38,389 nucleotides of DNA from Armatimonadota bacterium (GTDB lineage Bacteria > Armatimonadota > UBA5829 > DTJY01), in contig JANYKG010000065.1 of NCBI GenBank assembly GCA_025358205.1, forward strand, positions 1 through 38,389, given 5' to 3'. Positions within the stretch are counted from its first letter, which is position 1, and each line of letters starts with the position of its first letter. The notes beneath the pieces were generated by a model. That model worked only from the letters and a program-made list of their open reading frames with translations. It did not search any database and was not told where the DNA came from. Shown here in pieces: positions 1-38,389 of this stretch. The position numbers and the translations under genes were made by a program.

Positions 1-884
1 AGGTGGACCAGTTCCTTGCCGGTCATGTAGTCTTTCAGCGTCTCGTTGCGGTTGAACCCGAACGACTGACCGATGCCTCTGCACTCCTCCCACTTGCGCT
101 TCTCGCCAAGCTCCAGGTCCGCGCCGAGGTGAATCTGCCCATACTCGGTGGTGTAGTAGCCGCCGTGGACGCTGCGGGTTTCCTTGCCCCACCTGTCGTT
201 GACCGCGACCTCGTCTTTCACCGGCGACTCGTTGAACAGCCACGACAGGAACTCGACGCTCTTCCAGTCCTCGCTCGGTTTTTCCCACTCACCGTCGGTC
301 CAGACCAGCGAAGGTTCATAGCGTGTGACCAGGTCCTTCATCTGAGGGATCATGTGCTCGTCCACGTAACGCGGCAGGTTGTTCAGGTAGTCCGGGTTGT
401 ACCACTCGTAGAGTGAGTAGTAAAAGCCCATCTTGATCCCCCTGGCCTTCACCGCGTCGGAGAGATCGCCGCAGATGTCGCGGTGTGGGCCGATGTCCAC
501 GCTGTTCCAGTTCCAGCTATGCGCGCTGGGCCACAGGCAGAACCCGTCGTGGTGTCTGGAGACAAAGACCACGTACTTGATCCCGGCTTTGTCGAACAGG
601 TTCGCCCACTGATCGGGATCGAACATCTCAGCTTTGAACATCGGCGCGAAATCCTGATACTGGAACTTCTCACCGTAGTTTTCGACGTGAAACTTCCAAG
701 TCGGGCCGTCCTTGTCCGCCAGGCGCTTCCAGTACCACTCGGCGTAGCTGGCCTCGCCGCCGCCGGTGGGCGCCCACGCGGGGACGGAGTATACACCCCA
801 GTGGATGAAGATGCCGAACTTCACATCGTCAACCCACTGCGGAGTCGGTCGCTTGTCCAATGATTCCCAATTCGGTTGGAACAC
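1..884 (-). CDS. alpha-L-fucosidase, GH29 (partial, C-terminus beyond window)
   Basis: The minus strand is open from a GTG at 884 to the window edge, giving 294 residues with no stop. An AAAGGAG ribosome site lies 8 bases upstream of the GTG. The protein has the GH29 pattern: FGIFIHWG near residue 23, RHHDGF at 110-115, and VWTDGEW near 194-200, where Asp197 is in the position of the family's nucleophile. GH29 enzymes remove alpha-L-fucose from glycans by a retaining mechanism. No signal peptide is seen, so this form may be cytoplasmic. The C-terminal part of the barrel and any beta-sandwich domain lie outside the window. The reading frame and family are clear; the linkage specificity is not. 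Confidence 0.92.
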   Translation of the reverse strand, partial: MFQPNWESLDKRPTPQWVDDVKFGIFIHWGVYSVPAWAPTGGGEASYAEWYWKRLADKDGPTWKFHVENYGEKFQYQDFAPMFKAEMFDPDQWANLFDKAGIKYVVFVSRHHDGFCLWPSAHSWNWNSVDIGPHRDICGDLSDAVKARGIKMGFYYSLYEWYNPDYLNNLPRYVDEHMIPQMKDLVTRYEPSLVWTDGEWEKPSEDWKSVEFLSWLFNESPVKDEVAVNDRWGKETRSVHGGYYTTEYGQIHLGADLELGEKRKWEECRGIGQSFGFNRNETLKDYMTGKELVH

Positions 885-1000
885 GGCGTGGTCTCCTTTG
901 GTAAACTTGCAGCCGCAACCTTTACAGTTGCGCGGTACGGCCGTTCAACGCCATGACGCACAGAACGCAGGCGTGAAGACCTGCGGCTACCTTACGAGGA

Positions 1001-1891
1001 CTAGAGTTCCCGTTCTACCACAAACCGGGCCAAGGCGCGGAGGGGGTCCGCCTCTGAGCCGAAGACGCGCAGGGCGTTTACCGCGTCACCGACCGCTTGC
1101 AGCGCCATACCCTTCGACTTCTCGATGCCGTAGAGGCTGGGGTAGGTCGCCTTGCTGTTCCCCACATCGCTGCCGACCGGTTTGCCGATCTTGTCCTGCT
1201 CACCCTCAACGTCCAGCACGTCGTCCGCTATCTGGAACGCCAGTCCGATGCTCTGCCCGTATGATCTCAGCGACTCGATCTGGTCAGGACGCCCGCCGCC
1301 GAGCAGCCCGCCGCATACTACTGACGCCTCCAGCAGCGCGCCGGTCTTGTGCCGGTGGATGAACTCCATGGTCTGGGGGGATATCGCCTGGCCCTCGGAG
1401 ATCATATCCGCCACCTGGCCGACTACCATGCCGCTGGTTCCCGAGGCCGCCGCGATTCTGCGAACGACTTCCAGTATGACCGCCACCGATACGCCGTTGG
1501 TGCGGTCGGTGATGGTCTGAAACGCGAGTGCGAACAGCGCATCGCCCGAGAGAATGGCCGTGGCCTCGCCGAAGACCTTGTGGTTTGTGGGCTTTCCCCG
1601 GCGCAGATCGTCGTTATCCAGCGCGGGCAGATCGTCGTGGATAAGCGAGAACGCGTGGATCATTTCGACGGCGCACGCTGTGGGCATCGCAGCGTTCTCG
1701 TCACCGCCGCACGCACTGCACGCAGCCAGCGCGAGGATAGGGCGCACACGCTTGCCGCCGTTGAGGACGCTGTACCGCATCGCCTCGAACATGACCTGAG
1801 GAAACCGGTCCGCTCTCGGCAGATATTCCTCAAGGGCCGCATCAGTCAGTATGCATTTCTCGGACAGATAGCTTTGAAGATCCACGATCAA
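1001..1891 (-). CDS. ispA: polyprenyl (farnesyl/geranylgeranyl) diphosphate synthase
   Basis: A 296-residue trans-prenyltransferase that condenses isopentenyl diphosphate with allylic diphosphates. It has GGKRVRP at 45-51, the first aspartate-rich motif DDLPALDNDD at 86-95, and the second, DDVLD, at 223-227, followed by the GKPVGSD...KATYP region typical of short-chain IspA-type enzymes. The start is a TTG at 1891 with GGAG 6 bases upstream. It is the last gene of the efp-accBC-nusB-folD run, where ispA also sits in Bacillus. Chain length (C15 or C20) cannot be fixed from sequence alone. Confidence 0.95.
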   Translation of the reverse strand: MIVDLQSYLSEKCILTDAALEEYLPRADRFPQVMFEAMRYSVLNGGKRVRPILALAACSACGGDENAAMPTACAVEMIHAFSLIHDDLPALDNDDLRRGKPTNHKVFGEATAILSGDALFALAFQTITDRTNGVSVAVILEVVRRIAAASGTSGMVVGQVADMISEGQAISPQTMEFIHRHKTGALLEASVVCGGLLGGGRPDQIESLRSYGQSIGLAFQIADDVLDVEGEQDKIGKPVGSDVGNSKATYPSLYGIEKSKGMALQAVGDAVNALRVFGSEADPLRALARFVVEREL

Positions 1892-1929
1892 CTTCTACTC
1901 CGGGCTACTCCACGGCGGAAGATGGTGCG

Positions 1930-2094
1930 CTATGCGGCGGCTTTCAGGCTCTCCAGGTAGACCTCGATCGCCTCGCTGATGTTCGTGACGGCCTCATCCA
2001 GAGTGTCGCCCTGGGAGTGACAGCCCTTAAGCGCGGGAACTAGCGAGTGGTACCCGCTTTCGTCTTCCTTTTCGAGAATCACTGTGTAGTGCAT
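1930..2094 (-). CDS. HicB-like small antitoxin-type protein (54 aa)
   Basis: A short ORF starts at ATG 2094 and stops at 1930-1932. It has the HicB N-domain look: MHYTVILEKEDESGYHSLVPAL, then GCHSQGDTLDEA and a helix ending in VYLESLKAA. HicB proteins are usually antitoxins of the RNase HicA. No HicA-sized ORF with a double-stranded-RNA-binding-like fold lies beside it; the upstream neighbour is a nucleotidyltransferase 51 bases away and ispA follows after 38 bases. It ends straight after the partial RNase-H-like fold and lacks a DNA-binding tail, like many solitary HicB proteins. Family assignment is fairly sure; an antitoxin role is only possible. Confidence 0.8.
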   Translation of the reverse strand: MHYTVILEKEDESGYHSLVPALKGCHSQGDTLDEAVTNISEAIEVYLESLKAAA

Positions 2095-2145
2095 CTGCCT
2101 CGCTCATCCTAATCGTACTAGGCCGAACCGGCCTCCGCCACGTTT

Positions 2146-2469
2146 TCAGGTTCGCTCATATATCGTCCTGCCTTCACGCAGTGCCGGTCGCAGTACCGTG
2201 CCGACCAGCGTGCCACGTCGCGATATCTCCTCCGGTGTTGTGATGAAAACATCCTTGCTGACGGGGATATCGGCCAGTGCGCGGCGTATGGCGACTGTCC
2301 GCTTTCGCTTGTCGTCCACGTCCTGGAACACTACCAGCAGATCAACGTCGCTATCCGGCCCGGCGTCGCCTCTCGCCTGCGAGCCGAACAGAATCACCTT
2401 CAAAGGATCGAACCCTTTGACTATGCGATCCGTCATCGTGGATATGATCTCCGCAGTTACCTCATGCAT
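2146..2469 (-). CDS. minimal nucleotidyltransferase (MNT/MntA-type)
   Basis: A 107-residue protein with the pol-beta nucleotidyltransferase motif GSQARGD...DSDVDLLV around residues 29-46, giving the two metal-binding aspartates, plus a third acidic position (KDVF) near residue 73. I choose ATG 2469 because GGGAG lies 7 bases upstream; the ATG at 2475 would leave 1 base. Family members transfer nucleotides and often work with a HEPN partner as a toxin-antitoxin pair (MntA AMPylates HepT). No HEPN gene is adjacent here. The gene begins 15 bases after folD, so it is likely in the same transcript, with a HicB-like gene downstream. Confidence 0.85.
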   Translation of the reverse strand: MHEVTAEIISTMTDRIVKGFDPLKVILFGSQARGDAGPDSDVDLLVVFQDVDDKRKRTVAIRRALADIPVSKDVFITTPEEISRRGTLVGTVLRPALREGRTIYERT

Positions 2470-2484
2470 GTGCATGCTCCCGAT

Positions 2485-3348
2485 CTAGATCAGTCCGGCA
2501 GCCCTGTTTGCCGCCTTCATCGTGTTCTTCAGCAGCATCGCGATGGTCATCGGACCGACTCCGCCGGGGACGGGTGTGATCCACGAGGCTTTCTGCATAC
2601 CTGCCTCATAGTCCACATCGCCGACGTCCTTGTCCCGACCCTCGACCTTGTTATACCCGGCGTCAATGACAACCGCGCCGTCCTTTATCATGTCGCCCTT
2701 TATCATCTCAGCCTTGCCGACCGCCGCAATCAGGATGTCCGCCTGCCTGGTCATCTCGCCCAGATCACGCGTGCGGGTGTGGCATACTGTCACGGTGGCA
2801 TGACGATTGAGGAGGTAGATCGCCACAGGTTTGCCGAGGATGATGCTTCTACCCACCACCACGGCATGCTTGCCCTGTATCGGAATCTCATAGCGGTCAA
2901 TCAGCTCGATTATCCCCGCCGGTGTGGCCGAAATGAAGATCGGTTCGCCGGTCATCAGGCTGCCCAGACTGTCCCGGCTGATGCCGTCCACATCCTTCTC
3001 GCGCGATACGGTGGCCAGTATCTCCAGCTCGTCGAGATGCTTCGGCACCGGGTGCTGGACCATGATGCCGTGGACCTGCGGGTCAGCGTTCAGGCCCTTG
3101 ATGATGTCCATGATCTCCTGCTGCTGAGAGTCCGCCGGAAGCTGGATGACCGTGGAGAGCATTCCCGCATTCAGGCAAGCCTTCTTCTTCATGTTCACGT
3201 ACACATGTGACGCCGGGTCGTCGCCCACCAGCAGCACAGCCAGGTGCGGAGTGACTCCGGTCTTGGCGACGTACTGCTCCACTTCGCTCCTGATCTCTTC
3301 TCTGATCTGTTTCGCGGTCGCCATTCCATCAAGAATCTTTGCGGGCAT
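2485..3348 (-). CDS. folD: bifunctional methylenetetrahydrofolate dehydrogenase/cyclohydrolase
   Basis: A 287-residue FolD of normal length. It interconverts methylene-, methenyl- and formyl-tetrahydrofolate using NADP. Visible motifs are YVNMKKKA at 50-57 with the catalytic lysine K54, EKDVDG near 118-122, GRSIILGKP of the Rossmann nucleotide site, and the C-terminal TPVPGGVGPMT signature. The usual QLPLP folate-site motif reads QHPVP at 98-102, a noticeable variant. The start at 3348 has GGAGG 6 bases upstream and lies inside the end of nusB (20-base overlap), implying translational coupling. Confidence 0.97.
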   Translation of the reverse strand: MPAKILDGMATAKQIREEIRSEVEQYVAKTGVTPHLAVLLVGDDPASHVYVNMKKKACLNAGMLSTVIQLPADSQQQEIMDIIKGLNADPQVHGIMVQHPVPKHLDELEILATVSREKDVDGISRDSLGSLMTGEPIFISATPAGIIELIDRYEIPIQGKHAVVVGRSIILGKPVAIYLLNRHATVTVCHTRTRDLGEMTRQADILIAAVGKAEMIKGDMIKDGAVVIDAGYNKVEGRDKDVGDVDYEAGMQKASWITPVPGGVGPMTIAMLLKNTMKAANRAAGLI

Positions 3349-3775
3349 CTGGTTCCTCCGACTTTTCTATCGCCCGGCGGACGAACGCGCCGAGCACTCC
3401 ATTGATGAACTTACCGGACTCGTCGGTGCTGTATTTCTTTGCCATGTCCACCGCCTCGTTTATGGAAACGCTGGGCGGAATATGGTCAAGGTAAAGTATC
3501 TCGAACATGGCCATACGGAGGATACTCCGGTCAACCGCCGGGAAGCGCTGAGGCTCCCAGCCCACGGCCAATCCCTCCACATGCTTGTCCAACTCACGAA
3601 CATGCGCCAGTACACCGCGGACCAGCGTCTCGGTGAATTCTGCAGCGTCACCTTCCAGGCCCGTGTTCTCCATTGCGGTTGCAAGCGCCTCGTCAACCGT
3701 GATCTTGGCCACGTCAATCTGGTACAGGACATTCAGCGCGGTCTCTCTTGCGGCTCTGCGTCTCTTAGTTCCCAT
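3329..3775 (-). CDS. nusB: transcription antitermination factor NusB
   Basis: A 148-residue all-helical NusB, which binds boxA RNA with S10 (NusE) during rRNA antitermination. It begins MGTKRRRAARE, the standard basic start. The body carries DRSILRMAMFEILY and INEAVDMAKKYS followed by FINGVLG, which are the classic C-terminal NusB motifs. I start at ATG 3775; the longer frame to 3838 adds 21 residues read through a heptamer-repeat spacer and is unlikely. It overlaps folD by 20 bases and follows accC after 69 bases. Confidence 0.95.
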   Translation of the reverse strand: MGTKRRRAARETALNVLYQIDVAKITVDEALATAMENTGLEGDAAEFTETLVRGVLAHVRELDKHVEGLAVGWEPQRFPAVDRSILRMAMFEILYLDHIPPSVSINEAVDMAKKYSTDESGKFINGVLGAFVRRAIEKSEEPDARKDS

Positions 3776-3786
3776 AATCCCGGAAT

Positions 3787-3853
3787 GGTTAATGGCTGAT
3801 GGTTGATGAGAAAACGTATCCGCATAACCACGAACCACTTACCACTAGCCGCT
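3787..3853. repeat. paired heptanucleotide repeat tracts in accC-nusB spacer
   Basis: 3787-3807 reads GGTTAAT GGCTGAT GGTTGAT. 3826-3853 reads AACCACG AACCACT TACCACT AGCCGCT, which is the same family on the opposite strand. The second tract runs over the accC stop codon. The two arms are imperfectly complementary, so the spacer could fold into a hairpin in the transcript. Confidence 0.75.
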
Positions 3854-5203
3854 TTCTCCATTCTCCATGCGGGTTTTGATGAAATCAGTATTGATTTCAC
3901 CGCGTCTGTAGTACGGGTTTGCCATGATCTTCTGGTGATAAGAGATGTTGGTCTTAACCCCTTCGATCTTGAACTCGGACAGCGCGCGCGACATGCGGCT
4001 GATGGCCTCGTTCCTATCCGATCCCCACACAATGAGCTTACCCAGTAGGGAATCGTAGTAAGGGGGAATCGTGTAGTTTGCATACATGTGCGTGTCCACC
4101 CGCACGCCAAACCCGCCGGGCAGCGTCACGTTTTCGATGGTCCCAAGGCTGGGCGTGAACCCCTTGTCCGGGTCCTCCGCGGTAATGCGACACTCAATCG
4201 CGTGACCGTTGATCTGCACGTCCTTTTGTGTGAACCACAGCTTTTCGCCGTCCGCGATCCGTATCTGCGCCTTCAGGATATCCACGCCGGTGACCGCTTC
4301 CGTTACCGGATGCTCCACCTGCACGCGCGTGTTCATCTCCATGAAGTAGAAACTGTTGTGCTTGTCCAGCAGGAACTCCACCGTACCCGCGTTCCAGTAG
4401 CCGGATGCTTTCGCCGCGCGCACGGCCGCGTCGCCCATCTTCGCGCGCATTGTTGGGTTCAGCGCCGCTGACGGAGCCTCTTCCAGCATCTTTTGGTGCC
4501 GGGCGTTCTGTACGCTGCACTCACGCTCGCCCAGGTGTACCACATGCCCGTGCTCGTCGGCCAGTATCTGCACCTCGATGTGCCTCGGCTCCTCAATCAG
4601 CTTTTCCATGTACACATCAGGGTTGCCGAACGAGCTTTCGGCCTCCATCTGCGCCACCTTCAGAATCTTGCCCAGTTCGTCCTCGTTGCCGACTTCCCTT
4701 ATGCCCCTGCCACCGCCGCCGGACGATGCCTTTATCAGCACCGGGTAGCCTATCTTTGCCGCCATCTTGAAGGCGTCCTGCTCGTTTTTCAGCACACCCT
4801 TGGTGCCTGGTATGATAGGCACACCCGCGCCCTGCATTATCTCACGCGCTCTGGCCTTGTCGCCCAGCTTTTCAACCGATGCCGGCCTCGGACCGATGAA
4901 CTTGATCTTGCAGGCTTCGCACGCTTCGGCAAACGATGGGACTTCCGAGAAGTAGCCGTACCCGGGGTGAATCGCGTCCGCCCCGGTTATCACCGCCGCG
5001 CTGATGATGTTCGGCGCGTTCAGGTAGCTGTCCTTATTCGCGGGTGGGCCAATGCAAACGGCCTCATCAGCCAGGCGCACGTGCATGGAGTTCGCGTCTG
5101 CCTGAGAGTAGACCGCCACGCTGGCAATGCCCATCTCGCGGCAGGCTCGTATGATGCGCACGGCTATCTCACCGCGATTGGCTATCAGTATCTTCTTGAA
5201 CAT
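3845..5203 (-). CDS. accC: acetyl-CoA carboxylase biotin carboxylase subunit
   Basis: A 452-residue ATP-grasp enzyme that carboxylates the biotin on AccB, the first step of fatty-acid synthesis. The start MFKKILIANRGE at 5203 has GGAG 7 bases upstream; the longer frame to 5254 is rejected. Seen are HPGYGYFSE at 79-87, K116, the glycine-rich ATP loop KASSGGGGRGI at 158-168, ECSVQNARHQK near 228-238, and EMNTRVQVEHPVTE with the catalytic arginine R293. The CSVQNARHQK segment is one residue longer than E. coli CSMQRRHQK. Genes for the carboxyltransferase subunits are not in the window. Confidence 0.97.
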   Translation of the reverse strand: MFKKILIANRGEIAVRIIRACREMGIASVAVYSQADANSMHVRLADEAVCIGPPANKDSYLNAPNIISAAVITGADAIHPGYGYFSEVPSFAEACEACKIKFIGPRPASVEKLGDKARAREIMQGAGVPIIPGTKGVLKNEQDAFKMAAKIGYPVLIKASSGGGGRGIREVGNEDELGKILKVAQMEAESSFGNPDVYMEKLIEEPRHIEVQILADEHGHVVHLGERECSVQNARHQKMLEEAPSAALNPTMRAKMGDAAVRAAKASGYWNAGTVEFLLDKHNSFYFMEMNTRVQVEHPVTEAVTGVDILKAQIRIADGEKLWFTQKDVQINGHAIECRITAEDPDKGFTPSLGTIENVTLPGGFGVRVDTHMYANYTIPPYYDSLLGKLIVWGSDRNEAISRMSRALSEFKIEGVKTNISYHQKIMANPYYRRGEINTDFIKTRMENGESG

Positions 5204-5220
5204 TTCGTGCTCCGATATCC

Positions 5221-5604
5221 TCAGAATTTCTCGTGGCCGGGAGTGGTACACCACACCAGCCCGCGCGCCGCATCATAGCCGTATTCCTTGCCGGAGATTG
5301 GACACTTCTCCATGGACCGCGACATGCCCTGCTTATCGGCCAGCTCATGCAGAGTGGGAGGAAGCGCCACATCATCAGCCCCGGTCTGAAGCAACTGTAT
5401 CGCGAATCTGAACTGCCTCAGGTTGTTCGCGCAGTCCGTACCCACAGCACGGTCCTTCACCGTCGGCGGCTCGCCCGGCTTGGCATGCCCCAGACCCACT
5501 GTAGTGTAGTGGCGGGCCATATAGAAGCCTGCAACCCCTATGATTACAGCTACCACCAGTATTTCTATGAGCATGAATGCCTGTCCGCGATTGTTTCGCA
5601 GCAT
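5221..5604 (-). CDS. prepilin-like protein inside the accB-accC operon
   Basis: A 127-residue protein with a type IV prepilin N-terminus: RGQAFMLIEILVVAVIIG, that is, a short basic leader, a predicted mature F-M-L-I-E with Glu at +5, and a long hydrophobic helix. The residue before the phenylalanine is Ala, not the usual Gly, so processing by prepilin peptidase may be weak or the true cut differs. The C-terminal half has paired cysteines (CPISGKEYGYD and VWC) and a DCANNLRQ segment seen in type II secretion-like pseudopilins. It lies 13 bases after accB and 17 before accC, so it must be co-transcribed. No other pilus genes are near; its role is unknown. Confidence 0.85.
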   Translation of the reverse strand: MLRNNRGQAFMLIEILVVAVIIGVAGFYMARHYTTVGLGHAKPGEPPTVKDRAVGTDCANNLRQFRFAIQLLQTGADDVALPPTLHELADKQGMSRSMEKCPISGKEYGYDAARGLVWCTTPGHEKF

Positions 5605-5617
5605 GTCTCACAACACC

Positions 5618-6046
5618 TCAGGCCTTCTGCACCCTGAAAAGCTTTTGCCCATATTCCACGGGCATATCGTCATCAACCAGCGCCTCGGCTACCACGCCTT
5701 CGCAATCGGCTGCCACATCGTTCATCAGCTTCATGGACTCAATCACGCCAACTTTCGTCCCGAGCTTCAGATTGCCGCCCACCGCCGCAATATCCGTGCT
5801 TCGGAATATGCCTACCATCGGAGCGCAGATGAAGCATCCTTCATCGTCCAGTGTTTCAACGGTAGCCGGCGCGGCACCTGTGTCCGGCTTGCTGGGCGCG
5901 GCAACCTTGCGCGGCTTGGGCGCAGGTTTGGCAGGCGGAAGCGGCTTCTTCAGCTTCACGGTGGAGTCGCCCACAGTCAGCTTCAATTCAGACACTCGTG
6001 CGTCGCGAACTATTTTCACCAGTTCTTCTATTTCGATCAAATTCAT
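5618..6046 (-). CDS. accB: acetyl-CoA carboxylase biotin carboxyl carrier protein
   Basis: A 142-residue BCCP. An N-terminal helical segment (1-33) is followed by a Pro/Ala/Lys-rich linker (about 35-62) and the biotinyl domain. The biotin acceptor is K106 in ESMKLMN, a variant of the usual EAMKM. The protein shuttles CO2 from AccC to the carboxyltransferase. GAGGG lies 10 bases before the ATG. A prepilin-like gene separates it from accC, which is unusual for this pair. Confidence 0.96.
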   Translation of the reverse strand: MNLIEIEELVKIVRDARVSELKLTVGDSTVKLKKPLPPAKPAPKPRKVAAPSKPDTGAAPATVETLDDEGCFICAPMVGIFRSTDIAAVGGNLKLGTKVGVIESMKLMNDVAADCEGVVAEALVDDDMPVEYGQKLFRVQKA

Positions 6047-6071
6047 ATCTTATAAACCCTCGACCGCATCA

Positions 6072-7199
6072 TCACACCTGCACTTCAAACACCAAATACT
6101 CAATTGCCCGAAGGATGTACGTTACAAGAATCAATCCCAAGCACATCAAGAACAGAGTTTCTACGGTATCAGAGGCAGCCGGCGAATTGACCCAGGACTG
6201 GTCGGCTGTGGGTACAGTGCCGTAAGACAATCGCCGCGCAAACTGGTCCGTAAAATTCAGCCCCTCGTGCAACCCCGCTTTGATCGGCCTGTAAAACATG
6301 TACATTATGCCGATTGTTGAAGGGAACGCAAGCCAGCCCAACAGCTGGTATTTCTCCCTCTGATGGTCCTGGTACAAGCTGCAATCCCGGCATCTCTGCC
6401 GCTTCTGCGCCGCGGTCAGATCTTTCTTCTTTCCCTGACTACCCGCCAACCATGCGAATGTCTGGTCCTTGCCGCCTACAGTGCTGCCTGAACTCCTCTT
6501 CATCATGCGCAGGATCATGTCTTCATCGCAGTAGCAGCCAATTTTTATCTGCCAGCAGGGTCTCCGTCTTTCGTAGGCCTGGCAGTATCTGCGCAGGTAG
6601 CTGCGGCAGTAGGGCATCTGCCAGCACAGAATGCACAACTTGCCCTTGGGGAGGTCGTCCTCCTCATCATCAAAGCGCACGGTCATCGCGCTGCGCTTGG
6701 CGAGGCGCCTGGCGTCTTTGATCCTGCGCACAAAGTCTATCAGGATGAACGGGGCGGCAGTAACCAGTAGCGCGGTGCCGACTGTGCTGTACTGCCTCGC
6801 CACGTACGCGGGCAACGTTGCAGCCTTGAAGGTTATTTCTCCAATGGATGCTCCCACAAGAACAGGCATGCCCCATCGGAGCGCCGCGCCGGCAACAAGG
6901 AAATAGTAACCCGTGAAATCGTCCAGGTAGAACCTGACGCTGCTGCTCACGATGATAATGATACCGCTGGCGATGAGCGCCTTGCAGGCCAACTGCACGT
7001 TCTCCATGACGCGCCGCAGATCATCCCCGCCTAAGAAACCGGCCTTCGAGAGTGAACCCGCGATGATACCCCAGAGCAGATAAATGGAGACGGCGATGAA
7101 CAACCCGCCGCCGACCTTCAGGCCGAGTATCGTAGCGTTGTTAGTCCACTCCCACAGAAACCCTTTTGCCTTGCGACGAACTGAACTTGCGCGTGCCAT
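6072..7199 (-). CDS. multi-pass membrane protein with cysteine-rich cytosolic insert
   Basis: A 375-residue protein I cannot assign. Hydrophobic segments are seen at about 27-48, 72-88, 97-118, 141-157, 287-303 and 347-365. Between the fourth and fifth lies a basic insert with nine cysteines (189, 192, 198, 206, 215, 222, 224, 270, 273) in CILC, CYC and CRDC patterns, suggesting Zn or Fe-S binding. AGGAG lies 8 bases before ATG 7199. It sits between efp and accB, a site used in Bacillus for sporulation genes (spoIIIA), but no similarity to those is visible. The function is unknown. Confidence 0.85.
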   Translation of the reverse strand: MARASSVRRKAKGFLWEWTNNATILGLKVGGGLFIAVSIYLLWGIIAGSLSKAGFLGGDDLRRVMENVQLACKALIASGIIIIVSSSVRFYLDDFTGYYFLVAGAALRWGMPVLVGASIGEITFKAATLPAYVARQYSTVGTALLVTAAPFILIDFVRRIKDARRLAKRSAMTVRFDDEEDDLPKGKLCILCWQMPYCRSYLRRYCQAYERRRPCWQIKIGCYCDEDMILRMMKRSSGSTVGGKDQTFAWLAGSQGKKKDLTAAQKRQRCRDCSLYQDHQREKYQLLGWLAFPSTIGIMYMFYRPIKAGLHEGLNFTDQFARRLSYGTVPTADQSWVNSPAASDTVETLFLMCLGLILVTYILRAIEYLVFEVQV

Positions 7200-7221
7200 G
7201 GCTCACACTCCTGTTCTAGCG

Positions 7222-7290
7222 AGGATTATACATGTCCGCATAGTCCACCGCCTTCTGTGCATTATTGATGCTGTTCATGAATAATGCGGG
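7222..7290. repeat. palindromic element, copy 1 (efp/membrane-protein spacer)
   Basis: Arms GCATTATT (7259-7266) and AATAATGC (7280-7287) form a hairpin. They are preceded by GGATTATACATGTCCGCATAGTCC and CCTTCTGTG, which match copy 2 at 7931-8004. It lies in the 133-base spacer between two co-oriented genes of the operon. Confidence 0.75.
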
Positions 7291-7332
7291 CTTGGTGTGC
7301 TTACCTGGTAGCTCTCGATTACGAGAATTTTA

Positions 7333-7893
7333 CTACTTTGCGCGCTCCAGGTACGAATCTGTGCGTGTATCTATCTTCAGTTTGTCCCCGACATTGATGA
7401 AGAACGGCACCTGTACCACAGCCCCGCCTTCTACTACCGCCGGTTTCGATCCGCCGGATGCTGTGTTGCCGCGCTCGCTCGATGCTGCCTCAATGACTTC
7501 CAGTTCCATCGTCATCGGCAGTTCGGCACTTATCACGTCGGACCCGTGCATCAGCACGGTCACCTCGGTGTTCTCCTTCAGGTACTTCACCGCGTCACCG
7601 AACGCCACTTTGCCTACGGTAATCTGGTCGTAGGTTTCGTTGTCCATGAGGTGATACTCATCTTCCATCATGTACAAGAACTGCATCGGCTTGCGTTCCA
7701 GAATCGCCTGATCCATCTTCTCACCTGCGCGCCAACGCTTGTCAATCACCGCGCCGGTTCGGGCGTTTTTCAGCATGCTGCGGACGAACGCTCCGCCCTT
7801 GCCGGGCTTCACATGCTGAAAGTCCACTATGGTGTAGATTTCACCATCCATTATGATCGAGAGTCCGTTTCTAAAATCACTGGTATCAATCAC
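7333..7893 (-). CDS. efp: elongation factor P
   Basis: A 186-residue EF-P with the three beta-barrel domains expected. EF-P enters the ribosomal E site to relieve stalling at polyproline. The modifiable loop is KPGKGGAF with K32 at the position of E. coli K34, so a lysine-type modification is possible; no modification enzyme is in the window. The start is GTG 7893 with AGGAGG 9 bases upstream. It heads the operon, and a promoter is visible at 8031-8059. Confidence 0.96.
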   Translation of the reverse strand: MIDTSDFRNGLSIIMDGEIYTIVDFQHVKPGKGGAFVRSMLKNARTGAVIDKRWRAGEKMDQAILERKPMQFLYMMEDEYHLMDNETYDQITVGKVAFGDAVKYLKENTEVTVLMHGSDVISAELPMTMELEVIEAASSERGNTASGGSKPAVVEGGAVVQVPFFINVGDKLKIDTRTDSYLERAK

Positions 7894-7930
7894 CCAGAAT
7901 TTCCTCCTGCACTGGGCGTCTGGTTCCCTA

Positions 7931-8004
7931 ACGCGGATAATGCACGTCCCGCATAGTCCGCGGCCTTCTCAGCGTTATTCATGTTTTTCATGAATAATGC
8001 TGGC
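7931..8004. repeat. palindromic element, copy 2 (efp leader)
   Basis: Arms AGCGTTATTCATG (7971-7983) and CATGAATAATGCT (7989-8001) enclose a TTTTT loop. The preceding GGATAATGCACGTCCCGCATAGTCC matches copy 1. The element falls downstream of the efp promoter, so it would be transcribed in the 5' leader, about 75 to 110 bases before the start codon. Confidence 0.8.
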
Positions 8005-8030
8005 TAGAACCGAAGCCCCAAGTTCCGACG

Positions 8031-8059
8031 ATTATAACATAATGGATGCCCTTTCGCAA
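8031..8059 (-). promoter_or_regulatory. sigma-70-type promoter for the efp operon
   Basis: On the minus strand, TTGCGA (8054-8059), a 17-base spacer and a perfect TATAAT (8031-8036). Transcription would start near 8024, giving a leader of about 130 bases that includes palindromic copy 2. Confidence 0.7.
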
Positions 8060-8126
8060 GCAATCGCACGATGGGTGTGGGGGAATTGCACGCTGTGGCA
8101 CCTCTCAAGTGTCACCCAGAGAACGC

Positions 8127-8161
8127 ATAAAAAGGCCCGGAGTCTTGCGAACCCCGGGCCT
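8127..8161 (-). terminator. rho-independent terminator of eno
   Basis: Read on the minus strand, a GGCCCGG/CCGGGCC stem (8134-8140 with 8154-8160) is followed by TTTTTAT. It lies about 30 bases beyond the eno stop codon. Confidence 0.88.
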
Positions 8162-8189
8162 TGCACTGTCACTGTTTACAGTGTACGGT

Positions 8190-9506
<1,317 letters not shown>

Positions 9507-9582
9507 TCAGAAACCTCCGATGTGATGTATTGTATCAGGTCAGTATTCCCATTTCAGCCGCCCGCTAGGCGACAACCTGAGG

Positions 9583-9612
9583 ATTATATCACAGGGTGAA
9601 TGCCGATGCCAA
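9583..9612 (-). promoter_or_regulatory. extended -10 promoter of eno
   Basis: On the minus strand, TTGGCA (9607-9612), 18 bases, then TGATATAAT with TATAAT at 9583-9588. The TG one base before the -10 box makes it an extended -10 promoter. It suits a highly expressed glycolytic gene. Confidence 0.72.
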
Positions 9613-9633
9613 ATCATTGGGCATGCGAGACAG

Positions 9634-9665
9634 AAAAACCGCCTGGGCATTTGCTGCTCAGACGG
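9634..9665 (-). terminator. terminator of the PEP-CTERM gene
   Basis: On the minus strand, CCGTCTGAGC (9656-9665) pairs with GCCCAGGCGG (9639-9648), with one G-U pair and one mismatch, followed by TTTTT (9634-9638). It lies about 40 bases after the stop at 9704. Confidence 0.8.
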
Positions 9666-9703
9666 CTTTTGATCTTTATGCGAAAAGTCTGAGTGTTCTT
9701 GAC

Positions 9704-10426
9704 TTACTTCTTTATGGAACGACGCGCGAGCCATGACAGTGATGCGACGCCGGTCAGCAGGGCAAGGACGCCGGATGGCTCCGGTACCGGTTCGCACTGG
9801 GCTGTCAGGTTGAGGTCATCTACCCACACGCGCTCTCTCAACTCTTGATTTATAAGCACTTCGACAGATACCCATCTCGGCTGGAACGGTCTGCCATCCC
9901 ACTGGAGAACCGAGGTATCTTGAACGATCGGATTGACTGTGTTCCAAACGCCGTTCTGGTTGGCGGTAAAGCTGTATTTGACCCACGGAGACCAACCTTC
10001 GGCCGGCGCTGTGGGAGCAACGTTCGAGCTGTTCCACTGCGGTCCCCACCAGTCCAACCGGAAGCTGATCGTAGACTGAGGATGCTCTGTCTGGATGGTT
10101 GTCCAATCACACATGATATTGGCCACCAGGTCAATCTTCTTCAGGTTGTAATTCCAGTTCCACAGGGGATTCTTTGTTTCGTCCACTACCTGTCGGAGCA
10201 GAAGGCTCTGAGCGGGATCCATGCAGCGAGAAGCGTAGTTGGACTGTGTTCCCGGTACCAGATCAATATGCAGGCCGCCGCCGTGCTCCCACGGACCCCA
10301 TGTGCCCGTCTGGAAATCGCCGTTCACCAGTTCGTTGATCGAACCGAGTATGGGCGTCGCAAACGCTGAGACTGCCATTGCGAGCATGACCAAAACCAGA
10401 ATGCCGGTACCCAGAATGCTTCTCAT
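9704..10426 (-). CDS. PEP-CTERM sorting domain protein
   Basis: A 240-residue secreted protein. A signal peptide occupies roughly 1-23 (ending SAFA). The body resembles a carbohydrate-binding-like jelly roll (NGDFQTGTWGPWE near residue 35; many Trp residues). The last 28 residues are PVPEPSG, a hydrophobic stretch and a basic RRSIKK end, which is the PEP-CTERM sorting signal cut by an exosortase. GGAGGT precedes the ATG. No exosortase is in the window. A binding or surface role is inferred. Confidence 0.9.
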   Translation of the reverse strand: MRSILGTGILVLVMLAMAVSAFATPILGSINELVNGDFQTGTWGPWEHGGGLHIDLVPGTQSNYASRCMDPAQSLLLRQVVDETKNPLWNWNYNLKKIDLVANIMCDWTTIQTEHPQSTISFRLDWWGPQWNSSNVAPTAPAEGWSPWVKYSFTANQNGVWNTVNPIVQDTSVLQWDGRPFQPRWVSVEVLINQELRERVWVDDLNLTAQCEPVPEPSGVLALLTGVASLSWLARRSIKK

Positions 10427-10473
10427 TGCACTACCTCCATTCGCGCCGACTTAGGGACATATTCACGCTATAT

Positions 10474-10502
10474 ATCATACTCCAATATTCAGGCGAGCGC
10501 AA
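10474..10502 (-). promoter_or_regulatory. promoter of the PEP-CTERM gene
   Basis: On the minus strand, TTGCGC (10497-10502), 17 bases, then TATGAT (10474-10479). The -10 box lies about 50 bases upstream of the ATG at 10426. Confidence 0.55.
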
Positions 10503-10605
10503 GGGTTTTTTGAATTTTCCAGTAATATTACCTGTTTCTTCGACTCGCGCACCCAAAGCCGGCGCTTGGTTTCGGAAATCCCGAGCAAACTTATGCTTAG
10601 CGACG

Positions 10606-10661
10606 GGTGCTCGGTGCAGCGCTTCGGGCTTTTCCCCTGGCACCTGACACCGAACACCTTC
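10606..10661. repeat. inverted pair of heptanucleotide tracts
   Basis: 10606-10619 reads GGTGCTC GGTGCAG. 10641-10661 reads CACCTGA CACCGAA CACCTTC. The two tracts are reverse complements in their fixed GGTG/CACC part. They lie just beyond the alpha-mannosidase stop, where a terminator might be expected. Confidence 0.7.
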
Positions 10662-10668
10662 TGTGCTA

Positions 10669-13533
10669 TCAGCCCACCATCACCGACACGTTGCCGAATG
10701 CCGGGACCTTGACGGTGAGGACGCTGCCTTCCATCTTCGCCTTGGCCTTCGGAATCAGCCGCTCAAGGGTGTCAACCTGCTTGGCGGGCGTACCGGGCTT
10801 GACCAGTCCGTTGATCCTGATCTTGGCCTCGGTGTCCTTGCCGGATATCTCGTACACGCGGATGATGATCGCACCGGAGTCTTCCGCCTTCTTCACCGCT
10901 GCCAGCACCACGTTCGGGTCCAGGATTTCCACGAAACTCTGCTCGGCGGGGAGCTTGCCTGTGTGCGCGGTGGCGCTTACCACGGACATCGGCGAGTTGA
11001 AGTTCTCGCCCGCTCGGGTTGCCGCAACAACGTCGCACGCGCCGCTATGAGGGATGATCGCCCAGCCGATGCTGTGATCTTTGACCTCGGGAAGCGGATC
11101 GGGATCGTGGCTGGATCGGATGAGGGTCAGCCTCATCGTGTCGTCCACGCAAGAATGGCCGTACTTGGAGTCGTTCACCAGCGTAACGCCGACCTGCTTT
11201 TTGCCGGTTCCGCCGGAGAGGTCCGCCCACTTCAGCGCGGGTATCTCCTGGCCGGACTGCTCGCGAGCCTGGCTGCCGAACGGTATCTCGTAGGTCGGAG
11301 TTCCGCCGGTCACGTTGATCGGGAACGCCACCTTCAGCATCGGAACGCCGGTCTCAGGGGTTCCGCGCTCCACCCACCGGGTGTTCAGCCGGAAGTCAAC
11401 CTGCCGCGAACCGGCATTGAGGCCGATCTCCACCGAGATCGTGGAGTCCTTGTACTTGCGGTCGGTCTTTACGGCCACGCGGTTCGGGCCGCTCTGCGTG
11501 ATGTGCAGGGTGCCGCCGTCAACGAGTTGTGTACACTCGGGCGTCTGGCCGATAACCCACGCCGTCATACCGTGCGGGGCCTCCTGATAGGCTTCCAGGA
11601 GTCCGAGCAGCTTGCCTTCGGGTACGTAGTCGAACCCGGTCTCCTTGTCAATCAGGTGCTTGATCGCGCCGGATGCCATGTCCATCTCGACCTTCAGGAA
11701 CTCATTTTCCATCACCTTTGGCGCGGCTGGGTTCGGGAAGTCAATGCCGTAGATGCCGCTGAACATCTGGCTCATGGTTGCGCCTTCGCCCTTGACTGGG
11801 ACGAGCGAGCCGTCAACCGCGTAGACCTTGTAGCCCAGTGCCGGGACGTTCGCCTTGAATGCGATGGTGGCGAACTCGTGACCCCAGTAATGGCCTCTCG
11901 CCACCACCTGGCCCTTGATCTCCTCGCCGTCGGAATCGCGCACGACCACCTTGTCATCCGCAACCTTTTTGTTCCAGATCTTGGCGTAGACGGTTTCGTC
12001 TCTCGGCCAGGCTTTCTGGTTGTAGATCAGCACCGGCTCCGCATCACAGGCGCCGGTATTGTAGGCGGTGACTCCACCAGGTATGCCGGGGTCGCCCGCG
12101 CCCGCGCCCAGCCCGTCGCCGAGTCCCAGCCCGACGCAGGTCTTGGACTTCGTGGCCTTGGATGTGTCAACCTTCTCAGAGAGCTGCCGGAGCGCGCGGG
12201 TCTCGATCGAGTTCACGGTTGCCAGCGTCTCCTGGAACAGCCCCTGCGAATACTCATAAGTGGCCTTCACGCCGGAGCCGGGGAGGATGTCATGGAAATG
12301 GTTGAAGAGCGTCCACCGCCAGGCTCTGCGCAGGTGATCGCTCGGGTACTCCATCTTGCCGACCGCACCGGCGATAAGCGCGAGCGCCTCTGCCTGGGGC
12401 AGAACGATCTCGCTGACCCGGTTGGCGAACTTGATATTGCTTTGTGAGGTGTAGCAGCCCTCGAAGATGAAGTTCAGGTCGCGCTCTATCACCGGCAGTT
12501 TCGGCGCGGCCTTCTCGACCGCAGCGTAGAACTCGCTGGTTCGGCTGAGCTTGATGACCGGGAAGATCGGCCACGTCGCCAGATCGCGAGCCTTGCGCAG
12601 GTCGCGTCTGGTCGGGCCACCGCCGTGGTCGCCGACTCCGTACATCATCATGAAGTCCTTGATGCCGGTCTCCTTCACGAACTCGATGAACGATTCGTAG
12701 ATTTCCGGGTAGACCGGGCCGTTGTATCCGTGGCGGTCCTTGTCATTGAAGACCAGAATCTCGGAGCCGTCCGGTGAGCGCCACTTGTACAGCCACGGGC
12801 CGGGGCCGGTGCGCATGTGGTAGTAGCGCTTCACGCCGCCTTTGGTGAGGATGGACGGGAGCGTGCGCGCGTGGCCGAAGGTATCCGGCGACCAGTCAAT
12901 CGTCACGTCCTCGGGCTGGAGTCCGAGGAACTCCTTCATATACTGGCGCGTGTAGAGCATGTGGCGGCAGAGCGATTCGCCTGAAACGATGTTCTTGTCG
13001 CCCTCGACCCACATGCTGGCGGTAACGTCCCACTTGCCTTCCTTCACGCGCTTCTGGATCATCTCGAAGATTTCCGGGCAGTACTCCTGCATGGCGATGT
13101 AGGTGGACGCCTGGCTCTGCGAGAAGCGGAACTCCGGGAACTCCTCCATCAGCGCGTTGACGGTGGCGAAGGTGTCGTGGCTGACGTTTACGGTCTCGGG
13201 CCAGTTCCACATCCAGTTCATGTCAATGTGCGCATGGCCGGCGCAGTGGATGGTGTACTCCTTGGCTGCCTTGCCGATGGGCGCCATGATGTCCTCGGCC
13301 TCCGCGACCACGGACACGAAATCAATCGGGACGCTTTCTTTTAGCCGCTTGTTCACAAGCTCGGCGGCCCTTAGCGCGAGCTTCTGCCATTTGTCTTTCT
13401 TGTCCGGAAAAAGCTCGGCGAACCGATGCGCGAAGTCAATCTCCAGGCGGATTCTCTGAGCGAGATTTGCGGTTCCCTGCTCAGATGCCGCGATGCCCTT
13501 GAGGGCGATGTCGAGCGATTCGATGAAACTCAT
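10669..13533 (-). CDS. alpha-mannosidase, GH38
   Basis: A 954-residue GH38 enzyme that cleaves alpha-mannosides by retention, using Zn. AGHAHIDMNWMW at 98-109 carries ligands H102 and D104. IDWSPDTFGH at 212-221 carries the nucleophile D217. NHFHDILPGSG near residue 412 carries the later Zn histidine. The C-terminal beta-domains are present in full. A glycine/alanine-rich segment near 463-484 interrupts the linker after the catalytic barrel and looks like a flexible insertion. There is no signal peptide, so it probably acts on imported oligosaccharides. AGGAGAGGT precedes ATG 13533. Confidence 0.95.
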   Translation of the reverse strand: MSFIESLDIALKGIAASEQGTANLAQRIRLEIDFAHRFAELFPDKKDKWQKLALRAAELVNKRLKESVPIDFVSVVAEAEDIMAPIGKAAKEYTIHCAGHAHIDMNWMWNWPETVNVSHDTFATVNALMEEFPEFRFSQSQASTYIAMQEYCPEIFEMIQKRVKEGKWDVTASMWVEGDKNIVSGESLCRHMLYTRQYMKEFLGLQPEDVTIDWSPDTFGHARTLPSILTKGGVKRYYHMRTGPGPWLYKWRSPDGSEILVFNDKDRHGYNGPVYPEIYESFIEFVKETGIKDFMMMYGVGDHGGGPTRRDLRKARDLATWPIFPVIKLSRTSEFYAAVEKAAPKLPVIERDLNFIFEGCYTSQSNIKFANRVSEIVLPQAEALALIAGAVGKMEYPSDHLRRAWRWTLFNHFHDILPGSGVKATYEYSQGLFQETLATVNSIETRALRQLSEKVDTSKATKSKTCVGLGLGDGLGAGAGDPGIPGGVTAYNTGACDAEPVLIYNQKAWPRDETVYAKIWNKKVADDKVVVRDSDGEEIKGQVVARGHYWGHEFATIAFKANVPALGYKVYAVDGSLVPVKGEGATMSQMFSGIYGIDFPNPAAPKVMENEFLKVEMDMASGAIKHLIDKETGFDYVPEGKLLGLLEAYQEAPHGMTAWVIGQTPECTQLVDGGTLHITQSGPNRVAVKTDRKYKDSTISVEIGLNAGSRQVDFRLNTRWVERGTPETGVPMLKVAFPINVTGGTPTYEIPFGSQAREQSGQEIPALKWADLSGGTGKKQVGVTLVNDSKYGHSCVDDTMRLTLIRSSHDPDPLPEVKDHSIGWAIIPHSGACDVVAATRAGENFNSPMSVVSATAHTGKLPAEQSFVEILDPNVVLAAVKKAEDSGAIIIRVYEISGKDTEAKIRINGLVKPGTPAKQVDTLERLIPKAKAKMEGSVLTVKVPAFGNVSVMVG

Positions 13534-13633
13534 GGTCTCTTACCTCTCCTGCGATGGAAACATAGTTGATTGTTCAGATTATCAGTTCTGCCCTCACGCG
13601 AGGATTCCTTCCGAGATTGGGAAGGGAAGCGCC

Positions 13634-13661
13634 GGTTTCAGGTTCCAGGTTTTGGGTTTCG
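13634..13661. repeat. heptanucleotide tract GGTTYCA-type, four units
   Basis: GGTTTCA GGTTCCA GGTTTTG GGTTTCG, four contiguous 7-base units with the first four bases GGTT fixed. It lies upstream of the mannosidase gene, next to a REP-like palindrome. Confidence 0.78.
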
Positions 13662-13674
13662 GGCGCCGGATGCC

Positions 13675-13738
13675 TGGGAGCGCGGGCGTCCTCGCCCGCT
13701 TTCTCTCTCCTGAGCGAGCGGGGACGCTCGCGCTCCCA
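13675..13738. repeat. REP-like palindrome, 25-base arms
   Basis: The left arm (13675-13699, TGGGAGCGCGGGCGTCCTCG...) and the reverse complement of the right arm (13714-13738) agree at 22 of 25 positions, with a 14-base loop. It lies between the divergently spaced end of the DUF1648-like gene (13751) and the mannosidase start. Such GC-rich REP-like elements are often dispersed in many copies. Confidence 0.75.
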
Positions 13739-13750
13739 CCTGAATCGAGT

Positions 13751-14257
13751 TCACTTGTTTTTGTAGGCACGGACGAGGTAGAAGACAGTCGGGATGACCA
13801 AGGCGAGAATCACCATCGGCAACAGGTAGACGCTTGCGCCTGGAGCCTTGTGGCGGGCAACTTCCACTATTATCCACTGCAGGTAGAGAAACAGCGCGAT
13901 GACCATCGTGCGCATCCAGTACATGAGCGTAAGGGCGTTTCCGTACTGGCGTTCTGCGTTCTCAGGCGTTATCCGCACAGGGTAGTTGAACGTGTGCGGG
14001 AACCGAGTGATGATCGTGAACATGGTGTACATGACGGAGCAGACGACTGGAATCGCGATCAACGAGCCCTTCGAACCCCAGCCATCCGGTGTGCCGTTCA
14101 TGCCGAAGTGCGTGGGAATGATCGCCGGCAGCGCGCGGTAGTAGGCGGCGACGAGAAGCCAGCACGCGAACAGACCAGCCCACGCGATGAGGCTCAGACT
14201 GACCTGCGTAGGTGTCGTCGCCAGTTTGATTCTTGGCCTAGTTTTCCGATTGTCCAT
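13751..14257 (-). CDS. DUF1648-like integral membrane protein
   Basis: A 168-residue protein starting MDNRKTRPRIK at 14257; a GTG 12 bases upstream with GGAG 11 bases ahead is an alternative start. Four hydrophobic segments are seen. The first two flank ALPAIIPTHFGMNGTPDGWGSKG, the HFG...G-x-pDgwG motif of DUF1648 proteins, as found in SdpI-like immunity and membrane proteins. The role is unknown. The open frame extends to 15073, but that part runs antisense to the PHP gene and through repeats, so it is not coding. Confidence 0.8.
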   Translation of the reverse strand: MDNRKTRPRIKLATTPTQVSLSLIAWAGLFACWLLVAAYYRALPAIIPTHFGMNGTPDGWGSKGSLIAIPVVCSVMYTMFTIITRFPHTFNYPVRITPENAERQYGNALTLMYWMRTMVIALFLYLQWIIVEVARHKAPGASVYLLPMVILALVIPTVFYLVRAYKNK

Positions 14258-14359
14258 GCCGTTGTCCACGATAGCTTGTACTCCACTTACCTCCGACACT
14301 CCTGCATGCCCGAAGTTGCACAAGCGAGCACACGGGTGGTAGACTCTGCAAAGGGAAAG

Positions 14360-14508
14360 CACGAAATACGAAATCCGAAATTCGAAACAACCAGATAATG
14401 ATTGAAGAGGAAAGGCTCCAAACCAAAGCCCAAGGTCCGGGTTTGCGATTTGCCCTTTTCCTGGCTTGTCATTTGTTTCGAAATTTCGTGCTTCGGATTT
14501 TGAATTTG
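14360..14508. repeat. inverted pair of heptanucleotide tracts (NNCGAAA)
   Basis: 14360-14387 is four perfect units CACGAAA TACGAAA TCCGAAA TTCGAAA. 14476-14508 is the opposite-strand version (TTTCGAA ATTTCGT GCTTCGG ATTTTGA) with one 8-base step. The intervening 88 bases hold no gene. The tracts lie in the divergent spacer before the PHP gene. Confidence 0.8.
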
Positions 14509-14542
14509 TTCCTCCAGTCCTTGTTAAGAAGGGATTTACGCG

Positions 14543-15415
14543 ATGTTTGTCAATCCGTTTGAGAGTCCGGGCCGGTGGTTCAAGGCCAATCTGCATACCC
14601 ATACCACCACTTCCGACGGTGATACGCCGGTCGTCGGACGCTGCCGTCAGTACCGCGAGCACGGCTATCAGGTAATCGCTCTGACCGACCATGACAAGAC
14701 GAACGACGTCGCGGCGTTCTGCGCTGAGGATTTCCTGGTTATTAGTGGACTGGAGACTCATCCTCCGTGTCCCGGCATGGGTGTCTACCATTTCGTCTGC
14801 CTCGATCTGCCGCAGGACTTCCATTTTGTCGGCGAGATGGATGCACAGGCCCGCATTGATGCGGTCAAGTCTGCAGGCGGCGAGGTCATCATCGGGCATC
14901 CGTATTGGTGCGGGATGAACGTGAACCACCTGCTCCCGCTGAAAGGCCCGTTTGCGGTTGAGGTTTACAACGCCACATGCGCGAAGTCGGGCAAAGGCTT
15001 CAGCTCGGTCCACTGGGATGACCTGATTGACGCCGGGCGGATTCTGCCCGCGGTCGCGGTGGATGATGTTCACTACGGCAGGGACATTTTCATGGGTTGG
15101 ACGATGATCAAGGCGAAGGAGTTGACCACGCAGGCCGTCATGGACGCGCTACGGGCGGGGTGCTACTACTCGTCATGCGGGCCGGAAATAGTGGACGCGA
15201 GGATCGAGGACGGCAAGCTGAAGGTGAAATGTTCGCCTGCGTTGGAGATACACTTCCTCGCGCAGCGGGCGTGCGGTGAGACGTTCTATGCTGACGGCGG
15301 AGAGCCGCTGACATACGCCGAGTGTGCTGTGAACCCGGGGTGGAACTACGTTCGTGTCGAGGTGATTGACGCACAGTTCAAGCATGCATGGACGAATCCG
15401 TTCGTTCTGAGGTAG
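14543..15415 (+). CDS. PHP-domain phosphoesterase-like protein
   Basis: A 290-residue protein with the PHP metal motifs in order: LHTHTTTSDGD at 17-27, ALTDHD near 46-51, GLETHPP near 69-75, IIGHPYW near 115-121 and VAVDDVHY near 171-178. These ligate two or three metals and hydrolyse phosphoesters. The last 80 residues look like a beta-rich add-on (EIHFLAQRACG...). PHP proteins of this type are often annotated as metal-dependent phosphoesterases of unknown substrate. The gene is followed by a GH4 glycosidase, so a link to sugar phosphates is possible but not shown. A GAAGG ribosome site is seen. Confidence 0.88.
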   Translation: MFVNPFESPGRWFKANLHTHTTTSDGDTPVVGRCRQYREHGYQVIALTDHDKTNDVAAFCAEDFLVISGLETHPPCPGMGVYHFVCLDLPQDFHFVGEMDAQARIDAVKSAGGEVIIGHPYWCGMNVNHLLPLKGPFAVEVYNATCAKSGKGFSSVHWDDLIDAGRILPAVAVDDVHYGRDIFMGWTMIKAKELTTQAVMDALRAGCYYSSCGPEIVDARIEDGKLKVKCSPALEIHFLAQRACGETFYADGGEPLTYAECAVNPGWNYVRVEVIDAQFKHAWTNPFVLR

Positions 15416-15467
15416 CGCCGTCGTCTCGGCGGCTACCACACATAGCCGGCAGGATGCCGGCGCTACC
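15411..15467. repeat. REP-like palindromic element after the PHP gene
   Basis: GGTAGCGCCG (15411-15420) and CGGCGCTACC (15458-15467) are perfect 10-base reverse complements. Inside are two smaller hairpins, one ending GGCTACC at 15437 and one around CCGGCAGGATGCCGG at 15446-15460. It starts within the last sense codon of the PHP gene and includes its stop codon, so it may also stabilise or end that transcript. Confidence 0.75.
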
Positions 15468-15561
15468 ATTCATGCAGGTATTCTTGCTACGAACACGAAT
15501 ACTCAGTTTGGCAGATACCCGCGGGCGAAGGTTCGCGGAGAGAATAGAAAGGATTTGAGTA

Positions 15562-16881
15562 ATGGCGAAAAAGATTGCGTTTATCGGAGCAGGGAGTTTT
15601 GGGTTCACCAGGGGGCTGGTCAGGGATATTCTGACGTTCCCGGAATTGGCGGACTGCACGCTGGCGTTGATGGACATTGACCAGGAGCGCCTCGATTTCA
15701 TTACGCAGGCGGTCAAGAACATCGTGAAGGCGGGCAAGTACCCGGCGAAGGTGATCTCGACCACGGATCGCAAAAAGGCGATCTCAGGCGCGGACGGCGT
15801 TGTCTGCACGATTCTGCAAGGCGGCGTTGATGTCTTCGCCAGCGACATCGAGATTCCGATGAAGTACGGCGTGGACACGAACATCGGCGACACCCGAAGC
15901 GTATCCGGCATCTTCCGCTCACTGCGCACCATCCCTGTGATGCTGGACATCGCGAAAGACATTGACAAGTATGCGCCGAAAGCGGTGTTTCTGAACTATA
16001 CGAACCCGATGGCGATGCTCTGCCGCGCGATGCAGGGCGAGTTCCCGAATCTGGCTATCTCCGGCCTGTGCCACAGCGTGCAGGGTACCGCGGGCATGCT
16101 GGCGGGCTGGATAGGCGCACCGATGAACGAGGTCACCTACACCTGCGCGGGCATCAACCACCAGTCGTGGTACACGGACTTCAAGTGGAACGGCGAGGAT
16201 GCCTATCCGCTGATCCACAAGGCGATAACCGAGCACCCGGAGATCTACAACGCGGAGCAGGTTCGGAACGAAGTCTACCTGCACTTCGGCTACTACCTTA
16301 CCGAATCCAGCGGCCACAACTCGGAATACTGCTCCTGGTTCCGCAAGCGCCCGGAGCTGATCGAGAAGTACTGCACCCACGGCACCAACTGGAATCCGGG
16401 CGTCCACCGGTACATTCTGGACGCATATCTGAACATCGCGCACACATGGCGTGACAACATCAAGGAAGAGCTAGCGAAACCGATCAATCTGGAGCGCGGG
16501 CATGAGTACGCGGCCAGCATCTTCAACGCAAAGTTCGGCGACGGCGCGCTGTTCGAGTTCAACGGCAATGTCCGCAACTTCGGTCTGGTGGACAACCTTC
16601 CGCCCGGATGCTGCGTAGAGGTCCCGGTGCTTGCGTCGAAGCGCGGACTCGATCCGATTCACGTCGGGGCGCTGCCGCCTCAGTGCGCACTCCTCACGGG
16701 GCTGAGCGCGCAGATCGAGGAGTTGGCGGTGGACGGCATTGTTACCGGCGACAAGGACAAGATTCGCAGGGCGGTTTACATGGACCCGCTTTCCTCGGCT
16801 GTCTGCAGCCTGGAAGAAATCAAGAACATGTGCGACGAGATGTTCGAAGCGAACAAGGACTACTGGCGGCCCTGGAAGTAG
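15562..16881 (+). CDS. GH4 alpha-glycosidase (alpha-galactosidase/galacturonidase type)
   Basis: A 439-residue GH4 enzyme. These use NAD and Mn in an oxidation-elimination mechanism. Seen are the NAD loop GAGSFGF at 9-15, NYTNPMAM at 145-152, GLCHSVQG with Mn ligand C170, and CAGINHQSW with Mn ligand H200. The CHS form fits the MelA/LplD branch (alpha-galactosidase or alpha-galacturonidase) better than the 6-phospho branch; the exact sugar is not certain. AAAGGA lies 8 bases before the ATG. It is a cytoplasmic enzyme by lack of a signal. Confidence 0.93.
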
Positions 16882-16934
16882 GTGTTAGGTGGTTGGTGTT
16901 AGGGAAAGCCCTATACCGACCGCCTGTCACCAGG
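16881..16934. repeat. heptanucleotide tracts between GH4 and Xer genes
   Basis: GGTGTTA GGTGGTT GGTGTTA (16881-16901), then, after 12 bases, TACCGAC CGCCTGT CACCAGG (16914-16934) in the opposite sense. The inverted pair may fold. The first unit begins at the last base of the GH4 stop codon. Confidence 0.78.
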
Positions 16935-16941
16935 TGGCCTT

Positions 16942-17856
16942 ATGCATCAAGAGCTGGACCGATTCATTGACTACATGAAGGCTGTGCGGAATGCCTCCGA
17001 GCATACTGTTCGGGGGTATTCTGCCGACATAGCCCAGTTTCTCGACTTCCTGGCGAAGGAGGGGCTGAACGCCGATCCGGCAGAGGTTGACCTGCCTGCC
17101 ATGCGGCGATACCTGGCGCGGATGCACCGAGCCGGGATCAGCAAGCGGTCGGTCGCGCGGAAGCTTTCGTCTCTGCGCTCGTTCTTCAAGTATTTGCTGC
17201 GAAAAGGGCTGATTGAGCATGACCCTACTACCGGTCTGCCCAGCCCGAAGTTGGACAAGAAGCTGCCGAAGTTCCTGCGACCTGAGCAGATCGAAGAACT
17301 GATGATGGCGCCGGACATCGGTGAGCCGCTGGGAATGAGGGATGCGGCTATACTTGAAGCGCTGTATGCCGCCGGGATGCGTGTGAGCGAACTGGTGGGT
17401 CTGGATTTGGATGACCTCGACCTGTCCTCCAGCGAGGCGAAGGTCATGGGCAAGGGGTCCAAGGAGCGGATCACCATGCTCGGGCGCGCCGCACAGGACG
17501 CACTTGTCACTTATCTCAACCAGGGCCGCGGGAAGCTTCTGCCCAAGGGCGAGAAGGCGATGCAGGAGAAGGCGCTTTTCCTCAACAAGGACGGCGGGCG
17601 GCTCTCCGCGCGGAGCGTGAACCGGATGCTGGACAAGTACTTCGCGCACGTGAGCGATGAGATGAAGATCAGCCCTCATGTGTTGCGGCATACGTTTGCG
17701 ACTCACATGCTGGAGCACGGGGCGGACCTGCGCTCGATACAGGAATTGCTCGGGCATTCCAGCATTTCCACCACGCAGATCTACACTCACGTGAGCAAGG
17801 AGCAGCTCAAAAAGGTATATGAGAGCGCTCATCCAAGGGCAATGGAAGAGAAGTAG
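16942..17856 (+). CDS. tyrosine recombinase, XerC/XerD type
   Basis: A 304-residue site-specific recombinase of normal Xer length. The N-terminal SAM-like core-binding domain (1-100) is followed by the catalytic domain with R147 (GMRVSEL), K171 (GKGSKER), H246 and R249 (SPHVLRHTFATH), H272 (LGHSS) and nucleophile Y281 (TQIYTHV). It would resolve chromosome dimers at dif. Nothing shows whether it is XerC, XerD or a sole XerA-like protein. pfkA follows after 9 bases, so the two form an operon. No mobile element surrounds it, which supports a housekeeping role. Confidence 0.94.
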   Translation: MHQELDRFIDYMKAVRNASEHTVRGYSADIAQFLDFLAKEGLNADPAEVDLPAMRRYLARMHRAGISKRSVARKLSSLRSFFKYLLRKGLIEHDPTTGLPSPKLDKKLPKFLRPEQIEELMMAPDIGEPLGMRDAAILEALYAAGMRVSELVGLDLDDLDLSSSEAKVMGKGSKERITMLGRAAQDALVTYLNQGRGKLLPKGEKAMQEKALFLNKDGGRLSARSVNRMLDKYFAHVSDEMKISPHVLRHTFATHMLEHGADLRSIQELLGHSSISTTQIYTHVSKEQLKKVYESAHPRAMEEK

Positions 17857-17865
17857 GAGAGTTTT

Positions 17866-18834
17866 ATGAAGAGAATAGGCGTCTTAACAAGCGGAGGCGA
17901 TGCGCCCGGCATGAACGCGGCGATAAGAGCGGTGGTACGCACCGGTATCGCGATGGGCGTGGAGACCATTGGCATCGAGAAGGGCTATGCGGGCATGGTC
18001 AACGGTGACTTCGTGCCGCTTAACAGCCGCTCGGTTGGCGGGATTGCCAGGTGGGGTGGGACCATCCTGCAGACCGCGCGGTGCAAGGAGTTCATGACGC
18101 AGGAAGGTTTTGACAAGGCGCTTGCCAACGTGACCTCGGCGGGCATCGAAGGTGTTGTGGTCATCGGCGGCGATGGTTCCCTAACCGGTGCGCGCGAGCT
18201 TCACCGTGCGGGCTACCCGGTGGTGGGCGTGCCGGGTTCCATAGACAACGACATCAAAGGCACCGACATGTCCATCGGCGTGGACACCGCCTCGAACACG
18301 ATTCTGGAGGCGGTGGACAAAATCAAGGACACGGCAAGCTCCCATTCACGAGCGTTTGTCATAGAAGTTATGGGGCGGCGGAGCGGCTACCTCGCGCTGT
18401 CCGCGGGCATAGCGGGCGGGGCGGAGATGGTGGTGGTGCCGGAACATGCGACAACCGTCGAGGAAATACTAGATGAGATGAAGCTGAGCCTGGAGCGCGG
18501 CAAACCTCATTTCATCATGGTAGTCGCAGAAGGTGCGCGTCCCAATGCGTCGGAGATATGCGCGGCGGTGTCGGCATCGCAAGTAGCGGGGTTTGAGGCG
18601 CGTCTGACGGTACTCGGCCACGTGCAGCGCGGAGGCTCCCCATCGGCGGCGGACAGGCTTCTGGCCACCAAGCTTGGCACAGCGGCGGTGCAGGCGCTGG
18701 TCGAGGGCAGGCGCGGAGTGATGATGGGCGCGAGTTGCAGGGAGGTGTTCCCGGTGCCGCTGGACTATGTGCTGGAGTCCGACCGCCCGGCTGACGCGGA
18801 CCTGGTGAAGCTGGAGGAGATCATTCGGCTGTAG
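17866..18834 (+). CDS. pfkA: ATP-dependent 6-phosphofructokinase
   Basis: A 322-residue PfkA. TSGGDAPGMNAAIRA at 8-22 is the nucleotide loop. IGGDGSLTGA has Gly in the position that marks ATP use (PPi enzymes have Asp). GVPGSIDNDIKGTD carries the catalytic Asp and the Lys expected of ATP enzymes. MGRRSGYLAL and GHVQRGGSPSAADR bind fructose-6-phosphate. AGGAGAG lies just before ATG 17866, in the Xer stop region. The length matches the short bacterial allosteric type. Confidence 0.97.
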   Translation: MKRIGVLTSGGDAPGMNAAIRAVVRTGIAMGVETIGIEKGYAGMVNGDFVPLNSRSVGGIARWGGTILQTARCKEFMTQEGFDKALANVTSAGIEGVVVIGGDGSLTGARELHRAGYPVVGVPGSIDNDIKGTDMSIGVDTASNTILEAVDKIKDTASSHSRAFVIEVMGRRSGYLALSAGIAGGAEMVVVPEHATTVEEILDEMKLSLERGKPHFIMVVAEGARPNASEICAAVSASQVAGFEARLTVLGHVQRGGSPSAADRLLATKLGTAAVQALVEGRRGVMMGASCREVFPVPLDYVLESDRPADADLVKLEEIIRL

Positions 18835-18838
18835 GGAG

Positions 18839-18921
18839 AGTGATGAGTGATACGTGACCGGACCCGATTGTCCACGTATTTGCGGGAAATAGTTCACGAG
18901 TCACGAGTCAAGAGTCACGCC
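18839..18921. repeat. inverted heptanucleotide tracts after pfkA
   Basis: AGTGATG AGTGATA CGTGACC (18839-18859) and, opposite in sense, TCACGAG TCACGAG TCAAGAG TCACGCC (18894-18921). The GTGA/TCAC cores are complementary. The pair fills nearly the whole 100-base spacer before the next gene. Confidence 0.8.
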
Positions 18922-18934
18922 GAAGGAGATTGCG

Positions 18935-20452
18935 ATGACAGAAGAAACGAAAATCACAAAGCTTGAGGCGGGGATGCCGATACTGGTCGGCGGCGACAGG
19001 GTTGTACATGTGTCCGCTGAGTTGGCAGCCAAATTCAAGCGCGGCGATAAGCTGATAGTTGTGCGTTCCGCCGCGGCGGACGGCGCGATTCTACACGTTT
19101 CGAAGGCGGTGGATGCCCTCGCGGCTGATGCAGTCACGAAGGCGTTCGATGCATTTGAGGCTCAGCAGAGCGCGTCCGACGAGCAATTCACGCGGTTCTA
19201 CGTTGACTTCGCAACACGACTGAGCGATGATGAAATCTGGGATGAGATCGCCAAGATCAACGAAGAGGACGTTGCCCGCGCCAAGGCGAAGGGTCGCTCC
19301 ACCACGCGCCTAATCGCCGATGAGAAGATGCGCAAGAACATGCTGGACGGTCTGCTGCAGTGGCGCGACCTGGCTTCCCGGCGGGACAAGGTGATCAATA
19401 CCATTCAGCATGACGGCTGGGCGGTTGATGAGGTGGTAAGTCCGTGCGGAGTGGTGGCGTTTGTCTTTGAAGGCAGGCCCAACGTTCTCGCAGACGCGAC
19501 CGGTGTGCTCAGAAGCGGCAACACGGCGGTGTTTCGCATTGGCAGCGACGCTCTGCGGACAGCGAAGGCGATTATGGACCTGGCGCTGATCCCCGCCTTG
19601 AAGGAAGCCGGGCTGCCCTCAGGCGCGGTCACCCTACTGGAGAGCGCCGAGCACTCAGCAGGCTGGGCGCTGTTCGCCGATCCCAGGCTGGCGCTGGCAG
19701 TGGCGAGGGGAACCGGGCGGACGGTGGACACTCTGGGTGCAATTGCGCGCGAGGCCGGGAACGCGGTCAGCCTGCACGGGACCGGCGGCGGATGGATTAT
19801 CGCCGATGAGACCGCCGATCCGGCGGGCTTCGAGATGGCCGTGCGCAACTCGCTCGATCGCAAGGTGTGCAATACCGTGAACGTTATCTGCATCCCCAGG
19901 GGTGTGGCGGATGTGCTTGTGCCGAAGCTGCTTAGCGCGCTTGAGCAGTGCGGGAAGAAGCTTGGTTACGGCTATCGGCTGCACGTGACTGAGGGTAGCG
20001 AGGAAATCATCCCGAAGGAGCTTTTCACGCGGGAGACGAGCGTCAACCGCGCGAACGGCATTCAGCATGAGTTGACGGCAACCGTCTGGCCGCACAACCA
20101 GCTCGGGCATGAGTGGGAGTGGGAGCAGACGCCCGAGGTGACGGTGGTCGCGATCGCGAATCTGGATGAAGGGATCGCGCTGTTCAATACTCAGTCGCCG
20201 CTGCTGGTGGCGTCGCTGATCAGCGAGAACGACAAAGCGCACGAGTACTTCCTGAAGGCGTTGAACGCGCCGTTCATTGGCAACGGGTTCACGAGGTGGG
20301 TGGACGGTCAGTACGCGCTCTGTCGCCCGGAGCTTGGGCTTTCCAACTGGCAGAACGGGCGGATGCTCGCGCGCGGCGGGGTCCTCACCGGTGATGGGGT
20401 GTATACCGTGAAGCTCCGTGTCCGTCAAACCGATCCCGACGTACATCGTTAG
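18935..20452 (+). CDS. divergent ProA-like (glutamate-5-semialdehyde dehydrogenase) protein
   Basis: A 505-residue aldehyde-dehydrogenase-superfamily protein. The central part matches ProA: FEGRPNVLADATGVLRSGNTAVFR (178-201) mirrors the ProA ESRPNV...SGN motif, and RKVCNTVNVICI carries a cysteine, C312, at the catalytic site. Two things differ from ProA: an extra N-terminal region of about 75 residues with a small beta-rich look, and a C-terminus where the usual GAEIGIST...GPMGLEGL motif is replaced by a Trp-rich segment. No proB is near. It may have another acyl-phosphate or aldehyde substrate. AAGGAGA precedes ATG 18935. Confidence 0.8.
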   Translation: MTEETKITKLEAGMPILVGGDRVVHVSAELAAKFKRGDKLIVVRSAAADGAILHVSKAVDALAADAVTKAFDAFEAQQSASDEQFTRFYVDFATRLSDDEIWDEIAKINEEDVARAKAKGRSTTRLIADEKMRKNMLDGLLQWRDLASRRDKVINTIQHDGWAVDEVVSPCGVVAFVFEGRPNVLADATGVLRSGNTAVFRIGSDALRTAKAIMDLALIPALKEAGLPSGAVTLLESAEHSAGWALFADPRLALAVARGTGRTVDTLGAIAREAGNAVSLHGTGGGWIIADETADPAGFEMAVRNSLDRKVCNTVNVICIPRGVADVLVPKLLSALEQCGKKLGYGYRLHVTEGSEEIIPKELFTRETSVNRANGIQHELTATVWPHNQLGHEWEWEQTPEVTVVAIANLDEGIALFNTQSPLLVASLISENDKAHEYFLKALNAPFIGNGFTRWVDGQYALCRPELGLSNWQNGRMLARGGVLTGDGVYTVKLRVRQTDPDVHR

Positions 20453-20455
20453 CGT

Positions 20456-20483
20456 GGTGTCGGGTATCGGGTGGCAGGTTGGA
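20456..20483. repeat. heptanucleotide tract, four units
   Basis: GGTGTCG GGTATCG GGTGGCA GGTTGGA, with GGT fixed at the start of each unit. It begins 4 bases after the ProA-like stop codon. No opposite-sense partner is evident. Confidence 0.75.
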
Positions 20484-20579
20484 TCGGGAGATACATGCAG
20501 TACATATTCATAAACACTGATTCTTGTTCTTTCGTGCTCGGCGCTCTTCCAGAATAGTGGTTGATGAGGGAATGGGAAG

Positions 20580-21050
20580 GTGAATACACCATCGATTCGA
20601 TTAGCTAACATAGAAGATCTAGAGGCGCTGACAGCTCTGCGTATCGCATTTCTACGCGATGTAGGCAATCTGACCGACGAGGCAGACGTGCCTGAGATGA
20701 TGGAGGCTACACACCGGTACCTGGCCGAGAAGATGCCGACGAACGAGTTCATGGCCTGGGTCGCGGAGGTAGACGGACACATCGTTGCCATGAGCGGGCT
20801 CGTCTTCTATGAGCGCCTGGCACTGGTAGGGAATCCCGCAGGACTGCACGCGTACGTGTTGAACATGTATACCGTCCCCGAGTTCCGCAGGCGGGGACTC
20901 GCATCGGCGCTCCTGCGGGACATCATCGCCTACGTGAAGGAGAATACCGCCGCCAAGCGGATCTGGCTCCATGCCACCGACGACGGGCGGCCGGTCTATG
21001 AGAAGCTCGGCTTCGGAGCAGGTGCCACCGAGATGGTTTTGAAGGTCTAA
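20580..21050 (+). CDS. GNAT-family N-acetyltransferase
   Basis: A 156-residue GNAT protein starting at GTG 20580 behind a purine-rich GAGGGAATGGGAAG. The acetyl-CoA site is seen in VLNMYTVPEFRRRGLASALL (the R-x-x-G-x-A motif), and LHATDDGRPVYEKLGF is the usual C-terminal segment. The substrate is unknown. The stop lies one base before the next ATG, so the GH106-like gene is coupled to it. Confidence 0.9.
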   Translation: MNTPSIRLANIEDLEALTALRIAFLRDVGNLTDEADVPEMMEATHRYLAEKMPTNEFMAWVAEVDGHIVAMSGLVFYERLALVGNPAGLHAYVLNMYTVPEFRRRGLASALLRDIIAYVKENTAAKRIWLHATDDGRPVYEKLGFGAGATEMVLKV

Positions 21051-21051
21051 T

Positions 21052-23232
21052 ATGCGCAATATTTTCGTCATCGCCCTGCTTGCCGTATCATGCACTTCCA
21101 CACACGCTTCGACCGGAAGGAGCAACACCTTGGACCAGATCAGGAACGGTTTCGCCAATCCAGGGACCGACTACCGCGCGCTGCCGATGGACTTCGACTA
21201 CGCCAAGCCGGTGGAGTTTGCGGCCAAGCTGAAGGACGGCAAGTGGGGCGGGGCGCTGTTCAACTATCCGCACGGCGGACCGGGGTACCTGCTGGACCAG
21301 GACGGCTGGGACCAGTACACCGCGGCGGTCGAGGCGCTCAAGGCGAACGGGCTGAACGTATGGATATACGACGAGATGGGCTATCCCAGCGGGAGTGCGG
21401 GCGGCCGGACGCTGAAGGATCACCCTGAGTACGAGGCGCAGGGCCTGTTCTACGGTTCCACGGATATCGCCATGAAGGACACCAAGGAGTTTGAGTGGCG
21501 CGTCCCGGACGGCAAGCCGTTCTACGCCGCGCTGTGCGAGTTGGACTGGAACGGGCGGCTTTCCGGCGATCCGGTTGACGTGACGGACAAGATCAAGGAC
21601 GGCGTACTCAAGCTGGAACTCAAGCCTGGGAGTTGGCGGCTTATGGCTTTTGTGCAGAACCGGCTGTTTACGGGTACGCATGCGTCCATCACGTTTGGGC
21701 CGTACATCAACGTCATGGACCCGGACGCAGTGAAGCGGTTCATAGACATCACGCATGAGAGCTACTATGCGCACTACAGCGCAGATTTCGGCAAGACGAT
21801 AAAGGCGATCTTCAACGACGAGGTCTCGTTGATGAACGGCTTCCTGACGGACGACACCCAGCCGCATCCTGCAATCGGCTGGTACCACGGGCTGCCCGAG
21901 ATCTTCCGCAAACGGAACGGCTACGACATCCGCGAGTGCCTGCCCTCGCTCTTCAACAACGCCGGGCAGGTAACCGCCTCCAGACGCGCTGACTTCTACT
22001 CGACCATCAGCGAGACCGTGGGCGAGAACTTCTTCGGCCAGATTCGGAAGTGGTGCGCGACTCACGGCGTGGCTTCTACGGGCCATCTGGTGTGGGAGGA
22101 GTCGCTGATCTACCATGCAAACTTCTATGGCAGCGTCTTCCCCTCGCTGAAGGAACTGGATTGGCCGGGGATTGACGTGCTGGGCTGTAACTACGGCTGC
22201 ACATCAGGCTCGCACACGGAGGGCGGCCCGGTCACGCCGAAGTTGATCAGCTCGGTGGCGCACCTATACGGCAAGAAGCGCACCATGACCGAGTCGTTCT
22301 GCTTCGTGACGAAGGAGACGCCGTCCGAAGAGCTGTTTGCCCACATAGGCTGGCAGTGGGTTCTCGGCATCAACAGCCTGACCGCGCTGAGCATCGAGTC
22401 ACAGTACCCGCAGGAGACGTTCCGCCGGTTCAACGACTACACTGCGCGGCTGAGTTACATGCTCACCCAGGGCAGGTACACGGCTGATGTGGCGATCCTC
22501 TACCCGATTGCGAGCGTGTGGTCCGACTTTGTGCCGACGAACAGGCACGTACACAACCTGGACGACAACCCGAAGGCGCTTGATGTGGATGAGGCGTGGC
22601 GCGAGGTTTCGTATGAGGCGCTTGGGTGCCAGAGGGATTTCGACTATCTGGACGAGGATGCCATACTCAGCGCGAAGGTATCGGCGGGCAAGCTGAAGAT
22701 GGGTCAGAATGCTTATTCAGTGCTGGCGCTGCCGCACGTGACGACGCTGAAATACGAATCGCTTAAGCAGATCGCGAAGTTTGTGGCGAGCGGCGGGACG
22801 GTTGTTTCGTATGCTACTCTGCCGTACACGCGCGAGGATGCAGGGGCGCCGGACGAGCAGCGCGCTCTGGTGAACAGCCTATGGGACGCTGGAAGGTCGG
22901 GCAAGGGCAAGGTGATTCACGTGGAGACGATACCGGCGCTGCGGTCGGCGATGGCGAAGTGCGGCCAGCCTGACCTGCGCGTGAAGCCGGGTACGCCTGA
23001 TGTGTACTACCAGCACCGCGTGCTGCCGGATGGTGATATCTACTTCCTGATGAACAACTCGACCAAACCGGTGTCGGGCGAGTTCGAGTTCCGCGCGTCC
23101 GGCAAGGCGGAGGTATGGAATCCGTATGACGCTGACGTGACGCCTGCCGTGGTGAAGAAGAGCAAGGAAATGAGTGCGGTTAAGCTGACTTTGCCGGGGC
23201 GAACGGGGCGGTTTGTTGTTTTCAGCAGATAG
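21052..23232 (+). CDS. GH106-like glycoside hydrolase (rhamnosidase-like), exported
   Basis: A 726-residue protein with a signal peptide (MRNIFVIALLAVSC...). The barrel shows WIYDEMGYPSGSAGG (100-114), close to the YDE-PSG-AGG pattern of GH106 alpha-L-rhamnosidases and relatives, then FNDEVSL and ASTGHL as probable acidic/catalytic strands. The end has a beta-sandwich style VWNPYDADVTP. It is shorter than typical GH106 enzymes and lacks their WWWPG start, so it may define a related branch. A lipobox is weak (Ala at -3 of C14). Substrate is inferred only. Confidence 0.75.
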   Translation: MRNIFVIALLAVSCTSTHASTGRSNTLDQIRNGFANPGTDYRALPMDFDYAKPVEFAAKLKDGKWGGALFNYPHGGPGYLLDQDGWDQYTAAVEALKANGLNVWIYDEMGYPSGSAGGRTLKDHPEYEAQGLFYGSTDIAMKDTKEFEWRVPDGKPFYAALCELDWNGRLSGDPVDVTDKIKDGVLKLELKPGSWRLMAFVQNRLFTGTHASITFGPYINVMDPDAVKRFIDITHESYYAHYSADFGKTIKAIFNDEVSLMNGFLTDDTQPHPAIGWYHGLPEIFRKRNGYDIRECLPSLFNNAGQVTASRRADFYSTISETVGENFFGQIRKWCATHGVASTGHLVWEESLIYHANFYGSVFPSLKELDWPGIDVLGCNYGCTSGSHTEGGPVTPKLISSVAHLYGKKRTMTESFCFVTKETPSEELFAHIGWQWVLGINSLTALSIESQYPQETFRRFNDYTARLSYMLTQGRYTADVAILYPIASVWSDFVPTNRHVHNLDDNPKALDVDEAWREVSYEALGCQRDFDYLDEDAILSAKVSAGKLKMGQNAYSVLALPHVTTLKYESLKQIAKFVASGGTVVSYATLPYTREDAGAPDEQRALVNSLWDAGRSGKGKVIHVETIPALRSAMAKCGQPDLRVKPGTPDVYYQHRVLPDGDIYFLMNNSTKPVSGEFEFRASGKAEVWNPYDADVTPAVVKKSKEMSAVKLTLPGRTGRFVVFSR

Positions 23233-23297
23233 CGGTGTCGGGGGATTCAAGTAAGAGTACGATTGACGAAAACGCGCGGTATTTTCCAGGGAGATGA

Positions 23298-23483
23298 ATG
23301 CAGACACACAAATTCGTGGAGTTTATTACGGTATTTGGCGCGGGATTGGCGGTTGGCGCGGTCTCGTGGCTGATAGTGACATACCTGGTGGGCATCCCGT
23401 TCTACGTAGCGATGGGTCTGATGGTCGCCGGGACTGTGATGCTTCTTCGCGTCTTGCGAAAGCGGTTCAACAGGCAGTCTTAG
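23298..23483 (+). CDS. small two-pass membrane protein
   Basis: A 61-residue ORF with GGGAG just upstream of ATG 23298. Two hydrophobic helices (about 9-30 and 33-52) are followed by a basic RVLRKRFNRQ tail, the orientation expected for inside C-terminus. Its stop overlaps the converging ABC gene by 3 bases. It fits a real small gene, but no family is recognised. Confidence 0.6.
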   Translation: MQTHKFVEFITVFGAGLAVGAVSWLIVTYLVGIPFYVAMGLMVAGTVMLLRVLRKRFNRQS

Positions 23484-25282
23484 CTAGCGGCTGGCTCTTC
23501 CTCTGCGACCGCCAGTGCGTAGTTGAACTGCATGTCGTGGAGTTTGCGATACAGGCCGTCGTGCTTCATGAGCTGACTGTGGGTGCCGCTCTCCACCAGC
23601 CGACCGCCGTCTATCACCAGTATCTGGTCAGCCTCAGTGATAGTGGACAGCCGGTGCGCGATTACGAACGATGTGCGCCCCTTCAGCAGTGTCTTCAGCG
23701 CTTCTTGTATCAGTATCTCGGTCTGGGTATCCACGCTCGATGTCGCCTCGTCCAAGATCAGAATCCGAGGATCGGCGAGCAATGCCCGCGCGAACGAGAC
23801 CAACTGCTTCTGACCGGATGACAGCTTCGATCCGCCCTCGCGCACGTCGGTATCATACCCCGCCGGTAACTCCCGGATGAACTCATCTATACCGACCGCC
23901 TGCGCCGCGGATACAACTTCCTGATCGGTGGCATCCAACCGCCCATACCTGATGTTTTCCTTGATGCTGCCTGGAAAGAGGAAGGCGTCCTGAAGCACAA
24001 CGCCCATCTGCCTGCGAAGAGACTCCATTGTTACGTCGCGGACATCGTGGCCGTCTATGGTGATGCTGCCGGACTTGATATCGTACTGCCTGCCAAGCAG
24101 GTTGATTATGGTGGTCTTGCCCGCGCCTGTCGGCCCAACCAGCGCGATGGTCTCGCCGGCCTTCACCGAGAAGCAGACGTCGTTCAGAATCGGGGTATCA
24201 CCGTAGGCAAAGTCCACGTGATTGAAGTCCACATCACCCACGATCGGCGGAATCTGGACGGCATCCGGCTTGTCGGTGATCTCGGATTTCGTATCAAGTA
24301 TCTCGAAGATACGCTCGGCTCCGGCCATTGCGCCCTGCATGGTCTGGTACAGGGTACTCAGATCGCGGATTGGGGCGTAGAACTGGTTCATGTACCTTAC
24401 GAATTCGACTAGGACGCCCAGGGTGAGTACCCCGGCTATGACTCTTAGCCCTCCGTACCACCAGACCGCGCAGAGTCCGCATGCGGTCAGTACTGCGATG
24501 ACGGGGATGAAGATCGCTTGCAGTTTGGCCGCATGTAGTACGGCTTGCCTGTTCTCCTGGTTGACCTGTTTGAACCGCTTCAGGTTCTCGCCTTCACGAG
24601 AGAAGGATTTGACCACGCGCACGCCGGAAACGTTCTCCGCAACACTGGCAGTGACCGTCGCTACCTTCCTCCGAACGTCTCGATATGCGAGCCGGACTTT
24701 TGCGCGAAAGAGGCTGGTTGCAATGACCATGACCGGCACGAGCGAGAGTGTGATGAGCGCAAGCTGGAGATTCGTTCTCACCAGTATGACGACGATAGCA
24801 AATATCATCGCGACGTCGGTTACTATCGAAAGGGTGTTTGACGTCAGCAGGTCATTCACGGCGTCAACATCGCTGGTGAGGCGGGCAATTATCCGACCGA
24901 TCTCACGTTTGTCAAAGAAACCGAGAGGAAGGTTCTGTAGATGAGAAAACACGGTGTGGCGCATGTCGTGCAGCACACCCTGCCCGAGCCGCTGAACGAC
25001 TATTGCCTGGAAGGACTGCACCAACCAGCGCACCCCGAATACAACCATGTACGCCAGCGCGACCTTGGTGAGAAATGCAACATCACTCTTGCCGATTCCG
25101 TCATCTATCGCCAGCCGCCATAGCTGCGGATCTATCAGACCTATGCCGGACGTGGCAAGCACCGTGCAGATGGCAAGCGCCAGCCGCCCCTTGTGCGGTT
25201 TGATGAAAGCAAACGCTTTTCGCGCCAGCCTTGGGTCAAACGCAATCCCCATAAGTTCGTCGTCAAATACCGGCTTGGCCAT
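23480..25282 (-). CDS. ABC exporter half-transporter with canonical catalytic Glu
   Basis: A 600-residue type IV (exporter-fold) ABC protein: six transmembrane helices in about 30-310, then the ATPase. Walker A GPTGAGKTT at 383-391, Q-loop VLQDAFLF, signature LSSGQ at 487-491 (not LSGGQ), Walker B ILILDE with E512, and H-loop H543. It is the downstream partner of the 25366-27123 gene, and the two make a heterodimer. Its altered signature would complete the partner's degenerate site. The exported substrate (lipid, drug or peptide) is unknown. Confidence 0.94.
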   Translation of the reverse strand: MAKPVFDDELMGIAFDPRLARKAFAFIKPHKGRLALAICTVLATSGIGLIDPQLWRLAIDDGIGKSDVAFLTKVALAYMVVFGVRWLVQSFQAIVVQRLGQGVLHDMRHTVFSHLQNLPLGFFDKREIGRIIARLTSDVDAVNDLLTSNTLSIVTDVAMIFAIVVILVRTNLQLALITLSLVPVMVIATSLFRAKVRLAYRDVRRKVATVTASVAENVSGVRVVKSFSREGENLKRFKQVNQENRQAVLHAAKLQAIFIPVIAVLTACGLCAVWWYGGLRVIAGVLTLGVLVEFVRYMNQFYAPIRDLSTLYQTMQGAMAGAERIFEILDTKSEITDKPDAVQIPPIVGDVDFNHVDFAYGDTPILNDVCFSVKAGETIALVGPTGAGKTTIINLLGRQYDIKSGSITIDGHDVRDVTMESLRRQMGVVLQDAFLFPGSIKENIRYGRLDATDQEVVSAAQAVGIDEFIRELPAGYDTDVREGGSKLSSGQKQLVSFARALLADPRILILDEATSSVDTQTEILIQEALKTLLKGRTSFVIAHRLSTITEADQILVIDGGRLVESGTHSQLMKHDGLYRKLHDMQFNYALAVAEEEPAAS

Positions 25283-25295
25283 AATTCTCTCAACC

Positions 25296-25365
25296 TTGAA
25301 TATGCGTGAAGTGCATATTCAAGGGCTCTCTGAGCATTATTCACTCTTTTCGTGAATAATGCGGG
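25296..25365. repeat. palindromic element, copy 3 (between the ABC genes)
   Basis: Two hairpins in a row: TTGAATATGC (25296-25305) with GCATATTCAA (25313-25322), and GCATTATTCAC (25334-25344) with GTGAATAATGC (25352-25362). TCTGA/TCAGA flanks extend the second stem. It fills the 83-base spacer of the operon, so it would be present in the mRNA between the two transporter genes. Confidence 0.82.
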
Positions 25366-27123
25366 TCAGACGTCGGTCGCTGAGCTCTCGGCTGAGTGCT
25401 CACCCTTCTCAAACTGGAGGTAGTAGATGTCCTTGTAGATTCCGCCGTTCGCGAGCAACTCCTGGTGAGTGCCTGTCTCAACGATGCGCCCCTTGTCCAG
25501 AACGACTATCTTGTCCGCCCGCTGGATGGTCGAAATCCTCTGCGCGATCACGAACGTTGTCCGTGACTCCATCAGCGAAACGAGCGCATTCTGAATAAGC
25601 GCCTCGGTCTCGGTGTCCACACTCGATGTGGAATCGTCCATGATCAGAATCGGCGGGTTCATGAGCAACGCGCGAGCGATTGAAATCCGCTGTTTCTGGC
25701 CGCCGGATACGTTGACTCCGCGCTCACCGATGTGGGTTTCATATCCTTCAGGGAGTCCTTCGATGAAATCGTGGATGTTCGCCGACTTCGCGGCTTCGAT
25801 GACATCTTCAAGCTCGGCGTCCGGCTTACCGTATGCGATGTTCTCCTTCGCCGTATCTCCAAAGAGGAATGTCTCCTGCGCCACGATGCCGATGCTCTGC
25901 CTGAGCGATTTCAGCTTGTAGTCGCGGATGTCCACCCCGTCCACCAGTATGGCCCCGTCGGTCACATCATAGAATCTTGGCAACAGGTTGATGACCGTGC
26001 TCTTGCCGGAGCCGGTTGGCCCAACGAACGCAACCATCTCGCCCGGCTGAACCTCGAGGTTGATGTTCCGAAGAACCTTGCTGCCGTCGCTATAGCTGAA
26101 GGACACGTTTCGGAATTCCACACCGCCCTTGCAGTCAGTCAGCCGTTTCGTGCCATCCTTCACGTGTGATTCCGGGTGAGTGTCCAGAATCTCGAAGACA
26201 CGGTCGGCTGCAGCGACCGCGTTCTGCGTCATGTTGACGATCCAGCCGGCCATCCTCACACGGCCGATCAACATGCCGAGATAGGCGTTGAAAGCTAGTA
26301 GTGCGCCAATGGTTAGCACTTTGTTGATTACCTGGACGCCGCCGTACCAGAGTATGAGCGTTACCGCCGCCGCAGTCAGAAAATCCATGAACGGCATGTA
26401 TCGGGCAGAGACCACTGCCGCTTCCATGTTCCGCTCCAGCAGACCTATTGATTGCTTGTCGAATTTCTCGATCTCGTGATTCTCTCGGGCAAATGCTTTT
26501 ACAACCCGGATTCCCATCAGGTTTTGCTGAATCGCGGTGGTCATGTCGCCGCGTTGGTTCTGAGCAGCAGTGTACAGGGGGCGAATCTTGCCGCCGAACT
26601 TGAATACAGCCACTGCCAAGATCGGCGATGTAGCGAGTGCGACCAACGCCAGATGCCAGTTCATCTTCAGGCAGATGACAAGGACTCCCAGAAACACAAG
26701 GGTATCGCCTACGACATGGGTGATGCCGTGTCCCAGGAATCTGCTGAGCGCCTGAACGTCCGATGTGGCCCTTGATATGAGCTGACCCGTCTCGGCTTCG
26801 TCGTGGTAGCTGAATGACAGCCGCTGGATGTGGTCAAAGAGCGTGTTGCGGATGTCGTAGATCGTCTTCTGCGCGGTAAACTCGGTCAGGTACTGCTGAC
26901 CGAATGTGAAGATGCCGGTGACGACGGCAAGGGCAACAATCCCCAGGCAGTAGTACGCAAGCATGTGGGAGTGTCCGCCCTTTAGCGCGTCATCAACGAT
27001 CAATCTGATGAGCTGGGGGCCGACAAGTTCGAGCGCGGCGAGTGTAATCAGGCACACCGATGTCAGAAGTAACCACTGCCAGTATCTACCGGCAAACACG
27101 AGCAATCTTCTGATGGTATGCAT
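25366..27123 (-). CDS. ABC exporter half-transporter with degenerate ATP site
   Basis: A 585-residue exporter-fold ABC protein, six transmembrane helices followed by the ATPase. Walker A GPTGSGKST at 368-376, signature VSGGQ at 472-476. In Walker B, ILIMDDSTSS has D497 where the catalytic glutamate should be, and the H-loop reads IAQR with Q528 in place of histidine. These are the marks of the inactive-site subunit in heterodimeric exporters such as TM287/288 and BmrCD. It is transcribed first, before its partner. A promoter candidate lies at 27183-27211. Confidence 0.94.
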   Translation of the reverse strand: MHTIRRLLVFAGRYWQWLLLTSVCLITLAALELVGPQLIRLIVDDALKGGHSHMLAYYCLGIVALAVVTGIFTFGQQYLTEFTAQKTIYDIRNTLFDHIQRLSFSYHDEAETGQLISRATSDVQALSRFLGHGITHVVGDTLVFLGVLVICLKMNWHLALVALATSPILAVAVFKFGGKIRPLYTAAQNQRGDMTTAIQQNLMGIRVVKAFARENHEIEKFDKQSIGLLERNMEAAVVSARYMPFMDFLTAAAVTLILWYGGVQVINKVLTIGALLAFNAYLGMLIGRVRMAGWIVNMTQNAVAAADRVFEILDTHPESHVKDGTKRLTDCKGGVEFRNVSFSYSDGSKVLRNINLEVQPGEMVAFVGPTGSGKSTVINLLPRFYDVTDGAILVDGVDIRDYKLKSLRQSIGIVAQETFLFGDTAKENIAYGKPDAELEDVIEAAKSANIHDFIEGLPEGYETHIGERGVNVSGGQKQRISIARALLMNPPILIMDDSTSSVDTETEALIQNALVSLMESRTTFVIAQRISTIQRADKIVVLDKGRIVETGTHQELLANGGIYKDIYYLQFEKGEHSAESSATDV

Positions 27124-27182
27124 AACAAAAACCCCGATCCATGCGCCGGGCGAACAGATTATTACGTGCCTCGGCGGTGTCT

Positions 27183-27211
27183 CTTATAAAACAGTTAAGC
27201 GCCGGCAACAA
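27183..27211 (-). promoter_or_regulatory. promoter candidate of the ABC exporter operon
   Basis: On the minus strand, TTGTTG (27206-27211), 17 bases, then TATAAG (27183-27188), about 60 bases upstream of ATG 27123. It is a moderate match. Confidence 0.45.
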
Positions 27212-27258
27212 GTGTCCCTCCCCTTTTTCAAAAACTTCTAAACTGATGTGGGTGGGCA

Positions 27259-27286
27259 TTGACAATTGACGAGGTTGTGGTAATAT
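27259..27286 (+). promoter_or_regulatory. promoter of the metallophosphoesterase gene
   Basis: A perfect TTGACA at 27259-27264, a 16-base spacer and TAATAT at 27281-27286. A start near 27293 would give a leader of about 33 bases to the GTG at 27326. Confidence 0.6.
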
Positions 27287-27325
27287 TGAGTATAGGTTGT
27301 GAATAATCCCATCCAGGAGCGAACC

Positions 27326-29467
27326 GTGACCATCAATCGCCGTCTGCTGATCCTCTCCATTATCCCCCTGCTTCTCATCATGGCTGAGGCTGCCGGGCCC
27401 GCCGCATGGAAGTTCGCCTCCATGGCGGACAGCCGTGGTGACGACAACGGCGTGAACACTGCCGCTCTAACCGCCGTCATCAATCGCGTCAACTCGGAGA
27501 ACGTGGATTTCCTACTGTTTCAGGGTGATGCCGTGACCGGCACGACCACCGATATCACTACCGCCTCGCAGATGGACAACTGGCTGGGAATCATGAGCGC
27601 GCTCAACTGCCCCTGGCGCTACACTCCGGGCAACCATGAGATTCAGACCTCTACTGCACAGGTGAATGTGCTGCGCCCCAGGGTGAATATGCCGTTGAAC
27701 GGCCCTGTGGGTGATGAAGAAATGGCCTACTCCTTCAACTACCAGAACGCGCACTTTGTGGCGCTGAACAGCGATCATTGGGGGTTGCAGCATCAGGTGC
27801 AGAACTCATGGCTGACGGCTGACCTGGCAAACTGCGACGCGATGCATATCTTTGTAATGAGCCATGACCCCGCGTATCCGGCAGGTCCGCACATAGGCAG
27901 CGCGTTGGACATGTACCCTGATAAGCGCGATGACTTCTGGAACATCCTGGCGGTCTCCGGTGTGAAAACCTACTTCTGCGGGCATGAGCATCTCTATCAG
28001 CGAAGTCAGCACAACGGCATCTATCAGATCATCAACGGCACCTGCGGAGCGCCCATTTCCACCGGCATTGCGGATACCACAGCGGAATATCAATACGTGG
28101 TTTATACCGTTGACGGCGCCAACGTGTCCGCCGTGTGCCGCTCGGATTCCGGGGCGCTGCTGGATTCATGGAGCTACACTGTGACACCGCCAACGACGCA
28201 GACGTGCGGTGCGGCAAAGCTGGCCGGCGACACTGAGTCCATCAGATTGAGGGACAAGGTCGTCACATACGCAAAAGACGATGCAATATACGTGGAGGAA
28301 GACGACCGGTCATCTGCGTTCAAGGTGGTGGGCGTCACCGGTATATCCGCGGGCGACAGAGTAAACGTTGCCGGAACGCCTCACACCAACGCGAACGGTG
28401 AACGCGAGATAGTCGGCAGCGCCATGAAGCTCTCTTCCGGCAACCCGCTTCCCGAACCTCTGGGTATGACCAACCGCGATCTGCTGGGCGGTCCTTACGG
28501 GCAGCTTCCCGGCGTAGCGGGAACGGGCGGGTGCAACAACCTATCCATGCTGGTGCGCATATGGGGAAGGGTGACTAAGATCGGCACAGGCGACAACGCG
28601 GGCATGTTTTACGTAAACGACGGCTCCGATCTCACCGACGGCACGCAGTGGGACGGCTCACCGAATGTGGGCGTCCGTGTGGTCTGGAGCGGAACGGCGA
28701 GCATGGGGGAAATGCGCGTTGTCACCGGCATCTCATCGCTATTCATGAACGGCGACAGCATCTGCCGTCGGATTCTCTGCACCGATCCCTTCGTGCTGAC
28801 GACCTGGAACGCCTACAACGATGTGGTGTACAGCAGCAACCCCGTCCACAACCATACGGCCCTAATGCCGCGCGTAACAACGTGTACCATCGGCAGCGGC
28901 AACCCCGGCCCGACTACCGGCGAACTCATTGACTTCAACACCGGCATCGGCACGGGTGTCACGGCCACTCTCACGCAGAGCGGTGGAGTAGTCTGGCAGC
29001 CCGATGCTAGCAGCCCAAACTACTCAGGAGGTGCGGACTGCAGCCCGGGAACTGACGCGTATGGCGCGTTCAATCCCACTACCGCCAGCCTCGCTGGTGT
29101 GGTCTACTATGGCGCGTCCGGGTGGTATGTTGACGTCACGTTCACCGGACTGAACCCAGCAAAGCGTTACGCGTTCACCACCAGCGCCAATCGGTTCAAC
29201 AGCACGTACAACGACCGGATAACCAAGTACACTATCTCAGGCGCTGACAGCTTCACCAACTCCAGCACGTCCGGTGTGACAGTAACCGGCGGCGGCGCGT
29301 CAATCGCGTTCTGCACAGGAAACAACACTGCTGCGGGATATGTCGCTAGATGGACGAACATCAACCCCGGCGCGGACGGTACGTTCAAGGTCAGAGCGGA
29401 ATCAGGGACTACATCTCAGGTAAAAGCCTACGCGTTCTCCGCCTTCAAGCTCACACAGTCGCCCTGA
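27326..29467 (+). CDS. secreted metallophosphoesterase with OB-like and C-terminal domains
   Basis: I start at GTG 27326, with AGGAG 6 bases upstream, giving 713 residues; the GTG at 27299 lacks a ribosome site. A signal peptide (VTINRRLLILS...MAEAAG) is followed by a calcineurin-like phosphoesterase: ADSRGDD, FQGDAV, PGNHE, SHDP and CGHEHLYQR as metal ligands. After about residue 300 come an OB-fold-like region with LVRIWGRVTKI and FYVNDGS, then a Gly/Thr-rich beta domain in the last 170 residues. It probably hydrolyses phosphoesters outside the cytoplasm. It converges on the Msr gene with 8 bases between. Confidence 0.9.
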   Translation: MTINRRLLILSIIPLLLIMAEAAGPAAWKFASMADSRGDDNGVNTAALTAVINRVNSENVDFLLFQGDAVTGTTTDITTASQMDNWLGIMSALNCPWRYTPGNHEIQTSTAQVNVLRPRVNMPLNGPVGDEEMAYSFNYQNAHFVALNSDHWGLQHQVQNSWLTADLANCDAMHIFVMSHDPAYPAGPHIGSALDMYPDKRDDFWNILAVSGVKTYFCGHEHLYQRSQHNGIYQIINGTCGAPISTGIADTTAEYQYVVYTVDGANVSAVCRSDSGALLDSWSYTVTPPTTQTCGAAKLAGDTESIRLRDKVVTYAKDDAIYVEEDDRSSAFKVVGVTGISAGDRVNVAGTPHTNANGEREIVGSAMKLSSGNPLPEPLGMTNRDLLGGPYGQLPGVAGTGGCNNLSMLVRIWGRVTKIGTGDNAGMFYVNDGSDLTDGTQWDGSPNVGVRVVWSGTASMGEMRVVTGISSLFMNGDSICRRILCTDPFVLTTWNAYNDVVYSSNPVHNHTALMPRVTTCTIGSGNPGPTTGELIDFNTGIGTGVTATLTQSGGVVWQPDASSPNYSGGADCSPGTDAYGAFNPTTASLAGVVYYGASGWYVDVTFTGLNPAKRYAFTTSANRFNSTYNDRITKYTISGADSFTNSSTSGVTVTGGGASIAFCTGNNTAAGYVARWTNINPGADGTFKVRAESGTTSQVKAYAFSAFKLTQSP

Positions 29468-29475
29468 GTAGGGGA

Positions 29476-30498
29476 TCAGTACACCGGACACACATGAGGC
29501 TGTCCGGTCTTCTCATAGTATTGCTGATGGTATTCCTCTGCAGGGTAGAACACCTTGGCGGGCAATATCAAGGTCGCGATTTTGCCGCTTGATGCCTTCG
29601 CTTTCTGAAGGGCGGCCTTCGACTCCTCCGCCAGTTTCTGCTGTTCCGGCGTGTGATAGAAGATCACCGCGCGGTAGGCCGAGCCTATGTCCGGCCCCTG
29701 ACCGTCGGACCTAAACGGGTTGTGAATCGTCCAAAATAGATCTAGCAGTTTCTCGTAGGATATCTTTGCAGGATCGAAGGTAACCTCGACCGCCTCAACG
29801 TGGCCGGTCTCCTTGTTGTGTACATCCTCGTACGTCGGGTTCTTGAAATCGCCGCCCGTGTAGCCCACTCTCGTGGACACAACGCCCTTGCCCAGCAGCT
29901 TTCGGAACGCGTCCTCGGAACCCCAGAAGCATCCCGCTGCGAAGGTGGCTATCTCAAGTTCCGCGCTCGGCTTTCCGGCGGGTTTCAGCGCTACGGAGTT
30001 GATGCAGTACCTTTTGCCGGTGGGCGGCGGCCCATCGTTGAAGACGTGGCCGAGATGAGCGCCGCACCGCGCACAGACTATCTCCGTGCGCTGCATACCG
30101 AATGAGTTGTCCGCTATTTCCTTGACATTGAGATCGGAAACGGGACCCTTGAAACTCGGCCATCCGGTGCCGGACTCGAACTTCGTGTCATATGCGAACA
30201 GGTCGGTGCCGCAGCAGACGCACTGGTATATACCGCCTACTCCCTTCACGGGCGCCGGGCAGGTTCCGGGCGGCTCGGTTCCCTTCATGCGCGTGACGCG
30301 GAATTGCTCAGGCGTAAGAATCTTCTTCCACTCCGCATCGGTTCGTACGATCCGCGAAACCTTCTCGGTCTGCTTCGTGGCGGCGTTGTATATGGTTATG
30401 GTATCTGCGCTTTGCACTTGGTGTACTATCACTTCCTGGCGTGTCACAGCCACAACGAGCAATATGAAGAGTATGGCAAGAAACACTCTAGTGTACAT
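29476..30498 (-). CDS. msrBA: membrane-anchored MsrB-MsrA fusion methionine sulfoxide reductase
   Basis: A 340-residue fusion in the order MsrB then MsrA. An N-terminal hydrophobic segment (5-19) acts as an anchor or signal. MsrB (about 50-172) has Zn cysteines C93/C96 and C142/C145, catalytic C165 in RYCINSVAL, and a likely resolving C80. MsrA (about 180-340) has GCFWGSE with catalytic C190, and EYHQQY near the end. Together they reduce both the S and R forms of methionine sulfoxide. The anchor implies work on surface or periplasmic proteins. CAGGAG lies upstream of ATG 30498. Confidence 0.95.
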   Translation of the reverse strand: MYTRVFLAILFILLVVAVTRQEVIVHQVQSADTITIYNAATKQTEKVSRIVRTDAEWKKILTPEQFRVTRMKGTEPPGTCPAPVKGVGGIYQCVCCGTDLFAYDTKFESGTGWPSFKGPVSDLNVKEIADNSFGMQRTEIVCARCGAHLGHVFNDGPPPTGKRYCINSVALKPAGKPSAELEIATFAAGCFWGSEDAFRKLLGKGVVSTRVGYTGGDFKNPTYEDVHNKETGHVEAVEVTFDPAKISYEKLLDLFWTIHNPFRSDGQGPDIGSAYRAVIFYHTPEQQKLAEESKAALQKAKASSGKIATLILPAKVFYPAEEYHQQYYEKTGQPHVCPVY

Positions 30499-30541
30499 GG
30501 TTTATCTCACTCCTGAGCCAAGGATACCCATATCTCCCGGT

Positions 30542-30656
30542 ATTATTCACACAACGTGCGAACAATTCCGTGGTTAGCTCACCCGTCATACTGCTTTGCA
30601 GGAAACAGCCGCACGTTGGGCGAATAATCCAGTAGCGAAAACGTACTGGATTATTC
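30542..30656. repeat. palindromic element, copy 4 (nested inverted repeats)
   Basis: An outer pair, 30542-30560 and 30610-30628, agrees at 17 of 19 positions (ATTATTCACACAACGTGCG). A second hairpin, GAATAATCCAGTA (30622-30634) and TACTGGATTATTC (30644-30656), is a perfect 13-base stem and shares GAATAAT with the first. It lies in the divergent spacer between the Msr fusion and the repeat protein gene, and has the MITE-like shape of a small transposable element. Confidence 0.78.
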
Positions 30657-30739
30657 TGGTTGGATGAAGGGTATATCAGTACGATGGTTAAGCGGCCGTG
30701 CGACGGCCGGCGATCACTATTTTTCAGGAGGAACTAAGG

Positions 30740-32140
30740 ATGGTTTCCAAAAGAAGAAGTACCTTCAAGTTTGGTTTGATCTGCTTATCGGCTCTACTGC
30801 TTCTAGCGGTGTGCAGCATCGCGTTCAGCGAGGACTGCATTAGCTTTGACCCCACCAAGGTTGAGGCAAAGCAGATCAGCGGCAACTGGAAAGTCGTGCA
30901 GGGCGACATGTGGATGCTGGACTTCGGCGCCAGCAAAGAGAATGCAGTGAAAGCTGTTCAGATCATTCAGCACTACAAGATGGATTCGCAGTGCTTTGTG
31001 GGCAGACCAAATGCCCCTATGCAGTACTATCTGGTCAATGGCAAAGCGCCGGTCGGCCCGTTCCCCGGCGAAGATGCCATCCCGTTCAACCCCAAGACCA
31101 CCGAAGCCAAACAGATCAACGGCGCCTGGAAAGTGGTGGACGGCGATCACTGGATGCTGGACTTCGGAAAATCCGAAGCCAATGCCAATGAGGCTGTGAG
31201 CATCATCAAGAAGTATGAATTCAACAACATCTGCTTCGTCGGACGGCCAAACGCGCCGATGATGTACTTCCGCAAAGATAAGCCGAAGCTGCTGTTACCG
31301 GGCTATGGCAGGCAAATACCGGGACCGGCGATGAAGGAAGACTGCATCAAGTTCAACCCAAACCAGGTTGAGGCAAAACAGATCAGCGGCAACTGGAAGG
31401 TTGTGCAGGGCGACATGTGGATGCTGGACTTTGGCGCCAGCAAGGAACAGGCTGAGAAGGCCGTTAAGATCATCAAGTTCTACATGATGGATCAGCAGTG
31501 CTTCGTCGGGCGTCCGAATCCCCCGATGCAGTATTATCTGACGAACGGCAAAGCCCCGGCGGGCGAGTTCCCCGGCGAAGATGCTATTCCGTTCAACCCA
31601 AAAACCACCGAAGCCAAACAGATCAACGGCGCCTGGAAAGTAGTGGACGGCGATCACTGGATGCTGGACTTTGGCGCGAATAAAGAAAACGCCGACACTG
31701 CCGTGAAGATCATCAAGAAGTACGAGTTCAACCACATCTGTTTCGTTGGTCGGCCAAACGCACCGATGATGTACTTCCGCAAGGATAAGCTGCGGCTTAT
31801 CAAGCCGGGTAACATCGGTGTACTGCAGTCATTGCCGAATATAAGCGTGACGTTGAAGGCGAACCCCAGCAAATACCATGGTGATTGTCCATCCACCATT
31901 ACATTTGACGGCGCGATCACTGCAGACAGGGCGTGTGAGGTCAAGTACACGTTCCCCCGGAGCGACGGCGCTACCGGCCCCACCTTCACCCTGAAGTTTG
32001 ACGCAGCCGGAACTCAGAAGGTGATGACCACCTGGCAGCTTGGTGCGGATTACAAGGGCTGGCAGACGCTGAAGGTGACTGCACCCGTCACGGTGGAGTC
32101 AAAGATGGCTGAGTTCGACCTTAAGTGCAAGGGTAACTAA
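30740..32140 (+). CDS. secreted four-repeat protein with C-terminal beta domain
   Basis: A 466-residue protein starting at ATG 30740, with AGGAGG 8 bases upstream; the earlier ATG at 30698 lacks a site. A signal peptide ends near AFS (about 28). Four repeats of about 80-88 residues follow (about 31-111, 112-199, 200-280, 281-365), each with EAKQI-G-WKVV-GD-WMLDFG and a conserved CFVGRPN-PM. Repeats 1+2 recur as 3+4 with an exact 507-base step. A final Ig-like domain (TLKANPSKYHGDCP...) is of a kind common on secreted bacterial proteins. Binding is a likely role; none is shown. Confidence 0.88.
   Translation: MVSKRRSTFKFGLICLSALLLLAVCSIAFSEDCISFDPTKVEAKQISGNWKVVQGDMWMLDFGASKENAVKAVQIIQHYKMDSQCFVGRPNAPMQYYLVNGKAPVGPFPGEDAIPFNPKTTEAKQINGAWKVVDGDHWMLDFGKSEANANEAVSIIKKYEFNNICFVGRPNAPMMYFRKDKPKLLLPGYGRQIPGPAMKEDCIKFNPNQVEAKQISGNWKVVQGDMWMLDFGASKEQAEKAVKIIKFYMMDQQCFVGRPNPPMQYYLTNGKAPAGEFPGEDAIPFNPKTTEAKQINGAWKVVDGDHWMLDFGANKENADTAVKIIKKYEFNHICFVGRPNAPMMYFRKDKLRLIKPGNIGVLQSLPNISVTLKANPSKYHGDCPSTITFDGAITADRACEVKYTFPRSDGATGPTFTLKFDAAGTQKVMTTWQLGADYKGWQTLKVTAPVTVESKMAEFDLKCKGN
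30830..31843 (+). repeat. 507-base tandem duplication within the repeat protein gene
   Basis: The codon at 30830 (start of repeat 1) corresponds to the codon at 31337 (start of repeat 3), exactly 507 bases or 169 codons apart. Long stretches of repeats 2 and 4 are nearly identical in DNA, such as those encoding PFNPKTTEAKQINGAWKVV. A recent duplication of a two-repeat unit explains this. Confidence 0.85.
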
Positions 32141-32174
32141 GAGTCGGATCACCCGGTAAAAGACCGCATAAACC

Positions 32175-32205
32175 AAGGACTCCGGATCACCTCCGGAGTC
32201 CTTTC
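32175..32205 (+). terminator. terminator after the repeat protein gene
   Basis: GGACTCCGGA (32177-32186), a 5-base loop and TCCGGAGTCC (32192-32201) form a perfect 10-base stem followed by TTTC. It lies about 35 bases after the stop. The U-tract is short. Confidence 0.8.
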
Positions 32206-32356
32206 AACGTTGTCCTCCATGGTTTCCTCTCCACTACCACATGCCTTTACTTATCAGCAGAAACCGGCAATAGCGCGAGTACGCTCTTGTGTCGGCATCT
32301 GGAATGAACTATCAGGGAGTGGGGCAACGCGACTAAGCGGGAAAGGATTCCTGAAT

Positions 32357-33259
32357 ATGCGATTCAAATTGGGTGTATCTGTTAGAGTAATAGTGGTTTT
32401 GGCACTTGCGGCTGGCTTCACGGCGCTGTTTTCCGTGACGGTGAATGCGGCTCCGTCTTTAGACACAGACCGGCCTGTCGTCATAGATGCTCTGACTGCG
32501 GTTGTCAGCGATGCTTCGGATCTTTGTGATGGTGATATGGGTTGGTCCGGCGGCCGATTCTGTCTCATGGGTCGGTTCATGGACGGCGGCTCTTCCATCA
32601 CCAATACGGAGTATCTCGAGGCCGACAAGGAGTACGTGTTTCTTGTTGATAACGGCGTATGTGATGGAGAGATCAGCATCACCGTTAAGGACCAGAAAGG
32701 CACCGTGCTTGACACGGATTCGAGTGAGATAGGCATGGCGACAGCGATAGTCTTCGCGCCGGAGGACGGCAAATACGACGTTACTGTAGAGGTGGGAGAC
32801 GGCACCGCTGAATGCTTCTGCGCATTGGGTATGTTCGAAGACGGCGGCGTTCCGTTTTCGGCTGACGTGGTGGCGAGATCCATCAGTGTCTTCGACGCCG
32901 GCTTGGAGGAGTTTAGCAAAGACGACGGCGGCTGCGAGTACAGCTTTCCGCGAACGGACAACCTGTGGACTGTCCTCGCGATGATCGGCGGTAAGGGCGC
33001 GAGTGCGAAGATCAGCGGCCTGACTCCGGGTGATGGTCTGCACGGCTTCCTAGCCTCAACGGGCGACATGAACACGACGATCTCCGCCGAAGTTCTGGAT
33101 TCATCTGGCGAGAAGATCAAAGGCGAAGAGGACACCGGTGTGGTTATGCCGGGGGTGACCACCGAGGCCGGTAAGTCCTATGGTCTTCGGATAACCCAGA
33201 AGTCGTCCGACGATCCTGCCATGGTGGTCGGCAGCATCCTCGACGCAACTCTGCATTAG
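32357..33259 (+). CDS. secreted protein of unknown function
   Basis: A 300-residue protein starting at ATG 32357 with AAAGGA 9 bases upstream; the frame open from 32210 crosses the spacer and is not used. A Sec signal (RFKLGVSVRVIVVLALAAGF...VNAAP) is clear. The rest is acidic and beta-rich, with two similar segments (CLMGRFMDGGSSI and CALGMFEDGGVPF) suggesting an old internal duplication, and a few cysteines that could pair. No family is recognised. It follows another secreted protein gene but has its own spacer and comes after a terminator. Confidence 0.8.
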   Translation: MRFKLGVSVRVIVVLALAAGFTALFSVTVNAAPSLDTDRPVVIDALTAVVSDASDLCDGDMGWSGGRFCLMGRFMDGGSSITNTEYLEADKEYVFLVDNGVCDGEISITVKDQKGTVLDTDSSEIGMATAIVFAPEDGKYDVTVEVGDGTAECFCALGMFEDGGVPFSADVVARSISVFDAGLEEFSKDDGGCEYSFPRTDNLWTVLAMIGGKGASAKISGLTPGDGLHGFLASTGDMNTTISAEVLDSSGEKIKGEEDTGVVMPGVTTEAGKSYGLRITQKSSDDPAMVVGSILDATLH

Positions 33260-33291
33260 GTTCGCAGGCGCAAACCAGCGACGTACCTACC

Positions 33292-33326
33292 CGGGCGCTG
33301 TTCACGAGGTTTGTGGATAGCGCCCG
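33292..33326. terminator. hairpin between converging genes
   Basis: CGGGCGCT (33292-33299) and AGCGCCCG (33319-33326) form a perfect 8-base stem with a 19-base loop. It sits between the 33259 stop (+) and the 33362 stop (-), so it could serve both. No U-tract is present, so termination is only suggested. Confidence 0.45.
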
Positions 33327-33361
33327 AGGTGTGTGCATCTCCATGTGCTGGACATAGATAC

Positions 33362-33871
33362 CTACCGAGTGAGGATGTATACGTAGTGCTCGCGGCCCCC
33401 GTGCATCGTCGTGGACTCGCGTGTCATGCCCACTCTTTCGGCCAGCAGGATAGACCGCGCATTGTCCGGCCTGATGATCGCCTGGACCCTCTGGATGCCC
33501 AGTGTATCGAAGCCGAACTCCAGAATCCGCCGCACTGCTTCGGTCGCATACCCGTGTCCCCAGAAACTCTTGCACACAAGATAGGACAGGTAGAAGATTT
33601 CGCGTTCGTCAATCACTCTGCGCATGATGCCGACCTGCCCAATGTACTCCCCGGTCTCTCTCAGGCACATCGCCAGCATGCCGTATCCGTTAGCCTCGCA
33701 ATCCCCGAGTACGCCTTGGAGCCACTTTTCGGATTCTTCCCTTGAGAGCGCCGAGGGGTAATACGCCATCACATCGGGGTCGGAAAGCTGCGCGTGCAAG
33801 TCCTCGATGTCATCCGGTGCAAACGCTCGAAGGATCAGGCATTCGGTTTCGAGCGGAATGGATGCGTGCAT
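33362..33871 (-). CDS. GNAT acetyltransferase, RimJ/RimL-like
   Basis: A 169-residue acetyltransferase of the RimJ/RimL type (ETECLILRAFAPDDIEDL at the start, SFWGHGYATEAVRRIL as the acetyl-CoA loop, RPDNARSILLAERVGM near the end). AAGGAGG lies 8 bases before ATG 33871. Targets may be ribosomal proteins or small amines. The next gene upstream is another GNAT. Confidence 0.9.
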   Translation of the reverse strand: MHASIPLETECLILRAFAPDDIEDLHAQLSDPDVMAYYPSALSREESEKWLQGVLGDCEANGYGMLAMCLRETGEYIGQVGIMRRVIDEREIFYLSYLVCKSFWGHGYATEAVRRILEFGFDTLGIQRVQAIIRPDNARSILLAERVGMTRESTTMHGGREHYVYILTR

Positions 33872-33934
33872 TGGTTAGCCTCCTTGGGTGTTTGATCTCT
33901 TATCGCCCGGGTTACGGTGTCCGGTAAGTGTGAA

Positions 33935-34480
33935 TCAGCATCCGCAGTCGCCGGCCGCGCAGCCCGTTACGGCGTACGTCACGATATGCAGCGTCTTGCC
34001 GGACTGGTTCACTTCGTCGTACTCCTCGACGATCTGTCCGCCCAACCTGATCGCAATCCGTTTCGAGGCCGAGTTGCGGACATCAACAGGGTAGATATAC
34101 TCGGCGCATCGCAGATTCTCGTCGGCCCAGTGCTTGAGTCCTGCGACGGCCTCCATCCCATAGCCATTGCTGTGCGCCGACATCTTCAGCCACACGCCAA
34201 GCTCCGGGCGGCCCGAGCCAATGTCGTGCAACCCGGCACACCCTAGGAACTCCGATGTATCCTTGAGCAGGATCACCACATGGAGATTGGTTCCCGGCTC
34301 CAAGCCTTTGCGAGAATCGGCGATGAAACGGCGAGTCTCATCGAGATCAGCCGACGGCCTGGGATACATCAGCTCGGTCACCTCTGAGGTGAACTCGTAG
34401 AAGATAACCTCGGCGTGCTGTTGATCTGACGGCACAAGCAGGAGCCGCTCCGTTTCGATCTTTGTATCGCACAGGTTCAT
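33935..34480 (-). CDS. GNAT acetyltransferase, RimJ/RimL-like (second copy)
   Basis: A 181-residue acetyltransferase starting at ATG 34480 (AAGGA 8 bases upstream); the track from 34525 would overlap the protease gene end. IETERLLLVPS and the SAHSNGYGMEAVAGLKHW loop are typical of this family. The C-terminus ends CAAGDCGC, a short cysteine-rich tail not usual in the family. It is distinct in sequence from the neighbouring GNAT, so not a recent duplicate. Confidence 0.88.
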   Translation of the reverse strand: MNLCDTKIETERLLLVPSDQQHAEVIFYEFTSEVTELMYPRPSADLDETRRFIADSRKGLEPGTNLHVVILLKDTSEFLGCAGLHDIGSGRPELGVWLKMSAHSNGYGMEAVAGLKHWADENLRCAEYIYPVDVRNSASKRIAIRLGGQIVEEYDEVNQSGKTLHIVTYAVTGCAAGDCGC

Positions 34481-34511
34481 GTCTATTCCTTGTCGGGGAG
34501 CGCCGGCATGC

Positions 34512-35135
34512 CTAGCCGTACACAATCCGCATCCAGGCAGCCAGGACTATGCCGAGGTCGGCGAGTAGGTGCGAGACCACGGCCGTAACCATGCCGCCGC
34601 GGGTTTTTGCCGTCATGCCCCAGATCCACGATGCGAGCACCAGCAGCACGAAAGCCGCGATGCACCATTCCCATCGGATGAACAACGCCAAAACCAGCAT
34701 GTGGTAACCCGCGAACAGGATGTCGTTTCGCGCCGGGAGTGATGAGGGAGTTTCCAGCGACTCCCGCCAGAACAACTCTTCGAGTATGGGATTGACTGTG
34801 CAGTAGTAAAGTCCGAAGAGGGGCCAGGAAGTCAAACCGAGGCGACTCAGCCTCAGGCCGATATCCTGCGGGGCGCCGAGTACCGGCCAGATCGCGTAGA
34901 GGACTAACCCTGTACACAGCCCAAGCAGTACATTTAACGCGACGAGGTTTTTGCGAGCGCCGGCTTGGGGCGAAACTACGGTCCATTGGCTTCGATAGCG
35001 CCAAATTGCAGCCGCCATCCCCAGATGGTACAGGATCATGGCAATCCAAACGCTGTGAAGGAGGTAGATGCCGCACAGCACTGCCAAGTAAGGGATGACC
35101 GGCGTCAGGTTCTTGATGATAGAAGACTTCTTCAC
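34512..35135 (-). CDS. CPBP-family intramembrane metalloprotease (CAAX/Abi-type)
   Basis: A 207-residue protein with several transmembrane helices and the CPBP motifs: EELFWR near 118-123 (motif EExxxR), a FAGYHML histidine near 142, and SHLLAD near 188-193 (HxxxD). These residues form the intramembrane active site of Rce1-like proteases; bacterial members act in bacteriocin self-immunity or protein processing. The start is GTG 35135 with a weak ribosome site. The helices before the EELFWR motif are complete. It precedes the GNAT gene by 31 bases. Confidence 0.85.
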   Translation of the reverse strand: MKKSSIIKNLTPVIPYLAVLCGIYLLHSVWIAMILYHLGMAAAIWRYRSQWTVVSPQAGARKNLVALNVLLGLCTGLVLYAIWPVLGAPQDIGLRLSRLGLTSWPLFGLYYCTVNPILEELFWRESLETPSSLPARNDILFAGYHMLVLALFIRWEWCIAAFVLLVLASWIWGMTAKTRGGMVTAVVSHLLADLGIVLAAWMRIVYG

Positions 35136-35159
35136 AAGTTAGCTTACTGCAAAACACAC

Positions 35160-35190
35160 AAAAACCCTGCCGGATAATCCAGCAGGGCTT
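35160..35190 (-). terminator. terminator of the toxin-antitoxin operon
   Basis: On the minus strand, CCCTGC and GCAGGG arms around GGATTATCC are followed by TTTTTGTGTG. It lies about 130 bases after the antitoxin stop and 25 bases before the GTG of the protease gene, which it insulates. Confidence 0.8.
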
Positions 35191-35208
35191 GGCATTCTAA
35201 CTCTCACA

Positions 35209-35311
35209 TCAGACACAAAAATGGCTGGGCAAACGTATCTTCCCGAAGCTCAACGAACATTAGTTCGATGACCAACCAATCCGATTCACGCTCAAAAGGA
35301 CCAGGAAGACG
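35209..35311. repeat. dispersed direct repeat, copy A
   Basis: A stretch starting TCAGACACAAAAATGGCTGG matches 36248-36349 over about 100 bases, at roughly 80 percent identity by eye. Both copies are preceded by a hairpin with AAAACCC...AGGG. No gene is recognised inside, though the forward frame (MAGQTYLPE) stays open in both with mostly silent differences in that short part. Confidence 0.75.
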
Positions 35312-35320
35312 ATGTTGAGG

Positions 35321-35650
35321 CTAACCCGCAACAACGTGTACGCTGCCGCGTTTTGCGTTCATGCTCTTTGGCTTTATCACGATTTCCACATCCCGGTCCA
35401 GGGCATTCAGGAATCTGAAGAGCCGGTCAGATGAAAAGCCGTCAAGTCGCCCGCGCATTAGGGCAGACACTTTTGGCTGGTCAACTGCCAATACTCTTGC
35501 TGCCATCGCCTGACTGAGCTTGCGTTCTGTGATAATATCACAGATCCGAGAAGCGATCTCTGCCTTGGCGAGAGTCTCCTCGGCATTGTCTAGCCCAATG
35601 TCCGCAAATACGTTTCCGCTCGAAGGTATGATTTCTTCTTTCTTAGTCAT
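35321..35650 (-). CDS. higA: HigA-like antitoxin (XRE helix-turn-helix)
   Basis: A 109-residue protein starting MTKKEEI at 35650; the frame from 35794 lies in the toxin gene. The helix-turn-helix (about residues 38-80: SQAMAARVLAVDQPKVSALMRG) is that of HTH_37-type HigA antitoxins. It would bind the operator at 36035-36052 and neutralise the upstream toxin. The toxin stop is 4 bases before its start, and the AAAGGAAC of the toxin's last codons serves as ribosome site. Confidence 0.88.
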   Translation of the reverse strand: MTKKEEIIPSSGNVFADIGLDNAEETLAKAEIASRICDIITERKLSQAMAARVLAVDQPKVSALMRGRLDGFSSDRLFRFLNALDRDVEIVIKPKSMNAKRGSVHVVAG

Positions 35651-35654
35651 GGTG

Positions 35655-36026
35655 TCATCCGTTCCTTTTGCACCAATCGCTGTAATGCTCTTCCACATAT
35701 TTGAGTCTTCCTCTGATGAGGTCAATCTCGCGCTTAGGCGTACTGATTCCCTTGGTCGCTTTCTTCTGAAATGCGTGGAGCACGTACACCACATCAGCGA
35801 ATCTTACTGTATAGATAGCTCGATACGTGTCACCATCGTAGTCCTCAACGATTTCGAGCACGCCTGCACCAACAAACCCCTTCAAAGGCTTTGCATCTAC
35901 GTGTTTTCCACCATCTTGGGCCTGACGCAACGCGAAACCCATGACGTGCTTGACATCGTCGGGAAACTCTCGGATGTCATCGAGCGCTGAACCTATCCAG
36001 AATAGTGGTTTATCCTGTGCATCCAT
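35655..36026 (-). CDS. higB: HigB-like toxin (RelE/Gp49 family)
   Basis: A 123-residue protein starting MDAQDKPLFWIG at 36026. DDIREFPDDVKHVMGFALRQAQDG, AKPLKGFGAG-type residues, YRAIYTVRFADVVYVLHAFQKKATKG and the C-terminal R-rich helix are the phage Gp49/HigB pattern. Such toxins are ribosome-dependent mRNA nucleases. The toxin-first order is typical of HigBA. No Shine-Dalgarno site is present before the ATG, and the promoter places the transcript start at or near the A of the ATG, so the mRNA may be leaderless. Confidence 0.88.
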   Translation of the reverse strand: MDAQDKPLFWIGSALDDIREFPDDVKHVMGFALRQAQDGGKHVDAKPLKGFVGAGVLEIVEDYDGDTYRAIYTVRFADVVYVLHAFQKKATKGISTPKREIDLIRGRLKYVEEHYSDWCKRNG

Positions 36027-36032
36027 GATTAC

Positions 36033-36061
36033 ATTATGCCACAACTGGCATATTTATGCAA
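36033..36061 (-). promoter_or_regulatory. higBA promoter with palindromic operator
   Basis: On the minus strand, TTGCAT (36056-36061), 17 bases, then CATAAT (36033-36038). A perfect palindrome TATGCCA-CAAC-TGGCATA (36035-36052) covers the spacer and part of the -10 box, so antitoxin binding there would block RNA polymerase. The start would fall near 36026. Confidence 0.65.
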
Positions 36062-36586
36062 GAGAACAAATTTTGGGGGAAATGCGGGTTTCCGGGTGCG
36101 AACCCGGACTTCAAGATTCGGCACTCGCCGGAGCGCCTGCATCGGGATTCACGCTCCCAACTTCGCACAAGGCTTCATCGGGCAAGCTCCAGACATGCGA
36201 AAACCCCGCCGATGATCTCGACAGGGCTGTTTGGTAGAGAGACGTTTTCAGACACAAAAATGGCTGGGCAAACATACCTTCCCGAAACTCAACGAAGATT
36301 TATGTGATGACCTGCCAATTCGATTCACGCTCAAAAAACCGGAAAGACGGTGAGGAGGCCAATAGTTTGCATAGTTGGTTTGCAGTCCAATGTTTGTTCC
36401 GCGAAACTCGGCGAACCACTTGCTCTTGATCCAGGTGTCAACCGCTGTGGTAGCCAGGGCTGTTCTCTCCGCAAAGAGTGACGGCGGTTCTCACTCAAGG
36501 AGCCGCACTCAGAGTCAGACACCGTAACGGATAGGTGTCCAGTCGACAATACCCAGTCCCGAGCGCAATTGGCAGGCTGTTCCAGG
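36062..36586. other. intergenic stretch with no gene seen
   Basis: About 525 bases between the toxin promoter and the PEP-CTERM stop. It holds a small hairpin CCGGGT-GCGA-ACCCGG at 36092-36107, dispersed repeat copy B (36248-36349) and a hairpin GACACC...GGTGTC around 36516-36539. Open frames here lack ribosome sites and recognised families. Confidence 0.6.
36248..36349. repeat. dispersed direct repeat, copy B
   Basis: Matches copy A at 35209-35311, starting TCAGACACAAAAATGGCTGG. The preceding AAAACCCCGCCG...CAGGGC hairpin (from 36199) is a weaker version of the terminator beside copy A. On the minus strand it lies about 240 bases after the PEP-CTERM gene, as copy A lies after the antitoxin gene. 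Confidence 0.75.
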
Positions 36587-37684
36587 TCACGATCTCCTGC
36601 GCCTGAAAAATGCGGCAAAACCGGTCGTCAGGCTGACAAGCGTCAACATTGAGGAAGGCTCAGGCACCGGCACCGGCACCGGTTCCCAGAGAACGGCTTC
36701 CATGTTCTGGTATTCGTTGTATCCCGCGCCCCCCACGATCTGGCCGAAGTCGTTGATGTCACGCGCTTCCGATGGCATACCTGCACCTGCCAGCGCGCCC
36801 AGGTTCACGGAGAATGTCCCATCTATGCTCCACAGCCACGCGCTGTCACCGGCTGTACCCACAATCAGCCCATGGTTGTTTATGCCATGTGCTGTGCCTA
36901 TGCCAAGATCGGCAATGATAGATCCATCGGTGTCCCATGCTACGGCATGAGTGCCTGAACTGCCGACTACTATGCCGGAGTCGTTTATCGCTTCTGCTTG
37001 GCAGTTTTGCCCCGCTGTGAGAGGCTGCAACAGCGTATTACTCCCTTGGCTCCAAACATACGAGCGAGTTCTTGTCCACTGTCCATTCTCGTGTAGTGAT
37101 TCGACCCAGGATATGCGGCCATTGTTGTTTATGTCCGTGGCGTAGCTGTATGAGGTGGACGTGCCGCCTATCATCTGTGCCACGACACTATCTTGCCAGA
37201 GCACTGCGTAGTTGTTGGATGTACCGACTACCCATCCATTGTTGTTAAGAGCATAGGCAAACGCATCACGGCCCCCTTCTGGCAAGGGGTTCAGTTGAAT
37301 CAACTCGCCATTCGCTTCACGGAGTACTCCTGTGCTTCGTCCGTAGTCAGGGACAGCCGTGCCGACGACTTGACCGTTATTGTTCATACCACCAGGCAAG
37401 TCAAACTGGCCTTCCACCCGAATGTCAACCATTCCTGAAGTGCGGTCCCACAGAAATGCACCTCTAGTGTCGTTTGTTATTTCATTGTAAGTGACTGAGT
37501 AGCCTACTGCCTGTCCGGCGTTGTTCAGGTGCAGTGCACAACTCTGACCATCGCCAGACAGAAAGTCCAGTCGGTTCATCTGATAAGACGCTGAAGCTTG
37601 CGTGGTGGTTGCTGCCAGAAAGCAAACAGCGGCAAATGTGATGCGAATGATATTCACAATACGTACCCGCCCTTTCCTCATCAT
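36587..37684 (-). CDS. HAF-repeat PEP-CTERM protein
   Basis: A 365-residue secreted protein. A signal peptide ends near ASAS (about 33). The body consists of HAF-type repeats of about 40-50 residues, recognisable by ALNNNGWVVG, AINDSGIVVGSSG, GINNHGLIVGTAG and DINDFGQIVGGAG, each with a nearby A-x-LW. These form a beta-propeller-like array. The last 27 residues are PVPEPSS, a hydrophobic stretch and RRRRS, a PEP-CTERM sorting signal. Its ATG overlaps the previous stop as ATGA, so the two genes are translationally coupled. No exosortase is nearby. Confidence 0.92.
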   Translation of the reverse strand: MMRKGRVRIVNIIRITFAAVCFLAATTTQASASYQMNRLDFLSGDGQSCALHLNNAGQAVGYSVTYNEITNDTRGAFLWDRTSGMVDIRVEGQFDLPGGMNNNGQVVGTAVPDYGRSTGVLREANGELIQLNPLPEGGRDAFAYALNNNGWVVGTSNNYAVLWQDSVVAQMIGGTSTSYSYATDINNNGRISWVESLHENGQWTRTRSYVWSQGSNTLLQPLTAGQNCQAEAINDSGIVVGSSGTHAVAWDTDGSIIADLGIGTAHGINNHGLIVGTAGDSAWLWSIDGTFSVNLGALAGAGMPSEARDINDFGQIVGGAGYNEYQNMEAVLWEPVPVPVPEPSSMLTLVSLTTGFAAFFRRRRS

Positions 37685-38244
37685 GGAAATACCATATACA
37701 AGTTCTGCACGAACTTGAAGTTACGATCCGGCACATCATCGCGGTCAGTTTCAACATTACCGACAGGGTTCTTGGGATTAACCTGCAAATAGTCATCGTA
37801 TTCGTAGAGGAACAAGCCGCAGTCATGGATGAATACGAAACTGCACCCCTGCGATACATCCTCCTCGACTATCCAAAATTGTCCAGGATACACGCTCTCA
37901 CTCGAGTTGCAGTCCCTATGCGTGAAACCTAGCGTATGCTGGACGCAACTGATAAAAGGAGGGGGATCCGTCTCAGGATCGTCCGGAAACCATCGGAACG
38001 TCTTCGTTACGGTTCCCTTTGAGTAGGCACGTGCGCTCTCACAGCAGCTATAGGCCCGTGCATCCGCTACGATATTCTCATCAGGACCCGGCCAAGGCGT
38101 GATAGTGGACTTCTGATGCGCTGGATTGGAGCAAGGTACAAACACTCCGATGTTCCCATCAATCGTCTTCGACACCTGTCTCCACTCGCCAGCATATGAT
38201 GTAATGCTGCATACCAGGAAGGTGAGCGCCAGTATAGCAGTCAT
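37681..38244 (-). CDS. cysteine-rich secreted protein, 5' flank cut by an insertion element
   Basis: A 187-residue protein, first ATG at 38244. MTAILALTFLVCSITSYAG is a signal peptide, but it lacks the usual basic start, and an in-frame TGA lies just upstream inside the insertion element. The mature part has ten cysteines (for example CSNPAH, CCES, CVQH, CNSS, CGLF), suggesting disulfides and export. No family is recognised. The native ribosome site and perhaps the first residues were lost when the element inserted about 6 bases before the ATG. It is coupled to the HAF protein gene downstream. Confidence 0.75.
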   Translation of the reverse strand: MTAILALTFLVCSITSYAGEWRQVSKTIDGNIGVFVPCSNPAHQKSTITPWPGPDENIVADARAYSCCESARAYSKGTVTKTFRWFPDDPETDPPPFISCVQHTLGFTHRDCNSSESVYPGQFWIVEEDVSQGCSFVFIHDCGLFLYEYDDYLQVNPKNPVGNVETDRDDVPDRNFKFVQNLYMVFP

Positions 38245-38249
38245 AGTTA

Positions 38250-38389
38250 GGGTGTGTCAAGTAAACTGTGCTTCTGCCCTCACCGGTCGTGTCAGGCAAC
38301 GACGTGTTTGACCCGGTCCGGGAAGAACACCGCCAGTTGCGCCAGTATCTGCCCCCAGTTGGGCACCCGCATCGTCCACTTGCGGGTCA
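38250..38389 (-). mobile_element. end of an IS256-family insertion sequence
   Basis: The terminal sequence begins at about 38250 with GGGTGTGTCAAGTAAACTGTG, a common form of IS256-family right ends, and the transposase C-terminus follows inward. The element continues past the window, so neither its other end nor its target duplication can be seen. Confidence 0.78.
38292..38389 (-). CDS. IS256-family (mutator-type) transposase, C-terminal fragment
   Basis: The minus strand is open from the window edge to a TGA at 38292-38294, giving 32 residues. KWTMRVPNWGQILAQLAVFFPDRV is the conserved end of mutator-type transposases (W-x-x-x-x-x-NW...LaiFF-dR). The catalytic DDE part is outside the window. 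Whether the copy is intact cannot be judged. Confidence 0.8.
   Translation of the reverse strand, partial: TRKWTMRVPNWGQILAQLAVFFPDRVKHVVA

Follow-up and report, generated by a model that had tools for sequence, protein, structure and literature searches.

The gene studied here is a single open frame in the window, by which we mean the whole 38,389-nucleotide stretch of DNA that was analyzed. Its product consists largely of four repeat units of ~73 aa, R1–R4, which span residues 32–353 of 466 and are followed by a C-terminal domain (Table 1). The initial annotation had described a secreted protein made up mostly of repeats, and both descriptions agree with what we found, a probable signal peptide lying ahead of the first unit.

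Table 1 The repeat-protein gene and its immediate flanks, in window coordinates
Feature	Position	Strand	Basis
AGGAGG, ribosome-binding-site-like, ahead of ATG 30740	30726..30731	+	sequence
CDS, secreted repeat protein, 466 aa	30740..32140	+	single open frame
Sec signal peptide, probable	30740..30829	+	by eye; hydrophobic 12-mer mean 3.1
R1, lobe A of pair 1	30833..31051	+	
R2, lobe B of pair 1	31073..31291	+	
R3, lobe A of pair 2, 507 bp past R1	31340..31558	+	
R4, lobe B of pair 2, 507 bp past R2	31580..31798	+	
C-terminal domain, like part of a secreted Nonomuraea protein	31826..32131	+	tblastn, query residues 363-464
12-bp hairpin behind the gene, possible terminator, weak T tail	32175..32203	+	-21.5 kcal/mol for the 47-base stretch folded

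A repeat search of the DNA returned four 164-nt copies spaced by 240, 267 and 240, and two 300-nt copies spaced by 507 with 82% identity. Positions 30833–31288 and 31340–31795 are identical at 374 of 456 bases without an indel, and directly outside this 456-bp block agreement drops to 22/93 and 20/45 bases. The best 300-nt self-identity within the coding sequence was 0.857, whereas none of 20 codon shuffles exceeded 0.41; this excludes a chance origin of the repeat. Together, the indel-free match, the loss of agreement outside it and the shuffle result establish that the 507-bp duplication is real and that its edges are the edges of a repeat pair. The exact 507-base offset of units 1+2 from units 3+4, as first noticed, therefore stands for both R1–R3 and R2–R4, and the motif CFVGRPN[A/P]PM is present in all four units, CFVGRPN starting at 30992, 31232, 31499 and 31739. 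In contrast, the description of the DNA as near-identical in long stretches was too strong: identity is 82% overall, and the longest identical runs between the copies measure 38, 29 and 29 bp. An assembly artefact, which had been named as another possible source of the array, is unlikely since the copies disagree at 82 of the 456 sites and both ends of the contig (1–38389) are well away from the array.

The C-terminal domain, which we take to be Ig-like, matched two of the 291 genomes of the phylum, including the window's own; in a smaller set of sequences, the C-terminal 112 aa were 31% identical to the Nonomuraea protein over 107 aa. The hairpin behind the gene was not listed by a consensus terminator scan. 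The product of the next gene (32357–33259, +) is probably secreted too; it contains a weak repeat of its own (GRFMDGG/GMFEDGG) and has no Pfam match over the cut-off. The second gene upstream of the repeat gene is that of a probable secreted calcineurin-like phosphoesterase (27299–29467, +; Pfam Metallophos, E 5e-10). Two further secreted proteins in the window (9704–10426, − and 36587–37684, −) end in VPEPSG or VPEPSS, a hydrophobic stretch and a basic end, tails that are presumably PEP-CTERM-like.

Searches with the whole protein had little reach. No match was found among 60 relatives, and a scan of genome contigs gave two candidate stretches of which neither was confirmed, so that a lobe profile was needed instead. 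The whole-protein searches located lobes only on Rhodovulum plasmids; the plasmid search returned four records, among them Nonomuraea, which matched the C-terminal domain only. Viral contigs gave 22 candidate stretches, none of them confirmed, and phages gave no match. Lobes were picked up by the profile in 7 of the phylum's 291 genomes, one of them the window's own; the remaining four genomes of the order to which it belongs had no copy. Scanning 84,980 species genomes (one genome per species) yielded 64 loci, 57 bacterial and 7 archaeal. A phylum was given in the taxonomy table for 58 of the 64, which cover 18 named phyla with Pseudomonadota the commonest (25); Asgard and haloarchaea are among the lineages with the pair. 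In a sample of 289 Alphaproteobacteria four genomes matched, so the module is widespread but sparse. Because the large scan required the peptide [IQH]CFVGRP[DNG][PA], the conservation of the motif, mainly that of lobe B, is partly due to how the loci were selected, and the spread is a lower bound.

Running a lobe HMM on 68 sources, with six loci omitted that repeated contigs already included, gave 68 frames carrying a lobe. Full-length lobes numbered two in 49 frames, four in 7, six in 2, three in 1, one in 7 and zero in 2, and several of the frames with zero, one or three lobes are cut by contig ends. For 133 labelled lobes with a labelled best match in another protein, this match was of the same type in 125 cases (62 A–A, 63 B–B) and of the other type in 8. 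The window lobes R1 and R3 matched best the A lobe of a Geobacter protein (L074), and R2 and R4 the B lobe of a Phycisphaerae protein (L055). Since lobe counts are mostly 2, 4 or 6 and best matches are so largely between like lobes, sequence comparison identifies the true unit as the pair, lobe A then lobe B joined by a short linker, ~150 aa in all, and not the single ~73-aa repeat. The split between lobes A and B is evidently an early one, older than the parting of most sampled lineages.

The A–B linker measures 8–11 aa in nearly all frames. In 47 of the 57 proteins with an assigned pair, a count made without the two Rhodovulum pairs and their longer linker, the chain ends no more than 3 aa past the last pair, which bears out the initial annotation in treating this repeat as a tail found on secreted proteins. 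The second Cys of each lobe is kept in 56 of 56 alignment rows; the first is absent from 4 rows in lobe A and 15 rows in lobe B, so a within-lobe disulphide is not obligatory. Against the family profile (A3) the window's two pairs scored 237 and 232 bits (E 1.6e-70 and 8.2e-69), partly by construction as both are rows of the profile. The window protein has the ~73-aa lobes in A–B order, the short linker and CxVGRP in each lobe. It does not have the pair exactly at the C-terminus, 115 aa following its second pair, but this is a majority trait of the family and not a strict one.

AlphaFold2 gave confident models both for the pair (56 rows; pLDDT 94.7, pTM 0.88) and for a single lobe (48 rows; pLDDT 92.6, pTM 0.79). 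Each lobe is predicted to be strand-rich with one helix: a strand, a three-strand meander, the helix and two strands (b-b-b-b-a-b-b). In these models the order of elements resembles that of an OB barrel, with which it is consistent without being proof. OB-fold proteins share the strand/helix order of the lobe (b-b-b-a-b-b core), with Z of at most 3.3, Foldseek E of at least 0.2 and no sequence relation shown. Foldseek found no match in the PDB at E<=0.001 (best 0.094 and 0.20), nor among viral models, where a few short phage proteins superposed over ~40 residues at E 0.4–0.7. VIA-align on the top Foldseek chains gave Z of 2.0–3.3, 3.3 being the maximum for either model; we take several of the weak lobe rows to be OB folds. 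The lack of a fold match does not by itself mean a new fold.

By sequence, the window protein had no match in the PDB; for profile A3 two rows were returned there (E 0.013 and 0.97), and no stretch of either passed alone. Pfam and NCBIfam gave only sub-cut-off rows for the window protein, and the PASTA domain (PF03793) had no match in it. Each Pfam family found in the 60 carriers was matched by 3 of them at most, and the same ceiling applied to the 25 of 39 NCBIfam families listed; none of those families therefore models the pair. Comparing the lobe with DUF1508 (PF07411) and DUF2188 (PF09954) by hhalign gave probabilities of 0.15 and 0.10, from alignments that comprised just 2 and 3 rows. For P0001, the PHROGs search gave rows (best E 7.9e-9) that contained no stretch passing alone and were treated as repeat-summing artefacts. 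The strings CFVGRP, CFVGR, CYVGRP, CFIGRP and CFIGRN were not found in literature text, to which we attach little weight because such letters are seldom printed. In the Pfam and NCBIfam libraries that were searched, the pair thus lacks a family model, and no solved structure is clearly related to it.

At the protein level R1 and R3 are 82% identical and R2 and R4 86%, compared with 57% for R1/R2 and 61% for R3/R4. Between pair 1 and pair 2 of the window, 44.3 of 89 synonymous sites have changed (pS 0.50), giving a dS of 0.82. The dN is 0.11 and dN/dS about 0.13: the protein sequence of the pairs is kept by selection. A recent tandem duplication, as the initial annotation had it, is expected to leave low synonymous divergence, and the window copies do not have it. 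A young array in Marinifilum (L062) has a dS of 0.12, and the orthologous first pairs of two Zipacnadia genomes are separated by 0.28. Judged by synonymous divergence, then, the doubling in the window is old. Gene conversion between the copies was considered and set aside: there is no clear tract, and a run of at least 38 bp, the length of the longest identical one, arose in 1234 of 20,000 codon-column shuffles, which does not mark it as clearly unusual.

We built a tree of 68 pairs from 149 columns, with two Rhodovulum pairs added by hand and one locus on a cut contig (L039) dropped; its bootstrap was not fully settled. The two pairs of the window are sisters at 100/99. Pairs of the same protein also joined in Marinifilum (L062, 100/97), Phycisphaerae (L055, 100/99) and Zymogenaceae (L056, 99/94). 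On this tree, pair 1 and pair 2 of the window arose by duplication in the gene's own lineage, after it had parted from every sampled relative; the pair-wise duplication described in the initial annotation is supported. Read in the same way, the doublings in the window, L062, L055 and L056 are separate and lineage-specific, four in all. In contrast, the pairs of Wenzhouxiangella L064 and Gammaproteobacteria L067, and those of Zipacnadia L036 and L037, each grouped with the counterpart in the other genome, so those arrays predate the genome splits. A spacing of 507 bp is also present in L062 and in the Zipacnadia genome G282; it recurs because ~151 aa and a linker of ~18 aa add up to it.

Pair number varies by lineage: G318 has one pair and G301, of the same order, two, and the Zipacnadia genomes G280 and G282 have three. 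Arrays do change by whole pairs over evolutionary time. The comparison of repeat counts between relatives that the initial annotation had suggested came out on both sides. Lineages do differ, with one, two or three pairs, in keeping with its expectation; the genes of G280 and G282, both read end to end, each hold three diverged pairs, close to the fixed number of old repeats that it had set against its own view. In a third Zipacnadia genome (G284, L038 1173–1328), the last B lobe is shortened by an in-frame internal deletion relative to G280 and G282; the contig is 3.9 kb long, and this may be a real loss or an assembly error.

The counts of 7/291 and 0/4 given above, together with the position of the window's pairs in the tree, where they are placed with Geobacter, Phycisphaerae and others, raised the possibility of horizontal transfer into the window's genome. 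We do not claim it: by the AU test a same-phylum clade is not rejected (p 0.137, 0.088), and the GC content of the gene is only slightly low (0.539 vs 0.576).

Stand-alone arrays like that of the window occur in the same phylum, in Ca. Zipacnadia (G280, G282 and G284), a lineage assigned to Armatimonadota by the record taxonomy and in the part of PMC10290634 available to us. As in the window, a signal peptide is followed by tandem A–B pairs and little else. Unlike the window protein, these arrays have three pairs rather than two and lack the C-terminal domain; their pairs are not sister to the window's in the tree, but a joint clade is not rejected.

In other carriers the pair is attached to a variety of partners. 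The parts fused before or behind it in 60 carriers include astacin (3), subtilase (3), C25, papain C1, HAD (2), TIR, CARDB (3), cohesin (2), PASTA and DUF6345. The N-terminal parts of at least 90 aa, present in 42 proteins, fell into 20 groups by blastp, one of which is a cut contig starting inside an array; the largest (15) is an unnamed domain of Pseudomonadota and one Geobacter. In Geobacter L072 and L074 and in L139 (G318), the pair follows ~370 aa that contain HG and C motifs, which we take to be like those of clan CD peptidases; in L072 these ~370 aa had no Pfam match. A Ponticaulis sp. locus (L102 6828–8198) encodes a TIR-domain protein, an unusual partner, that ends in a diverged A–B pair. 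The Hermodarchaeota proteins L050 and L051 had no clear signal peptide, and some carriers, these two and the TIR protein, may not be secreted. A review of astacins (PMC9848320) describes bacterial and archaeal members as scattered and includes Halobacteriales archaeon QH_6_64_20, the organism of our locus L089; we noticed no mention of the A–B pair in the part of that review available to us. PASTA, CARDB and similar accessory domains resemble the pair in being short non-catalytic modules on many unrelated extracellular proteins, and some carriers have both, but no Pfam model of theirs matches the pair.

The Rhodovulum carriers are annotated as PASTA domain-containing proteins (WP_080618143.1, WP_052678165.1), a name that refers to PASTA and not to the pair. 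They share the A–B pair with the window protein, their first lobe being 42–45% identical to R4. Unlike it, they have only one pair, exactly C-terminal and with a longer linker, and this pair is preceded by two PASTA domains and a membrane segment. In L005 (10789–26385; Rhodovulum sp. MB263 plasmid pRSMBA), and also in L003, the gene with the pair is the second one after baseplate J in a phage-tail-like cluster with VgrG, PAAR, sheath, tube, gpV and gp25 genes. The Rhodovulum pair protein may belong to a contractile injection particle, either as its anchor in the membrane or as a part that faces the surface. A general link of the pair with such clusters was considered and rejected: seven Rhodovulum tail proteins, compared with the loci by tblastn, had no match outside the Rhodovulum loci. 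Literature searches joining contractile injection systems with the PASTA domain or with Rhodovulum sulfidophilum found nothing on topic.

Our best explanation, to which we give an even chance, is that the window gene encodes a secreted, probably non-catalytic protein of two tandem A–B modules (~150 aa each) and a ~110-aa C-terminal domain, in which the pair would bind or anchor and its doubling would serve avidity. The pair would bind a surface or extracellular ligand, or anchor its carrier; tandem pairs would raise avidity, stand-alone arrays being multivalent versions; and the second pair would have arisen when unequal crossing-over or a similar slip copied the 507-bp block. What suggests an attachment module is the fusion of the pair to unrelated secreted enzymes, its occurrence in partner-free secreted forms and its presence in organisms with different envelopes. 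Elsewhere the pair mostly ends the chains of proteins of unrelated kinds. Against attachment, no residue pattern points to a particular ligand, the fold comparison went no higher than Z 3.3, some carriers may stay inside the cell, and an exact C-terminal position is what would be expected of a sorting signal. More tentatively, and as something we regard as possible rather than probable, the pair could be an undescribed mobile attachment domain of Bacteria and Archaea: a two-lobed C-terminal tag by which many effectors of unrelated kinds (proteases and hydrolases, a TIR protein and a phage-tail-like particle) would be fixed to a single shared type of surface or polymer. The window and Zipacnadia proteins would then be free-standing multivalent forms of it that arose as whole pairs were duplicated repeatedly.

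The frequent C-terminal position (47/57) and the many unrelated carriers would also suit a sorting or export signal with a role like that of T9SS or PEP-CTERM tails, extra copies being neutral. We consider this improbable. Carriers are found in archaea, Chloroflexota and many diderm phyla, among which a common export system is not expected, and the different envelopes of these bacteria and archaea argue against a system-specific signal. Moreover, the residues after the pair number 115 in the window protein, 660 in L062 and 1036 in L059; L062 has a T9SS-like tail of its own (below the cut-off); and a signal that is a folded domain of ~150 aa would be large, although the tails of T9SS proteins are folded as well. 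It is more doubtful still that the pair inhibits, chaperones or regulates proteases, within the carrier or in trans. Among the carriers there are several peptidases, from different clans (S8, C1, C25, astacin), and the HG and C motifs of the L072, L074 and G318 N-terminal parts fit such a role, but no peptidase domain was found in most carriers, and a single inhibitor fold for unrelated clans is unlikely. Just as slim, in our estimate, is the chance that the window holds a recently duplicated, actively changing array that generates length variation in a surface protein. The lineage differences in pair number, the four separate doublings, the young Marinifilum array and the persistence of identical runs of 38 and 29 bp speak for it; the dS of 0.82, the lack of a clear conversion tract and the three pairs fixed in two complete Zipacnadia genes speak against it.

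The duplication itself is ordinary. The interest lies in the unit, a confidently predicted pair of ~150 aa in 18 named phyla, archaea included. The stand-alone carriers, the protease-linked ones and the one beside the phage-tail-like cluster offer direct tests of its role, and a named model would annotate many secreted proteins now called hypothetical.
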